Below, one piece after another: positions 1 through 64,000 of a stretch of DNA of 64,000 bases. The DNA comes from Nocardioides eburneiflavus (GTDB lineage: Bacteria; Actinomycetota; Actinomycetes; Propionibacteriales; Nocardioidaceae). The first letter of the stretch is position 1. Each line of letters opens with the position of its first letter. The notes below the pieces were generated by a model, which saw only the letters and a program-made list of their open reading frames with translations, was not told the origin of the DNA and made no database searches. The translations under genes and the position numbers were made by a program. The stretch is taken from NCBI RefSeq assembly GCF_004785795.1, contig NZ_SRRO01000001.1, forward strand, positions 2,852,001 to 2,916,000, in the 5' to 3' direction.

Positions 1-1
1 C

Positions 2-118
2 GACGCGACCGGCACGCGCCCCCTCGTGGACCGTACGCTCCCCATGGACCAGGCACGCGACGGCTTCGCGGCGATGGCCGGGGGCGACGTCTTCGGCAAG
101 ATCGTCTTCACGCGATGA
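2..118 (+). CDS. Zinc-type/MDR-family quinone oxidoreductase, C-terminal fragment
   Basis: The frame is open from the window edge and ends at TGA 116-118, giving the last 38 residues of a longer protein. The tail (PMDQARDGFAAM then GGDVFGKIVF) matches the usual C-terminus of medium-chain dehydrogenase/reductase proteins of the NADPH:quinone reductase type, where this helix-strand pair closes the catalytic domain. Its stop overlaps the next gene's start (ATGA), so the two are probably translationally coupled. The family call rests only on this short tail; the substrate cannot be told. Confidence 0.6.
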   Translation, partial: DATGTRPLVDRTLPMDQARDGFAAMAGGDVFGKIVFTR

Positions 119-819
119 CCGGCCGGCGCCACGTCCTCACCGGGGCCGGGTCCGGCATCGGCGCGGCCCTGGCGCGGCGGCTCGCCGACCGGGGGGACGA
201 CCTCGTCCTGCTCGCCAGGAGCGAGGCACGGGCCCGTGACCTCGCTGACGCCTTCCCCGCCGCCCAGCTCCTCGTCGCCGACCTCGCCGACCCGGGGACC
301 CTCAACGGCCTCGGCCGGCAGGTCGACGGCCCGGTCGACTCCCTCGTGCACGTCGCCGGGGTCGTGGACCTCGCCCCCGTCGAGCGGCTGCGGCTGGCCG
401 ACTGGGAGGAGCAGGTCACGGTCAACCTCACCGCTCCCGCCGTGCTCACCCGCGAGCTGCTCCCGCACGTACGTGCCGGCCGCGGCACGATCGTGTTCGT
501 GAACTCCTCCGCCGGCCTCACCGCCAGTGCGGAGTGGTCGGCCTACGCCGCGTCGAAGTTCGGCCTCCGCGCCTTCGCCGACTCGCTGCGAGCCGAGGAG
601 GTCGAGCACGGCGTACGCGTGAGCACGGTCTACCCCAGTCGCACCGCGACCCCGATGCAGGAGAAGGTGCACGAGCAGGAGGGGCGCACCTACGACGCCT
701 CCCGGTGGATCAGCGCCCACACGGTCGTCGACACGCTGCTGCACGTGATCGACCTGCCGGCCGACGCCACCATCCCCGACGTGACCGTACGCCCCGTCGT
801 GCCCCGCCCCGGCACCTGA
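115..819 (+). CDS. Short-chain dehydrogenase/reductase (SDR)
   Basis: A 234-residue classical SDR, predicted to be an NAD(P)-dependent cytosolic oxidoreductase. The N-terminal Rossmann motif TGAGSGIG lies at about residues 10-17. The catalytic serine is in the NSSAG stretch near residue 128, and the YAASK motif (Tyr and Lys of the active site) follows at about residue 143. The length is usual for the family. The start ATG overlaps the upstream oxidoreductase stop by four bases, so both are probably in one operon. The substrate is not predictable from sequence. Confidence 0.9.
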   Translation: MTGRRHVLTGAGSGIGAALARRLADRGDDLVLLARSEARARDLADAFPAAQLLVADLADPGTLNGLGRQVDGPVDSLVHVAGVVDLAPVERLRLADWEEQVTVNLTAPAVLTRELLPHVRAGRGTIVFVNSSAGLTASAEWSAYAASKFGLRAFADSLRAEEVEHGVRVSTVYPSRTATPMQEKVHEQEGRTYDASRWISAHTVVDTLLHVIDLPADATIPDVTVRPVVPRPGT

Positions 820-827
820 CCGACCCG

Positions 828-1358
828 TCAGGTCCGCTCGAGCACGAACACCCGGATCCTCCGGGTCCCGCCGACGCGCGTGCGGTAGCGGGCGTACCCG
901 GGGTAGAAGCGGCTCGCCCGCTCGAAGACCTCGACAGCCTCGGTGTCGCTGGCCGCGCGCGCGACGACGTCGCGCGACCGGCCGCGGTAGGTGACGGTCG
1001 CCCGCGGGTCGGCCTCGAGGTTGTGCACCCACGCCGGCGTCGCGGCCTGCCCGAAGTTGGTGCCGAGGAGGGCGAGCCCGTCGGCGTACGGCGTCGCGAT
1101 CAGGTGGCTCGTACGCCGCCGGCCGGACTTCCGGCCCGTCGTCGTCACGTCCAGGACCGCGAGGCCGGCGATCAGGGCGGGCGCGCTGTGGCGTCCGCCC
1201 GTGAGCCTGCCGACGGCGTCGTCGAGGTGACGGAGCGTGCGCGAGAACACCCAGCCGCCGGCGCGCGTGCCAGCGCCCCACCTGACCAGCCGGTGCAGTG
1301 GGTTGGCCGACGAGTGCGCGTAGCCGAGGTCGTCGGCGAGGGAGGAGCGGGCAGCCAT
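828..1358 (-). CDS. Nitroreductase/deazaflavin (F420)-dependent oxidoreductase family protein
   Basis: A 176-residue protein of the split beta-barrel family that includes mycobacterial Ddn. Typical features are the TTGRKSGRRRTSHL segment around residues 92-105, which in this family contacts the phosphate of the deazaflavin, followed by NFGQAATPAWVHNLEADP, the family signature. It is predicted to use reduced F420 to reduce quinones or xenobiotics. Its ATG lies one base after the stop of the TetR-type gene (TGAcATG), so the two are co-transcribed and possibly coupled. Confidence 0.85.
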   Translation of the reverse strand: MAARSSLADDLGYAHSSANPLHRLVRWGAGTRAGGWVFSRTLRHLDDAVGRLTGGRHSAPALIAGLAVLDVTTTGRKSGRRRTSHLIATPYADGLALLGTNFGQAATPAWVHNLEADPRATVTYRGRSRDVVARAASDTEAVEVFERASRFYPGYARYRTRVGGTRRIRVFVLERT

Positions 1359-1359
1359 G

Positions 1360-2058
1360 TCAGTGGGACCCGTCGCCGGCGGGCTCGCGCGAGCGCCAGT
1401 TGAGGGCCCCGACGAGGAGCATCCGCAGCTGGGTGCGCGCCTGCGCCAGCGTGCGTTCCTCGGCGTCCGGGTCGTCGACGAGCCGCTCGGCCATCGTCAC
1501 CACGAAGGACACGATGAGGTCTGCCAGGAGACCGATGTCCGCGCTGGAGTACTGCTCGGCTGCCCCGCTGCGCGCGATGTCGGTGGCGAGCTCACGGGTG
1601 ATCAGGTCGATCTCCTGCCGGATCGCCTCGCGCACCCGCGGGGGACCGGCCGTGCGCTCGCGCGCGATGAAGGCGTAGTGCGAGCGGTTCTCCCGCACGT
1701 GCTGCGCGACGATCGGCAGCGAGCCGTCGATGAAGTCGCGGTACTCGGGGGCGTGCCGCCACACGTCGAGCAGCATGAGGCGAAGCGACCGGAAGCTCTC
1801 GTCGACCAGGGCGAGCCCGAGCAGCTCGAGCGAGCCGAAGTGGCGGTAGAAGGCCGTCGGCACCACCCCGACCTGCTTGGCGACCTGCCGCAGCGAGATC
1901 GCCGCGAGGTTGGAGTCGGCGGCCAGCGCGAGCGCGGCGTCGAGGATCGCGCGGCGGGTGCGTTCCTTGCGCTCGGCTCGCGACTCCGACGTCGGGTCCG
2001 GGCCTGGATCCGCCTCCGGCTCGGGCGCGTCCGGGTCCGTGGGCTCGACGCGAGGCAT
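1360..2058 (-). CDS. TetR-family transcriptional regulator, likely repressor of the desaturase operon
   Basis: A 232-residue regulator. After an acidic, Pro-rich N-terminus comes a TetR DNA-binding domain: RAILDAALALA at about residues 38-48 and the recognition helix region QVGVVPTAFYRHF at about 61-73. The C-terminal ligand domain follows. The ATG at 2056-2058 was chosen because a -10-like TACGAT (2065-2070, minus strand) sits six bases upstream, predicting a leaderless mRNA; a longer frame reaches 2145 but would start upstream of that box. It is divergent from the ferredoxin reductase/desaturase operon, whose promoter carries a perfect palindrome, so it is the natural candidate repressor, perhaps sensing acyl-CoA (inference). 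Confidence 0.87.
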   Translation of the reverse strand: MPRVEPTDPDAPEPEADPGPDPTSESRAERKERTRRAILDAALALAADSNLAAISLRQVAKQVGVVPTAFYRHFGSLELLGLALVDESFRSLRLMLLDVWRHAPEYRDFIDGSLPIVAQHVRENRSHYAFIARERTAGPPRVREAIRQEIDLITRELATDIARSGAAEQYSSADIGLLADLIVSFVVTMAERLVDDPDAEERTLAQARTQLRMLLVGALNWRSREPAGDGSH

Positions 2059-2138
2059 GCCGAGATCGTAGGGCACGCGGTGCAGGGTGAATGTGCACGC
2101 ATGTGCACGCACCGTGCGCCGGATCACGCGCGAGGTCG

Positions 2139-2167
2139 TTGACACCGGGGCGCGACGCGGTCATATT
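2139..2167 (+). promoter_or_regulatory. Promoter of the ferredoxin reductase/desaturase operon
   Basis: A consensus -35 TTGACA (2139-2144) is followed after 17 bases by CATATT (2162-2167), which matches four of six -10 positions. The predicted start of transcription lies inside the adjacent palindromic operator, so bound repressor would block initiation. Confidence 0.7.
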
Positions 2168-2189
2168 TGAGTGAACAGACGTTCACTCA
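2168..2189. promoter_or_regulatory. Perfect 9+9 bp palindromic operator, probable TetR site
   Basis: TGAGTGAAC (2168-2176) and GTTCACTCA (2181-2189) are exact inverted repeats around a 4-bp AGAC centre. The site begins directly after the -10 element and ends at the ribosome binding site (AGGGAG, 2189-2194). GTGAAC/GTTCAC half-sites are common among TetR-family fatty-acid regulators. The divergent TetR gene is the likely binder. Confidence 0.8.
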
Positions 2190-2199
2190 GGGAGTCGCG

Positions 2200-3288
2200 A
2201 TGACCTTGCTCGACCGGGTCGCCCGCTCGCGGACCACGGCCGCACTGGCCTCGCCGCACGGGGTCGACCACTACCTCTCGCGCATCAACCCGATGTGGGC
2301 AGCGCACGAGGTGCGGGCCCGCGTCGTCGACGTACGACGCGAGACCGACACCCCGGGCGCTCCCGTCGCCACCCTGACGCTCCGGCCCACCGCCACCTGG
2401 CGCGGCCACCGCGCCGGGCAGTACGTCCAGGTGGGCCTCGACCTGCCGGGCTCGGCGCGGCGGATGACCCGCTGCTTCTCGATCTCCTCTGCCGCCTCGG
2501 GACCCGGGGAGGAGATCACGCTGACCGTCCGCTCCCACGCCGACGGCCAGGTGAGCAGGCACCTCGTCGACGCCGAGCCCGGCCTGCTGCTCCACCTGTC
2601 CCAGGCGCAGGGCGGCTTCACGCTGCCGGTCAGCCCCGCCACCCCCGGCATCGACCCGCTGCTCTTCATCACCGGTGGTTCCGGCATCACGCCGGCCATG
2701 TCGATGCTGCGCACGCTGCTGCGCGACGGCTACGACGGTCGCGCAGGACGTCCGGTGACGTTCGTGCACTACGCCCGGTCCGCCGACGACCAGATCTACG
2801 CTGGCGAGCTGGCCCGGATCGCCGCGGACGACAACGACGTGACGGTGCACCTGCGCCACGGCGACGCCCGCTTCAGCGAGCTCGACCTGCACCGCCTGGC
2901 GCCCGGGTTCCGCGCCATCGACACGTGGGCCTGCGGGCCCGCCGGGATGATGGAGCTGGTGCGGGCGGCGTACGGCGAGAGCCCGCGCCTGCGGCTCGAG
3001 CACTTCAAGCCGCCGGTGACGGCCAGCCGAAGCGCCGAGGGCGACGTCGTGTTCGCCGGCGCGGCCCTGCGGGTCGCCAACACCGGCGCCTCCATCCTCG
3101 AGCAGGCCGAGGACGCCGGCCTGAGCCCGGCGTACGGCTGCCGGATGGGCATCTGCTTCTCCTGCACCACCCGCAAGTCCGAGGGCACCGTGCGCAACGT
3201 CCTCTCCGGCGCCGAGACCTCGCTGCCCGACGAGGACATCCAGATCTGCGTCTCCGCCCCCGTCGGCGACTGCGTCGTCGACCTGTGA
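2200..3288 (+). CDS. Ferredoxin reductase with C-terminal 2Fe-2S domain, electron donor to desaturase
   Basis: A 362-residue flavin reductase. An N-terminal FAD-binding barrel (RMTRCFSISS region) is followed by an NAD(P)-binding domain (TGGSGITPAMSML) and a C-terminal plant-type ferredoxin domain with cysteines in CRMGICFSC plus a distal IQIC. It should pass electrons from NAD(P)H through FAD and 2Fe-2S to the membrane desaturase encoded 14 bases downstream. The pair matches the arrangement of Rv3230c with DesA3 in Mycobacterium tuberculosis. The ATG at 2200 was chosen over an in-frame TTG at 2167 because AGGGAG lies five bases upstream and the TTG would sit in the -10/operator. Confidence 0.9.
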   Translation: MTLLDRVARSRTTAALASPHGVDHYLSRINPMWAAHEVRARVVDVRRETDTPGAPVATLTLRPTATWRGHRAGQYVQVGLDLPGSARRMTRCFSISSAASGPGEEITLTVRSHADGQVSRHLVDAEPGLLLHLSQAQGGFTLPVSPATPGIDPLLFITGGSGITPAMSMLRTLLRDGYDGRAGRPVTFVHYARSADDQIYAGELARIAADDNDVTVHLRHGDARFSELDLHRLAPGFRAIDTWACGPAGMMELVRAAYGESPRLRLEHFKPPVTASRSAEGDVVFAGAALRVANTGASILEQAEDAGLSPAYGCRMGICFSCTTRKSEGTVRNVLSGAETSLPDEDIQICVSAPVGDCVVDL

Positions 3289-3302
3289 AGGAAGGACCCA
3301 CC

Positions 3303-4394
3303 ATGAAGCCCCACCTGACTCCCGACCAGCTGGACGCGTTCGGCGAGGAGATGGACGCGCTGCGCCGTCGCATCCTCGACGACCTCGGCGAGGACGACGC
3401 GGCGTACATCCGTGGCATCGTCAAGCGCCAGCAGCAGCTCGAGGTGCTCGGCCGCGCGCTGTTCTACCTCCCGCCGGCCTGGCCGCTCGCCGTGGCCGCC
3501 CTCTCGGTCTCCAAGATCCTCGAGAACATGGAGGTCGGGCACAACGTGATGCACGGCCAGTACGACTGGATGGGCGACCCGCACCTGAACTCGCGGATCT
3601 ACGAGTGGGACAACGTGTGCCCAAGCGAGCAGTGGAAGTACTCCCACAACTATGTCCACCACACCTTCACCAACATCCTGGGGAAGGACCGCGACATCGG
3701 CTACGGCATCCTGCGGATGGACGAGGACCAGGAGTGGCACCCCTACTACCTCGGCAACCCGGTCTACGCCCTGCTGCTGATGGTCTTCTTCGAGTGGGGC
3801 GTGGCCATGCACGACCTCAAGGTGGAGAACATCGTCAAGGGCACGCGGACGATGGAGGACAACAAGGCGCTGCATGCCGGGATCATGCGCAAGGTGAGGC
3901 GGCAGGCGCTCAAGGACTACCTGCTCTTCCCGGCGCTCACCGGCCCGCTGTTCCCGCTGACCTTCGTGGGCAACGCGACGGCCAACCTGGTCCGCAACGT
4001 CTGGGCGTTCAACATCATCTTCTGCGGCCACTTCCCGGCCGGCGCCGAGACGTTCAGCGAGGAGGAGTGCGCGGACGAGTCGCGCGGCCACTGGTACTAC
4101 CGGCAGGTGCTCGGCTCGGCCAACATCTCCGGCGGCCCGCTCTTCCACGTCCTGTCGGGCAACCTCAGCCACCAGATCGAGCACCACCTGTTCCCCGACC
4201 TGCCGGCCAGGCGCTACCCCGAGATCGCTCCCGAGGTGCGCGAGATCCGCGAGCGCTACGGGATCGAGTACACGACGGGACCGCTGCGTCGGCAGCTGGC
4301 GAGCGTGGCACGGAAGATCTGCCGCCTCGCGCTGCCGGACCGGCAGCCGAAGCCGTCCGGGGAGCGCAAGACCGTACGCCCGGTCGCGGCCTGA
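3303..4394 (+). CDS. Membrane acyl-CoA (fatty acid) desaturase
   Basis: A 363-residue integral membrane di-iron desaturase. All three histidine boxes are present: GHNVMH near residue 79, HNYVHH near 115 and HQIEHH near 290. Hydrophobic spans lie between them (for example PAWPLAVAALSV and YALLLMVFFEWGV). It should introduce a cis double bond into acyl-CoA at the inner membrane face, using electrons from the reductase just upstream. The ribosome site AAGGAAGG precedes the ATG. The operon is probably controlled by the palindrome at 2168-2189, linking membrane unsaturation to the TetR ligand. The exact regiospecificity (delta-9 by analogy with DesA3) is inferred. Confidence 0.92.
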   Translation: MKPHLTPDQLDAFGEEMDALRRRILDDLGEDDAAYIRGIVKRQQQLEVLGRALFYLPPAWPLAVAALSVSKILENMEVGHNVMHGQYDWMGDPHLNSRIYEWDNVCPSEQWKYSHNYVHHTFTNILGKDRDIGYGILRMDEDQEWHPYYLGNPVYALLLMVFFEWGVAMHDLKVENIVKGTRTMEDNKALHAGIMRKVRRQALKDYLLFPALTGPLFPLTFVGNATANLVRNVWAFNIIFCGHFPAGAETFSEEECADESRGHWYYRQVLGSANISGGPLFHVLSGNLSHQIEHHLFPDLPARRYPEIAPEVREIRERYGIEYTTGPLRRQLASVARKICRLALPDRQPKPSGERKTVRPVAA

Positions 4395-4409
4395 GCCGCT
4401 CGGCCGCCC

Positions 4410-4586
4410 TCAGTCCTCCGGGTCGTCGAGCCTCGCCAGCCAGGTCGCCAGCCGCTCGATCGGCACCTCGAAGTCGGGGTGGGCGTCGACGAAGGCCTGC
4501 AGCTGCTCGGCGAGCCAGGCCAGGGTGACTTCCTCGTCACCCCGGCGCCGCTCGAGCTCCTCGATCCCGCGGTCGGTGAAGTACAC
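4410..4586 (-). CDS. DUF6104 family small protein
   Basis: A 58-residue protein starting at GTG (minus strand, 4584-4586) with YFTDRGIEELERRRGDEEV at its N-terminus and a WLAEQLQAFVD segment, ending LARLDDPED. This is the conserved actinobacterial DUF6104 pattern (recognised from memory). It lies 15 bases downstream of kgd on the same strand, a position I recall as common for this family, so it is probably co-transcribed with the 2-oxoglutarate enzyme. It is acidic, with no membrane segment. No function is established. Confidence 0.8.
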   Translation of the reverse strand: MYFTDRGIEELERRRGDEEVTLAWLAEQLQAFVDAHPDFEVPIERLATWLARLDDPED

Positions 4587-4601
4587 GGCCCCGGCTCCGT
4601 C

Positions 4602-7600
4602 TCAGTAGTCGGTGCCGCGACCGTGGGGCGACTCGAAGGCCGCGTCGAGCAGTGCCTTCTGCTCCTCCACGTGGCGCTTGATCGTGCCCACCGACGGCGA
4701 GGCCGAGGCGGGGCGGGTGATCGGCTCGACCACCATGTCGAGCTGCGGCCACACGGTGAGCTGGTAGTGCGGCCACGGGCCCATGTTGCGGGGCTCGTCC
4801 TGCACCCAGCGGATGGCCTTGAGGTTGGGGTACTTGGCGACCTCGGCCCGGATCTCCTCGACCGGGTTCGGGTAGAGGCGTTCCACCCGACCGATCGCGA
4901 AGGTGTCACCGCTGTCGCGCTTGCCGCGCTCCACCATGAGGTCCCACGTCACCCGGCCCGAGCACAGGATCAGCGTCTCGACCTTGTCGCGGTCGGCAGC
5001 GTCGTCGCCGATGAACGCGCGGAAGGTGGTGTCGCCGACGAAGTCGGCCGGCTGCGAGGCGGCCTCCTTGCGCTTGAGCATCGACTTCGGCGTGAAGACG
5101 ATGAGGGGGCGGTGCTCCTCGCCGAGCGAGTGCTGCCGCAGCAGGTGGAAGTAGGACGCGGGCGTCGAGGGCTGCGCCACCACCATGGCGTCCTCGGCGC
5201 ACATCGTCAGGAAGCGCTCGATGCGCGCCGAGCTGTGGTCGGGGCCCTGGCCCTCGTAGCCGTGGGGGAGCAGCAGGACGACACCGGACTGCTGGCGCCA
5301 CTTGGTCTCGCCCGCGGAGATGAACTCGTCGATGACGGTCTGCGCGCCGTTGACGAAGTCGCCGAACTGGGCCTCCCAGAGCACGAGCGCCTCGGGGCGG
5401 GCGACGGAGTAGCCGTACTCGAAGCCGAGCGCGGCGTACTCGGAGAGCAGCGAGTCGTAGACGTAGAACTTCGCCTGGTCCTCGGTGAGGTTGGTCAGCG
5501 GCGTCCACTCGTCGGCGTTGGTGCGGTCGATGATCGTGGCGAACCGCGACACGAAGGTGCCGCGGCGCGAGTCCTGGCCGGCCAGGCGTACGGGGCGACC
5601 GTCCATCAGCAGCGAGCCGAAGGCGAGGATCTCACCGGTGCCCCAGTCGATGGGGCCGTCGGTGATCGCCGCGGAGCGGCGCTGGAGCTGCGGCATCACC
5701 TTGGGGTGGACGGTGAAGTCCTCCGGCGGCGTGACGTAGCTGTCGGCGATCCGCTTGAGCACCTCGGGGCTGACCGCGGTGGAGAAGTCGCCGGCCGGCT
5801 TGTCGGGGTAGTCCGGGACGGTCGTCCACTCGGTGGGCGCCTCCGAGCTGGCCTCGCGCACCTCGGTGAAGACCCGCTCGAGCTGCTGCTGGTAGTCCTT
5901 GAGGACCTGCTCGGCCTCCTCGACCGTGATGTCGCCGCGGCCGATGAGCGACTCGGTGTAGAGCTTGCGCACGGAGCGCTTCTGCTCGATCAGGTCGTAC
6001 ATGAGCGGCTGGGTGTAGGACGGGTCGTCGCCCTCGTTGTGGCCGCGCCGGCGGTAGCACACGAGGTCGATCACGACGTCCTTGTTGAACGCCTGGCGGT
6101 AGTCGAAGGCCAGCCGCGCCACGCGGATGCAGGCCTCCGGGTCGTCGCCGTTGACGTGGAAGATCGGCGCCTGCACCATCCGCGCCACGTCGGTGGCGTA
6201 GAGCGAGGAGCGCGACGAGCCGGGTGCGGTGGTGAAGCCGACCTGGTTGTTGATGACCACGTGCACCGTGCCGCCGGTGCGGTAGCCACGCAGCTGCGAC
6301 AGGTTGAGCGTCTCGGCGACCACGCCCTGGCCGGCGAACGCGGCGTCGCCGTGCACCAGCAGGGGCAGCACCGGGAACTTCTCGCCCTGGTCGAGGATGT
6401 CCTGCTTGGCGCGGGCGATGCCCTCCAGGACCGGGTTGACCGCCTCGAGGTGCGAGGGGTTCGCCGCGACGGAGACCTTGATCCGGTCGCCCGAGCCGGC
6501 GATGAACTCGCCCTCGGCGCCGAGGTGGTACTTCACGTCGCCCGAGCCCTGCACCGTGCGGGGGTCGATGTTGCCCTCGAACTCACGGAAGATCTGGCTG
6601 TACTTCTTGCCGACGATGTTGGCGAGCACGTTGAGCCGACCCCGGTGGGCCATGCCCATCGTCACCTCGTCGAGGCCGGCCTCGGCGGCGGCCTCGCAGA
6701 TCTCGTCGATCAGGGGGATGGTCGTCTCGCCGCCCTCGAGGCTGAAGCGCTTCTGCCCGACGAACTTCGTCTGGAGGAACGTCTCGAACGCCTCGGCCTG
6801 GTTGAGCTTGAGCAGGATCCGCAGCTGCTCCTCGCGGGGCGGCTTCACGTGCGGCTGCTCGACGCGCTCCTGGATCCACTTGCGCTGGTCGGGATCCATG
6901 ATGTGCATGTACTCGATGCCGGTTGTGCGGCAGTAGGAGTCGCGCAGGATCCCGAGGATGTTGCGCAGCTTCATGAACCGACGGCCCTCGCCACCGAACG
7001 ACCCGGTCGCGAACTCGCGGTCGAGGTCCCACAGGGTCAGCCCGTGCGACTCCACCTCGAGGTCGGGGTGGCTGCGCTGGCGGTACTCGAGGGGGTCGGT
7101 GTCGGCCATCAGGTGGCCGCGGACCCGGTAGGCGTGGATCAGCTCGAGGATGCGGGCCTGCTTGACGATGTCGTCGTCGTGGCTGGCCACCACGTCGCGC
7201 GCCCAGCGGATCGGCTCGTAGGGGATGCGCAGCGAGCGGAAGATCTCGTCGAAGAAGTCGTTCTCGCCGAGCAGCAGGCCGTGCACGCGCTTGAGGAACT
7301 CGCCCGACTGGGCGCCCTGGATGACGCGGTGGTCGTAGGTCGAGGTCAGCGTCATCGCCTTGCTGATGGCGTTGCGGTTGATCGCCTCCTCGGAGGCGCC
7401 CTGCCACTCCGGCGGGTACTCCATCGCGCCGACGCCGATGATCGCGCCCTGCCCGGACATCAGTCGCGGCACGGAGTGCACGGTGCCGATGCCGCCGGGG
7501 TTGGTCAGGGACATGGTGGTGCCCTGGAAGTCGGCGACGGTGAGCTTGCCGTCGCGCGCCTTGCGGACCATGTCCTCGTAGGCGGTCCAGAAGGCGGCGA

Positions 7601-8393
7601 AGTCCATCGCCTCGGCGCCCTTGATGTTGGGCACGAGCAGCTGGCGGGTGCCGTCGGGCTTCTGCATGTCGATGGCGAGGCCGAGGTTGATGTGGGCCGG
7701 CGTGATCAGGTGGGGCTTGCCGTCGCGGACCTCGTAGCCGACGTTCATCTCCGGCATCGAGCGCAGCGCCTTGACGAGGGCGAAGCCGATGATGTGGGTG
7801 AAGGAGACCTTGCCGCCGCGCGCACGGGCGAGGTGGTTGTTGATGACGGTGCGGTTGTCCCACAGCAGCTTGACCGGCAGGGAGCGCACCGAGGTGGCGG
7901 TCGGCACGGAGAGCGAGGCGTCCATGTTGGCGGCCGTCCGCGCCGGGGCGCCGCGCAGCACGGTGTAGGTCGGCTCGTCGCTCGCCGGGCTCGGAGCCGC
8001 GGGCGTGGGGTCCTTGGCGACCGGCTTGCTGGTGCCCTTGGCGGGCTCGTCGGCGGCGGCCGCGGGTCGGGGCGTGGACTTGGCAGTGGAGGTGGCGGCG
8101 GGCCTCCCGGCGGGCTTGTCGGCGGGCTTGTCGGCAGCCTTCTCAGCGTGCTTGTCGGCGGACCGGGTGGCGGGCTGGGCTGCCGGGGCAGCGGCCCGGG
8201 CCGGCTCCTTGGCCTTCTCGGTCGCCGCGGGGCTCCCGTTGCCGAAGTACTTCGCCCACTCCGGACCCACGCTCGCGGGGTCCTTGTCGTACTGCTCCTT
8301 CATCTCCTCCACGAGCCACTCGTTGGCTCCCAGATCAGATGACGGTGCAACCGAGGACTGGTTGCCGGACTGCCCGTTCGGGGACTGCGCCAC
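4602..8393 (-). CDS. kgd: Multifunctional 2-oxoglutarate metabolism enzyme (Kgd/OdhA type)
   Basis: A 1263-residue fusion of an E2-like succinyltransferase and an E1 thiamine-diphosphate dehydrogenase, characteristic of Actinobacteria. It acts in the TCA cycle on 2-oxoglutarate. The N-terminus carries the NEWLVEEM docking segment (about residues 24-31), then an Ala/Pro/Lys-rich linker (about 55-140), the E2 domain with catalytic DHRVIQGA (about 353-360), and the E1 part with GMAHRGRLN near 579 and INNQVGFTT. No lipoyl domain is visible, as expected for the family. The GTG at 8391-8393 was chosen because the sequence upstream (to 8540) lacks family similarity and AGAGG precedes it. Confidence 0.95.
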
Positions 8394-8576
8394 GCTTGTT
8401 TCGCCTCTTCCAGGATCATCGCGCAAGGTTTGACAACTGTGCCCGTTCAAGGGCGCCCACAAGGCTAGTCCCACACGCACGCAAATGCAGGGGCGGGCTC
8501 GTCCTTTGAGGCATGGTGTGGCCCACACCCGCCGTCCCACCTCGCCACCGCACCACCTGCACCGCCTGGAGTCGTC

Positions 8577-9191
8577 ATGCCAAGCCCCTCACCGGGCCGC
8601 GCCGCGTGGGCCCGCCGCCTCGCCGCCCCCTTGCTCGTCCTGCTCGTCTCGATGTCGTCCGCGTGCCAGTCCACCGCAGGACCCTCCGCGGCCCCCGAGC
8701 GGCTCAGCCGTGGCGACTCGCGGGTGGCGCTGGCCTCGCACCCGGTGCCCACGAGGACCACGATCCACCGGGTCTTCGGCCGCCTGCCCGACGCCCGCCG
8801 CAAGGCCGTGCGCAGGCAGGTCGGCGCCGTGGTCGACCGCTGGTGGGAGGCGGCGTACCTCGGCGGCGCCTATCCCCGCAGCAGCTTCCCGTCGGCCTTC
8901 CCCGGGTTCACCGACGCGGCGCAGAAGCGCGCGCGGGGGGACAAGGCGCTGCTCACCAACCAGACCGGCGGCCCCCGCATCGACTCGGTCATCGCGCGCA
9001 AGCGGTCGGTGGTGGTCGACATCCTCGCGACGCGCGGGCAGGCGCGGACCGTGACCGCCCACGTCCTGCTGAAGTTCGACACGACCGGCTCGAAGACCGG
9101 CACCACGACCGTGCGCGGGCGGCTGTTCCTCACCCGCAAGCGCGGGGCGTGGCGGATCTTCGGCTACGACATCGCGAAAGGAGCCCGGTGA
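8577..9191 (+). CDS. Predicted lipoprotein of unknown function
   Basis: A 204-residue protein with an N-terminal signal peptide: RR-containing n-region, hydrophobic [12 protein letters not shown] and a lipobox-like SSAC at about residues 27-30. The mature part has an alpha-beta pattern ([24 protein letters not shown]) resembling small secreted NTF2-like or Mce-associated domains, but I cannot assign a family. Its TGA overlaps the ATG of the following LCP-family gene by one base, suggesting a shared cell-envelope role. Confidence 0.75.
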
Positions 9192-10120
9192 TGGACCGTC
9201 TCGCAGGCCGCGTACGCCGCGCCCGCCGCTGGGGCAGGGCGGCCGCGCTCACCCTCGTCCTCGGCGTGACCGCCCTCGTCGTGCCGCAGTCGGCGGTGCA
9301 GCCGACCGACGTCTCCCTCGTGAAGATCCGGCACGCGCAGGGAGTGGCCACCGGCGGCGAGGACGTCGTGTGGATCCTTGCCGTCGGCTCCGACGCCCGA
9401 CCGGGCCAGGCCATGACCCGGGCGCGCGGGGACGCGCTGCAGCTGGTCGGGATCAACACCCGGACCGGCGCGGCGACCGCGATCGGGGTGCCGCGCGACT
9501 CCTGGGTGTCGATCCCGGGCGATGGCAGGGAGAAGATCAACTCCGCCCTCTACTTCGCCGGCCCGCGTGGCATGGCGGGCGCGATGCGCAACCTCGTCGG
9601 CATCGAGCCCGACTACGTCATGGTGACCCGGTTCCCCTTCTTCGAGGACATGGTCGACGACATCGGCGGCATCACCGTCACGAACCCGCGCCGCTTCTCG
9701 GACCCGAACCTCAAGAAGGAGGGGTTCCGCAAGGGACGCATCCGCCTCGGCGGCTACGACGCGATGGCCTTCTCGCGGATCCGGTACAACCTCTCGGGCG
9801 GTGACTTCGACCGCTCGGCCAACCAGCAGCGGACGCTTCGCGGGATCCACGCCCGGATCCGCAGCCAGGCCGACCGGCCGGGCTTCATCGAGCGCGGCGT
9901 GATGACCGTGATGGCGCACACCGACACCAACGCCTCGCCCGCCGAGCTGTTCGAGATCGCGCAAGCCGTCGCCCAGGTCGACCCGCGCCGCATCACGACG
10001 TGCGTGGTGCAGGGCCGGATCGGGTTCGTGGGGGCGGCGAGCGTGGTCTTCCCCGACGTCGCCCAGGCCCGGCGGCTGGGACGCGAGGCCCGCCGGGACG
10101 CCACCCTCCGCGGCTGCTGA
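9191..10120 (+). CDS. LytR-CpsA-Psr (LCP) family cell-wall protein
   Basis: A 309-residue protein with one N-terminal membrane segment (about residues 17-36) and an extracytoplasmic LCP domain. Family landmarks are the VGSDAR segment, GVPRDSWVSIPG and KINSA, followed by a catalytic-core IGGITV segment and FSRIRY. LCP enzymes transfer undecaprenyl-linked glycopolymers to peptidoglycan (in Actinobacteria, arabinogalactan or teichoic acid-like polymers). The overlap with the preceding lipoprotein gene implies joint expression. The polymer attached here is unknown. Confidence 0.88.
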   Translation: MDRLAGRVRRARRWGRAAALTLVLGVTALVVPQSAVQPTDVSLVKIRHAQGVATGGEDVVWILAVGSDARPGQAMTRARGDALQLVGINTRTGAATAIGVPRDSWVSIPGDGREKINSALYFAGPRGMAGAMRNLVGIEPDYVMVTRFPFFEDMVDDIGGITVTNPRRFSDPNLKKEGFRKGRIRLGGYDAMAFSRIRYNLSGGDFDRSANQQRTLRGIHARIRSQADRPGFIERGVMTVMAHTDTNASPAELFEIAQAVAQVDPRRITTCVVQGRIGFVGAASVVFPDVAQARRLGREARRDATLRGC

Positions 10121-10146
10121 GGCCGCTGACGAGGGGGCGTCCCGGC

Positions 10147-10211
10147 GCCGGCCCGCACGCCGGCCCGCACGCCGGCCCGCACGCCGGCCCGCACGCCGGC
10201 CCGCACGCCGG
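10147..10211. repeat. Five perfect 12-bp tandem repeats between convergent genes
   Basis: GCCGGCCCGCAC occurs five times without change from 10147 to 10206, followed by a partial GCCGG. Each unit contains the palindrome GCCGGC, so transcripts of either strand could fold. The array lies between the LCP stop (10120) and the stop of the convergent secreted-protein gene (10212). Confidence 0.95.
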
Positions 10212-11627
10212 TCAGTGCGGGTAGATGCGCCCCGCGGTCCTGGCCAGGTCGATGACCACCGCGTCGGAGTAGAGCTTGATCCGCAGCCCGATCACCTGCG
10301 AGCCGCGGTAGCCGGTGTCGACGAGCTGGCGCTGGATCTCCCCGACGCCGTTGGGCAGCTCCACCACGCCGCCGGGGGCGGGGACCTCCAGCGGCTGGCC
10401 GCCGACGGTGATCGACCCGATCGCGGTCGAGACCTTCGAGCGGACCCGCTTGCCGGCCTTCTGGCGCATCGCTGCGCGTGAGCTGAGGTCGGTGATGACG
10501 AGCTGGGCGGTGGGGATGGACACCGACCGGATCGCCGTGCGTGACCAGCCCTTGGCGACCTTCTTCCTGCCGAGCTGGTCGCCGTTGACCTGGTAGCTCA
10601 CGCCGTCGAGGAGGACGGGCACCGGCACCAGCTGGCTGGCGTGCGGGACCCGGTAGGTCTGGGTGCGCCCGCGCGAGCCCTGGCAGGGGAGGGCCTTGTG
10701 CTGGACGTTGCCGAACCTCAGGGCGCCGTCGAGGACCTGGTAGTCCATGGCGGTGCCCCCGGACCGGAACACTCCCACCGGCGCCGGACCGCCCATCCGG
10801 ACCCGGGCCGTGCCGAGCTCGACGAGCTGGCGGCGGTCACCGGCGGTCACCTCGATCCGCAGGGCCGAGGCCTGGGACTGGGCGTTGCGGTCGTTCGCCC
10901 GGCCGTTCTCGTAGCCGAGCGCGATCGACCCGAGGCCCGGGATCACGATCGGCTTCGTCACGTCGCTGAGCACCTCGAAGACCTGCTGGGCGGCCTGCTG
11001 GGTGCCCGTGAACACCGTGTCGCTGACCTGGTCGAGCGGCGCGAGGAGCTCCTGGAGCTCGGGCGGCAGCTGCTGCACGACGGTGTTCTCGAGGAGCTCG
11101 AGGGAGATGCTGGCGAAGGTGAAGCTCTCGGCGTGGCCGTAGCCCTGCGGGGTGTTGAAGGCGTGCGCCGTGGTCTGCAGGCCCTTGATCACCAGCCGTG
11201 GCGTCGTCAGCGGGCCCACGGTGCCGCCGATGCTGATGTCGCCGATCGTGTTGGTCCCGCGTACGCCGTGGGTGGCGCCGTCGACGTACGTCTCCGTGCG
11301 GCTGGTGCTGGCCGAGACCCGGATGAGCGGGTTGTCCGGGACCGAGACCGCGCTCCGCTGCTCCACGACCTTGCCGGCCGCGCGGGTGCACAGCTGCTGG
11401 GCGTGCGCGTCCTTGAGGTTGAGCGCCTCGACGCTGTCGGTCACCAGCTTCACGCCGTAGACGTCACCGCGGTAGCCGAACTTCGTGAGCGTGTCGGAGG
11501 ACGCGGCCCTGGCGTCGGCGCCGTCGCTCGCGCCGGCGGGGGCTGCCGCCCCGGCGGACAGCACGAGCGCTGCCGTCAGCCCGACGCCCGCCACGGCGGC
11601 GAACCGCCGCCCGGATCCCGTGTGCAC
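10212..11627 (-). CDS. Secreted beta-rich protein, choice-of-anchor-P-like
   Basis: A 471-residue exported protein. The signal peptide is clear: RR near the N-terminus, then VAGVGLTAALVLSAGAAAPAGA. The mature part is rich in short beta segments with repeated patterns (GYRGDVYGVKL, later GYRGSQVIGLRI), two distant cysteines and no enzyme motif. The architecture resembles actinobacterial secreted proteins annotated as choice-of-anchor P, but this is a weak match by eye. GTG 11627 was chosen because GGAGG lies five bases upstream; GTG at 11651, behind GGGAGGG, is a close alternative. No sorting motif or C-terminal membrane anchor is visible. Confidence 0.7.
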   Translation of the reverse strand: MHTGSGRRFAAVAGVGLTAALVLSAGAAAPAGASDGADARAASSDTLTKFGYRGDVYGVKLVTDSVEALNLKDAHAQQLCTRAAGKVVEQRSAVSVPDNPLIRVSASTSRTETYVDGATHGVRGTNTIGDISIGGTVGPLTTPRLVIKGLQTTAHAFNTPQGYGHAESFTFASISLELLENTVVQQLPPELQELLAPLDQVSDTVFTGTQQAAQQVFEVLSDVTKPIVIPGLGSIALGYENGRANDRNAQSQASALRIEVTAGDRRQLVELGTARVRMGGPAPVGVFRSGGTAMDYQVLDGALRFGNVQHKALPCQGSRGRTQTYRVPHASQLVPVPVLLDGVSYQVNGDQLGRKKVAKGWSRTAIRSVSIPTAQLVITDLSSRAAMRQKAGKRVRSKVSTAIGSITVGGQPLEVPAPGGVVELPNGVGEIQRQLVDTGYRGSQVIGLRIKLYSDAVVIDLARTAGRIYPH

Positions 11628-11800
11628 CTGATCCTCCGCCCGTTGCCGCACGTTCCCTCCCAAGGGTCCTGGGGAGCCCACGACTGTGCCGACCCAGGTG
11701 ACCGGCCAGTAACTCCCTCGAGCCGTCAACGAGCAGGGCACGGATCGGTGACGGTGCTCACCGCAAGCCGGTCACACGGGACGAGTGCCGTGGGACGACG

Positions 11801-11830
11801 AAGGCCCGGACCTGGGCGGGTCCGGGCCTT
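11801..11830 (-). terminator. Terminator downstream of tRNA-Arg
   Basis: AAGGCCCGGACC (11801-11812) and GGTCCGGGCCTT (11819-11830) form a perfect 12-bp stem with a 6-base loop, ten bases beyond the 3' end of the tRNA on the minus strand. There is no long U-tract, as is usual in high-GC actinobacteria. Confidence 0.85.
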
Positions 11831-11839
11831 GCGGGTGGG

Positions 11840-11912
11840 CGCCTCCGGCAGGATTCGAACCTGCGGCACCTGGTACCGGAAACCAGTGCTCTATCCCCTG
11901 AGCTACGGAGGC
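11840..11912 (-). tRNA. tRNA-Arg (anticodon CCG)
   Basis: The minus strand folds as a complete cloverleaf. The acceptor GCCTCCG pairs with CGGAGGC, the D stem is GCTC/GAGC, and the anticodon stem CTGGT/ACCAG encloses the loop TTCCGGT with anticodon CCG. The T arm is GCAGG-TTCGAAT-CCTGC. The 73-nt span includes the discriminator base; the 3' CCA is not encoded. It reads the CGG arginine codon, frequent in this genome. Confidence 0.96.
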
Positions 11913-11977
11913 CCGCACCGGCCGGGGGCCGATGCGCGGTGAAGACTACCCGTCGCGATGCGCGCCGGTGAAACCGC

Positions 11978-12475
11978 CTAGCGGAGTGCGAGGGAGCCGG
12001 AGGTCGTGGCCGGGAAGGCCAGGCCCTCGTGCTCGGCGATCCGCGCGTCGAGCGCAGTCGCCACCTCGTCCGGCCACGGGGCCGTCAGGCGGGTCTCGAG
12101 GTCGATGTGGAGGAAGATCTCCTCGACCACGCAGGCGACCCGCTCGTGGGTCTCGTCGAGGAGGTACACGAGGACGTGCGCCGCGCGCTCGGAGCGACCG
12201 AGGAGGCGTACGCGCGCCGACATCGTGTCGCCGGTGCGCAGCTCGGCGAGGTAGGTGACGTGGTGCTCGGCGGTGAAGCAGGCGTGGCCGTGGGTCAGCG
12301 GCCACATCTGCGGGATGCCGACCTCGACGAGGGACTCGTCGAGCCCCTCGCTCGCGATGCCGATGTAGTGGCGGACGTTGAGGTGGCCGTTGATGTCCTC
12401 GAAGGGCATCGGCACGGGCTGCTCGACGTAGGCCGGGAGGTCGATCAGCTGGTCGTAGGTCGGGTGCGTCGTCAC
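11978..12475 (-). CDS. Acyl-CoA thioesterase-like hotdog protein
   Basis: A 165-residue single hotdog domain of the 4HBT_2/thioesterase-like type. The FEDINGHLNVRHYIGIASEG segment (about residues 25-44) has the central helix with Asp/His/Asn typical of these enzymes, followed by HHVTYLAELRTGDTM. It probably hydrolyses an acyl-CoA thioester in the cytosol, with unknown specificity. The GTG start is preceded seven bases upstream by TAGGGT (12483-12488, minus strand), predicting a leaderless transcript. It stands alone between the tRNA and argS. Confidence 0.82.
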   Translation of the reverse strand: MTTHPTYDQLIDLPAYVEQPVPMPFEDINGHLNVRHYIGIASEGLDESLVEVGIPQMWPLTHGHACFTAEHHVTYLAELRTGDTMSARVRLLGRSERAAHVLVYLLDETHERVACVVEEIFLHIDLETRLTAPWPDEVATALDARIAEHEGLAFPATTSGSLALR

Positions 12476-12592
12476 AGGCAGGACCCTAGGGCAGGTCGAC
12501 CTTGCCGTGCCGCTGACGTGCCCGCGCCGTGCCCGGTGGGCGGGCGGTGGTCAGGGCGTGAAACCGGTTCGGTCGGGGGCGGCGCCCGCCGA

Positions 12593-12598
12593 TAGGCT
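12593..12598 (+). promoter_or_regulatory. -10 element of argS, leaderless start
   Basis: TAGGCT lies six bases before the GTG start of argS, the spacing expected when transcription begins at the start codon. No Shine-Dalgarno sequence is visible. The -35 region is not clear. Confidence 0.55.
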
Positions 12599-12604
12599 TG
12601 CCCG

Positions 12605-14284
12605 GTGAATCCCGAGCAGCTCTCCGAGACCATCGTCGATGCGCTGGCGTCCCTCGTGGCCGACGGCGCGATCACGCTGCCCGACGGCGTGCCGACCCAG
12701 GTGACGGTGGAGCGACCCCGGCAGAAGGGGCACGGCGACTACGCCACCAACGTGGCGCTCCAGCTCGCGAAGAAGGCTGGGACCAACCCACGTGCCTTCG
12801 CCGACCTCGTCGCCGAGCGCCTCCGCGCCGCCGACGGCATCGCCGAGGTCGAGGTCGCCGGTCCGGGCTTCCTCAACGTGACGGTCGAGGCCGGCGCCCA
12901 GGGCCAGGTCGCGGCCGACGTCGTCGCGGCCGGAGCGGCGTACGGACGGACCGGGACGCTGGCCGGACAGTCGATCAACATCGAGTTCATCTCCGCCAAC
13001 CCGACCGGGCCGCTGCACCTCGGCCACACGCGGTGGGCCGTCCTGGGCGACGCGATCGCCCGGGTGCTGCAGGCGGCGGGCGCCGAGGTGGCGCGCGAGT
13101 TCTACATCAACGACCGTGGCAACCAGATGGACCTCTTCGGGGCGTCGCTCGAGGCCGCGGCCCTCGGGCGGCCGATCCCCGACGACGGCTACCAGGGCGG
13201 CTACATCGCCGACCTGGCGGCGGCGATCGTGGCCGAACAGCCCGGGATCGTCGACCTGCCAGAGGGCGAGCGGCTCCGCGCGTTCCGCGAGGCCGGCTAC
13301 GCACTGCAGCTCGCGGAGCAGCAGCGCCAGCTCGACGGCTTCAACACCCACTTCGACGTGTGGTTCTCCGAGCGCGACCTCCACGCCGACGAGTCCCACG
13401 GGTCGGTGGCCGACACCCTGCGCGACCTCAAGGACAACGGCCACCTCTTCGAGGCCGACGGAGCGCTCTGGATGCGCACCACCGACTTCGGTGACGACAA
13501 GGACCGGGTGCTCATCCGCAGCAACGGCGAGCTGACCTACTTCGCCTCCGACACCGCCTACTACCTCAACAAGCGCGCACGCGGCTTCGACCACTGCATC
13601 TACCTGCTCGGCGCCGACCACCACGGCTACGTCGGGCGGCTGCGGGCGATGGCGGCCTGCGTCGGGGACGACCCGGAGCTGACCCTCGACGTGATGATCG
13701 GCCAGCTGGTCAAGATCATGCGCGACGGCGAGGAGCTGAGGCTGTCCAAGCGGGCCGGCACGATCGTGACGCTCAACGAGCTCATGGACGAGATCGGCGT
13801 CGACGCGCTCCGCTACTCGCTCGCGCGCTACCCCGCCGACAGCCCGCTGACGCTCGACGTCGCCGAGATCACCAAGGCCTCGAGCGACAACCCCGTCTAC
13901 TACGTGCAGTACGCCCACGCGCGCACGTGCCGGATGATGGAGAACGCCACCGACGTGGGCATGTCCCTCCCGGGCGAGGCGTTCGACCCGTCGCTGCTCG
14001 ACCACGAGCTCGACGGCCGCCTCCTGCGTGCCCTGGCCGACTACCCGCGCGTGGTCGCCAGCGCCGCGGAGCTCCGCGAGCCGCACCGGGTCTCGCGCTA
14101 CCTCGAGGACACGGCTGCGGTGTTCAACCGGTGGTACGACACCAAGGAGTGCCGGATGCTGCCGCAGGGCGACGAGCCGGTCACGGCGACCAACGAGGCT
14201 CGGCTGGTCCTCGTCCAGGCCGTCCGGACCGTGCTCGCCAACGGCCTCGACCTGCTCGGCGTCTCCGCCCCCGAGAGGATGTGA
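12605..14284 (+). CDS. argS: Arginyl-tRNA synthetase
   Basis: A 559-residue class I synthetase that charges tRNA-Arg. An N-terminal Arg-tRNA synthetase N domain is followed by the HIGH-type signature (HLGHTRW, about residues 137-143) within the Rossmann fold, and a KMSK-equivalent KRAGT near 381. The DALR anticodon-binding domain is at the C-terminus (DALRYSLARY begins the final third). The GTG start shows no ribosome site but has a -10 box six bases upstream. It is the first gene of the run argS-lysA-hom-thrC-thrB, with lysA starting six bases after its stop. Confidence 0.97.
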   Translation: MNPEQLSETIVDALASLVADGAITLPDGVPTQVTVERPRQKGHGDYATNVALQLAKKAGTNPRAFADLVAERLRAADGIAEVEVAGPGFLNVTVEAGAQGQVAADVVAAGAAYGRTGTLAGQSINIEFISANPTGPLHLGHTRWAVLGDAIARVLQAAGAEVAREFYINDRGNQMDLFGASLEAAALGRPIPDDGYQGGYIADLAAAIVAEQPGIVDLPEGERLRAFREAGYALQLAEQQRQLDGFNTHFDVWFSERDLHADESHGSVADTLRDLKDNGHLFEADGALWMRTTDFGDDKDRVLIRSNGELTYFASDTAYYLNKRARGFDHCIYLLGADHHGYVGRLRAMAACVGDDPELTLDVMIGQLVKIMRDGEELRLSKRAGTIVTLNELMDEIGVDALRYSLARYPADSPLTLDVAEITKASSDNPVYYVQYAHARTCRMMENATDVGMSLPGEAFDPSLLDHELDGRLLRALADYPRVVASAAELREPHRVSRYLEDTAAVFNRWYDTKECRMLPQGDEPVTATNEARLVLVQAVRTVLANGLDLLGVSAPERM

Positions 14285-14290
14285 TCGGTC

Positions 14291-15709
14291 GTGCCGACCG
14301 CCCACCCCTCCGGCTGGGCGCACGCCGACGGTGCGTTGCGGGCGAACCGTCCCGGTGGACCCCACTGGCTGCGTGAGCCCAGCGACCCCGACGCGCTGGT
14401 GACGTCGCTCTGGTCGCAGACCGCCACCAAGGCCGACGGCGTGCTGAGCGTGGGAGGTGTCTCGCTGCCCGAGCTGGTGCGCGAGCACGGCTCCCCGGCG
14501 TACGTCCTCGACGAGGCCGACTTCCGCAGCCGGGCCCGCGCCTTCCGCGACGCCTTCGGCGCCTACGACGTCTACTACGCGGGCAAGGCGTTCCTCTGCA
14601 CCACCGTCGTGCGGTGGCTGGCCGAGGAGGGGTTGTCGCTCGACGTGTGCTCCGGCGGTGAGCTGGCCGTCGCCGAGCGGGCCGGCTTCCCGATGGAGCG
14701 GGTGGGCTTCCACGGCAACAACAAGACGGTCGCCGAGCTCGAGCGCGCCGTCGAGCTGGGCGTGGGTCGCGTCATCGTCGACTCGTTCCACGAGATCGAG
14801 CGGCTGGCCTCGGTCACCAGCGAGCGGGGTCGCACCGTCGGAGTGATGGTGCGCGTGACCGCGGGCGTCGAGGCGCACACCCACGAGTACATCGCCACCG
14901 CCCACGAGGACCAGAAGTTCGGCTTCTCCATCGCCAGCGGCGACGCGCTCGAGGCCGTACGCCGGGTGCACGCCGCGCCCGGCCTCCGGCTGCTGGGGCT
15001 GCACTCCCACATCGGCAGCCAGATCTTCGACACCTCCGGCTTCGAGGTCGCTGCCCGCCGGGTGCTCACGCTGCACGCGCAGGTGAGCGAGGAGGTCGGC
15101 GTCGAGATGCCCGAGATGGACCTCGGCGGCGGGTTCGGCATCGCCTACACCACCCAGGACGACCCGTCCGACCCCGCGCAGCTCGCGACGGAGATCACGA
15201 AGATCGTCCAGCACGAGTGCCGTGCCCTCCGGGTCGCCGAGCCGCGGCTGTCCATCGAGCCGGGGCGCGCGATCGTCGGCCCCTCGATGTGCACCGTCTA
15301 CGAGGTCGGCACGGTCAAGGAGGTCGCCCTCGACGGCGGGCTGGTGCGCACCTACGTCTCGGTCGACGGCGGCATGAGCGACAACATCCGCACCGCCCTC
15401 TACGACGCCGACTACTCCGCCACGATCGCCTCCCGAGTCTCCGGTTCCGCGCCCGCCCTCGCCCGCGTCGTCGGCAAGCACTGCGAGGCCGGTGACATCG
15501 TCGTCAAGGACGAGTTCCTGCCCGGCGACGTACGCCCCGGCGACCTCGTGGCGGTGCCCGGGACCGGCGCCTACTGCAGATCCATGGCCTCCAACTACAA
15601 CCACGCGCTGCGTCCTCCGGTGATCGGAGTTCGGGACGGGAAGACTTTTACCGTGCTGCGACGAGAGACTGAGGCAGACCTGTTCGCGACCGATGTGGGT
15701 GTTCTCTGA
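14291..15709 (+). CDS. lysA: Diaminopimelate decarboxylase
   Basis: A 472-residue PLP enzyme catalysing the last step of lysine synthesis, meso-diaminopimelate to L-lysine. The PLP lysine lies in YYAGKAFL (about residue 98). HSHIGSQI and the glycine-rich phosphate site DLGGGFGI follow, with EPGRAIVG and the active-site cysteine region DEFLPGD further on. The alanine-racemase-like barrel and C-terminal sheet domain are complete. An N-terminal extension of about 40 residues precedes the core, as in other actinobacterial LysA. It overlaps hom by one base (TGATG). Confidence 0.96.
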   Translation: MPTAHPSGWAHADGALRANRPGGPHWLREPSDPDALVTSLWSQTATKADGVLSVGGVSLPELVREHGSPAYVLDEADFRSRARAFRDAFGAYDVYYAGKAFLCTTVVRWLAEEGLSLDVCSGGELAVAERAGFPMERVGFHGNNKTVAELERAVELGVGRVIVDSFHEIERLASVTSERGRTVGVMVRVTAGVEAHTHEYIATAHEDQKFGFSIASGDALEAVRRVHAAPGLRLLGLHSHIGSQIFDTSGFEVAARRVLTLHAQVSEEVGVEMPEMDLGGGFGIAYTTQDDPSDPAQLATEITKIVQHECRALRVAEPRLSIEPGRAIVGPSMCTVYEVGTVKEVALDGGLVRTYVSVDGGMSDNIRTALYDADYSATIASRVSGSAPALARVVGKHCEAGDIVVKDEFLPGDVRPGDLVAVPGTGAYCRSMASNYNHALRPPVIGVRDGKTFTVLRRETEADLFATDVGVL

Positions 15710-17028
15710 TGACTTCCGGTGACAAGCAGCGCCCCCTCGGCGTGGCCGTGCTCGGCTGCGGCGCGGTCGGGTCGCAGGTGGTGCGCCTGCTGGCCGAGCA
15801 GCGCGACGACCTCGCCGCCCGGGTCGGTGCCCCGGTCGAGCTGGTGGGGGTCGCCGTACGCCGGCTCGACGCACCCCGCGACGTGCAGGTCCCCGACGGC
15901 CTGCTGACCACCGACGCGCACGGCCTGGTCGCCCGCGACGACGTCGACCTCGTCGTCGAGGTGATCGGCGGCATCGAGCCCGCCCGCTCGCTGATCCTCT
16001 CCGCGCTGGAGAACGGCGCGAGCGTCGTCACGGCCAACAAGGCGCTGCTCGCCGAGGACGGACCGACGCTCTTCGAGGCCGCCGCCAAGGCCGAGCGCGA
16101 CCTCTACTACGAGGCCGCCGTGGCCGGCGCCATCCCGATCCTGCGTCCGCTGCGCGAGTCGCTCGCCGGCGACAGGGTCACCCGCGTGCTCGGCATCGTC
16201 AACGGCACGACCAACTTCATCCTCGACAAGATGGACACCTCGGGGGCGGGCTTCTCCGAGGCCCTCGAGGAGGCGCAGGAGCTCGGCTACGCCGAGGCCG
16301 ACCCGACCGCGGACGTCGAGGGCTTCGACGCCGCCGCGAAGGCCGCGATCCTGGCCAGCCTGGCCTTCCACTCGCGCGTCACCGCCTCCGACGTCTACCG
16401 GGAGGGGATCTCGGAGGTCACCGCAGCCGACGTCGCCAGCGCCCGCGACATGGGGTCGGTCGTCAAGCTGCTCGCGATCTGCGAGCTGCGTCCCGGTCCC
16501 GACGGCCAGGACCAGGTCGCCGCCCGGGTGCACCCCGCGATGATCCCGCGGTCGCACCCGCTCGCCAGCGTCCGCGAGGCCTACAACGCCGTGTTCGTCG
16601 AGTCCGAGGCCGCCGGCCAGCTCATGTTCTACGGCCCCGGCGCGGGCGGCTCGCCCACCGCGAGCGCCGTGCTCGGCGACCTGGTGACCATCGCGCGCAA
16701 CCGCCTCGCGGAGACCCGCGGCGCGGGCGAGTCGGCCTACGCCGACCGGGCGGTCCAGCCGATGGGGGAGACGCGCACCCGCTACCACGTCGCGATCGAC
16801 GTCGACGACCGCGCGGGCGTGCTCGCGACGGTCGCCAACGCGTTCGCCGACCACGACGTGTCCATCCAGACGGTCCGCCAGGAGGGACGCGGAGCCGACG
16901 CCCAGCTCGTCGTCGTCTCGCACGCCGCACCCGACGCCGCCCTCAGCGCGACCGTCGACCAGCTGCGCAGCATGGACATCGTGCGCGAGGTCACCTCCGT
17001 GATGCGGGTCGAGGGCGGCGACGAATGA
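15709..17028 (+). CDS. hom: Homoserine dehydrogenase
   Basis: A 439-residue enzyme reducing aspartate semialdehyde to homoserine, the branch point toward threonine and methionine. The N-terminal nucleotide-binding motif is GCGAVGSQV (about residues 16-24). The catalytic domain carries [11 protein letters not shown] and the [17 protein letters not shown] segment. A C-terminal ACT domain ([16 protein letters not shown]) suggests allosteric feedback by threonine, the usual control in this family. It overlaps lysA upstream and thrC downstream (ATGA). Confidence 0.96.
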
Positions 17029-18095
17029 GCACCCACCAGTGGCGTGGCCTCATCGAGGAGTACCGCGCGCTCATCGACCTGCTGCCCGACGGCCTCGAGG
17101 CGGTGACGCTGCGCGAGGGCGGCACGCCCCTCGTGCACTCGGAGTGGCTCTCGTCCCTCACCGGCGGCCAGGTCTGGCTCAAGGTCGAGGGCGACAACCC
17201 GACCGGGTCCTTCAAGGACCGCGGCATGACCACGGCGATCTCGGTCGCCAAGCACGAGGGGGCGCAGGCCGTGGTCTGCGCCTCGACCGGCAACACGTCG
17301 GCGTCGATGGCGGCCTACGCCGCGAAGGCCGGCCTCAAGCCGCTGGTGCTCGTGCCGGAGGGCAAGATCGCCGCGGGCAAGATGGCCCAGGCCGTCGTGC
17401 ACGGCGCCCAGATCATCATGGTGCGCGGCAACTTCGACCACTGCCTGCAGATGGCCAAGGGCCTGGCCTGGGACTACCCCGTGGCGCTGGTCAACTCGGT
17501 CAACCCGGTCCGCCTCCAGGGCCAGAAGACCGCGGCCTTCGAGATCTGCGACTTCCTCGGCGACGCCCCCGACTACCACCTGCTGCCGGTGGGCAACGCC
17601 GGCAACATCTCGGCCTACTGGATGGGCTACGAGCAGTACGCCGACCTCGGCCGCGCGAGCAGGCGCCCCGTCATGCGGGGGTTCCAGGCCGAGGGCGCGT
17701 CGCCGCTCGTCACCGGCGAGCCCTTCCCGGACCCCGAGACCAAGGCGACCGCGATCCGCATCGGCAACCCCGCCTCGTGGAAGCTCGCCGAGGCGGCCGC
17801 CCACGAGTCGGGCGGTCGGTTCGCCGCGGTGACCGACGTCCAGATCCTCGCCGCGCAGGCCCAGCTGGCCCGGCACGACGGCGTCTTCGTCGAGCCGGCC
17901 TCGGCCGCCGGCATCGCCGGCCTGCTGTCGGAGCTCGCGGCAGGGGAGACCTACACCGGTGCGACGGTCGCCATCACGGTCACCGGCCACGGCCTCAAGG
18001 ACACCGCCACCGCGCTCGAGTCGTACGGTGACGTCGTCGACACGGTCGTGGACGCCGACGTGGCAGCCGCGGCCGCGGCCGCCGGTCTCGCCTGA
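17025..18095 (+). CDS. thrC: Threonine synthase
   Basis: A 356-residue PLP enzyme converting O-phosphohomoserine to threonine. The PLP lysine is in [10 protein letters not shown] (about residue 64), with the phosphate-binding GNAGN loop further on ([13 protein letters not shown]). The length fits the short class of bacterial threonine synthases. It starts inside the hom stop (ATGA) and ends three bases before thrB, so hom-thrC-thrB is one tightly coupled unit. Confidence 0.96.
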
Positions 18096-18098
18096 GAC

Positions 18099-18995
18099 AT
18101 GGCGACCTTCGTCGACGGGCCCGCCCGGGTCAGCGTCCCGGCCACGTCCGCCAACCTCGGCCCGGGGTTCGACGCCTTCGGCCTGGCGCTGTCGCTGCGC
18201 GACGAGCTCGAGGCCGAGGTGCTGACCGAGGGCCTGGTGGTCGACGTGGCGGGTGCCGGCGCCGACGGCGTGCCTCGCGACGAGACCCACCTCGTCGTCC
18301 GGGCGATGCGGGCCGCCTTCGAGCTCATGGGGGAGCAGCCGCCCGGACTGCGGCTGTCGTGCCGCAACGTCATCCCGCACGCGCGCGGCCTCGGGTCGTC
18401 CTCGGCGGCGATCGTCGCCGGTGTCGTGCTCGCGCGGGGCCTCGTCGCCGGTGGTCAGCTGCTCGCGTCCGACGAGGCCCTGTTCGACCTCGCGGCCGAC
18501 CTCGAGGGCCACCCCGACAACGTCGCCGCAGCGTTCTACGGCGGGTTCGTGATCTCCGGCCGCGAGGCGGACCGCTGGTTCGCGGTGCGCGCAGGCGTCG
18601 ACCCGAGGATCACGGCGGTCGTGTTCGTCCCGCCGGACGGCGTCGAGACCACGGTCGCCCGCGGCCTGCTGCCCGACCTCGTCCCGCACGCCGAGGCCGC
18701 CGCCAACTCCGGCCGCGCCGCGTTGCTGGTGGCCGCGATCACGGGACAGCCCGAGCACCTGCTCGCCGCGACCCGGGACTGGCTCCACCAGGACCAGCGA
18801 GAGCCGGCGATGCCGAAGACCCTGGAGCTCGTACGCTCGCTGCGTGCCGACGGCGTGCCCGCCGTCGTGTCGGGGGCCGGGCCCACCGTGCTGGCGTTCG
18901 GGTCGGCCGACACCACGGACCTGCTCGCCCGCTGCCCGCGCGGGTGGACGCCGCACGAGCTGTCGATCGACGTCGAGGGCGCGCGCCTCACCTGA
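18099..18995 (+). CDS. thrB: Homoserine kinase
   Basis: A 298-residue GHMP kinase phosphorylating homoserine with ATP, the step before threonine synthase. The N-terminal SANLGPGFDAFG segment and the ATP-binding loop ARGLGSSSAA (about residues 94-103) are intact, and the C-terminal SGAGPTVLAF motif is present. It closes the threonine operon; the next gene, rho, follows after a leader of almost 200 bases with its own promoter-like TAACCT at 19048-19053. Confidence 0.96.
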   Translation: MATFVDGPARVSVPATSANLGPGFDAFGLALSLRDELEAEVLTEGLVVDVAGAGADGVPRDETHLVVRAMRAAFELMGEQPPGLRLSCRNVIPHARGLGSSSAAIVAGVVLARGLVAGGQLLASDEALFDLAADLEGHPDNVAAAFYGGFVISGREADRWFAVRAGVDPRITAVVFVPPDGVETTVARGLLPDLVPHAEAAANSGRAALLVAAITGQPEHLLAATRDWLHQDQREPAMPKTLELVRSLRADGVPAVVSGAGPTVLAFGSADTTDLLARCPRGWTPHELSIDVEGARLT

Positions 18996-19188
18996 CCCGG
19001 TCGAGCGGCTCTCGGCACTGCTGGCTGTCGGCGGTCGACCTGCCTGCTAACCTGACCGCGCGCCGTTCGGCGTACCTGCCCGTCCCGGTCCTCCGGCATC
19101 CGCGAGGACTGCGTGCTCGGGCGACCACCATCCGCCTCGTAGGCCGCCCCGGGCGCCTCGCAGGCGACGCGACGTGCGAAGGATCCAC

Positions 19189-20973
19189 GTGACCGAGACC
19201 CCCTCGAAGCCTGCCAAGAAGGCCACCGCCAGGCCGGCCGGCCTCAGCTCGATGCTGCTGGCGGACCTCAAGTCGATGGCCGTCGGCCTCGGCATCTCCG
19301 GTGCCGGCTCGATGAAGAAGGCCCAGCTGGTCGACGCCATCAAGGCGACCCAGTCGGGCGGGCGGCCGGCAGAGGCGGAACCCGCCACGGCCCCGCGGCA
19401 GGAGACCGTGGCGGCGGACGCTCCGGCAGCCGGTGACGCACCCGCCGAGGTCCCGGCGCCCCGGACGACCGTCCGGACCCGGACCCGCAAGCAGCGCCAG
19501 GTCGAGCAGGCCGAGCAGAGGCAGGCCGAGCAGGAGCAGGCCGAGCCGAACCGGGCCGACCAGCAGGACGACCGCAAGCAGGACGACCAGCAGCAGGACC
19601 GCCAGCAGGGCCAGAAGGGCCAGAAGAACCAGAAGTCGTCGAAGGGCCAGCAGTCCTCGAAGGACGGCAACAAGCCAGACAAGCAGCAGCAGGACAAGCA
19701 GCAGCAGGACAAGCAGGGTCGCCAGAACCAGCAGAACCAGGCCCAGCAGGGCCAGAACCAGCAGAACCAGGCCCAGCAGAACCAGTTCGACGACGACGAG
19801 GACGGCGAGGGCGGCAGCCGCCGCAACCGCCGCCGTCGTGGCCGGGACCGCACCACGGTGCGCCAGGGCGGTCGCAACGAGCCCGACACCACGATCCTCG
19901 AGGACGACGTGCTGGTGCCGGCCGCCGGCATCCTCGACGTGCTGGACAACTGCGCGTTCGTGCGCACCTCTGGCTACCTGCCCGGTCCCGAGGACGTCTA
20001 CCTCTCGCTGTCGATGGTCCGGAAGTACCACCTGCGCCGGGGCGACGCCGTGGTCGGCCAGGTCCGCCAGCCGCGCGAGGGCGAGCGTCGCGAGAAGTTC
20101 AACCCGATGGTCCGCATCGACAGCGTGAACGGCACCGAGGCCGAGGGCGCCAAGGAGCGCCCGGAGTTCTCCGACGCGGTGCCGGTGCACCCGCACCAGC
20201 GGCTGCGCCTGGCCACCGACGACGCGAACCTGACCGGGAAGGTCATCGACATCGCCTCGCCGGTCGGCAAGGGCCAGCGTGGCCTGATCCTCACGCCGCC
20301 GCGTACGGGCGCGACCTCGCTGCTGCAGTCGATCGCCCAGGCGGTGACGACCAACAACCCCGAGTGCCACGTGATGGTGGTCCTCGTCGACGCGCGTCCT
20401 GAGGAGGTCACCGACTTCCAGCGTGCCGTCAAGGGCGAGGTCGTCGCCTCGACCTTCGACCGGCAGCCGGCCGACCACGCGCTGGTCGCGGAGCTGGCCA
20501 TCGAGCGGGCCAAGCGCCTGGTCGAGCTCGGCCACGACGTCGTCGTGCTGCTCGACTCGCTGACCCGCCTCGGCCGGGCCTACAACCTGGCCGCGCCGGC
20601 CAACGGTCGCGTGCTCGCCGGCATCGTGGACGCGTCCGCGGTGCACCCGACCAAGGAGTTCTTCGGCGCCGCCCGCAAGATCGAGGACGCGGGGTCGCTG
20701 ACGGTCCTGGCCACGGTCGCGGTGGGCACCGGTTCGGCGACGGACGAGTTCTTCCTCGAGGAGATCGCCGGCACCGAGAACTGGGAGCTGGCGCTCAGCG
20801 CGGAGCGGGCGGCCAAGGGCATCGTCCCGGCCGTCGACGTCGCCGCGTCGGGCACCCGCCACGAGGAGAGGCTGCTGGCACCTGCCGAGGGAGCGGTCGT
20901 CGGCGACATCCGCAAGCGGCTCGCCGCCGCGGACTCCCAGCAGGCCGTGCAGAAGGTCGTCGGCGGTCGCTGA
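19189..20973 (+). CDS. rho: Transcription termination factor Rho with degenerate ATPase site
   Basis: A 594-residue Rho at the conserved actinobacterial locus. Domains: Rho N-terminal helices (about 19-55), a long disordered Q/N/D/K/R-rich region (about 60-235), a cold-shock-like RNA-binding domain (about 240-312) and the RecA-like domain (about 330-585). Compared with E. coli Rho (recalled), the Walker A lysine is Ala375 (PPRTGATS for PPKAGKTM), catalytic Glu211 is Ala402 (VDARPEEV), and Arg347 and Arg353 are Ala538 and Gly544. Walker B Asp456, Arg460 and arginine finger Arg557 (SGTR) remain. The last 30 or so residues of E. coli Rho are missing. The frame is intact, so it is not an obvious pseudogene. 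GTG 19189 is preceded by AAGGA at 19179-19183. Confidence 0.93.
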   Translation: MTETPSKPAKKATARPAGLSSMLLADLKSMAVGLGISGAGSMKKAQLVDAIKATQSGGRPAEAEPATAPRQETVAADAPAAGDAPAEVPAPRTTVRTRTRKQRQVEQAEQRQAEQEQAEPNRADQQDDRKQDDQQQDRQQGQKGQKNQKSSKGQQSSKDGNKPDKQQQDKQQQDKQGRQNQQNQAQQGQNQQNQAQQNQFDDDEDGEGGSRRNRRRRGRDRTTVRQGGRNEPDTTILEDDVLVPAAGILDVLDNCAFVRTSGYLPGPEDVYLSLSMVRKYHLRRGDAVVGQVRQPREGERREKFNPMVRIDSVNGTEAEGAKERPEFSDAVPVHPHQRLRLATDDANLTGKVIDIASPVGKGQRGLILTPPRTGATSLLQSIAQAVTTNNPECHVMVVLVDARPEEVTDFQRAVKGEVVASTFDRQPADHALVAELAIERAKRLVELGHDVVVLLDSLTRLGRAYNLAAPANGRVLAGIVDASAVHPTKEFFGAARKIEDAGSLTVLATVAVGTGSATDEFFLEEIAGTENWELALSAERAAKGIVPAVDVAASGTRHEERLLAPAEGAVVGDIRKRLAAADSQQAVQKVVGGR

Positions 20974-20987
20974 TCGCCGGCGGGCCA

Positions 20988-21011
20988 CCGTCGGCTCCGC
21001 GCCGCCGACGG
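20988..21011 (+). terminator. Hairpin terminator after rho
   Basis: CCGTCGGC (20988-20995) pairs with GCCGACGG (21004-21011) across an 8-base loop, 15 bases after the rho stop. It has no U-tract. Confidence 0.6.
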
Positions 21012-21126
21012 CGGGAATCCCCGGATTGGCGCCGTTGTTCACACCGGTGGCACACTTGTGCGTCGGTTCCGGTTCACGTCACTACGCGATCCACGCGGGC
21101 GACCCGGAGCAATTCGAGAGGACACC

Positions 21127-21351
21127 ATGAAGAAGGACACCCACCCCGAGTACGTCGAGACCCAGGTGACCTGCACCTGCGGCGCGTCGTTCACCACCCG
21201 CAGCACCGCGACCTCCGGCTCGATCCACGCCGACGTCTGCTCGCAGTGCCACCCGTTCTACACCGGCAAGCAGAAGATCCTCGACACGGGCGGCCGCGTC
21301 GCCCGCTTCGAGTCCCGCTACGGCAAGAAGGCTGCTGCCGAGAGCAAGTAG
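21127..21351 (+). CDS. rpmE: 50S ribosomal protein L31, zinc-binding type
   Basis: A 74-residue ribosomal protein. The zinc ribbon cysteines are present as CTC (residues 16 and 18) and CSQC (38 and 41), followed by the family HPFYTGKQK segment and a basic tail. This is the Cys-containing form; low-zinc paralogues lack these residues. The ATG at 21127 is preceded by GAGAGGA. The gene keeps its usual place between rho and prfA. Confidence 0.97.
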
Positions 21352-21359
21352 TGCACGTC

Positions 21360-21399
21360 AGGCGCCGGTCGCCCCGCTCATCGCGGGTGGCCGGCGCCT
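21360..21399 (+). terminator. Hairpin terminator after rpmE
   Basis: AGGCGCCGG (21360-21368) pairs with CCGGCGCCT (21391-21399); the loop holds a further short GC pairing. It lies eight bases after the rpmE stop and is followed by TTGTCGTCTGT. Confidence 0.75.
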
Positions 21400-21442
21400 T
21401 GTCGTCTGTCCGGGAGCCCGCACGAGGAAGCAGGAGCGCACG

Positions 21443-22516
21443 ATGTTCGAGGCCGTCGAGGGCATGCGCGAGGAGCACGCCGAGCTCGAGCAGCGCCTGG
21501 CCCTGCCCGAGACGCACGCCGACCAGCGCCTGGCCAAGCAGCTCAACCAGAGGTACGCCGAGCTCACCGCCGTCGTGTCGACCTGGCAGGAGTGGCACCG
21601 GCTCGGCGACGACGTCGAGGCGGCGCGCGAGCTCGCTCCGGACGACCCTGCGTTCGCCAGGGAGGCCGAGGAGCTCGCGACCCGCCGCGAGGCCGTGGGG
21701 GAGCGCCTGCGCCGCCTGCTCGTGCCGCGGGACGCCGCCGACGGCAAGGACGCCCTGCTGGAGATCAAGTCCGGCGAGGGCGGCGAGGAGTCGGCACTCT
21801 TCGCCGGCGACCTGCTGCGGATGTACTCCCGGTACGCCGAGACCCGGGGCTGGAGCGTGGAGGTGCTCGACGCCACCGAGTCCGACCTCGGCGGCTACAA
21901 GTCCGTCACCGCGGCGGTCAAGGCGCGCGGCACGGTCGAGCCCGGCCAGGCGCCGTACGCCCTGCTCAAGTTCGAGGGCGGCGTGCACCGCGTGCAGCGC
22001 GTCCCGGTCACCGAGTCGCAGGGACGTGTCCACACCTCGGCCGCCGGCGTGCTCGTCTCGCCCGAGGCGGAGCCCGTCGACGTCACCATCGACGACAACG
22101 ACCTGCGCATCGACGTCTACCGCTCCAGCGGACCCGGCGGCCAGAGCGTCAACACGACCGACTCGGCCGTCCGCATCACCCACCTGCCCACCGGCATCGT
22201 GGCGAGCTGCCAGAACGAGAAGAGTCAGCTGCAGAACAAGGAGTCCGCGATGCGGATCCTGCGCTCGCGGCTGCTCCAGGCCGCGCAGGACGCTGCGGAC
22301 GCGGAGGCGAGCGACGCGCGGCGCTCGCAGGTGCGCACCGTGGACCGTTCCGAGCGGATCCGCACCTACAACTTCCCGGAGAACCGGATCTCCGACCACC
22401 GCACCGGCTACAAGGCCTACAACCTCGACCAGGTCCTCGACGGCGACCTCGCCCCGGTGCTGGACTCCTGCGTCGAGACCGACATGGCGGCCCGGCTCGC
22501 GGCGCTGGAGTCCTGA
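21443..22516 (+). CDS. prfA: Peptide chain release factor 1
   Basis: A 357-residue class I release factor recognising UAA and UAG. The codon-recognition tripeptide PVT (about residues 188-190, before ESQGRVHTS) identifies RF1 rather than RF2. The GGQ motif that enters the peptidyl transferase centre is at about 232-234 ([12 protein letters not shown]). AGGAG lies seven bases before the ATG. It is followed directly by prmC, which methylates the GGQ glutamine. Confidence 0.97.
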
Positions 22517-23356
22517 GTGCGCGCCAGCGCGGCCCGGCGCGCGGCGGCCCAGCAGCTCCGCGACGCGGGTGTGTCCTCGCCCGAGCGTGACGCCGACCTG
22601 CTCCTCGCCCACGTCCTCGACGTGGGCCTGGGCAGGCTCCCGCTCGTCGACGACCTCGACGTCGCGCAGCAGGAGCAGTACGCCGCGCTGCTCGCACGGC
22701 GAGCGGCACGTGAGCCGCTCCAGCACCTGACGGGCACCGCGGCCTTCCGCCACGTGGACCTGGAGGTGGGCCCGGGCGTCTTCGTGCCCCGGCCGGAGAC
22801 CGAGCTGCTCGCCGGCTGGGCGATCGAGCAGGCCTCGGCGCTGTCCACCCCGGTGGTCGTCGACCTGTGCACGGGCTCCGGCGCCATCGCGAAGGCCGTC
22901 GCCGACGAGCTGCCCGAGGCGGACGTCCACGCGGTGGAGCTGGACGAGCAGGCGTACGCCTGGGCCGAGCGCAACCTCGCCCGCACCGGCGTCGACCTGC
23001 GCCAGGGCGACATGGCGACGGCCTTCGACGACCTGACCGGCACCGTCGACGTGGTCGTGTGCAACCCGCCCTACATCCCGTTGGAGGCGTGGGAGTCGGT
23101 GGCCGCCGAGGCCCGGGACCACGACCCCCATCTGGCCCTCTTCTCCGGCCAGGACGGCCTCGACGCGATGCGCGTCCTCGAGCGCCGTGCGGCCCTGCTC
23201 CTACGACCCGGGGGAGTGGTCGGTGCCGAGCACGCCGACGTGCAGGGCGCATCGGCCCCGGCCGTCTTCGCCGCCACCGGCCGGTGGCTCGACGTGGCCG
23301 ACCACCGCGACCTCGCGGGTCGGGCGCGCTACGTCACCGCCAGGCTGGCACGATGA
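22517..23356 (+). CDS. prmC: Release factor glutamine methyltransferase
   Basis: A 279-residue SAM-dependent methyltransferase acting on the GGQ glutamine of release factors. The SAM motif VDLCTGSGAIA lies near residue 115 and the glutamine-binding NPPY at about 184-187. The GTG start follows the prfA stop without a gap, so the enzyme and its substrate are co-translated. Its stop overlaps the next gene (ATGA). Confidence 0.95.
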   Translation: MRASAARRAAAQQLRDAGVSSPERDADLLLAHVLDVGLGRLPLVDDLDVAQQEQYAALLARRAAREPLQHLTGTAAFRHVDLEVGPGVFVPRPETELLAGWAIEQASALSTPVVVDLCTGSGAIAKAVADELPEADVHAVELDEQAYAWAERNLARTGVDLRQGDMATAFDDLTGTVDVVVCNPPYIPLEAWESVAAEARDHDPHLALFSGQDGLDAMRVLERRAALLLRPGGVVGAEHADVQGASAPAVFAATGRWLDVADHRDLAGRARYVTARLAR

Positions 23357-24018
23357 GCGGCGTGGACAGGCTCAGGACCTCGACCGAGGAGGAGCGGGAG
23401 GCGGCGGTGACCGCCGCCGCCGGTGCCGTACGACGGGGCGAGCTGGTGGTCATCCCCACCGACACCGTCTACGGCGTCGCGGCCGACGCGTTCTCCCACG
23501 ACGCCGTGCGCCGGCTGCTCGACGCCAAGGGCCGCGGTCGCGAGATGCCGCCGCCGGTCCTCGTGTCCGCGGCCACGACCCTCGACGCGCTCGCCGAGGG
23601 CGTCCCGACGTGGGCCCGCACCCTCGTCGAGCAGTTCTGGCCCGGACCGCTCACGCTGGTGTGCCGCCAGCAGGCCTCCCTCATGTGGGACCTCGGCGAG
23701 ACCCGCGGCACGGTCGCGGTGCGGATGCCCGACGACGAGGTGGCCCTGTCCGTGCTCGAGCGCACCGGCCCCCTGGCGGTGAGCTCGGCCAACCTCACCG
23801 GCCGCCCGGCCGCGACGGATGCCGACCAGGCCGAGGAGATGCTCGGCGACGTGGTCGCGGTCATCGTCGATGCCGGCGCGTCGCCCGGGGGCGAGGCGTC
23901 CACGATCGTCGACGTCACCGTCCCCGAGGGTCGGGTGCTGCGGCTCGGCGCGCTCTCGCTGGAGACCCTCAACGCAGCGATCGTCGAGCACGGTGTCGTG
24001 CTCGAGGACCAGGGCTAG
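23353..24018 (+). CDS. L-threonylcarbamoyladenylate synthase (Sua5/YrdC/YwlC family)
   Basis: A 221-residue YrdC-fold protein making threonylcarbamoyl-AMP from threonine, bicarbonate and ATP, the first step of the t6A37 modification of ANN-decoding tRNAs. The family segments IPTDTVYGVAADA (about residues 36-48), FWPGPLTLV and SSANLTG are present. There is no Sua5 C-terminal domain, so it is the short TsaC-like form. It corresponds in position to Rv1301 of M. tuberculosis. It overlaps prmC by four bases. Confidence 0.92.
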   Translation: MSGVDRLRTSTEEEREAAVTAAAGAVRRGELVVIPTDTVYGVAADAFSHDAVRRLLDAKGRGREMPPPVLVSAATTLDALAEGVPTWARTLVEQFWPGPLTLVCRQQASLMWDLGETRGTVAVRMPDDEVALSVLERTGPLAVSSANLTGRPAATDADQAEEMLGDVVAVIVDAGASPGGEASTIVDVTVPEGRVLRLGALSLETLNAAIVEHGVVLEDQG

Positions 24019-24024
24019 GCGGCG

Positions 24025-25263
24025 ATGCGGGAGTACCTCCTCGTCTTCCTGGTGGCCCTGTCGGTCACCTACCTGCTCACGGTCGTGGCCCGTGAGATCG
24101 CGCTGCGCACGGGCGCCGTCGCGCAGGTGCGCGACCGTGACGTGCACGCCGAGCCGATCCCCTACCTCGGCGGCCTGGCGATGCTCGGCGGCCTGTGCGC
24201 GGCGTACGTCGTGGCGCGCGAGCTGCCCTTCCTCGGGCTGCGCAGCGAGGGCTTCGTGTTCAAGGACGCCGGGGTGGTGCTCCTGGCGGGCGCGCTGGTG
24301 TGCGCCGTCGGCGTGGTCGACGACATCTTCGAGCTCGACGCCCTCACCAAGCTCGGCGGACAGGTGCTCGCCGCTGGGCTCCTGGTCGCGCTGGGGGTGC
24401 GGTTCTACTACTTCCCGCGCCCCGACGGGGTCCAGTTCTCCCTCGACGACGTGCAGGGGGCGGCCCTGACGCTCGTGGTGGTCATCGGCACGATGAACGC
24501 GGTCAACTTCGTCGACGGGCTCGACGGGCTGGCCGCCGGGGTGGTCGGCATCGGAGCTGCGGCGTTCTTCCTCTACTGCTATTTCGTCTCCGCCCAGAAC
24601 AACCTCACCCTGGCGACCACGGGCGCGCTGCTGAGCGCGGCGCTCGCGGGCGCGTGCGCCGGCTTCCTGCCGCACAACTTCCACCCCGCGCGGCTCTTCA
24701 TGGGCGACTCCGGGTCGATGCTGATCGGGCTCGTGCTCTCGGCGAGCGCGCTCACGCTGACCGGGCAGTTCGTCGGCATGCCGGCGACCACGGGCAACAG
24801 CCTGTTCGTGACGGTGCTGCCGCTGCTGCTGCCGATCTCGCTGCTGATGGTGCCGATCGTCGACCTCGTGCTCGCCGTCGTACGCCGCACGCGAGCCGGG
24901 CGCTCGCCGATGAGCGCGGACAAGCAGCACCTGCACCACCGCCTGCTCGAGATCGGCCACTCCCAACGCCGGGCGGTGCTCATCATGTGGATGTGGGCCG
25001 CCACCATCGCCGCCGGCGCGGTGATCGTGAGCCTGTTCGACCGCTGGTGGGTCTGGTGGAGCCTGGGCACGATGCTGGCGCTCACGGTGGCCCTGACGTT
25101 CGTGCTGCCGCAGGTGCACCGACCGCGCAAGACCGGCCTCGGCGACACGGGGCTGCCCGAGAACGACGCTGTCGAGGGCCGGCTCGACGACGAGGGCTTG
25201 ACCGACGCCCCCGGAGAGAGTGTCGTGGAGCCGTCCCGGCAGCCGGGGGAGAGCATCCCCTGA
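24025..25263 (+). CDS. wecA: Undecaprenyl-phosphate GlcNAc-1-phosphate transferase (MraY/WecA family)
   Basis: A 412-residue polytopic membrane enzyme transferring a sugar-1-phosphate from a UDP-sugar to a polyprenyl phosphate, the first step of a wall polymer or linkage unit. Family motifs are VDDIFELD (about 97-104), NAVNFVDGLDGL (about 158-169), LFMGDSGSM and HLHHRLLEIGHSQRR. About ten membrane segments are visible, with a hydrophilic C-terminal tail. The location before the atp genes is the same as rfe (wecA) in M. tuberculosis. Confidence 0.93.
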   Translation: MREYLLVFLVALSVTYLLTVVAREIALRTGAVAQVRDRDVHAEPIPYLGGLAMLGGLCAAYVVARELPFLGLRSEGFVFKDAGVVLLAGALVCAVGVVDDIFELDALTKLGGQVLAAGLLVALGVRFYYFPRPDGVQFSLDDVQGAALTLVVVIGTMNAVNFVDGLDGLAAGVVGIGAAAFFLYCYFVSAQNNLTLATTGALLSAALAGACAGFLPHNFHPARLFMGDSGSMLIGLVLSASALTLTGQFVGMPATTGNSLFVTVLPLLLPISLLMVPIVDLVLAVVRRTRAGRSPMSADKQHLHHRLLEIGHSQRRAVLIMWMWAATIAAGAVIVSLFDRWWVWWSLGTMLALTVALTFVLPQVHRPRKTGLGDTGLPENDAVEGRLDDEGLTDAPGESVVEPSRQPGESIP

Positions 25264-25270
25264 CCCCGGT

Positions 25271-25299
25271 TTGCAGGGCTCCCGGGACTTTGTGATAGT
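25271..25299 (+). promoter_or_regulatory. Possible promoter of the ATP synthase operon
   Basis: A GATAGT element (25294-25299) sits 17 bases after TTGCAG (25271-25276), in the only sizeable gap before the atp genes. It is followed by a leader hairpin GGCCTT-CCCG-AAGGCC (25319-25334). The -35 match is weak. Confidence 0.35.
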
Positions 25300-25395
25300 T
25301 TTCACGAGCAGTCCCGGAGGCCTTCCCGAAGGCCCGGGCAGGCTCGCCGGAGGGCCAGCCAGGACCCGCCAGACCCCGACAGAACGGCCGCCGCC

Positions 25396-25854
25396 ATGAC
25401 GACCGAGAGCACCGCGACCACTCGTCGCAGCAGCCTCGTGCCGGGCGTACGGGTCGTCACCCGGGCGGCAGGACTCACCGTGCTCGCGGGTGCACTCCTC
25501 GCCGCTGTCGCCGGCGTCGTGCACGGCGCCGAGCCCGCCGCTGCCGTGGCGGTCGGGGCCGGACTGGTCGCCCTGGTCGTGTCGTTCGGCACGTTCTCCC
25601 TGCACGTGGTCGCGAGCGCGATGCCGACGGCGACGCTGCTCGTCGCGCTGGTCACCTACGCCACCCAGCTGGCGATCGTGCTCCTGGTGTTCCTCGCGAT
25701 CACGCGGGGAGGGGCCTTCTCGAGCGACGTGGCTCGGGGCTGGCTGGCCGGCTCGATGGTCCTCGCCACGCTGGTGTGGACCACCGCCCACCTGGTGCTC
25801 ACCGCCCGCGAGCGCACCCCCTACTTCGACCTCCCGACCGGGGGTGAGTCGTGA
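25396..25854 (+). CDS. AtpI-like membrane protein of the ATP synthase operon
   Basis: A 152-residue protein with four predicted membrane segments and a hydrophilic N-terminus. The pattern and place match AtpI-type subunits and Rv1303, which help assemble the c-ring or accompany Fo. No catalytic motif is visible. It overlaps the AtpZ-like gene by four bases (GTGA), so the two small membrane proteins are made together ahead of subunit a. Confidence 0.72.
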   Translation: MTTESTATTRRSSLVPGVRVVTRAAGLTVLAGALLAAVAGVVHGAEPAAAVAVGAGLVALVVSFGTFSLHVVASAMPTATLLVALVTYATQLAIVLLVFLAITRGGAFSSDVARGWLAGSMVLATLVWTTAHLVLTARERTPYFDLPTGGES

Positions 25855-26153
25855 CCACCGAGACTGCTAACGTTCGCAGCGCCATGGCCGAGTCCAGCGC
25901 CACTTCCTCCGAACCCCCGCGCAGCAGCAGTGCCCCGAGCTACCTGGTGGCCGGAGTGCTGTTCTACGGCTTCGTCGGATGGCTGCTGGACCAGTGGCTC
26001 GGCACCCGCTTCCTGGTGGCGGCGGGGGTCCTGCTGGGCGGCGGCCTGGGCACGTACATGATGATCGTGGCGCTTCGCCGGCAGACCGCTGCCGACGAGG
26101 CGCACCACAGCAACACGACGAGCAACAAGACGAGCAACGAGGAGTCGGAGTGA
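25851..26153 (+). CDS. AtpZ/AtpI family protein
   Basis: A 100-residue protein with a Ser/Pro-rich N-terminus, two membrane segments and a hydrophilic tail. The YGFVGWLLDQWLGT segment (about residues 38-51) is the AtpZ signature, followed by a second helix with a glycine-rich start (VLLGGGLGTYMM). AtpZ proteins assist Fo assembly or divalent ion handling. Here it follows the AtpI-like gene, and it overlaps atpB by four bases. Confidence 0.8.
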   Translation: MTTETANVRSAMAESSATSSEPPRSSSAPSYLVAGVLFYGFVGWLLDQWLGTRFLVAAGVLLGGGLGTYMMIVALRRQTAADEAHHSNTTSNKTSNEESE

Positions 26154-26938
26154 GCATCACCCAGCCTGTCGCGGCAGAGGGCGGTTCGGGCTTCCACGCC
26201 CCCGGCCCGGGGAGCTTCGAGCTGCCGCCGATCTTCGGTGACGTCACCAAGCCGATGGTGCTCCTGGTGCTCTCCGCGGTGGTCGTGTTCGGCTTCTTCT
26301 ACGCCGCCTCGCGCAGCGCCTCGCTGGTGCCGGGCCGCCTGCAGTACGCCGGGGAGATGGTCTACGGCTTCGTGCGCAACAACATGGCGCGCGACAACAT
26401 CGGCAGCGAGCACTACATGAAGTTCGTGCCCTACCTCTTCACGCTCTTCACCTTCATCCTGGTGAACAACTACTACGGCGTGATCCCGTTCCTGCAGTTC
26501 CCGAGCTTCTCGCGCATCGGCTTCATCGTCCCGCTCGCGCTGCTCAGCTGGGGCATCTACGTCGGCGCCGGCATCTGGAAGCACGGCCCGCTGGGCTACC
26601 TCAAGCACGCCACGATGCCCGGCGGCGTCAAGGGCCCGATCCTGCTCCTGCTGGTGCCGCTGGAGTTCTTCTCCAACATCATCATCCGGCCGGTCACGCT
26701 CACGCTGCGTCTGTTCGGCAACATGTTCGCCGGGCACCTGCTGCTGATCCTGTTCGCCACTGGTGGCGCGGCCCTCCTGGCCAGCGGCAACGTCCTGTAC
26801 GGCGCCGTCGGCATCCTGTCCTTCGGCCTGGGCATCGGCGTGAGCTTCCTGGAGATGCTGGTCATGTTCCTCCAGGCCTACGTCTTCACGCTCCTGAGCT
26901 CGATGTACATCGGCGAAGCACTCGCCGACGAGCACTGA
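26150..26938 (+). CDS. atpB: ATP synthase Fo subunit a
   Basis: A 262-residue polytopic subunit forming the proton half-channels beside the c-ring. The essential arginine lies in TLTLRLFGNMFAGH (about residue 187). The C-terminal hairpin ends with the typical QAYVFTLLSSMYI. The GTG start overlaps the AtpZ stop. It is complete and of usual actinobacterial length. Confidence 0.95.
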   Translation: MSITQPVAAEGGSGFHAPGPGSFELPPIFGDVTKPMVLLVLSAVVVFGFFYAASRSASLVPGRLQYAGEMVYGFVRNNMARDNIGSEHYMKFVPYLFTLFTFILVNNYYGVIPFLQFPSFSRIGFIVPLALLSWGIYVGAGIWKHGPLGYLKHATMPGGVKGPILLLLVPLEFFSNIIIRPVTLTLRLFGNMFAGHLLLILFATGGAALLASGNVLYGAVGILSFGLGIGVSFLEMLVMFLQAYVFTLLSSMYIGEALADEH

Positions 26939-27007
26939 TCCGCAACAACCCCACAAGTTTCGCCAAACAGCGGCGCGAGAGACGCGTCGCCGACGAAAGG
27001 AAAAGCC

Positions 27008-27217
27008 GTGGAAGGCTCCATCAACCTGGTCGGTCTCGGCCTGTCCGCCATCGGTCCCGGTGTCGGTATCGGCCTGATCTTCGCCGCGTTCATCTCCGGT
27101 GTCGCGCGCCAGCCCGAGGCCCAGAGCCGTCTGCAGTCGATCGCCATTCTTGGCTTCGTTCTTGCCGAGGCTCTCTTCATCATCACCGTCGCGCTCGCGT
27201 TCGTCCTGCCTCTCTGA
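27008..27217 (+). CDS. atpE: ATP synthase Fo subunit c
   Basis: A 69-residue two-helix hairpin forming the rotor ring. The polar loop is ARQPEAQ (about residues 33-39) and the proton-carrying carboxylate is Glu54 in VLAEALFII. The glycine-rich first helix ([10 protein letters not shown]) allows tight packing. The residues around Glu54 do not show the extra polar ligands expected of sodium-type rings, so proton coupling is likely. The GTG start is preceded by AAAGGAAA. Confidence 0.96.
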
Positions 27218-27240
27218 CGACCGTCGCACCCCAGCTCTAG

Positions 27241-27818
<578 letters not shown>

Positions 27819-27819
<1 letters not shown>

Positions 27820-28613
27820 TGATGCGAGGAGCCTCCGCCGACGCGTACGCCGCCACGTCCGCCGCCCTCACGGGCGCGGGCGACGCCGGCACGGTCGGTC
27901 GGGACCTGTTCGGCGTGGCGGACCTCCTCCGCGCCGAGCCCGCCCTGCGGCGCGTCGCGACCGATGCGTCGATCGAGAGCGAGGCGAAGGCAGGGCTATT
28001 CCGTGAGGTGCTGGCCGGCAAGGTCTCCGAGCTCGCGCTCGCGGCCGTCGTCGTCGCCGTGTCGCAGCGGTGGACCGCCAGCCGCGACCTCGCCGACGCC
28101 CTCGAGCGTCTCGGCGTGGTCTCGGTCGTGCAGTCCTCCGGAGGCGAGGCAGGTCGTCTCGAGGACGAGCTGTTCGCCTTCGGCCAGGTCGTGCAGGACA
28201 ACCCGCCGCTGCGGGACGCGCTGTCCGACCCGGCCCGCAGCCGGGAGGACAAGTCCCGCCTGCTGGGTGACCTGCTGGGGGACAAGGTCCTCCCGGCGAC
28301 CGTCGCCCTCGTGCAGCAGTCGCTCTCGGGCAGCTACCGCACGGTCGGGGTCGCCCTGGCCGACTACCAGAAGGTGGCCTCCGAGGTCCGCGGCCAGGGA
28401 GTGGCGACCGTCCGCGTCGCCCGGCCGCTCTCCGACGCGGACCGCCAGCGGCTCGCCGACGCGCTCTCGCGCAGCTACGAGCGCGAGATCCACATCAACG
28501 TCGTCGTGGACCCCGACGTCCTCGGCGGCATCCGCGTCGAGATCGGTGACGACGTCATCGACGGCACGGTGTCCAGCCGTCTCGACGAGGCGCGCCGCCG
28601 GCTAGCCGGCTGA
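27819..28613 (+). CDS. atpH: ATP synthase F1 subunit delta, long actinobacterial form
   Basis: A 264-residue stator subunit, about 85 residues longer than the 177-residue E. coli delta. The extra length appears to come from a duplicated helical unit: the segment around residues 30-75 (LFGVADLLRAEPALRRV then KAGLFREVLAGK) resembles the one around 114-160 (LFAFGQVVQDNPPLRDA then KSRLLGDLLGDK). The C-terminal part keeps the family signature DVLGGIRVEIGDDVIDGTV. Long delta subunits are known in Actinobacteria. Confidence 0.94.
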
Positions 28614-28674
28614 ACGCCCGGCGCCAGACATCAGAACTTTTCGAGCAGACCAGACCAGGAACAGGTGAGATGAG

Positions 28675-30315
28675 ATGACGGAGCTTTCCATCCGTCCGGA
28701 CGAGATCCGGGACGCGCTCCAGCGCTTCGTGTCCGACTACAAGCCCGACACGGCGTCCAAGGAAGAGGTCGGCACCGTCGCGGAGGCCGGCGACGGCATC
28801 GCCCGCGTCAGCGGCCTGCCCTCGGTCATGGCCAACGAGCTGCTCGAGTTCGAGGACGGCACGCTGGGCATCGCCCTGAACCTCGACACCCGTGAGATCG
28901 GCGTCGTGGTGCTCGGTGACTTCGACAAGATCGAGGAGGGCCAGGCCGTGCGTCGCACGGGCGAGATCCTCTCCGTGCCTGTCGGTGACGGCTACCTCGG
29001 TCGCGTGGTCGACCCGCTGGGCACGCCGATCGACGGGCTCGGCGACGTCGAGACCAGCGGCCGTCGTCCCCTCGAGCTCCAGGCCGCCACGGTGATGGAG
29101 CGCAAGTCGGTCCACGAGCCCCTCGCCACCGGCATCAAGGCCATCGACGCGATGACCCCGATCGGCCGCGGCCAGCGCCAGCTGATCATCGGCGACCGCG
29201 CGACCGGCAAGACCACGATCGCGATCGACACGATCATCAACCAGAAGCAGAACTGGGAGTCCGGCGACCCGGACAAGCAGGTGCGCTGCATCTACGTCGC
29301 CATCGGCCAGAAGGGCTCGACGATCGCCTCGGTGCGTGGCGCCCTCGAGGAGGCCGGCGCGCTGGAGTACACCACCATCGTGGCCTCCCCGGCGTCCGAC
29401 TCCGCCGGCTTCAAGTACCTCGCCCCCTACACCGGCTCGGCCATCGGCCAGCACTGGATGTACGAGGGCAAGCACGTCCTCATCGTGTTCGACGACCTGA
29501 CCAAGCAGGCCGAGGCCTACCGCGCCGTGTCGCTGCTGCTGCGCCGCCCGCCGGGCCGCGAGGCGTACCCCGGTGACGTCTTCTACCTGCACAGCCGGCT
29601 CCTCGAGCGCTGCGCGAAGCTGTCCGACGAGATGGGCAAGGGCTCGATGACCGGCCTGCCGATCATCGAGACCAAGGCCAACGACGTCTCGGCGTTCATC
29701 CCGACCAACGTCATCTCGATCACCGACGGCCAGATCTTCCTCCAGTCCGACCTGTTCGCGGCCAACCAGCGTCCCGCCATCGACGTGGGCGTGTCGGTCT
29801 CGCGCGTGGGCGGCTCGGCCATGACCAAGGCGATGAAGGCCGTCACCGGCTCGCTCAAGGTCGACCTGGCGCAGTTCCGCGCCATGGAGGCGTTCGCGAT
29901 GTTCGCCTCCGACCTGGACGCTGCGTCGCGCCAGCAGCTCGACCGCGGCCAGCGCCTGATGGCCCTGCTCAAGCAGCCGCAGTACTCGCCGTACCCGCTC
30001 GAGGAGATGACCGTCTCCCTGTGGATCGGCACCTCCGGCCGCCTCGACAAGGTCCCGACCGACGACGTGCTGCGCTTCGAGCACGAGTTCCTCGACTACC
30101 TGCGCCGCTCGCACGAGGGCATCCTCGCGGGCATCCGGGAGACGACGAAGTTCGACGACGACGCCGAGGCCGAGCTCGCCAAGGCCTACGACTCCTTCCT
30201 CGACCAGTTCGAGACTTCCGACGGCCAGAGCATCAAGGCCGGCAAGGAAGAGCACGTCGCCCTCGAGGACGAGGACGTCGAGCAGGAGCAGATCGTCAAG
30301 CAGAAGCGAGGCTGA
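28675..30315 (+). CDS. atpA: ATP synthase F1 subunit alpha
   Basis: A 546-residue subunit of the catalytic hexamer, binding nucleotide at noncatalytic sites. The P-loop GDRATGKT lies at about residues 172-179. The arginine finger region [10 protein letters not shown] is present. It exceeds the E. coli protein by about 33 residues because of a charged C-terminal tail ending [14 protein letters not shown]; in mycobacteria a comparable tail restrains ATP hydrolysis. It is spaced 61 bases after atpH. Confidence 0.96.
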
Positions 30316-30319
30316 CCCA

Positions 30320-32705
<2,386 letters not shown>

Positions 32706-32706
<1 letters not shown>

Positions 32707-33113
32707 TGGCTGACCTCTCCACCGACAAGGTCCTCCAGGTCGAGCTGGTCGCCGCCGACCGGCTCGTCTGGTCGGGCCAGGCCACGATGGTCATCGCCCG
32801 CACCACCGAGGGCGACGTCGGCATCCTGCCCAACCACGCGCCGCTGCTGTCCTCGATCATCGAGGGCGTCGTGGACGTGCAGACGGCGGAGGGCGAGACC
32901 TGGGTCGCCGCTGTCGACGCCGGCTTCATCTCGGTGGCCGACAACCGTGTCTCGATCCTCTCCGAACGGGCCGAGATGTCGCACGAGATCGACTTGGAGA
33001 AGGCGCGCCAGGACCTCGAGCGGGCCAAGGACGCCGGCGAGAACGACGACGCGGCCCAGGAGGCCGTACGTCGTGCCGAGGCGCGTATCCGCGCCGTGGA
33101 GCGGGCCTCCTGA
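32706..33113 (+). CDS. atpC: ATP synthase F1 subunit epsilon
   Basis: A 135-residue subunit with an N-terminal beta sandwich (EGDVGILPNHAPLLS is the family signature, about residues 38-52) and a C-terminal helical pair that can inhibit ATP hydrolysis. It overlaps atpD (TGATG) and ends the operon; a strong inverted repeat follows 26 bases later. Confidence 0.94.
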
Positions 33114-33138
33114 CAGCTGTCCGAAAGCTGACGCTAGG

Positions 33139-33172
33139 GTGAGCGCACGAACCGGTCGGTTCGTGCGCTCAC
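33139..33172. terminator. Perfect 16-bp inverted repeat after atpC
   Basis: GTGAGCGCACGAACCG (33139-33154) and CGGTTCGTGCGCTCAC (33157-33172) are exact inverted repeats around GT. The stem could end the ATP synthase transcript. It also lies only 18 bases before the DUF2550 start, so a role as a protein-binding palindrome is possible. Confidence 0.65.
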
Positions 33173-33190
33173 TGCGTGTGGAGGGTGTGG

Positions 33191-33634
33191 ATGCCGGTCT
33201 GGGAATGGGCGCTCGACATCGTCGGGCTGTGCCTGCTCCTGGCCCTGCTCTACGGCATCGCCCTCATCTTCCGGCGGCGGTTCATCGCCCGGCACGGCGG
33301 CACCTTCGAGCTCAGCTACCGGGTGCGCACCGACCACCCCGGACGCGGGTGGCTGCTCGGCATCGGCCGCTACTCGGGCCAGTCGCTGGAGTGGTTCCGC
33401 ATCTTCTCGCTCTCGCCGCGCCCCAAGCGGGTGTGGGCGCGTGACCTGCTCGAGTACGCCGGTCGCCGCGCGCCGGCCGGCACCGAGGAGGTGTCGCTCT
33501 ACGACGGCCACGTGGTCGCGTCGTGCCACTACGACGGCGACCCGCTCGAGATCGCGATGAGCGAGGCGTCGCTCACCGGCTTCCAGTCGTGGCTGGAGTC
33601 CGGGCCCCCGGGCACCGACTGGAACCGGCGGTAG
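33191..33634 (+). CDS. DUF2550 family membrane-anchored protein
   Basis: A 147-residue protein with one N-terminal membrane helix (about residues 8-27) and a cytoplasmic domain with VWARDLLEYAGRR and SLTGFQSWLES. It matches DUF2550, the family of Rv1312, which also follows atpC in M. tuberculosis. The ATG at 33191 was chosen because GGAGG lies six bases upstream; an in-frame GTG at 33176 lacks this. The function is unknown; the constant linkage to the ATP synthase suggests a connection. Confidence 0.85.
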   Translation: MPVWEWALDIVGLCLLLALLYGIALIFRRRFIARHGGTFELSYRVRTDHPGRGWLLGIGRYSGQSLEWFRIFSLSPRPKRVWARDLLEYAGRRAPAGTEEVSLYDGHVVASCHYDGDPLEIAMSEASLTGFQSWLESGPPGTDWNRR

Positions 33635-33660
33635 GTCCTGGTCCGGAGGACGGACCGGGC

Positions 33661-34647
33661 TCAGGCCGGGCCCGTGGACCGACCGATCCGCAGGGCCACG
33701 GGGAGCAGGACGTCGTCGACGTCCTCACCGGCGATGCGCCCCAGGACCGCTCGCGCGGTCGCGCGTCCCTTGTCGGCCAGTGGCTGCACCACGGTGGTCA
33801 GCTCGACGTCGAGCCACGGCAGGACCACCCCGTCGAACCCCGCGACGCTGAGGTCGCGCGGCACGTCGAGCCCGCGACGCCGCGCCTCGACGACCACGCC
33901 GGCCGCCTGGACGTCGCTCTGGCACACCACGGCGGACGCGCCGGCCCCTCCGTCCCACCACGCTCCGACGGCCTGCTGCGCCGCCGCGACGTCGCTCGGG
34001 CAGGCGCCGATCAGCTCCACGTCGGGGAACACCTCGCGCAGGCCGGCCTCCCGCTCGCGCTGGGGGTGCGAGGCCTCGAGCGTGAGCGTCGCGACCCGAC
34101 GATGGCCGAGGCCGTGGAGGTGCCTGCCCAGCGCCGCGGCTCCGGCCCGGTGGTCGATGTCGATGAAGGTGGTGCCGGGCCAGGCCGGGCCCTCCACGAC
34201 GACCAGGGGCACGTCGCGGGCGACCAGGTCGGCGTGCGCCCCCCAGGTCTCGCGGCCGCAGATGTCGTAGATCACCGCGTCGAGGGGCAGGCCCACCTCC
34301 GCGTCGTCGGGCATGAGCAGCAGCCCCAGCCCGGCGGCGTCCAGCACCTCGGAGACGGCGTCGAGCATGGCCAGCGCCGCGGGGTCGCGGAAGGCGGTGC
34401 TCAGCTGCCCGACGGCGATGCCGACCACGCCGCTGCGTCCGCGGCGCAGGTTGCGTGCCAGCGGGTTGGGACCGGTCCAGCCGAGGGACGCCGCGGCTGC
34501 GAGCACCCGCTCGCGGGTGGCCGTCGACACGGGCTTGGTGCCGGAGAAGGCGTGCGAGGCGGTGGACAGGGACACGCCCGCCTCACTGGCGACATCGGCC
34601 AGGGTGGGGGAGCGGGTTGGACCGGACACGAGATCGGACGATAGCAT
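33661..34647 (-). CDS. LacI-family transcriptional regulator
   Basis: A 328-residue regulator. The LacI helix-turn-helix (TLADVASEAGVSLSTASHAF, about residues 15-34) is followed by the hinge and a periplasmic-binding-protein-like sensor domain. It is divergent from an MFS transporter, and the gap holds a double palindrome of the LacI type, so autoregulation and control of the transporter are likely. The ATG at 34645-34647 abuts the operator; GTG at 34629 is an alternative. No ribosome site is seen for either. Confidence 0.9.
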   Translation of the reverse strand: MLSSDLVSGPTRSPTLADVASEAGVSLSTASHAFSGTKPVSTATRERVLAAAASLGWTGPNPLARNLRRGRSGVVGIAVGQLSTAFRDPAALAMLDAVSEVLDAAGLGLLLMPDDAEVGLPLDAVIYDICGRETWGAHADLVARDVPLVVVEGPAWPGTTFIDIDHRAGAAALGRHLHGLGHRRVATLTLEASHPQREREAGLREVFPDVELIGACPSDVAAAQQAVGAWWDGGAGASAVVCQSDVQAAGVVVEARRRGLDVPRDLSVAGFDGVVLPWLDVELTTVVQPLADKGRATARAVLGRIAGEDVDDVLLPVALRIGRSTGPA

Positions 34648-34673
34648 CGAAACGTTTCGATCGAAACGTTTCG
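34648..34673. promoter_or_regulatory. Tandem LacI-type operators forming a 26-bp palindrome
   Basis: CGAAACGTTTCG occurs twice (34648-34659 and 34662-34673), centres 14 bp apart, separated by AT. Each is a perfect palindrome with the central CG typical of LacI-family sites, and the whole stretch is also palindromic. It lies between the start of the LacI gene and the MFS gene. Confidence 0.88.
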
Positions 34674-34699
34674 CCACCGCGCCGCCCAGGAGCTGTCCC

Positions 34700-35872
34700 G
34701 TGCCCACCCTCAACGCCGCCCGCAACGCCGTCGGGCTCACCTTCTTCCTCAACGGACTGGTCTTCGCCAGCTGGGTGTCGCGCATCCCCGAGGTCCGGTC
34801 GAGCTTCGGGCTGACCAACGGACAGCTCGGCCTGGTGCTCCTCGCGATCGCGCTGGGCTCGGTGCTCGCGCTGCCGACGACGGGAGCCGCCATCAACGCC
34901 CTCGGCACCGTCCGCATCGTGCGCCTGGGCGCGACCGCCGCGACCGTCGGGATGCTGGCCGCCGCGCTCGGACTGGGCGCGGTGCTCCCCCTGACCGTGG
35001 CGGGGCTGTTCCTCTACGGCCTGGGCATCGGCGTCTGGGACGTGGCCATGAACGTCGAGGGTGCCGAGGTCGAGCGCGGCCTGCACCGCACGATCATGCC
35101 CCGCTTCCACGCCGGCTTCAGCGCCGGGACCGTCGTCGGCGCGCTCGCGGGAGCGCTGCTGATCGAGCTCGGCGTCGCCGCCGTGGTGCACCTCGTGGGC
35201 GTCGTCCTGCTCGCGATCGCGCTCGTGTGGCGTACGTCCCCGAGCTTCCTGCCCGTCGTCGAGCGGCACGAGGAGACCACCGTCTCCGCCGCGCGTGCGT
35301 GGCTCGAGCCGCGCACGCTGCTCATCGGGGTCATGGTGCTGGCGCTGGCGATGACCGAGGGCACCGCCAACGACTGGCTCGCGGTGGCGCTGGTCGACGG
35401 GCACGACGTCTCGCACGCCGTGGGCGTCGCCGGCTTCGCGGTGTTCGTGCTCGCCATGACGGCCGGTCGCTTCGCCGGGACCGGTCTCATCGACCGCTTC
35501 GGACGGGTCGCCGTCCTGTGGAGCACGATGGCGGTGGCCGGCGCGGGAGTCCTGCTCATCGTGTTCGCCGAGCAGCCGGCCCTCGTCGTGACCGGGATCG
35601 TGCTCTGGGGCGTCGGCGCCTCGCTGGGCTTCCCGGTCGGGATGAGCGCGGCTGCCGACGACCCGGTCCGGGCGGCCTCGCGGGTGAGCGTGGTCTCCAC
35701 GATCGGGTACGCGGCCTTCCTCGCCGGGCCTCCCTTCCTCGGGTTCGTCGGCGACGAGGTCGGCACCCTCAAGGCGCTGCTGGTCGTCGCCGTCCTGCTG
35801 ATGCCGGCGGCTCTCGTGGTGCCGGCGGCACGAGAGCAGCGCGAGAGCGCGGTCGGGGCCGTCAGGTCCTGA
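34700..35872 (+). CDS. Major facilitator superfamily transporter
   Basis: A 390-residue protein with about twelve membrane segments. It resembles MFS sugar or drug transporters (FLNGLVFASWVSRIPEVR at the N-terminus, GIGVWDVAMNVEG in the fifth segment, GRFAGTGLIDRFGR after the central loop). The GTG start has AGGAG seven bases upstream. The adjoining LacI regulator and operators suggest that it carries, or exports, the regulator's ligand, plausibly a carbohydrate-like compound (inference). Confidence 0.87.
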   Translation: MPTLNAARNAVGLTFFLNGLVFASWVSRIPEVRSSFGLTNGQLGLVLLAIALGSVLALPTTGAAINALGTVRIVRLGATAATVGMLAAALGLGAVLPLTVAGLFLYGLGIGVWDVAMNVEGAEVERGLHRTIMPRFHAGFSAGTVVGALAGALLIELGVAAVVHLVGVVLLAIALVWRTSPSFLPVVERHEETTVSAARAWLEPRTLLIGVMVLALAMTEGTANDWLAVALVDGHDVSHAVGVAGFAVFVLAMTAGRFAGTGLIDRFGRVAVLWSTMAVAGAGVLLIVFAEQPALVVTGIVLWGVGASLGFPVGMSAAADDPVRAASRVSVVSTIGYAAFLAGPPFLGFVGDEVGTLKALLVVAVLLMPAALVVPAAREQRESAVGAVRS

Positions 35873-35906
35873 CCGCGCGGCAGCGGGCAGTCGGCTCGCG
35901 GTCTGC

Positions 35907-38900
35907 TCAGTCGTCGAAGAGGCCGCGGATGTCCGCGGCCGTGATGCCCATCGTCGAGGCGCCGCCCCCGTCGATGACCTTGGCGAAGAGCTCGGCCTTG
36001 CGCGCCTTGAGGGCCATCACCTTCTCCTCGATCGTGTCGGTCGCGACGAGCCGGTAGACGTGCACGTGCTGCGACTGCCCGATGCGGTGGGCGCGGTCCA
36101 CGGCCTGCGCCTCCGCGGCCGGGTTCCACCAGGGGTCGAGCAGGAAGACGTAGTCGGCCTCGGTGAGCGTCAGTCCGGTGCCGCCGGCCTTGAGGCTGAT
36201 CAGGAACACGGGGGCCTCGCCGGCGCGGAAGGCGTCGATCACGGCCTCGCGGTCGCGGGTCGAGCCGTCGAGGTAGACCGTCGCGACGCCCTCCTCGGTC
36301 AGCCGGTCGCGCACCCGGCGCAAGAAGGTCGTGAAGGTGCTGAACACCAGGGAGCGGTGCCCCTCGGCGGTGATCTCGACCAGGTGCTCGCTCAGCAGGT
36401 CGGTCTTGGCCGAGCCGACGTGCTCGTGGTCGGGGTCGACCAGCGCCGGGTCGAGGGCCAGCTGTCGCAGCCTGGTCAGCGCCGAGAAGATGGCGACCCG
36501 GTTGCGGTCGAAGTCCTCCACCAGTCCGAGGATCTTCTGGCGCTCCTTGGCGAGGTGGGTGTCGTAGATCCGGCGGTGCCGGGGCCCCAGGTCGACGTCG
36601 AGCACCTGCTCCTGCTTGGGCGGCAGCTCGGTCGCGACGAGGTCCTTGGTGCGGCGCAGCACGAAGGGCCGGATGCGCGTGCGGAAGCGCCGCAGTGCGA
36701 CGTCGTCGCCGTCCTTCTCCACCGGGCCCACGACGACCTCGCGGAAGCGCCGAGCAGTGGGGTAGAGGCCGGGCGCGGCGAGCGAGAGCAGCGCCCACAG
36801 CTCCAGCAACCGGTTCTCGAAGGGCGTGCCGGTGACGGCGAGGCGGAAGTCGGCGTCGATCGCGCGCGCGGCGGCATGGGTCTTGCCCTGGTGGTTCTTG
36901 ACCTGCTGCGCCTCGTCGAGCACGAGACCGCCCCAGCGCCGGGAGGCGAGCTGCTCCCGCGCGAGGCGCAGCATGGCGTAGGTGGTCACGACGAGGTCGC
37001 TGGTGGCCGCAAGGGCGGCGACGTCGTCGCTGCGGCGGCGTACGACCCCCACGCGGAGCCCGGGCGCGTGGGTGGCCGCCTGCTGCCGCCAGGCGGAGAC
37101 GACGCTGGTGGGCGCGACGACGAGGAACGGCGAGGTGTCGCCGGCCGACCTCGCGTGCTGGACGAGCGCGAGCACCTGAAGGGTCTTGCCCAGCCCCATG
37201 TCGTCGGCCAAGATCCCGCCGAGCCCGTGCTCGTGGAGGAAGGCGAGCCACCAGAAGCCCTCGAGCTGGTAGGGGCGCAGCGTCGTCGTCAGGCCGTCGG
37301 GGACGTCCGGACGCGGCATCTCGTCGAGGTCACGCAGGGCGGTGGCCCGCTCGACCCAGGTCGCAGCCCGAGCGTCCATGGTGCCGAGCTCCGCCAGCTC
37401 GGCCCAGGCGCCGAGGTCGCCCGTGCCGATGCTCAGCCGGCCCGGCTCGGACTCGCGGAGCTGCGCCGCGAGCGCCACCGCCTCGTGGAGCCGGGAGAAC
37501 TCCGGTCGGTCGAGGGACACGTAGGTGCCGCTCGGCAGGACCAGGAACTCCTCGTCGCGGGTCACCGCGGCCAGCACGTCGGGCAGCGGCACCTGCTCGC
37601 CGTCGATGCTCACGAGCACCTCGAGGTCGAGCCAGTCGGTGTGGTCGGGCTGCGCCTCGGCCAGGACGAAGGCGATCTCGGGTGCCGCCGTCGACTCCCG
37701 GAAGTCGGGCGGGCCGACCTCCTCGACGACGAGGTCGGGGAGCGTACGGAGGTGCGGCAGGTCGTGGAGGGCGAGCGCGAGCGCGTCCCCGCCCGAGGCG
37801 GTCGTGGTGCCGAGGAGCTCGGCAGGCACGTCCGCGAGGATCGACTGCTCGGCCTCCGGGTCGCGCAGGCCACCGAGGGCGTCCCGGCCGCTGAGCGGCG
37901 ACCGCTGGTCGCCGTAGGCCCAGGACCAGGCGAGATCGGCGTGCGTGGAGGACCGCCAGGTCACCGTCAGGGCGAGACGGGGCCGAGGTGCCGCCGGCAC
38001 CTCCACGGAGCCGTCGGACGACTCCATCCGGAGGCTCCGGACGACGGGCGCGAGCGCCTCGAGGAAGGCCTCGCGCTCGTCCGTCGCGGCGACGACGGGA
38101 CGACCGAGGACGAGGTCCATCACGGAGTCGTGGCACGGCTCCGTCAGCTCTGCCAGGATGACGTCGTCGCCGTCGACGAGCGCTACCGAGGTGGCGGGCC
38201 GCCCGATCGGCACGACCTCGTCCGCCCGCCAGCGCCGGTCGACGCTGCGGACCGAGACCTCCAGGGTGGGCCTCCCGTCGACCTCGGTGAGGTCGGCGAC
38301 GACCGCCGCCGGCTCCGCGGCGACCGACACCGACGACAGTCCGGCGCCCGCGACCAGGGTGACGCCCCGCGCGAGGGCTGCGCGCACGGCCGGCACGAGG
38401 CGGTCGCCGTAGTCGTCGAGCATCGGGGCCGCCCCGGCGACGAGGTAGGCGTGCCGCGAGACCAGGCCGCGGTGCAGCGCCTGCAGGGCGTCGACCTGCG
38501 CCGGGACGTAGCGGGACCGTGCGACGGGACCGGCGAGGTCGCTCCACTCGGCACCGCTGCGGGCCCAGCCGCGGCGCGCGCCGGGGCGTACGGGTCTCAT
38601 CGACAGCTCACCGGCCGTGCTGCGCGACCACCGCGACGGCGGTCGACGGGCGACCTCGAGGCCGAGCCCCTGGCCGCTGAGGGTCGACCGCGCCCGCGCC
38701 TCGAGCTCGTCGGTGAGGCGGGACAGCTGGCGGCGCCACATCGGCTCCGGCTCCGCCGGCCCGGCCACGCGGTCCCGGGTCATGTCCGCCACCGACGTGG
38801 GGGCACGGAGGCGCAGCGCGACCGCCGCCCCGTGCTTGCACATCCGCCCCACCGGGCACGAGCACGAGCTGAAGACCCAGTCGGCGGCGGCATCGACCTC

Positions 38901-39092
38901 GGCGTGGAGCTGGACGCGGTAGGGGAAAGGGGCGGTGCCGCGGACGGAGGCGGTGGCGGTCAGGCTGCTGTCGGTCTCGTGGACGACCGCGAGGTCCTCG
39001 ACGAGGTGGGCACAGGCGCGGGCGCGAGCCAGCGCACCGAGGTCGAAGAACCCGGCGAGGTAGGAGTCGGTGAGCGCGTCGCGGATGTCCAT
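35907..39092 (-). CDS. SWIM zinc finger SNF2-family helicase
   Basis: A 1061-residue SWI2/SNF2-type DNA-dependent ATPase. The N-terminal SWIM finger has CSC, then C and H (Cys77, Cys79, Cys85, His87). A middle SNF2-associated region precedes the motor: ADDMGLGKTLQ (near residue 632), DEAQ box LVLDEAQQVKNH (near 722) and the helicase C-terminal motifs LDPWWNPAAEAQA and DRAHRIGQ (near 1000). Such proteins remodel nucleoprotein complexes; bacterial members have been linked to transcription or repair. It is complete and stands alone, with no restriction or defence partner nearby. Confidence 0.93.
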   Translation of the reverse strand: MDIRDALTDSYLAGFFDLGALARARACAHLVEDLAVVHETDSSLTATASVRGTAPFPYRVQLHAEVDAAADWVFSSCSCPVGRMCKHGAAVALRLRAPTSVADMTRDRVAGPAEPEPMWRRQLSRLTDELEARARSTLSGQGLGLEVARRPPSRWSRSTAGELSMRPVRPGARRGWARSGAEWSDLAGPVARSRYVPAQVDALQALHRGLVSRHAYLVAGAAPMLDDYGDRLVPAVRAALARGVTLVAGAGLSSVSVAAEPAAVVADLTEVDGRPTLEVSVRSVDRRWRADEVVPIGRPATSVALVDGDDVILAELTEPCHDSVMDLVLGRPVVAATDEREAFLEALAPVVRSLRMESSDGSVEVPAAPRPRLALTVTWRSSTHADLAWSWAYGDQRSPLSGRDALGGLRDPEAEQSILADVPAELLGTTTASGGDALALALHDLPHLRTLPDLVVEEVGPPDFRESTAAPEIAFVLAEAQPDHTDWLDLEVLVSIDGEQVPLPDVLAAVTRDEEFLVLPSGTYVSLDRPEFSRLHEAVALAAQLRESEPGRLSIGTGDLGAWAELAELGTMDARAATWVERATALRDLDEMPRPDVPDGLTTTLRPYQLEGFWWLAFLHEHGLGGILADDMGLGKTLQVLALVQHARSAGDTSPFLVVAPTSVVSAWRQQAATHAPGLRVGVVRRRSDDVAALAATSDLVVTTYAMLRLAREQLASRRWGGLVLDEAQQVKNHQGKTHAAARAIDADFRLAVTGTPFENRLLELWALLSLAAPGLYPTARRFREVVVGPVEKDGDDVALRRFRTRIRPFVLRRTKDLVATELPPKQEQVLDVDLGPRHRRIYDTHLAKERQKILGLVEDFDRNRVAIFSALTRLRQLALDPALVDPDHEHVGSAKTDLLSEHLVEITAEGHRSLVFSTFTTFLRRVRDRLTEEGVATVYLDGSTRDREAVIDAFRAGEAPVFLISLKAGGTGLTLTEADYVFLLDPWWNPAAEAQAVDRAHRIGQSQHVHVYRLVATDTIEEKVMALKARKAELFAKVIDGGGASTMGITAADIRGLFDD

Positions 39093-39171
39093 GTCGCGCC
39101 CATCGTGTCACCGCCCGGCGACAGCGGGCGGTCCTTGTCCACAGCCCCCGGCGCGCGTGGGGCGGCGTGCC

Positions 39172-39756
39172 TCAGCGCTCCCCGCCCGGCACCCACAGGA
39201 CGTCGCCGTTCTCGCGGTTGGCGTGGCGGGCGAGGATGAACAGCAGGTCGGAGAGCCGGTTGAGGTAGGTGATGGCGAGGACGTTCATGGTGTCCTCGTG
39301 CTCGGCCCAGGCGGCCCACCCGGCGCGCTCGGCCCGGCGTACGACCGTGCGGGCGACGTGGAGGTGCGCGGCGCCGGGCGTGCCGCCGTTGAGGATGAAG
39401 GAGCGGAGGGCAGGAAGCTCCTCGTTGTAGTGGTCGCACCACGCCTCGAGGCGGTCGACGTAGTCCTGCTCCACCCGCAGCGGGGGGTACTTCGGGTCCG
39501 GCACGACGGGCGTGGAGAAGTCGGCGCCGACGTCGAAGAGGTCGTTCTGCACGCGGGTGAGCACCGCGACCACGTCGTCGGCGAGGCTCCCGTCGACCGC
39601 GGCGTGGGCGAGGGCGACGCCGATGTGGGCGTTGCCCTCGTCGACGCAGGCGTACGCCTCGAGGCGCAGGTCGGTCTTCGACGTCTCGCTCATGTCGCCG
39701 AGGCGGGTCCGTCCGGCGTCGCCGGTGCGGGTGTAGATGCGCGTCAGGTTCACCAT
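39172..39756 (-). CDS. Cob(I)yrinic acid a,c-diamide adenosyltransferase, PduO type
   Basis: A 194-residue enzyme that adenosylates cob(I)alamin using ATP. The PduO-type N-terminal ATP-binding motif TRTGDAGRTRLG (about residues 9-20) and the later FILNGGTPGAAHLHVARTVVRRAER and YLNRLSDLLF segments are complete. It lies close to ethylmalonyl-CoA mutase, an adenosylcobalamin enzyme, separated by a divergent STAS gene. TAGTGT (39763-39768, minus strand) six bases before the ATG predicts a leaderless mRNA. Confidence 0.94.
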   Translation of the reverse strand: MVNLTRIYTRTGDAGRTRLGDMSETSKTDLRLEAYACVDEGNAHIGVALAHAAVDGSLADDVVAVLTRVQNDLFDVGADFSTPVVPDPKYPPLRVEQDYVDRLEAWCDHYNEELPALRSFILNGGTPGAAHLHVARTVVRRAERAGWAAWAEHEDTMNVLAITYLNRLSDLLFILARHANRENGDVLWVPGGER

Positions 39757-39924
39757 GTCACGACACTAGCGGGGCGCCTCGGCGCGTCGAGACCAAGGAG
39801 CCCACTGACCGTGACTCGCCGAAAAAGGTGAAGCATGGATGCAACCCGCAGGGGTACAACTACGTCAGTAGGAGTGACAGCAGTCACAGCATGGCGTCGG
39901 GGGACGCCGGTCAGGAGCACCGGG

Positions 39925-40233
39925 ATGGACATCGTCACCGAGGGTCACACGCTGGTCCTGCACGGAGACTTCGACGTGCGCAGCACGTGGGAGGTGCGCA
40001 ACGCCATCTACGAGCGCATCGACACCTTCGACGACGACGTGGTCATCGACATGACCGACGTGTCCACCATCGACGCGACCGCCCTGCGGCTGCTGGCCGT
40101 CGCCACCCGGCACGCCTGGCTCTCGGGCCACCACCTCACCGTGCGCAACCCCGGCCCGGCGGTGCGCCGCATGGCGCACCTGACCCGGCTGGCCCACGCC
40201 ATCGAGGTCGAGCAGGTCGCCGCCACGGCCTGA
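39925..40233 (+). CDS. STAS-domain protein (anti-anti-sigma factor-like)
   Basis: A 102-residue single STAS domain. The strand-loop around VSTIDATALRLLAVA (about residues 46-60) is where SpoIIAA-type proteins carry the phosphorylated serine in a DSSG motif; here it reads DAT-A, so a threonine aligns with the phosphosite and the glycine is lost. Partner kinase or sigma genes are absent nearby. The ATG at 39925 was chosen for AGGAG seven bases upstream, rather than an in-frame ATG at 39835. Confidence 0.8.
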   Translation: MDIVTEGHTLVLHGDFDVRSTWEVRNAIYERIDTFDDDVVIDMTDVSTIDATALRLLAVATRHAWLSGHHLTVRNPGPAVRRMAHLTRLAHAIEVEQVAATA

Positions 40234-40288
40234 CGCGATGAGGCATCAGTCACACGTCCACCCGGTGACTGACCGGTAACCCGCGCCC

Positions 40289-40294
40289 TACTGT
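40289..40294 (+). promoter_or_regulatory. -10 element of the ecm gene, leaderless start
   Basis: TACTGT lies six bases before the ATG at 40301, and no ribosome site is visible. This predicts transcription starting at or next to the start codon. Confidence 0.55.
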
Positions 40295-40300
40295 GTCGCC

Positions 40301-42301
40301 ATGAGCGAATCTGGAGGGCGGAAGGATCGCCCGTGGGTGATGCGGACGTACGCCGGGCACTCGACGGCCGAGGCGTCCAACGCGCTCTACCGCACCAACC
40401 TGGCCAAGGGGCAGACCGGTCTGAGCGTCGCCTTCGACCTGCCCACCCAGACCGGCTACGACCCCGACAGCCCGCTCAGCCGTGGCGAGGTCGGCAAGGT
40501 CGGCGTACCGGTCCCGCACCTGGGTGAGATGCGCAAGCTCTTCAGCGGGATCCCGCTGACCGAGATGAACACCTCGATGACCATCAACGCGGTCGCGATG
40601 TGGATGCTCGCGATGTACCAGGTGGTGGCCGAGGAGCAGAACCCCGACCTGTCGCCGGAGGAGGTCGCCGCCCAGCTGGCCGGCACCACCCAGAACGACA
40701 TCATCAAGGAGTACCTCTCCCGCGGGACGTACGCGTTCCCGCCCGAGGCCTCGATGCGGTTGATCGCCGACATGATCGCCTACACGGTCCACCAGATCCC
40801 GAAGTGGAACCCGATCAACATCTGCAGCTACCACCTGCAGGAGGCGGGCGCCACGCCGACCCAGGAGCTCGCCTACGCGCTGAGCACCGCGATCGCGGTG
40901 CTCGACGAGGTGAAGGAGTCCGGCCAGGTCTCCGACGACGACTTCGAGACGGTCGTCGGGCGGATCTCCTTCTTCGTCAACGCCGGCGTGCGCTTCGTCG
41001 AGGAGACCTGCAAGATGCGGGCCTTCGTCCAGCTCTGGGACGAGATCACCCGCGAGCGCTACGGCGTCCAGGACCCGAAGATGCGCCGCTTCCGCTACGG
41101 CGTGCAGGTCAACTCGCTCGGGCTGACCGAGGCCCAGCCGGAGAACAACGTCCAGCGCATCGTGCTGGAGATGCTCGGCGTCACGCTGTCCAAGAACGCC
41201 CGCGCCCGCGCGCTCCAGCTGCCCGCGTGGAACGAGGCGCTCGGCCTGCCCCGCCCGTGGGACCAGCAGTGGTCGCTGCGCCTGCAGCAGGTGCTGGCCT
41301 TCGAGTCCGACCTGCTGGAGTACGACGACATCTTCGACGGCTCGCACGTGATCGAGGCGAAGGTCGCCGAGCTGGTCGCGAGCGCGAGGGCCGAGATCGA
41401 CCGGGTCCAGGAGATGGGTGGCGCGATCGCCGCCGTCGACTACATGAAGTCCGAGCTGGTCTCGTCCCACGCCGCCCGGCGCGCCCGGATCGAGTCGGGC
41501 GAGGAGGTCATCGTCGGCGTCAACAAGTTCGAGTCGACGGAGCCCTCGCCGCTGACGGCCGACCTCGACGGCGCCATCATGGCCGCCGACCCCGAGGCGG
41601 AGAAGACGGCCCGGGCGAGCGTCGAGGCGTGGAAGGCGGAGCGCGACGAGGCCGAGGTCGCCGAGGCGCTCGAGGCGCTCGCCGCGGCCGCCGCGACGGA
41701 CGCCAACCTGATGGCGCCGACCCTGGCCGCCGCCCGCGCGGGCGCGACGACGGGGGAGTGGGCCGCCACCCTGCGCGACGTCTTCGGCGAGTACCGGGGC
41801 CCGACCGGCGTCACGGGCGCGGCCGTCGCCGAGGCCGGTGCCGAGCTGGCGGCCGTACGCGAGCGGGTCCGTGCCACCGGGGAGGAGCTCGGTGGCCGGC
41901 TGCGGCTGCTCGTCGGCAAGCCGGGGCTCGACGGCCACTCCAACGGCGCCGAGCAGGTCGCCGTGCGCGCTCGCGACGCCGGCTTCGAGGTCGTCTACCA
42001 GGGCATCCGGCTCACCCCGCAGCAGATCGTCGCCGCAGCGGTGGCCGAGGACGTGCACTGCATCGGCCTGTCGATCCTGTCCGGGTCGCACATGGAGCTG
42101 GTGCCCGACGTGCTCGACGGCCTGCGCGACGCTGGTCTGTCCGACATCCCCGTGATCGTCGGCGGGATCATCCCGGACTCCGACGGCCGCCGGCTGCGCG
42201 AGCTCGGCGTGGCCGCGGTCTACACGCCCAAGGACTACGGGCTGACCGAGATCATGGGCGGGATCGTCGACGTGATCCGCAGGGCCAACGGGCTCGACTG
42301 A
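40301..42301 (+). CDS. ecm: Ethylmalonyl-CoA mutase (MeaA-like, B12-dependent)
   Basis: A 666-residue acyl-CoA mutase with the catalytic barrel and the B12 domain in one chain. The N-terminal RTYAGHSTA and FDLPTQTGYDPD segments match MeaA/Ecm rather than methylmalonyl-CoA mutase. The cobalamin motif GLDGHSNGAEQ (near residue 546) has Asp-x-His-x-x-Gly, and the domain ends with VGGIIPDSD. It converts ethylmalonyl-CoA to methylsuccinyl-CoA in the ethylmalonyl-CoA pathway, acting after the crotonyl-CoA carboxylase/reductase at 59885-61225. Confidence 0.92.
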   Translation: MSESGGRKDRPWVMRTYAGHSTAEASNALYRTNLAKGQTGLSVAFDLPTQTGYDPDSPLSRGEVGKVGVPVPHLGEMRKLFSGIPLTEMNTSMTINAVAMWMLAMYQVVAEEQNPDLSPEEVAAQLAGTTQNDIIKEYLSRGTYAFPPEASMRLIADMIAYTVHQIPKWNPINICSYHLQEAGATPTQELAYALSTAIAVLDEVKESGQVSDDDFETVVGRISFFVNAGVRFVEETCKMRAFVQLWDEITRERYGVQDPKMRRFRYGVQVNSLGLTEAQPENNVQRIVLEMLGVTLSKNARARALQLPAWNEALGLPRPWDQQWSLRLQQVLAFESDLLEYDDIFDGSHVIEAKVAELVASARAEIDRVQEMGGAIAAVDYMKSELVSSHAARRARIESGEEVIVGVNKFESTEPSPLTADLDGAIMAADPEAEKTARASVEAWKAERDEAEVAEALEALAAAAATDANLMAPTLAAARAGATTGEWAATLRDVFGEYRGPTGVTGAAVAEAGAELAAVRERVRATGEELGGRLRLLVGKPGLDGHSNGAEQVAVRARDAGFEVVYQGIRLTPQQIVAAAVAEDVHCIGLSILSGSHMELVPDVLDGLRDAGLSDIPVIVGGIIPDSDGRRLRELGVAAVYTPKDYGLTEIMGGIVDVIRRANGLD

Positions 42302-42327
42302 CGGCTCGACTGACGGGCTCGACTGAC
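42291..42327. repeat. Three 12-bp direct repeats spanning the ecm stop codon
   Basis: GGCTCGACTGAC occurs at 42291-42302, 42303-42314 and 42316-42327. Each copy contains the last codons of ecm plus a TGA, so the gene end has been triplicated. Confidence 0.9.
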
Positions 42328-42344
42328 GGCTGGGCCGCCAGCCG
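42327..42344. terminator. Terminator hairpin between convergent genes
   Basis: CGGCTGG (42327-42333) pairs with CCAGCCG (42338-42344) around GCCG. It lies between the stops of ecm and the convergent small membrane protein gene and can serve both. Confidence 0.6.
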
Positions 42345-42359
42345 ACCGGGGGGTCGCGC

Positions 42360-42596
42360 TCAGTCGCGCCGGGTGGCCCGCCTCGCCGCCCCGGCCGCCG
42401 CCGTGAGGCCGTAGATCCACAGCAGACCGGTGCCGAGGTAGTGCACGACGACTCCGCCGAGTGCGCCCAGCCCTGCCGCCACGCCCCAGCCGGCGTCGGC
42501 GGAGACGGCCGCCTTGACGACGAGGCCCAGCACGGCGCCGGTGGCAGCGAGGACCAGCAGGGTCCAGGCACTGTCGAAGATCCCGAGAACTCTCAC
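42360..42596 (-). CDS. Small two-helix membrane protein
   Basis: A 78-residue hypothetical protein starting at GTG (42594-42596). Two hydrophobic segments are visible (about residues 10-30 and 35-58, with LGALGGVVVHYLGTGLLWIYG), followed by a basic tail ARRATRRD. TAGGGT (42604-42609, minus strand) seven bases upstream supports this start and a leaderless transcript. I do not recognise a family. It is divergent from the YbaB-like cassette. Confidence 0.65.
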   Translation of the reverse strand: MRVLGIFDSAWTLLVLAATGAVLGLVVKAAVSADAGWGVAAGLGALGGVVVHYLGTGLLWIYGLTAAAGAARRATRRD

Positions 42597-42668
42597 GGCA
42601 CGAACCCTACGATCCGGTTTGCCGCTCGGGCGACCCGGGCATGGTGTCCCGCGACGAGAAGGAGATCG

Positions 42669-43055
42669 ATGGACATCGAGAGCATCACGAGGGACGCCGA
42701 GGCACGACTCGAGGCCGTCGCGGCCATGCAGAGCGAGCTCCAGGAGCTGCGTGGGCGGGCCCAGAACCGGTCCGGCAACGTGCGGGTGGAGGTCAACCCC
42801 GCCGGCGCCCTCCTCGACCTGCACCTCAGCGAGAGCGCCCGCGACCTCGCTGCCGACCAGCTGGCCGTCGAGATCCTCCGGACCGTGCGCGAGGCGCAGG
42901 TCTCGGTGGCCGCCGACATGCGGCGCATCGTCGGCGGCCTGGTGCCTGAGGAGCGGCTCGCCGCGCTGTCGGAGGGCAGGATCCCCGACAGCACGATGCG
43001 CTCGGTCGACGAGGAGCTGGCCAACCTGCGTGCACTGAGGGGGCAGGGACGATGA
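42669..43055 (+). CDS. YbaB/EbfC-like protein of a type VII secretion-type cassette
   Basis: A 128-residue protein with an N-terminal helix, a two-stranded beta segment (VRVEVNPAGALLDLHL, about residues 38-53) and a C-terminal helix, the YbaB/EbfC fold. The short form linked to ESX loci (EspL-like) has this layout. AAGGAG precedes the ATG. Its stop overlaps the next gene (ATGA), and the following two genes are also overlapped, making a three-gene cassette. It may act as a chaperone or a DNA-binding partner; this is not shown by sequence. Confidence 0.72.
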   Translation: MDIESITRDAEARLEAVAAMQSELQELRGRAQNRSGNVRVEVNPAGALLDLHLSESARDLAADQLAVEILRTVREAQVSVAADMRRIVGGLVPEERLAALSEGRIPDSTMRSVDEELANLRALRGQGR

Positions 43056-43372
43056 GCGCCGGCATCGAGCTCGGCTTCGAGGAGCTGCTCGCCGGGGCCG
43101 ACGCCCAGCTCGGGCTGTCGGAGCGGGCTTCGGACATGTCGAGCGAGGCGGGGGCGATCCTGCTGCCCGACGGTGCGCTCGGCAAGCTGCCCGAGAGCGA
43201 CGAGATCCGGACGGTGTCCGAGCAGCGTGCCGCCGGGGCGGCCGAGGCGCTCGACACGGTGGCGGAGTGCATGGAGATCCTGGCCTCGGCGCTCAAGGAC
43301 ACCGTCGAGGACTTCAGCAACGTGGAGGCCCTCCTGGCCGAAGCCTTCGACCGGATGCGAGGCGAGTCGTGA
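43052..43372 (+). CDS. Small helical protein of the WXG-like cassette
   Basis: A 106-residue, mostly helical, acidic protein with no cysteine-rich or membrane segment. Its size, and its place between a YbaB-like gene and a WXG-like gene, resemble the small helical partners of type VII secretion substrates. No WXG tripeptide is present. It overlaps both neighbours by four bases, so equimolar synthesis is likely. Function unknown. Confidence 0.6.
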   Translation: MSAGIELGFEELLAGADAQLGLSERASDMSSEAGAILLPDGALGKLPESDEIRTVSEQRAAGAAEALDTVAECMEILASALKDTVEDFSNVEALLAEAFDRMRGES

Positions 43373-44289
43373 GCGCGAGCGGGGCAGTCGACGTCTGGCA
43401 GCGGATCAACGGGTGGATGGCGCCGCTGGACGGCGCGATCGACGCCGTCATGCGGCCCCTGGTCTCACCCCTGGCCGACCAGTTCGACTGGGTCACGGGG
43501 GACTCCGCCGAGGTCAGCGCCACCGCGGAGCGCTGGCGCGACATGGCGCGCCGGACCCGCGCACTCAGCGACTCCGAGCTCAACGAGGCCCTCCGCACCG
43601 CTGCAGGCTGGACCGGGCAGGCCAGCGACGCGTTCGAGCGCCTGGCGCGCGAGTTCGCGCAGCAGATCGACGCGGTCGCCGCCGAGATGGACGAGACCGC
43701 CGAGTACCTCCTCGACGCCTCCCTCGAGGTCAAGATGGCCGAGGACCTGGTGGAGACCATCATCCGCGAGCTGATTGAGTGGGCCCTGATCACGCTGGTC
43801 GTCTCCGCGGCGCTGACCGTGGTGACCTTCGGGGCGAGCGCCGCCGCGGGCGGAGCGGCCGCGGCAGCGCAGGCGGCCGTCGCCGGGTCCCGCGTCGCGT
43901 CCGCGCTGGCCAAGCTGGCCAGGCTGCTGCGCGCCGTCGCCGACGCGCTCAAGGCCGTCAAGGCGATGAAGACCCTGAGCCGGGAGGGGATCCTGGTCAA
44001 GACCATCCTGGTCAAGGGGATGCTCATCAAGCCGGTGGTCAAGGGCGTCACCGGGCTGACCGGAGCCCCGATCTCGGAGTCCGCCGAGTCCATCATCGAC
44101 GGCTTCGCCGACATCGCGGCCGATGAGGTCGACGACCAGCGCCGCCGCGACCAGGGCCCCCGGACGCCGTTGCGGGACCGGATCGAGGACCCCCTCAGGC
44201 CGATCACCGACCACCTGCCACCCCCCGGACCGGTCGACGACGCCATCGACCGCCTCCGCGACCGGGTGCCGGCCGGGCCGGGCGAGTAG
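43369..44289 (+). CDS. WXG-motif protein with central membrane segment, putative type VII secretion-related
   Basis: A 306-residue protein. The N-terminal half is helical with GWTGQASDAFERL (about residues 76-88), the W-x-G turn of WXG100-type proteins, in the ordering expected for a helix-turn-helix hairpin. A strong hydrophobic stretch follows (about 137-165, rich in Ala/Gly/Val), then a basic helical segment (about 170-230) and a charged, Pro-rich tail. No toxin or catalytic motif is visible. The GTG overlaps the preceding stop. No EccC or other secretion-machine gene is in the window. Confidence 0.65.
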   Translation: MSASGAVDVWQRINGWMAPLDGAIDAVMRPLVSPLADQFDWVTGDSAEVSATAERWRDMARRTRALSDSELNEALRTAAGWTGQASDAFERLAREFAQQIDAVAAEMDETAEYLLDASLEVKMAEDLVETIIRELIEWALITLVVSAALTVVTFGASAAAGGAAAAAQAAVAGSRVASALAKLARLLRAVADALKAVKAMKTLSREGILVKTILVKGMLIKPVVKGVTGLTGAPISESAESIIDGFADIAADEVDDQRRRDQGPRTPLRDRIEDPLRPITDHLPPPGPVDDAIDRLRDRVPAGPGE

Positions 44290-44328
44290 CCGCCGCACGC
44301 CGCCCCGACCCACTGGCACACTCGGCCC

Positions 44329-45249
44329 ATGTCCTCCTCCTCCGCTCGACGCGTCCTGGTGGTCGGCGCCGGTGTCGTGGGCCTGACCTGCGCCGTACGC
44401 CTGCTCGAGGCCGGCCACCGCGTGGACGTCGTGGCGCGCGACCTGCCGCTCGAGACCACCTCGGCCGTGGCGGCTGCCCTCTGGTACCCCTACCGGGCGT
44501 TGCCGCAGGAGCGGGTCACCGCGTGGGCGGCGACGACGTACGGCGTCCTCGAGGGCCTGTCCGCAGATGCGCGCAGCGGCGTCCGGATGCTCACCGGCAC
44601 CGAGGTGCTGAGTGAGCACCAGCCCGAGCCGTGGTGGCGCAGCGCGGTGCCGGCGCTGGACCGGGAGACCGCGCTGCCTCCCGGGTACGCCGACGGCTGG
44701 ACGTTCGTCGCGCCGGTCGTCGACATGCCGGTCCACCTGCGGTGGCTCATCGCCAGGATCGACGAGCTCGGTGGCACCCTGACCCGGATGAACCTGTCCG
44801 CGCTGCCCGGCGACGGGAGCCTCGTCGTCAACGCCACCGGACTGGGTGCGCGGCACTTCGGCGCGGACCCGTCCGTGCAGCCGGTGCGGGGGCAGGTGGT
44901 CGTCGTCGAGCAGGTCGGCCTCGACCGCTGGACGCTCGACGGCGCCGGGCTCACCTACGTGGTGCCCCGCACCCACGAGATCGTCGTGGGGGGCACGGAC
45001 GTGGAGGGCGAGTGGAGCCGTACGCCCGACCCGGACGTCGCCGCGGACGTGCTGCACCGCGCCACCGCGCTCGTCCCGGCGCTGGAGGGCGCCCGGGTCC
45101 TGCGCCACAAGGTCGGGCTCCGGCCGGCCCGGCCCGAGGTCCGCGTCGAGCGGGTCGGGGACGTCATCCACTGCTACGGCCACGGCGGCGCCGGGGTCAC
45201 CCTGTCGTGGGGCTGCGCCGGCGACGTGGTGGGGTTGGCCGGTGACTGA
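44329..45249 (+). CDS. FAD-dependent D-amino-acid oxidase family protein
   Basis: A 306-residue flavoprotein. The N-terminal dinucleotide motif is VVGAGVVGLTCAVRL (about residues 9-23), then a DAO-type LWYPYRALP segment, and the C-terminal YGHGGAGVTLSWGCA segment which contacts FAD. This layout fits D-amino-acid or D-aspartate oxidases, deaminating D-amino acids with production of hydrogen peroxide. The substrate is not determined by sequence. It overlaps the phosphatase gene by eight bases. Confidence 0.87.
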   Translation: MSSSSARRVLVVGAGVVGLTCAVRLLEAGHRVDVVARDLPLETTSAVAAALWYPYRALPQERVTAWAATTYGVLEGLSADARSGVRMLTGTEVLSEHQPEPWWRSAVPALDRETALPPGYADGWTFVAPVVDMPVHLRWLIARIDELGGTLTRMNLSALPGDGSLVVNATGLGARHFGADPSVQPVRGQVVVVEQVGLDRWTLDGAGLTYVVPRTHEIVVGGTDVEGEWSRTPDPDVAADVLHRATALVPALEGARVLRHKVGLRPARPEVRVERVGDVIHCYGHGGAGVTLSWGCAGDVVGLAGD

Positions 45250-45853
45250 CCTCCAGTGCCCCGCCCGGGTGTTCGTGGCCCGGCACGGCGAGGCCGTCTA
45301 CGAGTCCGAGCTGCTGAGCGATGCCGGGGGCTGGCTGAGCCCGCTGGGGCGCCAGCAGGCGCGGGAGCTGGCCGAGTCGCTGGCCGGCGAGCGGATCGCC
45401 CGCGTGTGGACCAGTGACATGGCGCGTGCGGTGCAGACCGGCGAGATCGTGGCCGCGCGGCTGGGCGTCGACGTGGTCGTGCGCAAGGGTCTGCGTGAGT
45501 TCGGCGTCGGTGACGCGGCCGGCACGACCGGCGATCCCGATCCGTTCGCGGCCACGTTCGCCGCGTGGCTCGCCGGCGACCTGGCGGCCCGGATCCCCGG
45601 GGCGGAGAGCGGCCACGAGGTCGTCGCGCGCTACGAGGCCGTCCTCGGCGAGGTCGCCGACGAGCACCGCGGCGAGTCGGTGCTGGTGATCAGCCACGGC
45701 GGGGTGATGTGCATGGCGCTCTCCGCCCTGGCGCACAACCTCGCCCTGAGCCACAGCCGCGACCTCCCGATGCCGAACTGCGGCGTGGTGGCGCTCGAGG
45801 TCGACGCCGACGGGTGGGCGGCCAGGTCGTGGGCGGGGACCGCCGTCACCTGA
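45242..45853 (+). CDS. Histidine phosphatase superfamily protein
   Basis: A 203-residue phosphoglycerate-mutase-like phosphatase. The catalytic ARHGE motif is at about residues 13-17; SDMARAVQTGEI and the second catalytic histidine in LVISHGGVMCM (near residue 152) are present. The GTG start lies inside the end of the amino-acid oxidase gene, so it is probably coupled to it. The substrate is unknown. Confidence 0.86.
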   Translation: MTDLQCPARVFVARHGEAVYESELLSDAGGWLSPLGRQQARELAESLAGERIARVWTSDMARAVQTGEIVAARLGVDVVVRKGLREFGVGDAAGTTGDPDPFAATFAAWLAGDLAARIPGAESGHEVVARYEAVLGEVADEHRGESVLVISHGGVMCMALSALAHNLALSHSRDLPMPNCGVVALEVDADGWAARSWAGTAVT

Positions 45854-45858
45854 GACAA

Positions 45859-45877
45859 ATAGGTAAGGCTTGCCTAA
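45859..45877 (+). promoter_or_regulatory. DtxR/IdeR-type iron box
   Basis: The 19-bp ATAGGTAAGGCTTGCCTAA matches the actinobacterial iron-box consensus TTAGGTTAGGCTAACCTAA at 15 positions and keeps the AGG/CCT half-site cores. It ends 19 bases before the GTG of the small Cys-rich gene, so an iron-loaded DtxR/IdeR repressor would block that promoter. Confidence 0.8.
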
Positions 45878-45896
45878 TGTCTTGTAGGGTGCGGGC

Positions 45897-46124
45897 GTGG
45901 GTTCCAAGAGCGCGTCGAAGAAGGCAGGCAAGGCCAAGGTCGCCAAGCTGCCCAAGAAGAAGTGCTGCGTGTCCTCCACCAAGTGCGGCCGCTGCCCGCT
46001 GCGGATGCTCAAGGAGGGCACGCTGCCCCCGGGCTACACGGTGAAGAAGCGCAGGCTGGTGAAGGTCGACGTCACGGTCAAGGGCGGCAAGCCCGACAAG
46101 AAGGGCTCGAAGAAGGCCGCCTGA
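45897..46124 (+). CDS. Small Lys-rich protein with CC-x5-C-x2-C cluster, iron-box controlled
   Basis: A 75-residue basic protein. A Lys/Ala/Ser-rich N-terminus leads to KKKCCVSSTKCGRCPLRML (about residues 20-38), in which four cysteines could bind zinc, iron or an Fe-S cluster, then LPPGYTVKKRRLVKVD and a Lys-rich tail. It appears to belong to a conserved hypothetical actinobacterial family, but I know of no assigned function. The upstream iron box predicts expression in iron starvation. GTG 45897 is the only start that keeps the iron box outside the gene. Confidence 0.75.
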   Translation: MGSKSASKKAGKAKVAKLPKKKCCVSSTKCGRCPLRMLKEGTLPPGYTVKKRRLVKVDVTVKGGKPDKKGSKKAA

Positions 46125-46139
46125 GCCGGCACCCGAGCC

Positions 46140-46601
46140 TCACGCCAAGCGCTGGACGCCGAGCACGATCGCGGCGACGACCAGCATGACCAGCACCGCC
46201 GCGCCCATGCGTACGGCCATGCCCTTGAGCCACAGCGACATCAGCGTCTCGGTGCCGCCCCGGCGGTTCAGCGGCTCGACGTCGACGACCGCCGAGCGGT
46301 TGATCGGCCCGTGGACGTGGGGGTAGGTGTCGTCGCCGACCGGCTCGACGCGCACCTCCGACTCCAGCCGGGTCGGGTCGATCGTCAGCAGGACCAGGTC
46401 CTCGCCGAGCCCGCGGTAGTAGCGGTCGAAGACGCCCTGCACCTGCTCGCGCCTGCTGGCGTGGATGAACCCCTCCTCCGCGAGGCTCCGGCCGACCGTC
46501 GAGGTGGTGTAGGTGCCCGTCGCCAGCGTGGCGCGCCAGTCGGCAGCGGTGGCGATGTGGAAGATGCGCTCGGGGAGGCGCTCGGGACGCGCGTCGGTCA
46601 C
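46140..46601 (-). CDS. DUF952 domain protein with C-terminal membrane anchor
   Basis: A 153-residue protein. The DUF952 domain (about residues 8-100) shows IFHIATAADWRATLATGTY, EEGFIHAS and YPHVHGPI, the family landmarks. Unlike typical stand-alone members, it continues into a hydrophobic C-terminal segment (about residues 130-150) that would anchor it to the membrane. TACCCT (46608-46613, minus strand) lies six bases before the GTG, predicting a leaderless message. DUF952 has no established function. Confidence 0.82.
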   Translation of the reverse strand: MTDARPERLPERIFHIATAADWRATLATGTYTTSTVGRSLAEEGFIHASRREQVQGVFDRYYRGLGEDLVLLTIDPTRLESEVRVEPVGDDTYPHVHGPINRSAVVDVEPLNRRGGTETLMSLWLKGMAVRMGAAVLVMLVVAAIVLGVQRLA

Positions 46602-46620
46602 CGTGCGAGGGTAGCGAGCC

Positions 46621-47307
46621 CTAGAAGAGCCGGTGCTCCGCGTCGTCCATCCCTCGCAGCGCGTCGTAGTCGACGAGGGCGCAGGTGATGCCGCGGTCGG
46701 TGGCGAGCACGCGCGCCTGCGGCTTGATCTCCTGGGCGGCGTAGATGCCCCGCACCGGGCCCTTGCTGGTGAGCATCGGGTCCCGGTTGAGGAGCTCGAG
46801 GTAGCGGGTGAGCTGCTCGACGCCGTCGATCTCGCCGCGGCGCTTGATCTCGACCGCGACGGACAACCCGTCGGCGTCACGGCACATCAGGTCGACGGGA
46901 CCGATCGCGGTCATGAACTCCCGGCGTACCAGCGTGAGGCCGTCGGCGAGCGTGGTGGGGTGCTCGGCGAGCAGCTCCTGGAGGTGCTTCTCGACGCCGT
47001 CCTTCTGCAGGCCCGGGTCGACGCCGAGGTCGTGGGAGGAGTCGTGCAGCACCTCGTCGATGAGGATGCGGAGGGTGTCGTCGGTCTTGGTCGCGGTCAC
47101 CAGCCACTCCGCCTGGCCGTCCTCGGAGAGCCCCTCGCGCACGGTGCACGGCGGCGACATCCAGTTGAGCGGCTTGTAGGAGCCTCCGTCGGAGTGGATC
47201 AGCACCGACCCGTCCGACTTGAGCATCAGGACGCGGGTGGCGAGCGGCAGGTGGGCCGAGAGCCGTCCGGCGTAGTCCACCTGGCAGCGTGCGACGACGA
47301 TCCTCAC
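46621..47307 (-). CDS. nucS: Mismatch-specific endonuclease NucS/EndoMS
   Basis: A 228-residue nuclease that cuts mismatched DNA, the core of the MutS/MutL-independent mismatch repair of Actinobacteria. The N-terminal segment [14 protein letters not shown] and the conserved [10 protein letters not shown] are present. The catalytic region reads VDLMCRD then [17 protein letters not shown] (Asp, Glu and Lys of the RecB-like core). The C-terminus ends HRLF, suiting a clamp-binding tail. GTG 47307 has TAGATT eight bases upstream. Confidence 0.94.
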
Positions 47308-47315
47308 GACGGGCG

Positions 47316-47325
47316 AATCTACAGT
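47316..47325. promoter_or_regulatory. Overlapping divergent -10 elements of nucS and the MOSC gene
   Basis: The minus-strand TAGATT (47316-47321, for nucS) and the plus-strand TACAGT (47320-47325, for the MOSC gene) share two bases. They lie eight and six bases from the respective GTG starts, so both mRNAs are predicted leaderless and the two promoters should exclude each other. Confidence 0.5.
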
Positions 47326-47331
47326 GACCCC

Positions 47332-48306
47332 GTGACCGCCACCGCAGTACGTCCCGCGCGCCAGCGAGACCTCGCGCACCTCGACCTCGCCGACCATCCC
47401 GCCACGGCTGGGTTCGTGATGGTCGCGGGTGACCCACCGGTCGGCCACGCGCGGGTGGAGCTCCTCGACGGGCACGCCCACCTCGCAGACCTCGTCGTCG
47501 GTGCCGACCTGCACGGAAGCACCCGCCGCGCGCTGGTCGAGGCAGTGTGCGAGCGCCTCTCCGCGCGCGGGCACGGGCAGCTCACCGCCCGTCCCTACGC
47601 CGGTCCGGAGGCCACCGCGCTCGGTGCGCTGGGATTCACCGAGGTGCTGGCCGACGAGCCGCTGCCGGGCCCGCTCATGACGCGGCGCGAGGAGACCGGT
47701 CGCGTGCTGGTGCGCCGGGTGCTCCGCTCGCACCGCACGGTCGCCGAGCTCACGGCACTGCTGCCCGAGCTCGACGCGTCCCCGCGCGAGGTCGGGACGC
47801 TGCGCGCGGTCGTACGCCGCCCGGCGCCGGGCGAGCGCGAGGTGCTCGAGGTCGGCCACCTCGACGTCGCCGAAGGCCTGGTCGGGGACACGTGGGCAGC
47901 GCGGGGGAGCAGGCGTACGCCGGACGGCTCGGCGCACCCCGACATGCAGCTCAACCTGATGAACCACCGCCTCGTGGAGTTCCTCGCGCAGGACCCGGAG
48001 CGCGAGCAGCTGGCCGGTGACCAGATGTTCCTCGACCTCGACCTGTCCCACGACCACCTCCCGGCGTGGAGCGAGCTCCACATCGGCGGCCCGGAGGGCG
48101 CCGTGATCGTCGTGACCGACCAGCCGCACAACGGGTGCGGCAAGTTCATCGCGCGCTTCGGCAAGGACGCGATGACCTTCGTCAACGGCCCCGAGGGCAA
48201 GCCCCGGCGGCTGCGCGGGCTGTGCGCCAGGGTGGTGCGCCCCGGCCTGGTCCGCCCGGGCGACGAGGTGCGCGTCGTACGCCCGGCGGCGGCTCCGGCG
48301 GAGTGA
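47332..48306 (+). CDS. GNAT-like/MOSC two-domain protein
   Basis: A 324-residue protein. The N-terminal part (about residues 1-105) has the strand-helix order of a GNAT acetyltransferase, but the acetyl-CoA loop is degenerate ([13 protein letters not shown]). The C-terminal part (about 150-320) is a MOSC domain with [14 protein letters not shown] and a conserved cysteine in PHNGCGKF, the residue that carries sulfur or contacts molybdenum cofactor in the family. MOSC proteins move sulfur or reduce N-hydroxylated compounds; the role here is open. The GTG start has TACAGT six bases upstream. Confidence 0.8.
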
Positions 48307-48352
48307 CGCTTCCCACATCCGTGATCCGCGGGCGGCATGGGAGCATGCGTCC

Positions 48353-50161
48353 ATGACTGAGACGGCTACTCGTGAGTTCACCACCGTCGGCGTGATCGGC
48401 CTCGGCACCATGGGCGCCGGCATCGCCGAGGTCTTCGCGCGCAACGGCTTCACCGTCGTCGGCGTCGAGCAGAACGACACGGGCCTCGAGCGGGGCCGCC
48501 AGCACCTCGAGCACTCGACGGGCCGGGCGGTGAAGCGTGAGAAGCTGACCCAGGAGCAGGCAGACGAGCTGCTCGGCCGGATCACACTGACCACCGACAT
48601 GAAGGAGCTGGCCGGAGCGGACCTCGTCGTCGAGGCCGTCGTGGAGTCCCTCGAGGTCAAGAAGTCGATCTTCCGGGCGCTGGACGACATCGTCCGCCCC
48701 GATGCGGTGCTCGCCACCAACACCTCCTCGCTGAGCGTCACCGAGATCTCGACCGCCAACGCGAAGCCCGGCCGGGTCGTGGGGGTCCACTTCTTCAACC
48801 CCGCACCCGTGCAGAACCTCGTCGAGATCATCCGCACCGTCGTCACCGAGCCCGACGTGCTCGCCGACGTGCAGGAGCTGCTGCGCAGCCTCGGCAAGAA
48901 CCCGGTCGTCTGCGGCGACAAGGCCGGCTTCATCGCCAACACGCTGCTCTTCGGCTACCTCAACCACGCGGTCGCGATGTACGAGGGCAAGTACGCCTCG
49001 CGCGAGGACATCGACGCCGCGATGCGCTTCGGCTGCGGCTACCCGATGGGTCCGCTGGCGCTGCTCGACCTGATCGGGCTCGACACGGCCTACGAGATCC
49101 TCGACACGATGTACAAGCAGGGCCGCGACCGCCTCCACGCGCCGGCGCCGATCCTCAAGCAGTACGTCACCGCGGGGCTGCTGGGCCGCAAGTCGGGTCG
49201 CGGCTTCTACACCTACGAGGCGCCCGACAGCCCCGTCGTCGTCGCGGACGCGCACACGCCGAGCGCGGATGACAAGCCCCGGCTGCAGCACGACATCAGG
49301 CTCGTCGGCGTCGTCGGCACCGGCACGATGGCCTCGGGGATCGTCGAGGTCTTCGCGAAGGCGGGCTACGACGTGCTGTTCACGGGCCGCGGCCAGGACA
49401 AGGTCGACGGCGTGGTCGCGACCATCACGAAGAACTTCGACAAGCAGATCCAGCGCGGTCGCGCGACCGAGGAGCAGAAGTCCGAGGTGCTGGGGCGCGT
49501 CCGCGGCACCACGTCGCTCGACGACCTCAAGGACGTCGACATCGTCGTCGAGGCCATCGCCGAGGACCTCGCGATCAAGACGACGCTCTTCGAGAACCTC
49601 GACGAGATCTGCACGGGTGGTCGAGGAGGGGCCGGCGCCATCCTGGCCACCACGACGTCGTCGCTGCCGATCATCTCGATGGCCCGGGTGACCAAGCGCC
49701 CGCAGGACGTCATCGGCATGCACTTCTTCAACCCGGCGGCGATCATGAAGCTCGTCGAGGTCGTCTCGACGGTCGCCACCGACGAGGCCGTCACCGAGAC
49801 GGTGCTGGCGCTGTGCGACCAGGTCGGCAAGGTGGCCGTGAAGTGCGGCGACCGCTCCGGCTTCATCGTCAACGCGCTGCTGTTCCCCTACCTCAACGAC
49901 GCGGTCAAGATGCTCGAGGCGCACTACGCCACCGCCGACGACATCGACACCGCGATGAAGCAGGGCTGTGCGCTGCCGATGGGCCCGTTCGAACTGCTCG
50001 ACGTCGTCGGCAACGACGTGTCGCTGGCCATCCAGCGCGAGCTCTACCTCGAGTTCCGTGAGCCCGGTTTCGCGCCCGCCCCGCTGCTGGAGCACCTGGT
50101 CACCGCGGGCTACCTCGGTCGCAAGACCGGCCGCGGCTTCCGGGACTACAGCGCGCGCTGA
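48353..50161 (+). CDS. Tandem 3-hydroxyacyl-CoA dehydrogenase
   Basis: A 602-residue protein with two complete 3-hydroxyacyl-CoA dehydrogenase units. Each has an NAD-binding loop (GLGTMGAG near residue 12, GTGTMASG near 320), the catalytic His region (GVHFFNPAP and GMHFFNPAA) and a C-terminal domain ([14 protein letters not shown] and [14 protein letters not shown]). It oxidises 3-hydroxyacyl-CoA to 3-ketoacyl-CoA. Both units look active. There is no enoyl-CoA hydratase domain. It is probably a 3-hydroxybutyryl-CoA dehydrogenase able to feed the crotonyl-CoA branch. Confidence 0.9.
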
Positions 50162-50197
50162 GCCCGGGCGTCACTGGCGGAGCCGCCCCCTGGGCGT

Positions 50198-50329
50198 GCG
50201 TCATACGAACCGGAACTCATGGGTGCGTGTGATGTCTCAAGACATCGGTAACACAGATGTCCTGAGACATATGTGTTACCGATGTCCTGAGACTCGACAG
50301 GGCCTGACACGCGCGGATTCGTATGACGC
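50198..50329. mobile_element. 132-bp MITE-like palindromic element
   Basis: The element is bounded by perfect 12-bp inverted ends, GCGTCATACGAA (50198-50209) and TTCGTATGACGC (50318-50329). Inside is a perfect 15-bp inverted repeat, GACATCGGTAACACA (50241-50255) with TGTGTTACCGATGTC (50272-50286), around the small hairpin TGTC-CTGA-GACA. A further palindrome, GATGTCTCAAGACATC, is at 50231-50246. It has no coding capacity and no clear target duplication. It sits between convergent genes and may be a non-autonomous insertion element remnant. Confidence 0.6.
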
Positions 50330-50347
50330 TGAGGCGTCGACAGACGC

Positions 50348-50381
50348 GCACGCGCCGACCTCGTTCCTCGGTCGGCGCTGG
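50348..50381. repeat. 34-bp palindromic direct repeat, copy 1
   Basis: This stretch is identical to 50447-50480. Its core GCGCCGACC and GGTCGGCGC form a 9-bp stem around TCGTTCCTC. It is REP-like and intergenic. Confidence 0.85.
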
Positions 50382-50438
50382 CACGGTTTCGACGCGCCTC
50401 GCGTCCTCGCGGGCTCGTCCGCTGCGCTTGCTCAACCC

Positions 50439-50486
50439 GATTGACCGCACGCGCCGACCTCGTTCCTCGGTCGGCGCTGGTCAATC
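50439..50486 (-). terminator. Terminator of the VOC gene built from a repeat copy
   Basis: GATTGACC (50439-50446) and GGTCAATC (50479-50486) extend the stem of the enclosed repeat copy (50447-50480). The stem includes the stop codon of the minus-strand VOC gene, so it can end that transcript. Confidence 0.55.
50447..50480. repeat. 34-bp palindromic direct repeat, copy 2
   Basis: A second identical copy of the 34-base unit, 99 bases after the first, with the same GCGCCGACC/GGTCGGCGC stem. Confidence 0.85.
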
Positions 50487-50942
50487 GAGGCAGAACTCGT
50501 TGCCCTCCGGGTCGGCCATCCAGATGTGACCGGCGGTCATCGGCGGCGCCGGTTCGTGCCGCTCGACGCGGGTCGCACCCAGGGCGACGAGGCGTACGGC
50601 CTCCGCCTCGAGCGCGGCCATCCGCTCCTCGCCCTCGAGCCCGGGGGCCGTGCGGAGGTCGAGGTGCACCCGGTTCTTCGCGGTCTTGCCCTCGGGCACC
50701 CGCTGGAAGAACAGTCGCGGACCGTCGCCATCGGGGTCCTCGGCGGCGGACGCGGAGCCCCACTCCGACTCCGGCACGCCGACCTCGGCGAGGAAGGCGT
50801 GCCATGCCTCGAACGGGTCCTGTCCCGGCGCGACCTCGCGCCCGGGCGGGGGTGGGACGACGTAGCCCATTGCGTCGGCCCAGAAGCGCGAGAGCGCCTC
50901 GGGATCGTGGGCGTCGAAGGTGACCTGGATCGTCCGGCTCAT
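50481..50942 (-). CDS. VOC (glyoxalase-like) family protein
   Basis: A 153-residue protein with the paired beta-alpha-beta-beta-beta units of the vicinal-oxygen-chelate fold (VTFDAHDPEALSRFWADAMGY at the start, IWMADPEGNEFCLD at the end, where the last Glu is a usual metal ligand). Relatives are annotated as glyoxalase or bleomycin-resistance-like proteins. The substrate is unknown. The ATG at 50942 was chosen; ATG at 50951 is equally open. Confidence 0.85.
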   Translation of the reverse strand: MSRTIQVTFDAHDPEALSRFWADAMGYVVPPPPGREVAPGQDPFEAWHAFLAEVGVPESEWGSASAAEDPDGDGPRLFFQRVPEGKTAKNRVHLDLRTAPGLEGEERMAALEAEAVRLVALGATRVERHEPAPPMTAGHIWMADPEGNEFCLD

Positions 50943-50987
50943 GGACCCCATCGTGCCGTGCCCCACCGACAGCCTCGCTACCCGCCG

Positions 50988-51071
50988 GTTGGCGACTCGG
51001 GTGGGCTGCGAGGGGCCGGAAGGCCCCCCAAGTCGCCAACTGACGAGTTGGTCCGCCAACTGGTGAGTTGG
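50988..51071. repeat. Palindromic repeat cluster
   Basis: GTTGGCGACT (50988-50997) and AGTCGCCAAC (51031-51040) are exact inverted repeats enclosing the hairpin GGGGCC/GGCCCC. Two near-identical 18-mers follow (51034-51051 and 51054-51071, differing in two bases), each a CCAACT/AGTTGG palindrome. The cluster lies between two minus-strand genes and may also terminate the LuxR-type gene. Confidence 0.75.
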
Positions 51072-51119
51072 CACGGGCTCCGCGCCCGCCCCGCCCGGCC
51101 GCGGGGGGCGAAGCCGCCG

Positions 51120-53570
51120 TCAGCGGCTGTCGACGACCAGCGCGGCCAGACGGGCACGCGTGTTGATGTCCAGCTTGCGGTAGATGTGGGTGAGATGCGC
51201 GTCCACCGTGCGAGGGGAGACGAAGAGCTCCTCGGCGATCTGCCGGCTGGTGAGCCCGTGCGCCACCCGCTCGGCGACCTGGCGCTCGGCCGCGGTGAGC
51301 GCGTCGAGGACGGACGGCTGCGCGGAGGTGGGGCGGTGGAACACCGCGGTGACGAGCGGGACGGCTCTCGCGGAGAGGTCGCTCCCCTCGATCCAGCCCT
51401 CCGGCGGCCGGCTCGCCGGGACGATGTCGTCGACGGCGGAGTAGCCCCAGCGCACGGCCATCCGTGGCGTACGGAGGGCGAAGGCGGCCGCGGCGAGCGA
51501 TCGTGCCTCCGGCAGCTCGCGCGCCCGCGCCACCGCGGCGAGGCCGTCGAGGACGTCGGCGGCCCGGAGCGGGAGCCGCATCGAGCGGCAGTGCTCCAGC
51601 GCGGTCAGGTAGGTCGTCGTCGCCTGGTCGAGGTCGCCGAGGTCGAGCAGCGCGCGCCCGAGCAGGAGGCGTGCCTCGACGCCGTCGCGGCCGAGCCGCG
51701 CGGAGTCGGCGAGGGCGACGACGTCGGCGGCGAGCCCGGCCGCCTGCCGGGACTCGCCCCTCAGCAGCAGGTCGCGGCCGTCCTGGGCCAGCACCGGGAG
51801 GCGTACGGCCCACGGGAGGGTCTCCCGCACGACCTCCGTCGGCTCGTAGGTGGGGTCGAGGGCCCGCAGGAGCGTCTCGGCAAGCAGGCCGACGCGGTCC
51901 TCGGCCAGGTCGCGCGCCTCCACCACCACGGCCCGCGTGCCGGCGATGGCCTCTGCGGTGCGCCCCTGCTCGAGCGCGATGCGGGCGAGGACGGTCCGGA
52001 GCGAGAGGTCGATCCAGCGCTCGTCACCCGTGGTGCGGGCAGGCATGGCGTCGGCCGCCGCCTGCGTGGCCTCGGCGAAGCGGCCCTGCGAGGCGTACAC
52101 GTCGGCGAGCGTGCGGGTGGCCTGTCGGCTGATCGAACCCTCGGGGTCGAGGCTGAGCGCGCGCCTGGCCTCTGCCTCCGCGCTGGCGAGGTCGCCCGCG
52201 TCGAGGTGCATCTCGGCGCGGATCGAGGCGGTCTTGGCGAGCTGCTCCTCGGGGCACGGTGCCGACGAGGCGTGCTGGTCGGCGCGGTCGAGCAGCCAGA
52301 GTCCCTCGTAGGTGCCACGCATCTCCGACGCGGCAATCCCGGCGCGTCGCGCGATCTGTGCGCCGAGGGTGGGCGGGCCGTCCCCGAAGGCGAGCGCGCC
52401 CTCGAGGATCTCGACGGCCTCGCGGGCGCGCATCGAGGTGTAGAGCGAGGAGAAGATGCGATTGGCCACGGAGTAGCCCTCGGCCCGCGTCGCCGGGTCG
52501 GCGCAGGCGGTCAACACCGCGTGGCGCATCGCGGGCAGGTCGCGCAGCCACTCGGCGTCGGCGGCGCCGTAGTTGTCGTGGGCCGGCGCGTGGGCCTGCG
52601 CCCACGTCAGCAGGCCCGAGGCGACGGCCTCGCGGTCCTCCGGTCGCGCCAGCGCGCGTGCCCGGCCGCGGATCGGGGAGAGCATGTCGAACTGGCCCCG
52701 GCCGTCGACCTCGAGGAGGCTCCGGCGCACGAGGTTGCCCGCGATCTCGGCCGCCTCGGACGCCGGGACGTCCAGCACCCGGGCGAGCACCCCGAGGCCG
52801 ATCCGGAAGTCCAGCAGGCCGATGCGGCGCAGCGCGGTCGCGCTCGCCTCGTCGAGCAGGTCGTGCGCGGAGTCGACCGCCTGGTCGAGGCTGACCGTCG
52901 ACATCGCGTTGGCCAGCCCGACGAGCGCGGACTGCACCGCCACCTGCTCGATCAGCAGCGGCAGGCCGCCGGTCGCGCCCAGCAGGCGGCGGACCTCGTG
53001 GGCCTGCACGGCGAGGTCGACCTGCTGACCGCCCGCAGCGCGGATGCGGCGCAGGAACAGGTCGACCGCGGGCCCCTCCAGCGGCGCCCGCTGGGCCGGC
53101 ACCGGGAGCGGCCCGACGCGCACGACGGTCTCGAGCGGCTCGCCAGCCGTGGTCAGCGCGGTCACCACGACGCGGGCGTCCGTGGTGCTCTCCAGCATCG
53201 TCTGGAGCACCGGCCCGGCGCCCGTGGCGTCGAGGTCCAGCCCGTCGAGGACGAGGAGGCAGTCGCGTCCGTCGAGGGCGCGGCCGACCGCCCCGACGAG
53301 GGAGTCGCCGGGCGCCGTCTCGGACCCGAGACCCTCGAGCGCGGCCGCCAGCACGTCGTCGAGGCTGTGGAGCGTGCGCGCGTCCACCCAGGCGAGGGCC
53401 GCACCCGCCGACCCGTCGGTCGAGGTGGCAGCCGTCTCCGCGGCGACGTGGCGCACCAGCAGGGTCTTGCCGCTGCCGGGCGGGCCGACGACGCTCACCC
53501 AGCGGGACTCCTCGAGCGCCTCGTGCAACGCGCGACGTACGTCGTCACGACCGAGACAGGGAGACAGCAC
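51120..53570 (-). CDS. LuxR-family regulator with N-terminal ATPase
   Basis: An 816-residue regulator of the LAL-like type. The N-terminal ATPase has the P-loop GPPGSGKTLLV (about residues 29-39) and a Walker B-like CLLVLDGLDLD. The middle is a helical repeat region. The C-terminal LuxR helix-turn-helix (LTAAERQVAERVAHGL, then SRQIAEELFVSPRTVDAHLT) ends the protein. The GTG start follows TAGGTT (53577-53582, minus strand) by six bases. Its targets are unknown. Confidence 0.9.
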   Translation of the reverse strand: MLSPCLGRDDVRRALHEALEESRWVSVVGPPGSGKTLLVRHVAAETAATSTDGSAGAALAWVDARTLHSLDDVLAAALEGLGSETAPGDSLVGAVGRALDGRDCLLVLDGLDLDATGAGPVLQTMLESTTDARVVVTALTTAGEPLETVVRVGPLPVPAQRAPLEGPAVDLFLRRIRAAGGQQVDLAVQAHEVRRLLGATGGLPLLIEQVAVQSALVGLANAMSTVSLDQAVDSAHDLLDEASATALRRIGLLDFRIGLGVLARVLDVPASEAAEIAGNLVRRSLLEVDGRGQFDMLSPIRGRARALARPEDREAVASGLLTWAQAHAPAHDNYGAADAEWLRDLPAMRHAVLTACADPATRAEGYSVANRIFSSLYTSMRAREAVEILEGALAFGDGPPTLGAQIARRAGIAASEMRGTYEGLWLLDRADQHASSAPCPEEQLAKTASIRAEMHLDAGDLASAEAEARRALSLDPEGSISRQATRTLADVYASQGRFAEATQAAADAMPARTTGDERWIDLSLRTVLARIALEQGRTAEAIAGTRAVVVEARDLAEDRVGLLAETLLRALDPTYEPTEVVRETLPWAVRLPVLAQDGRDLLLRGESRQAAGLAADVVALADSARLGRDGVEARLLLGRALLDLGDLDQATTTYLTALEHCRSMRLPLRAADVLDGLAAVARARELPEARSLAAAAFALRTPRMAVRWGYSAVDDIVPASRPPEGWIEGSDLSARAVPLVTAVFHRPTSAQPSVLDALTAAERQVAERVAHGLTSRQIAEELFVSPRTVDAHLTHIYRKLDINTRARLAALVVDSR

Positions 53571-53712
53571 ACCCCGAACCTATCGCTCCACGGCTCCAGA
53601 GATACGTAGGACTACGGATGCTGGGCCGCGCCGTCCCGCGGGATGCTTCTCGTACGCCGGGGCGACGGGACTGCACGAGGGGATGGTCCCGCAGCCGACC
53701 GGCCGCCTGTCG

Positions 53713-53754
53713 GAGCAGGCCGCACATCGTCGGGGGTCGATGGGCGGCCTGCTC
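53713..53754. repeat. 42-bp hairpin repeat in a divergent intergenic region
   Basis: GAGCAGGCCGC (53713-53723) and GCGGCCTGCTC (53744-53754) are exact inverted repeats. Just inside, CATCG and CGATG continue the pairing, leaving an 8-base loop. It lies between divergent genes, so it is not at a terminator position. The 270 bases here otherwise hold only the two -10 boxes. Confidence 0.75.
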
Positions 53755-53839
53755 TCGCAGGTCGCAGCCCCTGCCTGCGCCGCCTCTGGCTCGCCTCCGC
53801 GCCGCTGTGCTGCTTGCCGTCGCTGCGTACTCTGGGGCC

Positions 53840-54601
53840 ATGGAACTCGTCCTCGTGCTGGTCGTCCTCGGCGGGCTGACGGCGGTCGCGGTGGCTGCCG
53901 GGAAGTCGGGCAAGAAGCGTGAGCTGGCCCGCGTCGAGGCCGAGGTCGCCCCCGTGAAGAAGCTCGCCGAGGAGGACGTCACCGCCCTCGGCGTCGAGCT
54001 CCAGGACCTCGACATCGAGCTGGCCGGCGAGCCCCTCGACGCGGGTGCCAACGCCGACTACCAGCGGGCCCTCGACTCCTACGAGTCGGCGAAGACCGCG
54101 GCGGCGGCCCTGACGAGGCCCGAGGACGTCAAGCACGTCACCGAGATCCTCGAGGACGGTCGTTACGCGATGGCGTGCGTCCGCGCCCGGGTGGCGGGCG
54201 AACCGCTGCCGCAGCGCCGACCGCCGTGCTTCTTCGACCCGCGCCACGGCCTGTCCGTCGCCGACGTCCCGTGGACGCCGCCGGGCGGCACGGCGCGCGA
54301 GGTGCCCGCGTGCGCGCTCGACGTGGAGCGAGTGCGGGCCGGGGCCGAGCCCGACATCCGCAAGGTCATGGTGGGTTCGCGCCGGGTGCCCTACTGGCAG
54401 GGCGGCCGCGCCTACCAGCCCTACGCCCAGGGCTACTTCGGTGGCTTCGGTCCGATGGACTGGATGTTCATGGGAATGCTCTTCGGTGGTGGCTTCGACG
54501 GCCTTGGTGAGGGCATCGGGGCGATCGGCGAGGGCATCGGTGACATGTTCGGCGGGATCGGCGACGGCATCGGCGACCTGTTCGACGGCTTCGACTTCTG
54601 A
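53840..54601 (+). CDS. Conserved hypothetical protein with N-terminal membrane helix and Gly-rich tail
   Basis: A 253-residue protein. A membrane helix (about residues 2-20) is followed by a charged helical region (about 22-105), a CFFDPRHG segment near residue 132, and a C-terminal Gly/Phe/Asp-rich repeat (GEGIGAIGEGIGDMFGGIGD, about 225-244). It looks like a conserved actinobacterial family, but I cannot name it. TACTCT (53828-53833) six bases before the ATG predicts a leaderless mRNA. Confidence 0.7.
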   Translation: MELVLVLVVLGGLTAVAVAAGKSGKKRELARVEAEVAPVKKLAEEDVTALGVELQDLDIELAGEPLDAGANADYQRALDSYESAKTAAAALTRPEDVKHVTEILEDGRYAMACVRARVAGEPLPQRRPPCFFDPRHGLSVADVPWTPPGGTAREVPACALDVERVRAGAEPDIRKVMVGSRRVPYWQGGRAYQPYAQGYFGGFGPMDWMFMGMLFGGGFDGLGEGIGAIGEGIGDMFGGIGDGIGDLFDGFDF

Positions 54602-54653
54602 GCGCCGGCGGTCCCACGTGCGCCGGTCCGTCGGGCTGCGGGAGGATGGTGCC

Positions 54654-55421
54654 GTGAGCCTGCACCGCACCGAGCTCGGCGAGTCCGGGCAGCGCGTCGT
54701 CTTCTGCCACGGACTCTTCGGCCAGGGCAAGAACTGGACGCAGGCAGGCAAGGCGCTCAGCGCCGACCACCGCGTGCTGCTCCTCGACATGCCCAACCAC
54801 GGCCGGTCGCCGTGGACCGAGACCTTCGACTACCTCGAGCTGGCCGACCTGGTCGCAGCTGAGCTGGGCGACGAGCCCGTCGCCCTCGTCGGCCACTCCA
54901 TGGGCGGCAAGATCGCGATGTGCCTGGCCCTGCGGCATCCCCACCTCGTCGAGCGGCTCGCCGTCGTCGACGTCGCCCCCGTGGCGTACGAGAGCGGGCG
55001 CGAGTTCGTCGGTTACATCGACACCATGCGGTCCCTCGACCTCGCGTCGCTGGAGCGGCGCGACCAGGCCGAGGCCGCGCTGCACGACGCGGTGCCGAAC
55101 CGGGTGGTGCGCAGCTTCCTCCTGCAGAACCTGCGCCGCGGGGACGACGGCTGGCACTGGCAGGTCAACCTCGACCTGCTGGGGGAGCACATGCCCGACC
55201 TCGTGGGCTGGCCCGGCGACCAGGTCGGCGACGCGACCTACCACGGCCCGGTGCTGTGGGTCGGCGGCGCCCGCTCCGACTACATCTCCGACGAGCACGC
55301 GGTCGAGATGGACCGCAGGTTCCCGCGCAACCGGCGGGTCCTCATCAAGGACGCCGGCCACTGGGTGCACTCGGAGCAGCCGGAGGTCTTCCTCGAGGTG
55401 GTGCGACGCTTCCTGGCCTGA
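54654..55421 (+). CDS. Alpha/beta hydrolase
   Basis: A 255-residue hydrolase. The nucleophile elbow GHSMGG lies at about residues 80-85, the oxyanion segment FCHGLFGQGKNW near the N-terminus, and the catalytic histidine in DAGHWVHSEQPE near the C-terminus. It resembles YbfF-type esterases. The GTG start has GGAGG eight bases upstream. The substrate is unknown. Confidence 0.87.
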   Translation: MSLHRTELGESGQRVVFCHGLFGQGKNWTQAGKALSADHRVLLLDMPNHGRSPWTETFDYLELADLVAAELGDEPVALVGHSMGGKIAMCLALRHPHLVERLAVVDVAPVAYESGREFVGYIDTMRSLDLASLERRDQAEAALHDAVPNRVVRSFLLQNLRRGDDGWHWQVNLDLLGEHMPDLVGWPGDQVGDATYHGPVLWVGGARSDYISDEHAVEMDRRFPRNRRVLIKDAGHWVHSEQPEVFLEVVRRFLA

Positions 55422-55439
55422 GCGGCGGGTGCGTGCGGG

Positions 55440-55976
55440 TCAGGCCCGCTGGCGGGCGCGGTAGGCAGCGACGGCCTCGCGGTTGCCGCAGGTGGTCGAG
55501 CAGTAACGGCGCGAGCGGTTGCGCGAGAGGTCGAGCACCACGTCGTCGCAGTCGTCGGCTGCGCACCGCGCGAGCCGTGACATCTCGTCGGCGCGGATCA
55601 CGTCGACCATCGCCATCGCGGTCTCCACCACGACGCGCTCGTCCAGCGGGCGGTAGGGGTCGACGGCGTGCAGGTGCCAGTCCCACTGGTCGTGGCGCTG
55701 GAGCTGGGGGAGCGCCCTGGCCCGCGCGAGCATCGCGTTGACCATCTGGGCGGCCTCGTCGCGCTCGGCCAGCAGCAACGCCTTCAGCGACGGGCGGAGC
55801 CGGCGTACGGCCTCGAGCTCCTGCGGGGTGGCGTCGTGGCGACCGGTGTAGGACCAGGTGGCGAGGAAGGCTGACAGGTCGTCGACCGAGCCGAGCGGGT
55901 CGCCGGGCTCGTCGGTGGAGTTGACGAGGGCGACCGCGGCCTGCAGCGCGGCGTCGGTGTCATCCGTGAAAAGCAT
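55440..55976 (-). CDS. CGNR zinc finger (ABATE domain) regulator
   Basis: A 178-residue protein with an N-terminal ABATE-type domain and a C-terminal zinc finger: cysteines in CAADDC and CSTTCGNR, the motif naming the family. These proteins are regarded as stress-related regulators. It is divergent from the EamA transporter, and the two promoters overlap face to face, so it probably controls the transporter. TAATGT (55983-55988, minus strand) six bases upstream predicts a leaderless mRNA. Confidence 0.88.
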   Translation of the reverse strand: MLFTDDTDAALQAAVALVNSTDEPGDPLGSVDDLSAFLATWSYTGRHDATPQELEAVRRLRPSLKALLLAERDEAAQMVNAMLARARALPQLQRHDQWDWHLHAVDPYRPLDERVVVETAMAMVDVIRADEMSRLARCAADDCDDVVLDLSRNRSRRYCSTTCGNREAVAAYRARQRA

Positions 55977-55977
55977 G

Positions 55978-56010
55978 TTGACACATTACATCAGCGACGC
56001 CTAATGTCAT
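55978..56010. promoter_or_regulatory. Interlocked face-to-face promoters of the CGNR regulator and EamA genes
   Basis: On the plus strand TTGACA (55978-55983) and TAATGT (56002-56007) are spaced by 18 bases. On the minus strand ATGACA (56010-56005) and TAATGT (55988-55983) are spaced by 16. The -10 of each overlaps the -35 of the other, so only one polymerase can bind. Both place the start of transcription at a start codon. Confidence 0.65.
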
Positions 56011-56014
56011 GACC

Positions 56015-57028
56015 GTGACGCTTTTGAATCATGACACCCGTTCGTCACGGACCGCCGCGGGCCTGGCGCTGGCGGTGGCCTCTGCGACGTCGTTCGGACT
56101 GTCCGGTGCCCTCGCCCGCGGGCTGCTCGACACGGGCTGGAGTGCCGGTGCGGCGGTGACCGTACGGGTGCTCCTCGCGGCAGCCGTCCTCGCGGCCCCG
56201 GGTGCGCTGGCGCTCCGCGGCCGCTGGCACCTGCTGCGCGACAACGCCGGGCTGGTCGCCGTCTACGGCGTCGCAGCCGTCGCGGGCGCCCAGCTGTGCT
56301 ACTTCTACGCCGTGACCTACATGCAGGTCAGCGTCGCGCTGCTGCTGGAGTACACCGCACCCGTCGCCGTCGTGGTGTGGCTCTGGCTGCGGCACGGCCA
56401 TCGTCCCTCAGGACTCACGGCGCTGGGTGGGCTGCTCGCACTGGGCGGGCTCACGCTGGTGCTCGACGTGGTGCCGGGCGTCGAGCTCAGCACGGCCGGC
56501 GTGCTCTGGGCACTCGGCGCGATGGTGGGCGCGGCGACCTACTTCGTGATCTCCGCCGACGAGAGCAACGGCCTTCCCGGCATCAGCCTCGCGGCCGGCG
56601 GCCTGGTGGTGGGAGCCACCGCCCTGGCGGTGGCCGGCGGCACCGGCGTGCTGCCCCTCGACTGGTCCACCGACGACGCCGTCTACGACGGGTTCGCGGT
56701 GCCGTGGTGGGTCGCGGTCCTCGCGCTCGGCCTCGTGACGGCGGCCGTCGCCTACGTCACCGGGATCGCGGCGGGCCGCCGGCTGGGCAGCCGGCTGGCG
56801 TCGTTCGTCGCCCTGGGCGAGGTGCTCGCGGCCGTCCTGTGGACGTGGGCCCTCCTCGGCGAGCTGCCGCGACCGGTCCAGCTGGCCGGCGGGCTGCTCG
56901 TGCTCGCCGGCGTGGTCGTGGTGAAGCTGGGCGAGGGTCGCGCGCCGCTCGTGGTCGAGCCCGTGCCCGTGGCCGGGCCCGGGCTCGAGCCCGCGGAGGG
57001 GTCGTTCAGCGGGCGTCCTGTCGCTTGA
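56015..57028 (+). CDS. EamA/DMT-family transporter
   Basis: A 337-residue polytopic protein with two EamA repeats, about ten membrane segments (SGALARGLLDTGW early, SRLASFVALGEVLAAVLWTWALLGE in the second repeat). Members export metabolites or drugs. The GTG at 56015 was chosen because the promoter's -10 ends at 56007, seven bases before it; the in-frame ATG at 56009 would lie upstream of the predicted transcription start. The 3' end overlaps the convergent AI-2E gene by 23 bases. Confidence 0.87.
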   Translation: MTLLNHDTRSSRTAAGLALAVASATSFGLSGALARGLLDTGWSAGAAVTVRVLLAAAVLAAPGALALRGRWHLLRDNAGLVAVYGVAAVAGAQLCYFYAVTYMQVSVALLLEYTAPVAVVVWLWLRHGHRPSGLTALGGLLALGGLTLVLDVVPGVELSTAGVLWALGAMVGAATYFVISADESNGLPGISLAAGGLVVGATALAVAGGTGVLPLDWSTDDAVYDGFAVPWWVAVLALGLVTAAVAYVTGIAAGRRLGSRLASFVALGEVLAAVLWTWALLGELPRPVQLAGGLLVLAGVVVVKLGEGRAPLVVEPVPVAGPGLEPAEGSFSGRPVA

Positions 57029-58340
57029 GGAACACCTCGCGGTGCAACAGCAGCAGGGCTGCTGCGACCGGTACGGCGAGCAGGGCGCCGATGATCCCGA
57101 GCAGCGAGCCGCCCACGAGTGCCGCGACCACGGTGACCGACCCCGGGATGTCCACCGACTTCTTCATGATGCGCGGGTAGATGAGGTAGGACTCCACCTG
57201 CTGGTAGGCGATGTAGTAGACCAGCGCCACGAGGGCGACGGTCGGAGAGACCGTCAGGGCGAGGAGCGTCATGAGTGCCCCGGAGACGAACGCGCCGACG
57301 ACCGGGATGAGCGAGAACAGTCCCACGACGAAGGCGAGGGCGAAGGCGTAGTCGCCGAGCCCGACGATGAACGAGAACACCAGCGTGCTCACCCCGGCGC
57401 ACAGGGCGACGAGGAACGCACCGGCGACGTAGGCGCCCGTGGAGCGGATGATCTTGTCGCCCAGGTCGCTGACCCGGGGCCGCTTCGAGGCGGGGGCGAG
57501 GGAGTAGGCGGCGTGCTTGATGCTCGGCAGCGAGGCGAGGAAGTAGATCATCAGCACGACCACGATGAAGCTGTTGGCCAACGCCGACAGCACCCGGAGG
57601 CCGACGCCCAGCGCCCCGCCGAAGACCTTCTGCCCGAAGTCGCCGTTCTCGATGTAGTCGCGGGCCTTGGCGATGACGTCGAACTTGTCGTCGAGGCTCT
57701 GCACCTGCGCGTTGCTCTGGAGGTCGTCGAGCCAACCGGGGGCGTTGCGGGTGATGGCGGCGATCTGGTCGCTGATCACCGGGGCGATGGCGACGACGAA
57801 GAGCGAGAGCACGCCGATCACGACGACGAGGACGAGGAGCACGGCGAGCCCGCGACGCATGCCGCGGCGCATGAAGGACTCCACGACCGGGTTGAGGCCG
57901 ACCGCGAGGAACATCGACATCACCAGCAGGATCAGCACCGAGGAGATGCTCAGCAGCTGCTGGCTCAGGAAGATCGCGATCAGTGCGCCCAGGGCGCCGA
58001 AGAACCCGATGTTGAAGGGGGAGTGGCGCAGCAGCAGGGGTGCGGGTGCCGGCTCGGTCGGCACGTACGGTGCCGGGGCGGCCTCGTCGACCACGAGGTC
58101 GGTGGCATCGTCGATCTGCTCGGCGATGACGGCGGCCGATCGCGCCGACTCCTCCGCGGACTCGGCCGCCGCCTCGGCCCGGTCGGCGTCGCCGGTGACC
58201 TGCTCGACGACCTCCTCGAGCGCCTGCGGGATGTCGGCGGGGAGGTGGTCGGGGGTCCCGGCGGCGTCGCGCAGGGCCGCCGTCGTGCTGGTGGTCCCGG
58301 TGTCACCGGACCGGTCGTCGCCGGAGGCACCGGAGGCCAC
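57006..58340 (-). CDS. AI-2E family transporter (PerM-like membrane protein)
   Basis: A 444-residue membrane protein. A long acidic, Ala/Glu-rich N-terminal cytoplasmic region (about residues 1-100) precedes eight or so membrane segments of the AI-2E/PerM family, with GLFSLIPVVGAFVSG and YPRIMKKSVDIPG as landmarks. Family members include sodium/proton antiporters and putative exporters. The GTG lies 26 bases after the coiled-coil gene stop on the same strand, so both may be co-transcribed. Confidence 0.87.
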   Translation of the reverse strand: MASGASGDDRSGDTGTTSTTAALRDAAGTPDHLPADIPQALEEVVEQVTGDADRAEAAAESAEESARSAAVIAEQIDDATDLVVDEAAPAPYVPTEPAPAPLLLRHSPFNIGFFGALGALIAIFLSQQLLSISSVLILLVMSMFLAVGLNPVVESFMRRGMRRGLAVLLVLVVVIGVLSLFVVAIAPVISDQIAAITRNAPGWLDDLQSNAQVQSLDDKFDVIAKARDYIENGDFGQKVFGGALGVGLRVLSALANSFIVVVLMIYFLASLPSIKHAAYSLAPASKRPRVSDLGDKIIRSTGAYVAGAFLVALCAGVSTLVFSFIVGLGDYAFALAFVVGLFSLIPVVGAFVSGALMTLLALTVSPTVALVALVYYIAYQQVESYLIYPRIMKKSVDIPGSVTVVAALVGGSLLGIIGALLAVPVAAALLLLHREVFLKRQDAR

Positions 58341-58366
58341 GGCCCCGCGGAGCCGGTCGCGCCAGC

Positions 58367-59734
58367 TCAGGACTCGTCCTCGTCGAAGCCGGCGACGACG
58401 TCGCGCAGGGCGCCGAGCTGGGCGGTGATGGCGTCACGTCGCTTGGCGGCACGGTCGACCTCGGCCTGGATGTTGGTGAGCTCCCGCTCGGCCTCGGCGA
58501 CGCGCGTCGCCCCGATCGAGTCGGCCTGGGTGCGCGCCGACGCGACGATCTGCTCGGCCTCGCGGCGGGCCCGGGCGAGGAGGCCCTCGGACTCCGACTG
58601 CGCCTGCTGGCGGTGGGTGTTGGCCTGTGTGGTCGCCTCGCGCGCCCGCTGCTCGGCGGCCGTGGCGCGTGCCTCGGCCTCGGCGACGAGGCGCTGGGTC
58701 TCCGCGGTGGCGTTGCTGTGGTGCTCCGCGGCCTCCCGCGTCAGGCGCTCCTTCTCCACCGCGAGGGTGCGCCGCGCCTCCTGGACCTCGCGGTCGGCGG
58801 CCGCACGGGCCTGCTCGGCCTCGCGGGTCGCGGTCACCCGCATCTCGTTGGTCTCCTGCTGCGCGGCCAGGCGGAGCTGGTCGGACTCGCGGCGCGCGGC
58901 GGCGAGCAGGTCCTCGGCCTCGGCCTTGGCCAGGTTGCGCTCGGTCTCGGCGTCGGCGCGCATCCGCGCGCGCATCTCGTCGAGCTCCTTGAGCTGCACC
59001 ATCCGCATGTCGTCGGCCTCGCGGGCGGCGTCGGCGCGGATGCTGTGGGCGTCGCGCTCGGCCTGGGCACGGATCTCGCCGGCCTCGCGGCGCGCCGCGG
59101 CGCGTACGTCGGCGGCCTCGTCCTCGGCCATCTTGAGCATGGACGTCGCGCGACCGCCGAGCCCGGCGTACGTCGGGTTGGCGTTCTCGGCGGCCTCGGC
59201 ACGCAGCCGCTCCAGCTCGTCCTCGAGCTCGATGACGCGCTGCTCGCTGCTGGCCAGGCTGCCGGCCAGTCCGGCCTTCTCGGACTGGAGCTGGTGGACG
59301 CGCTGGTCGACCGCCGCCTTGTCGTAGCCGCCGCGGCGCACGACCGGTAGGGGGGCAGCGGCCGGGGCGGCCGGGGGCGCGGGGGTGGTCGGGCGCTGGG
59401 CGACCGGGCGTGCCGCTGGGGCCGGGGTCGGGGCAGGCGTCGGGGCTGCCTGCTGCGCTCGCGGCGAGATGACCGGGGCCTTGACGGTCGGCTCGGGCTC
59501 GGGCTCCACCGGCCCGGCAGAGGGCTTGCCGGCGGTGGGCTCGGCAGCGGCCACCTTCCCGGCAGCGGGCTTCGACGCCGCGGGCTTGTCTGGCGCGGGC
59601 TTCGACGCCGCGGGAGCCGGTTGGTCCTTCGGGGTCACCGGCAGCACCTGCGTCTCCTCCGCGGCATCGGCGCTCGTCGCGTCGTCGCCGGACTCCGGCT
59701 CGTCGAAGATGGACAGGCCCTGGTCGGAAGCCAT
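58367..59734 (-). CDS. Long coiled-coil protein, DivIVA/Scy-like
   Basis: A 455-residue protein. A Pro/Ala-rich disordered N-terminal half (about residues 1-135) leads to RRGGYDKAAVDQRVHQLQSE, a DivIVA-like start, and then an Ala/Glu/Arg-rich coiled coil to the end (about 150-450). The GGRATSMLKMAEDEAADVR segment resembles Scy/FilP-type polarity scaffolds of Streptomyces. It probably organises the cell pole or membrane. It stands upstream of the AI-2E-family gene. Confidence 0.75.
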   Translation of the reverse strand: MASDQGLSIFDEPESGDDATSADAAEETQVLPVTPKDQPAPAASKPAPDKPAASKPAAGKVAAAEPTAGKPSAGPVEPEPEPTVKAPVISPRAQQAAPTPAPTPAPAARPVAQRPTTPAPPAAPAAAPLPVVRRGGYDKAAVDQRVHQLQSEKAGLAGSLASSEQRVIELEDELERLRAEAAENANPTYAGLGGRATSMLKMAEDEAADVRAAARREAGEIRAQAERDAHSIRADAAREADDMRMVQLKELDEMRARMRADAETERNLAKAEAEDLLAAARRESDQLRLAAQQETNEMRVTATREAEQARAAADREVQEARRTLAVEKERLTREAAEHHSNATAETQRLVAEAEARATAAEQRAREATTQANTHRQQAQSESEGLLARARREAEQIVASARTQADSIGATRVAEAERELTNIQAEVDRAAKRRDAITAQLGALRDVVAGFDEDES

Positions 59735-59802
59735 GCTGCGGCACCCACTCTCACGTCGTACGGACTGCGTCGGTGCCAGTCTGTCCGATGCGCACCAATT
59801 GA

Positions 59803-59854
59803 CACACCCCGGCTCGCGGGCGACTCCCGTCGGAGTCGGGCGAACCGGGGTGTG
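59803..59854 (-). terminator. Nested hairpin terminator after ccr
   Basis: CACACCCCGG (59803-59812) pairs with CCGGGGTGTG (59845-59854), and inside, GACTCC-CGTC-GGAGTC forms a second stem. It lies about 30 bases after the ccr stop on the minus strand, in the gap before the coiled-coil gene. Confidence 0.75.
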
Positions 59855-59884
59855 AAAGATCTCAGGCGCGGGTGGAACCCTCGC

Positions 59885-61225
59885 TCAGACGCCGCGGAAG
59901 CGGTTGATCGCGTCCTCGTGCTGGGCGCGCATCTCGCGGTCGAGGACGCCGAGGCCCTCCTCGGGCGCGAGGCACAGGACGCCGACCTTGCCCTGGTGGG
60001 CGTTCTGGTGGACGTCGAGCGAGGCCTGGCCGACCTCGTCGAGCGTGTAGGTCCTCGACAGGGTCGGGTGGATCTTGCCCTTGGCGATGAGACGGTTGGC
60101 CTCCCACGACTCGCGGTAGTTCGCGAAGTGGCTGGAGATGATGCGCTTGAGGTTCATCCACAGGTAGCGGTTGTCGTACTCGTGCATGTAGCCCGAGGTC
60201 GACGCGCAGGTGGTGATGGTGCCGCCCTTGCGGGTGACGAACACCGAGGCGCCGAAGGTCTCGCGGCCGGGGTGCTCGAAGACGATGTCGATGTCCTCGC
60301 CGCCGGTGAGCTCACGGATGCGCGCCCCGAAGCGCTTCCACTCCTTGGGGTCCTGCTGGGTGCCCTCGTCGTTCCAGAACTTGTAGCCCTCCTCGGAGCG
60401 GTTGATGATCAGCTCCGCGCCCATGCTGCGGGCGATGGCGGCCTTCTCCTCGTTGGACACCACGCAGACGGGGGTCGCGCCACCGTTGAGGGCGTACTGC
60501 GTCGCGAAGCCGCCGAGGCCGCCGGACGCGCCCCAGATCAGGACGTTGTCGCCCTGCTTCATGTCGCCGCCGTTCTTGGAGACGAGCTGGCGGTAGGCCG
60601 TGCAGTTGACGAGGCCGGGGGAGGCGGCCTCCTCCCACGTGAGGTGCTCGGGCTTGGGCATCAGCTGGTTGGCCTTGACCATCGCCACGTCGGCCAGGCC
60701 GCCGAAGTTGGTCTCGAAGCCCCAGATCCGCTGCTCGGTGTCGAGCATCGTGTCGTTGTGGCCGTCGGGGCCCTCGAGCTCGACCGAGAGGCAGTGCGCC
60801 ACGACGCGGTCGCCGGGCTTCCACCTCGTCACGCCGGGGCCGGTCTTGAGCACCACGCCGGACAGGTCGGAGCCGACGACGTGGTAGGGCAGGTCGTGGC
60901 GCTTGGTCAGCTCGCTGTTGCGGCCGTAGCGCTCGAGGAAGCCGAAGGTGGAGACCGGCTCGAAGATCGAGGTCCACACGGTGTTGTAGTTGATGGCGGA
61001 GGCCATCACGGCCACGAACGCCTCGCCCGGGCCGAGCTCGGGCAGCGCGACCTCGTCGACGTGGAGGGACTTGCGGGGGTCCTTCTCCTTGGCGGTGAGG
61101 CCCTCGAACATGTCCACCTCGTCCTTCTTGACGAAGGTCGCGCGGTAGGACTCGGGGAGCTCAAGGCTCGCGAAGTCCTCCGAGGTGGCGCTGCCGGACT
61201 GGATCGCTTCGAGGATGTTCTGCAC
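59885..61225 (-). CDS. ccr: Crotonyl-CoA carboxylase/reductase
   Basis: A 446-residue medium-chain reductase that carboxylates crotonyl-CoA to ethylmalonyl-CoA with NADPH. Family marks are the N-terminal SYRATFVKKDE, INYNTVWTSIFEPVSTF, the nucleotide motif WGASGGLGGFATQ and FEHPGRETFGASV. Together with ecm (40301) it indicates the ethylmalonyl-CoA pathway, and in actinobacteria it also supplies extender units. GTG 61225 has AGGAG seven bases upstream; the frame continues to 61360 without family similarity. Confidence 0.94.
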   Translation of the reverse strand: MQNILEAIQSGSATSEDFASLELPESYRATFVKKDEVDMFEGLTAKEKDPRKSLHVDEVALPELGPGEAFVAVMASAINYNTVWTSIFEPVSTFGFLERYGRNSELTKRHDLPYHVVGSDLSGVVLKTGPGVTRWKPGDRVVAHCLSVELEGPDGHNDTMLDTEQRIWGFETNFGGLADVAMVKANQLMPKPEHLTWEEAASPGLVNCTAYRQLVSKNGGDMKQGDNVLIWGASGGLGGFATQYALNGGATPVCVVSNEEKAAIARSMGAELIINRSEEGYKFWNDEGTQQDPKEWKRFGARIRELTGGEDIDIVFEHPGRETFGASVFVTRKGGTITTCASTSGYMHEYDNRYLWMNLKRIISSHFANYRESWEANRLIAKGKIHPTLSRTYTLDEVGQASLDVHQNAHQGKVGVLCLAPEEGLGVLDREMRAQHEDAINRFRGV

Positions 61226-61397
61226 GTGCTGGCTCCTGGGGCATCGGGGGCGTCGGGGCTCGGGTGCGTGAAACGTACCGACGGGTATATGCCGTGTCAC
61301 CCGAGTGTGACCTATGCCGCGGCCCGCGGCTCGTTGGATCGATCCAGCGGGCCCGCGCACAGGTCCGGGGCGATTCCGTGGCGGGTCCGTGGAGGGG

Positions 61398-62138
61398 TCA
61401 GCCGCGGTCGCGGAAGGCGGCCACGAGCTGGTCCTCGGCGCGAGCCAGGTAGGCGTCGAGCCGGTCCGCTGCCCCCTGCCGGTCGCCCGAGGTGAGCAGC
61501 GCGGCGATGGCGGCGTTCTCCTCCAGGTAGGGCTGGTGGAAGCGCTCGGGTGCGCCCATCGCGTGGAAGAACAGGCGCATCTCGGCGAGGAGCAGGTCCA
61601 TCTGGGCGTCGAGGCGGGGGCTTGCCGCCAGCGACACGACGGCCCGGTGGAAGTGCTGGTTGGCCGACGCGACCGCGTCCCAGTCGCCGCGCGCGCCCGC
61701 CTCGCGCCCCTCGGTCACGGCCGCGGCGACCGCCGCGATGCGCTCGGGGGTGTGGCCGGTGCCGCGCGCGAGGGCGGCGGTCTCGACGAGCCGGCGTACG
61801 CGGTAGACGTCCTCGACGTCCTCGACCTCCGGCGTGGCCACGACGACGCCCCGGTTGGGCTCGCGCACCAGGATCCGCTCGGCGACCAGCTGGCTGAGGG
61901 CCTCGCGCAGGGTGTTGCGGGAGACGCCGAGGGCGCTGGCGAGACGCTCCTCCGGGAGGCGCGTGCCGGACCGGAGGTGGCCCTCGACGACCTGCTCGCG
62001 CACCACGCGGGCGGCGCGGTCAGCGGAGGTGCTCATCACCGTGCGTTCCGACCGACGGGCGGCGAGGACCCCCTCGAGCACGGCGTCGAGTGCGCTGCGG
62101 CCGTCACTCGTGGGGCTCACGGGGTCGGTGGTACCCAT
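61398..62138 (-). CDS. GntR-family (FCD) transcriptional regulator
   Basis: A 246-residue repressor-type regulator: winged helix (about residues 42-105, with LPEERLASALGVSRNTLREAL) and an FCD ligand-binding domain with metal-site histidines. It is divergent from an NRAMP-like transporter and pxpA, whose promoter holds the palindrome ATTGTTGAACAAT, so it probably senses 5-oxoproline or a related compound (inference). The ATG at 62138 has TACGCT seven bases upstream; an in-frame ATG at 62036 is an alternative. Confidence 0.87.
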   Translation of the reverse strand: MGTTDPVSPTSDGRSALDAVLEGVLAARRSERTVMSTSADRAARVVREQVVEGHLRSGTRLPEERLASALGVSRNTLREALSQLVAERILVREPNRGVVVATPEVEDVEDVYRVRRLVETAALARGTGHTPERIAAVAAAVTEGREAGARGDWDAVASANQHFHRAVVSLAASPRLDAQMDLLLAEMRLFFHAMGAPERFHQPYLEENAAIAALLTSGDRQGAADRLDAYLARAEDQLVAAFRDRG

Positions 62139-62175
62139 GTGCCGGAGCGTAGCGGATGAATTTAGAAGTGGGGTA

Positions 62176-62204
62176 TTGAAGAATTGTTGAACAATCCTTA
62201 GTGT
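62176..62204 (+). promoter_or_regulatory. Promoter of the NRAMP-like/pxpA operon
   Basis: TTGAAG (62176-62181) and TAGTGT (62199-62204) are spaced by 17 bases. The -10 ends six bases before the ATG at 62211, so the message is predicted leaderless. The operator lies in the spacer. Confidence 0.65.
62183..62195. promoter_or_regulatory. GntR-type operator palindrome
   Basis: ATTGTT-G-AACAAT is a perfect 13-bp palindrome located between the -35 and -10, where a repressor would block polymerase. TTGT/ACAA half-sites suit FCD-type GntR proteins such as the divergent regulator. Confidence 0.75.
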
Positions 62205-62210
62205 CCCAGT

Positions 62211-63491
62211 ATGACCCAGCACACACCAGCCGACACCCCCGCCGGGAAGCCCGCCGGGAAGCCCGCCGGAGACCAGCCCGCCGGACAGCAGCCCGCCCAG
62301 GCGTCCGGGTTCAGCCGTACGGCCGTGATGGGCGCCGTGTTCCTGATGGCGACGAGCGCCATCGGACCCGGCTTCATCACCCAGACGGCCAACTTCACGA
62401 TCACCCTCGGCGCGGCCTTCGCCTGCGCCATCGCGATCTCCATCGTGGTCGACATCGCCGTGCAGATGAACGTCTGGCGCGTCATCGGCGTCTCCGGCCT
62501 CCGTGCCCACCAGCTCGGCAACGCCGTGCTGCCGGGCGTCGGCTTCCTGCTCGCCGGCCTCGTCTTCCTCGGTGGCGTGGTCTTCAACATCGGCAACATC
62601 GCCGGCGCCGGCCTCGGCGTGAACGCGATGCTGGGCCTCGACCCCCGCATCGGTGGCGCGGTGTCGGCCGCCATCGCGGTGGGGATCTTCCTGAGCCGCC
62701 GGGCCGGGGTCGCGCTCGACCGGATCGTGGTGCTGCTCGGTCTGCTCATGATCGTGGCCACCCTGGCGATCGCCGTCACGTCCTCGCCGCCGGTCGGGGA
62801 AGCGCTGGTCAGCGTGGTTGCTCCGGACACGTTCGACTTCGTCGCCACCACCACGATCATCGGCGGCACGGTCGGTGGCTACATCACCTACGCCGGCGCC
62901 CACCGCCTCCTCGACTCCGGACTGACCGGTCCCCAGCACGTCGGGGACATCACCCGCAGCTCGATCGTGTCCATCCTCGTGACCGGACTGATGCGCATCC
63001 TGCTCTTCCTCGCGATCCTGGGCGTCGTCGCCGGCGGGGCGGTGCTCTCGCAGGACGCGGTGGGTGGCCCCGCGGGCGCCGCCTTCAGCGCCGCGGCGGG
63101 CGAGGCCGGCCTGCGCGTCTTCGGCGTCATCCTCTGGTCGGCCGCGCTCACGTCGGTCATCGGCGCGGCGTACACGTCGGTCTCGTTCGTGACGACGTCG
63201 GCGACGGCAGAGCGCACCCGCAGCCTCATCACGGTCGCCTTCATCGCCTTCTGCGCGGTGGTCTACCTGATCATCGAGCAGGCACCCACCCAGCTGCTGA
63301 TCTTCGCCGGCACCTTCAACGGGCTCATCCTCCCGATCGGCTTCGGTGTGCTGCTGTGGGTGGCCTGGCGCCGTCGCGACCTGCTCCACGGCTACCGCTA
63401 CCCGGGGTGGTTGCTGGCCGTCGGCGCGATCGCCTGGCTGCTCACGCTCTACCTCGGCTACAACGCGCTGCTGCTGCTGGGTGACCTGTGA
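62211..63491 (+). CDS. NRAMP-family transporter lacking the metal-binding motif (YcsG-like)
   Basis: A 426-residue protein with about eleven membrane segments after a Pro/Ala/Gln-rich N-terminus. It has the NRAMP fold ([15 protein letters not shown] in the first segment), but the metal-binding DPGN is GPGF, and the sixth-segment MPH is not present ([16 protein letters not shown]). In Bacillus subtilis the related ycsG lies in the pxp locus. It probably carries 5-oxoproline or a related organic acid rather than a metal (inference). Its stop overlaps pxpA. Confidence 0.84.
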
Positions 63492-64000
63492 GCGGCCCGC
63501 GGATCGACCTCAACAGCGACGTCGGCGAGTCGTTCGGCCGATGGGAGCTCGGCGACGACGAGCGGGTGCTGCAGGTCGTCACCAGCGCCAACGTCGCCTG
63601 CGGGTTCCACGCCGGCGACGCCTCGACCCTGCGACGCTGCTGCGAGACCGCGGTCCGGCACGGCGTGGTCGTGGGGGCGCAGGTGGGCTACCGCGACCTC
63701 GCCGGCTTCGGGCGCCGTTTCGTCGACTACGACCCCGTCGAGCTCGCGGACGACGTCACCTACCAGATCGGTGCCCTCGAGGCGCTCGCCCGCGTGGCGG
63801 GGACCCGCGTCGCCTACGTCAAACCGCACGGCGCCCTCTACAACGCGACTGTGCACCACGACGCGCAGGCGCGGGCGGTGGTGGCGGCGGTGCGGGCGTA
63901 CGACCCCTCGCTGCCCGTGCTCGGGCTCCCCGGGTCGCGGCTCCTCGCGGCGGCGGAGGAGGCCGGGTTGCGTCCGGTCCGCGAGGCGTTCGCCGACCGC
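63488..64000 (+). CDS. pxpA: 5-oxoprolinase subunit A (LamB/YcsF family), truncated by window end
   Basis: The first 171 residues of a LamB/YcsF family protein. The opening [12 protein letters not shown], the [11 protein letters not shown] segment and VKPHGALYN are the family signature with metal ligands. PxpA with PxpB and PxpC hydrolyses 5-oxoproline to glutamate using ATP. The GTG start overlaps the transporter stop (GTGA), so both share the GntR-controlled promoter. pxpB and pxpC are expected just beyond the window. Confidence 0.92.

Follow-up and report, generated by a model that had tools for sequence, protein, structure and literature searches.

Whether Rho must pull RNA, or whether binding and allostery can suffice to stop the polymerase, is debated (models are set out in PMC8964686). 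The question is raised in a natural form by the rho gene of Nocardioides eburneiflavus. This gene lies in the window analysed here (the whole stretch of 64,000 nucleotides), and its reading frame is open, but residues required for ATP binding and hydrolysis in E. coli Rho are replaced in its product. A sequence-only reading of the locus had proposed an ATPase-dead Rho that retains RNA binding. The features concerned are given below, with E. coli numbering for the residues replaced; the neighbouring genes carry the names that we take them to have from their sequence and order.

17025..18095, + strand: gene before thrB, presumably thrC
18099..18995, + strand: upstream neighbour of rho, presumably thrB
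19189..20973, + strand: rho, 594 aa, motor-degenerate, with a GTG start; an upstream GTG at 19174 is a possible alternative start
19243..19356, + strand: Rho_N domain, residues 19-56 (Pfam PF07498, 32.7 bits against a cut-off of 24.9)
19357..19896, + strand: Gln-rich, low-complexity N-terminal insertion, residues 57-236, with 42 Gln in 180
19924..20145, + strand: OB-fold RNA-binding domain (PF07497, 87.2 bits, above cut-off), in which the primary RNA site is largely retained
20296..20319, + strand: degenerate Walker A motif, PPRTGATS, with Ala375 for Lys184 and Arg372 for Lys181
20389..20397, + strand: DAR in place of DER, with Ala402 for the catalytic Glu211 and the Arg valve (Arg403) retained
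20554..20556, + strand: Walker B Asp456 (E. coli Asp265), retained in 205 of 205 complete genus rows
20593..20631, + strand: Q-loop, with Ile479 for Gly288
20725..20745, + strand: R-loop, with Ala517 for Lys326 (codon 20737-20739)
20800..20826, + strand: Ala538 for Arg347, Gly544 for Arg353 and Val546 for the adenine-stacking Phe355, by residue alignment
20857..20859, + strand: Arg finger Arg557 (E. coli Arg366), retained in 204 of 205 complete genus rows
20944..20973, + strand: shortened C-terminus, in which residue 585 is followed by nine residues and then TGA
21127..21351, + strand: downstream neighbour, presumably rpmE
21443..22516, + strand: downstream neighbour, presumably prfA

Direct reading of the DNA placed Arg372 (CGT, 20302-20304) at the position of Lys181, Ala375 (GCG, 20311-20313) at that of Lys184 and Ala402 (GCG, 20392-20394) at that of Glu211, and alignment with solved Rho chains, together with a table of residues, gave the replacements of Arg347 and Arg353. 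These five changes, and the survival of Asp456, Arg460 (E. coli Arg269) and Arg557, had been claimed from the sequence and are confirmed; the residue table adds the loss of Lys336 (Ala527) to those of Lys326, Phe355 and Gly288. Two further claims stood in part. The C-terminal tail, described as absent, is instead shortened, with 8-10 residues beyond window residue 585 in the 35 rows of the window's clade, compared with 29-36 in 71 rows in which every canonical residue is present. The RNA-binding core, described as remaining, is half intact: its primary site is mostly kept and its secondary, translocating site, which has lost Lys326 and the Q-loop Gly288, is damaged. Of nine primary-site residues mapped from a list that we assume to be the correct one, seven are as in E. 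coli in all 35 clade rows (L58, F64, R66, D78, Y80, E108 and R109; in the window L252, F257, R259, D269, Y271, E299 and R300). Residue 62 is Cys in 32 of these rows and Tyr in three, Tyr being the residue of the canonical rows, and Tyr110 is replaced by Phe throughout the clade, as it is in 72 of the 73 canonical rows.

By profile, the protein passes both domain cut-offs and that of NF006886, the PRK09376 Rho equivalog (434.5 bits, cut-off 315), and misses those of the TIGR00767 equivalog (479.3 bits, cut-off 509.45) and of NF041509, paralog_Rho2 (452.6 bits, cut-off 628); the latter is a short form of the same family, whereas no Rho besides the window gene was detected in the source genome. 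An AlphaFold monomer model of the 358-residue core, built from a 44-row alignment, reached a pLDDT of 90.7 and a pTM of 0.90. Like canonical Rho (TIGR00767, including the E. coli and M. tuberculosis proteins), the window's protein has Rho_N, an OB fold following the Gln-rich insertion, and a RecA-like core with the Walker B Asp, Arg valve and Arg finger, each of these three present in 35 of 35 clade members, and its gene lies near thrB, rpmE and prfA, as in its relatives. Unlike canonical Rho, it lacks the Walker A Lys, the catalytic Glu, the R-loop Lys, Arg347, Arg353, the adenine-stacking Phe and part of the C-terminal tail. M. tuberculosis Rho, also actinobacterial, shares the long N-terminal insertion and an altered R-loop lysine (Thr501 for Lys326), but it still has Lys359 of Walker A as well as Glu386, and it is presented as a motor driven by ATP (PMC8828861, PMC4499133); loss of the R-loop lysine alone therefore does not exclude motor activity. 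Most key Rho residues are conserved across more than 1200 species (PMC4499133).

How widely the altered residues are distributed was examined in 215 genomes of the genus, 212 of which had a Rho match at E <= 1e-30; the others, G048 (partial match only), G167 and G231, lie outside the row set. The 212 loci gave 211 Rho rows, there being none from the fetched stretch of G003 despite a match in the genome searches, and 205 rows were complete at the key columns after six were dropped (G228, G230, G116, G227, G221 and G237; at Lys184, G116 has Ala and G227 Thr). In G003 the genome search had matched a Rho core (G003:C1:2780631-2781686) that tblastn did not find again in L287, the stretch fetched for it, and L059 gave no single open frame. 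Other irregular loci, possibly reflecting assembly errors, were a rho matched in two frames in G217, one with a single in-frame TGA in G151, and the L090 protein, whose C-terminal residues are unalignable to other Rho, as if frameshifted. Lys184 has gone from 65 of the 205 complete rows (26 Ala, 24 Arg, 11 Thr, 2 Val, 1 Ile, 1 Gly) and Glu211 from 44 (21 Ala, 21 Thr, 1 Gln, 1 Val); both are missing in 43 and either in 66, and the 24 rows with Arg for Lys184 may be less severely altered than the remaining 41. All canonical residues are present in 73 rows. Arg212 and Asp265 are retained in all 205, and Arg366 and Thr185 in 204 each, the exception at Thr185 being Ser. The substitutions are thus not fixed across the genus or the Nocardioidaceae, a point the sequence-only reading had left for checking: Lys184 and Glu211 are both kept in 139 of the genus rows and in all 41 loci that could be read and whose titles do not name Nocardioides, these loci having been picked by similarity to the query.

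Within the genus, the window belongs to a group of 35 species with 78-100% core identity to its Rho. Position 184 is occupied by Ala in 26, Thr in 7 and Val in 2, position 211 by Thr in 21 and Ala in 14, and position 326 by Ala in 34 and Gln in one; Phe355 has become Val in 31, residue 320 is other than Leu in 34, and most or all members have lost Lys326, Lys336, Phe355, Arg347 and Arg353. By contrast with these losses, Arg at position 181, Thr185, Arg212, Asp265 and Arg366 are fixed. Sequencing error and chance are ruled out as the cause of the changes, since all 35 species lack both Lys184 and Glu211 and none has a stop within the matched rho frame. In a FastTree phylogeny of thrB, thrC, rpmE and prfA, from which Rho was excluded (197 taxa, including 7 outgroups), the 35 species form one clade (support 0.90) inside a clade of 44 tips (0.99), all of them without Lys184. 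If every replacement is counted as a loss, Lys184 disappeared in 13 maximal clades (13 parsimony changes) and Glu211 in 5 (4 changes). These counts are rough, since several deep branches have low support (as little as 0.33) and the tree represents one locus.

One way in which such a Rho could be tolerated, suggested in the sequence-only reading, is that termination is carried out by another Rho that is active, or by a mixed ring containing it. A genome from another family of the same order does carry a second, shorter Rho (G086:C106:142614-143624). However, searches of the source genome (2 contigs, 99.95% complete) with a Rho protein and the TIGR00767 profile found one Rho, the other hits being far weaker, at 33.9 bits or less for TIGR00767; two of the weak hits, about 29-32 kb into the window, are probably ATP synthase subunits, and one is a brief match in another place. 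A single Rho match was likewise obtained in every one of the 35 clade genomes. The second Rho was accordingly rejected, and this explanation is so improbable that it can practically be set aside.

A second explanation is that Rho is dispensable in the genus and the gene is slowly decaying towards loss, as would suit the repeated disappearance of Lys184 or Glu211 in favour of a mixture of replacement residues. Divergence was measured as the mean distance to three outgroup Rho in the 73 canonical, 97 intermediate and 35 clade rows. For the ATPase domain this rises from 0.148 through 0.299 to 0.378, whereas for the OB domain it is nearly flat (0.234, 0.245 and 0.253), as it is for thrB (0.428, 0.425 and 0.419) and for thrC, rpmE and prfA, some of which had fewer rows (for prfA 34, 65 and 34 rows, with 134 columns). 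Divergence therefore sits in the ATPase domain, not in the OB domain or the neighbouring genes. Pairwise dN/dS (NG86, pairs with dS of 0.15-1.0, which are not independent) was 0.147 for the ATPase domain, 0.051 for the OB domain, 0.159 for thrB and 0.231 for prfA in the clade; 0.123, 0.213, 0.329 and 0.391, respectively, in the canonical rows; and 0.434 for the ATPase domain, 0.228 for the OB domain and 0.371 for thrB in the intermediate rows.

The high ATPase value of the intermediate group is in line with decay. Relative to thrB, the clade's OB domain is more constrained than the canonical one and its ATPase domain less so (0.147/0.159 versus 0.123/0.329), the latter leaving room for relaxed selection, and a Rho match at E <= 1e-20 is missing from 23 of 398 genomes across the phylum. 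Against decay, the clade's own values are low in both domains, its frames are free of stops, and 145 of 256 ATPase columns and 63 of 77 OB columns are invariant in it (166 and 6 among the canonical rows, which form a deeper set with some gaps). A Rho match is missing from just two of the 215 genus genomes: G231, which is 77% complete, and G167, in which total loss was set aside as a likely missing contig, a close prfA match being missing as well (best 41%). The clade's ATPase domain thus underwent extensive change in the past and is now under purifying selection. The earlier claim that the pattern is not random decay is upheld by the intact frames and the clade's low ATPase dN/dS, and gradual loss of a dispensable gene is considered unlikely, though it deserves some weight.

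The losses also show a pattern in their order. Where positions 326 and 336 are both basic (98 rows), Lys184 is missing from none, and it is still present in 20 of the 77 rows with a basic residue at neither; among the 66 rows without Lys184 or Glu211, position 326 is basic in one (G033, where Glu211 is Ala) and position 336 in eight. This suggests that the lysines of the RNA loops, and RNA pulling with them, were lost first and the ATP pocket afterwards, as a tendency rather than the outcome of a formal test, the rows being related.

What the altered pocket might still do can be judged partly from laboratory mutants. The E211A change in E. coli Rho fully abolishes ATP hydrolysis and leaves ATP binding and oligomerisation unaffected; the matching change in M. 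tuberculosis Rho, E386A, behaves comparably and inhibits helicase activity and termination (PMC4499133). The same residue has become Ala in the window; however, each mutant carries one engineered change, whereas the window's Rho has undergone a natural loss of several residues that is common to many species. With Glu211 changed, Lys184 gone and, in most of the clade, the adenine-stacking Phe (a role described for Phe355 in PMC8828861) missing too, the protein probably does not hydrolyse ATP and would bind it weakly or not at all. Nucleotide binding could nevertheless be retained through the fixed Thr185, Arg212, Asp265 and Arg366. These four residues, together with the Arg fixed at position 181, are also what would favour a different or weak ATPase, in which Arg372 replaces the Walker A lysine and another residue polarises the water. 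Such an enzyme is improbable, given that Glu to Ala alone ends hydrolysis in E. coli Rho, with a comparable result in M. tuberculosis Rho (PMC4499133), and that Phe355, Lys326, Lys336, Arg347 and Arg353 have disappeared from most or all of the clade besides.

The interpretation to which we give slightly more belief than doubt is that the window's Rho, predicted to be unable to burn ATP, is likely a motor-free ring gripping nascent RNA through its mostly intact primary site. The ring would still assemble, and RNA would be held by it and not pulled; any effect on transcription would come from binding RNA and polymerase, along the route, stand-by or allosteric, that has been put forward for the E. 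coli protein, and not from translocation. An open Rho ring has been described as being recruited to polymerase, capturing RNA at its primary site and inactivating the polymerase (PMC11829017), and for the stand-by mode the general assumption is one of allosteric change rather than motor action (PMC8964686). The ATPase-dead, RNA-binding Rho proposed in the sequence-only reading is to this extent supported, as a prediction from the residue losses and the mostly conserved primary site. The looser constraint on the clade's ATPase domain relative to thrB lowers the probability of this interpretation a little, and the Cys at residue 62 of the primary site also speaks against it. The fuller scenario, in which a ring dismantled in order, loops before ATP pocket, still stops or polices transcription as a Rho acting without translocation, is advanced tentatively. 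Termination by M. tuberculosis Rho depends on a competent ATPase pocket, so that hydrolysis-free termination would run counter to the E386A result (PMC4499133).

Alternatively, the protein may have acquired a role unrelated to termination, for instance as an RNA chaperone or condensate scaffold, through its Gln-rich insertion and OB ring. Rho of C. botulinum is inactivated as amyloid, and phase separation raises the activity of B. thetaiotaomicron Rho (PMC11829017); the insertion in the clade is also rich in Gln and Asn (fraction 0.267, versus 0.214 in the canonical rows). Since the canonical rows of the genus carry a similar insertion (median length 209 versus 215), however, it is not tied to the loss of the motor, and a new role of this kind has a low probability.

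Genomic traces of altered termination were sought in two comparisons, both of them weak. Group means of purine bias and GC skew differed slightly between Rho groups, but a paired test at four-fold sites across the 13 loss clades was null: in 5 of 13 the skew was reduced (sign p 0.58), and in 6 of 13 the purine bias (p 1.0). Similarly, convergent gene ends, identified by a home-made gene caller in one 20-kb stretch per genome, had no excess of hairpins: the mean best value was -17.2 at 50 ends from 10 clade genomes and -16.8 at 64 ends from 10 canonical genomes (Mann-Whitney p 0.69), and hairpins followed by at least four T were present at 5 of 50 and 10 of 64 ends, respectively. The idea that lost Rho policing leaves its mark in purine bias or GC skew was not upheld, nor was that of stronger intrinsic terminators in the clade, and these tests thus give no genomic trace of changed termination in clade cells.

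Beyond the genus, a sweep of 398 genomes from the phylum gave matches to TIGR00767 at E <= 1e-20 in 375, of which 330 scored above the cut-off. Of 20 listed among the 23 genomes without a match (at least 95% complete), ten belong to family f28 and five to f52. When 31 low scorers were re-examined together with G167 and G231, 30 loci could be read, having been picked for low score and being roughly aligned; two of these are presumably flagellar-type ATPases, judging by motif, and 28 are Rho-like, 19 of them without Lys184 and 15 without Glu211, from which loss of motor residues seems to recur in the phylum. Some loci read outside the genus have features of their own. In L351 (G425, genus g11, of the same family) the Walker A Lys is Arg and the Arg finger Asn, and thrB, rpmE and prfA adjoin. 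The loci L367-L378, from families f49 and f69, encode very degenerate Rho-like proteins in which the profile matches begin at the N-terminal end; some keep RPEE, with Q- and R-loops unrecognisable in the rough alignment, and the Walker A motif contains GAT or GVT in four of the five f69 members, resembling the window clade.

In the open-licence literature, searched by titles and the starts of abstracts, no paper was found on a natural Rho without the Walker A lysine, and none combining Nocardioides with termination factor Rho; PMC13323073 gave no match on Actinobacteria, Walker or the rho gene. A genome with an annotated Rho may lack one that is driven by ATP, a caution for terminator prediction and for the use of Rho as a drug target; position 320, which lines the bicyclomycin cavity (PMC8828861), is other than Leu in nearly the whole clade. 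For the question of whether Rho must pull RNA, a genus whose sole detected Rho ranges, by species, from a full set of motor residues to a motor-less form provides a natural dissection series.
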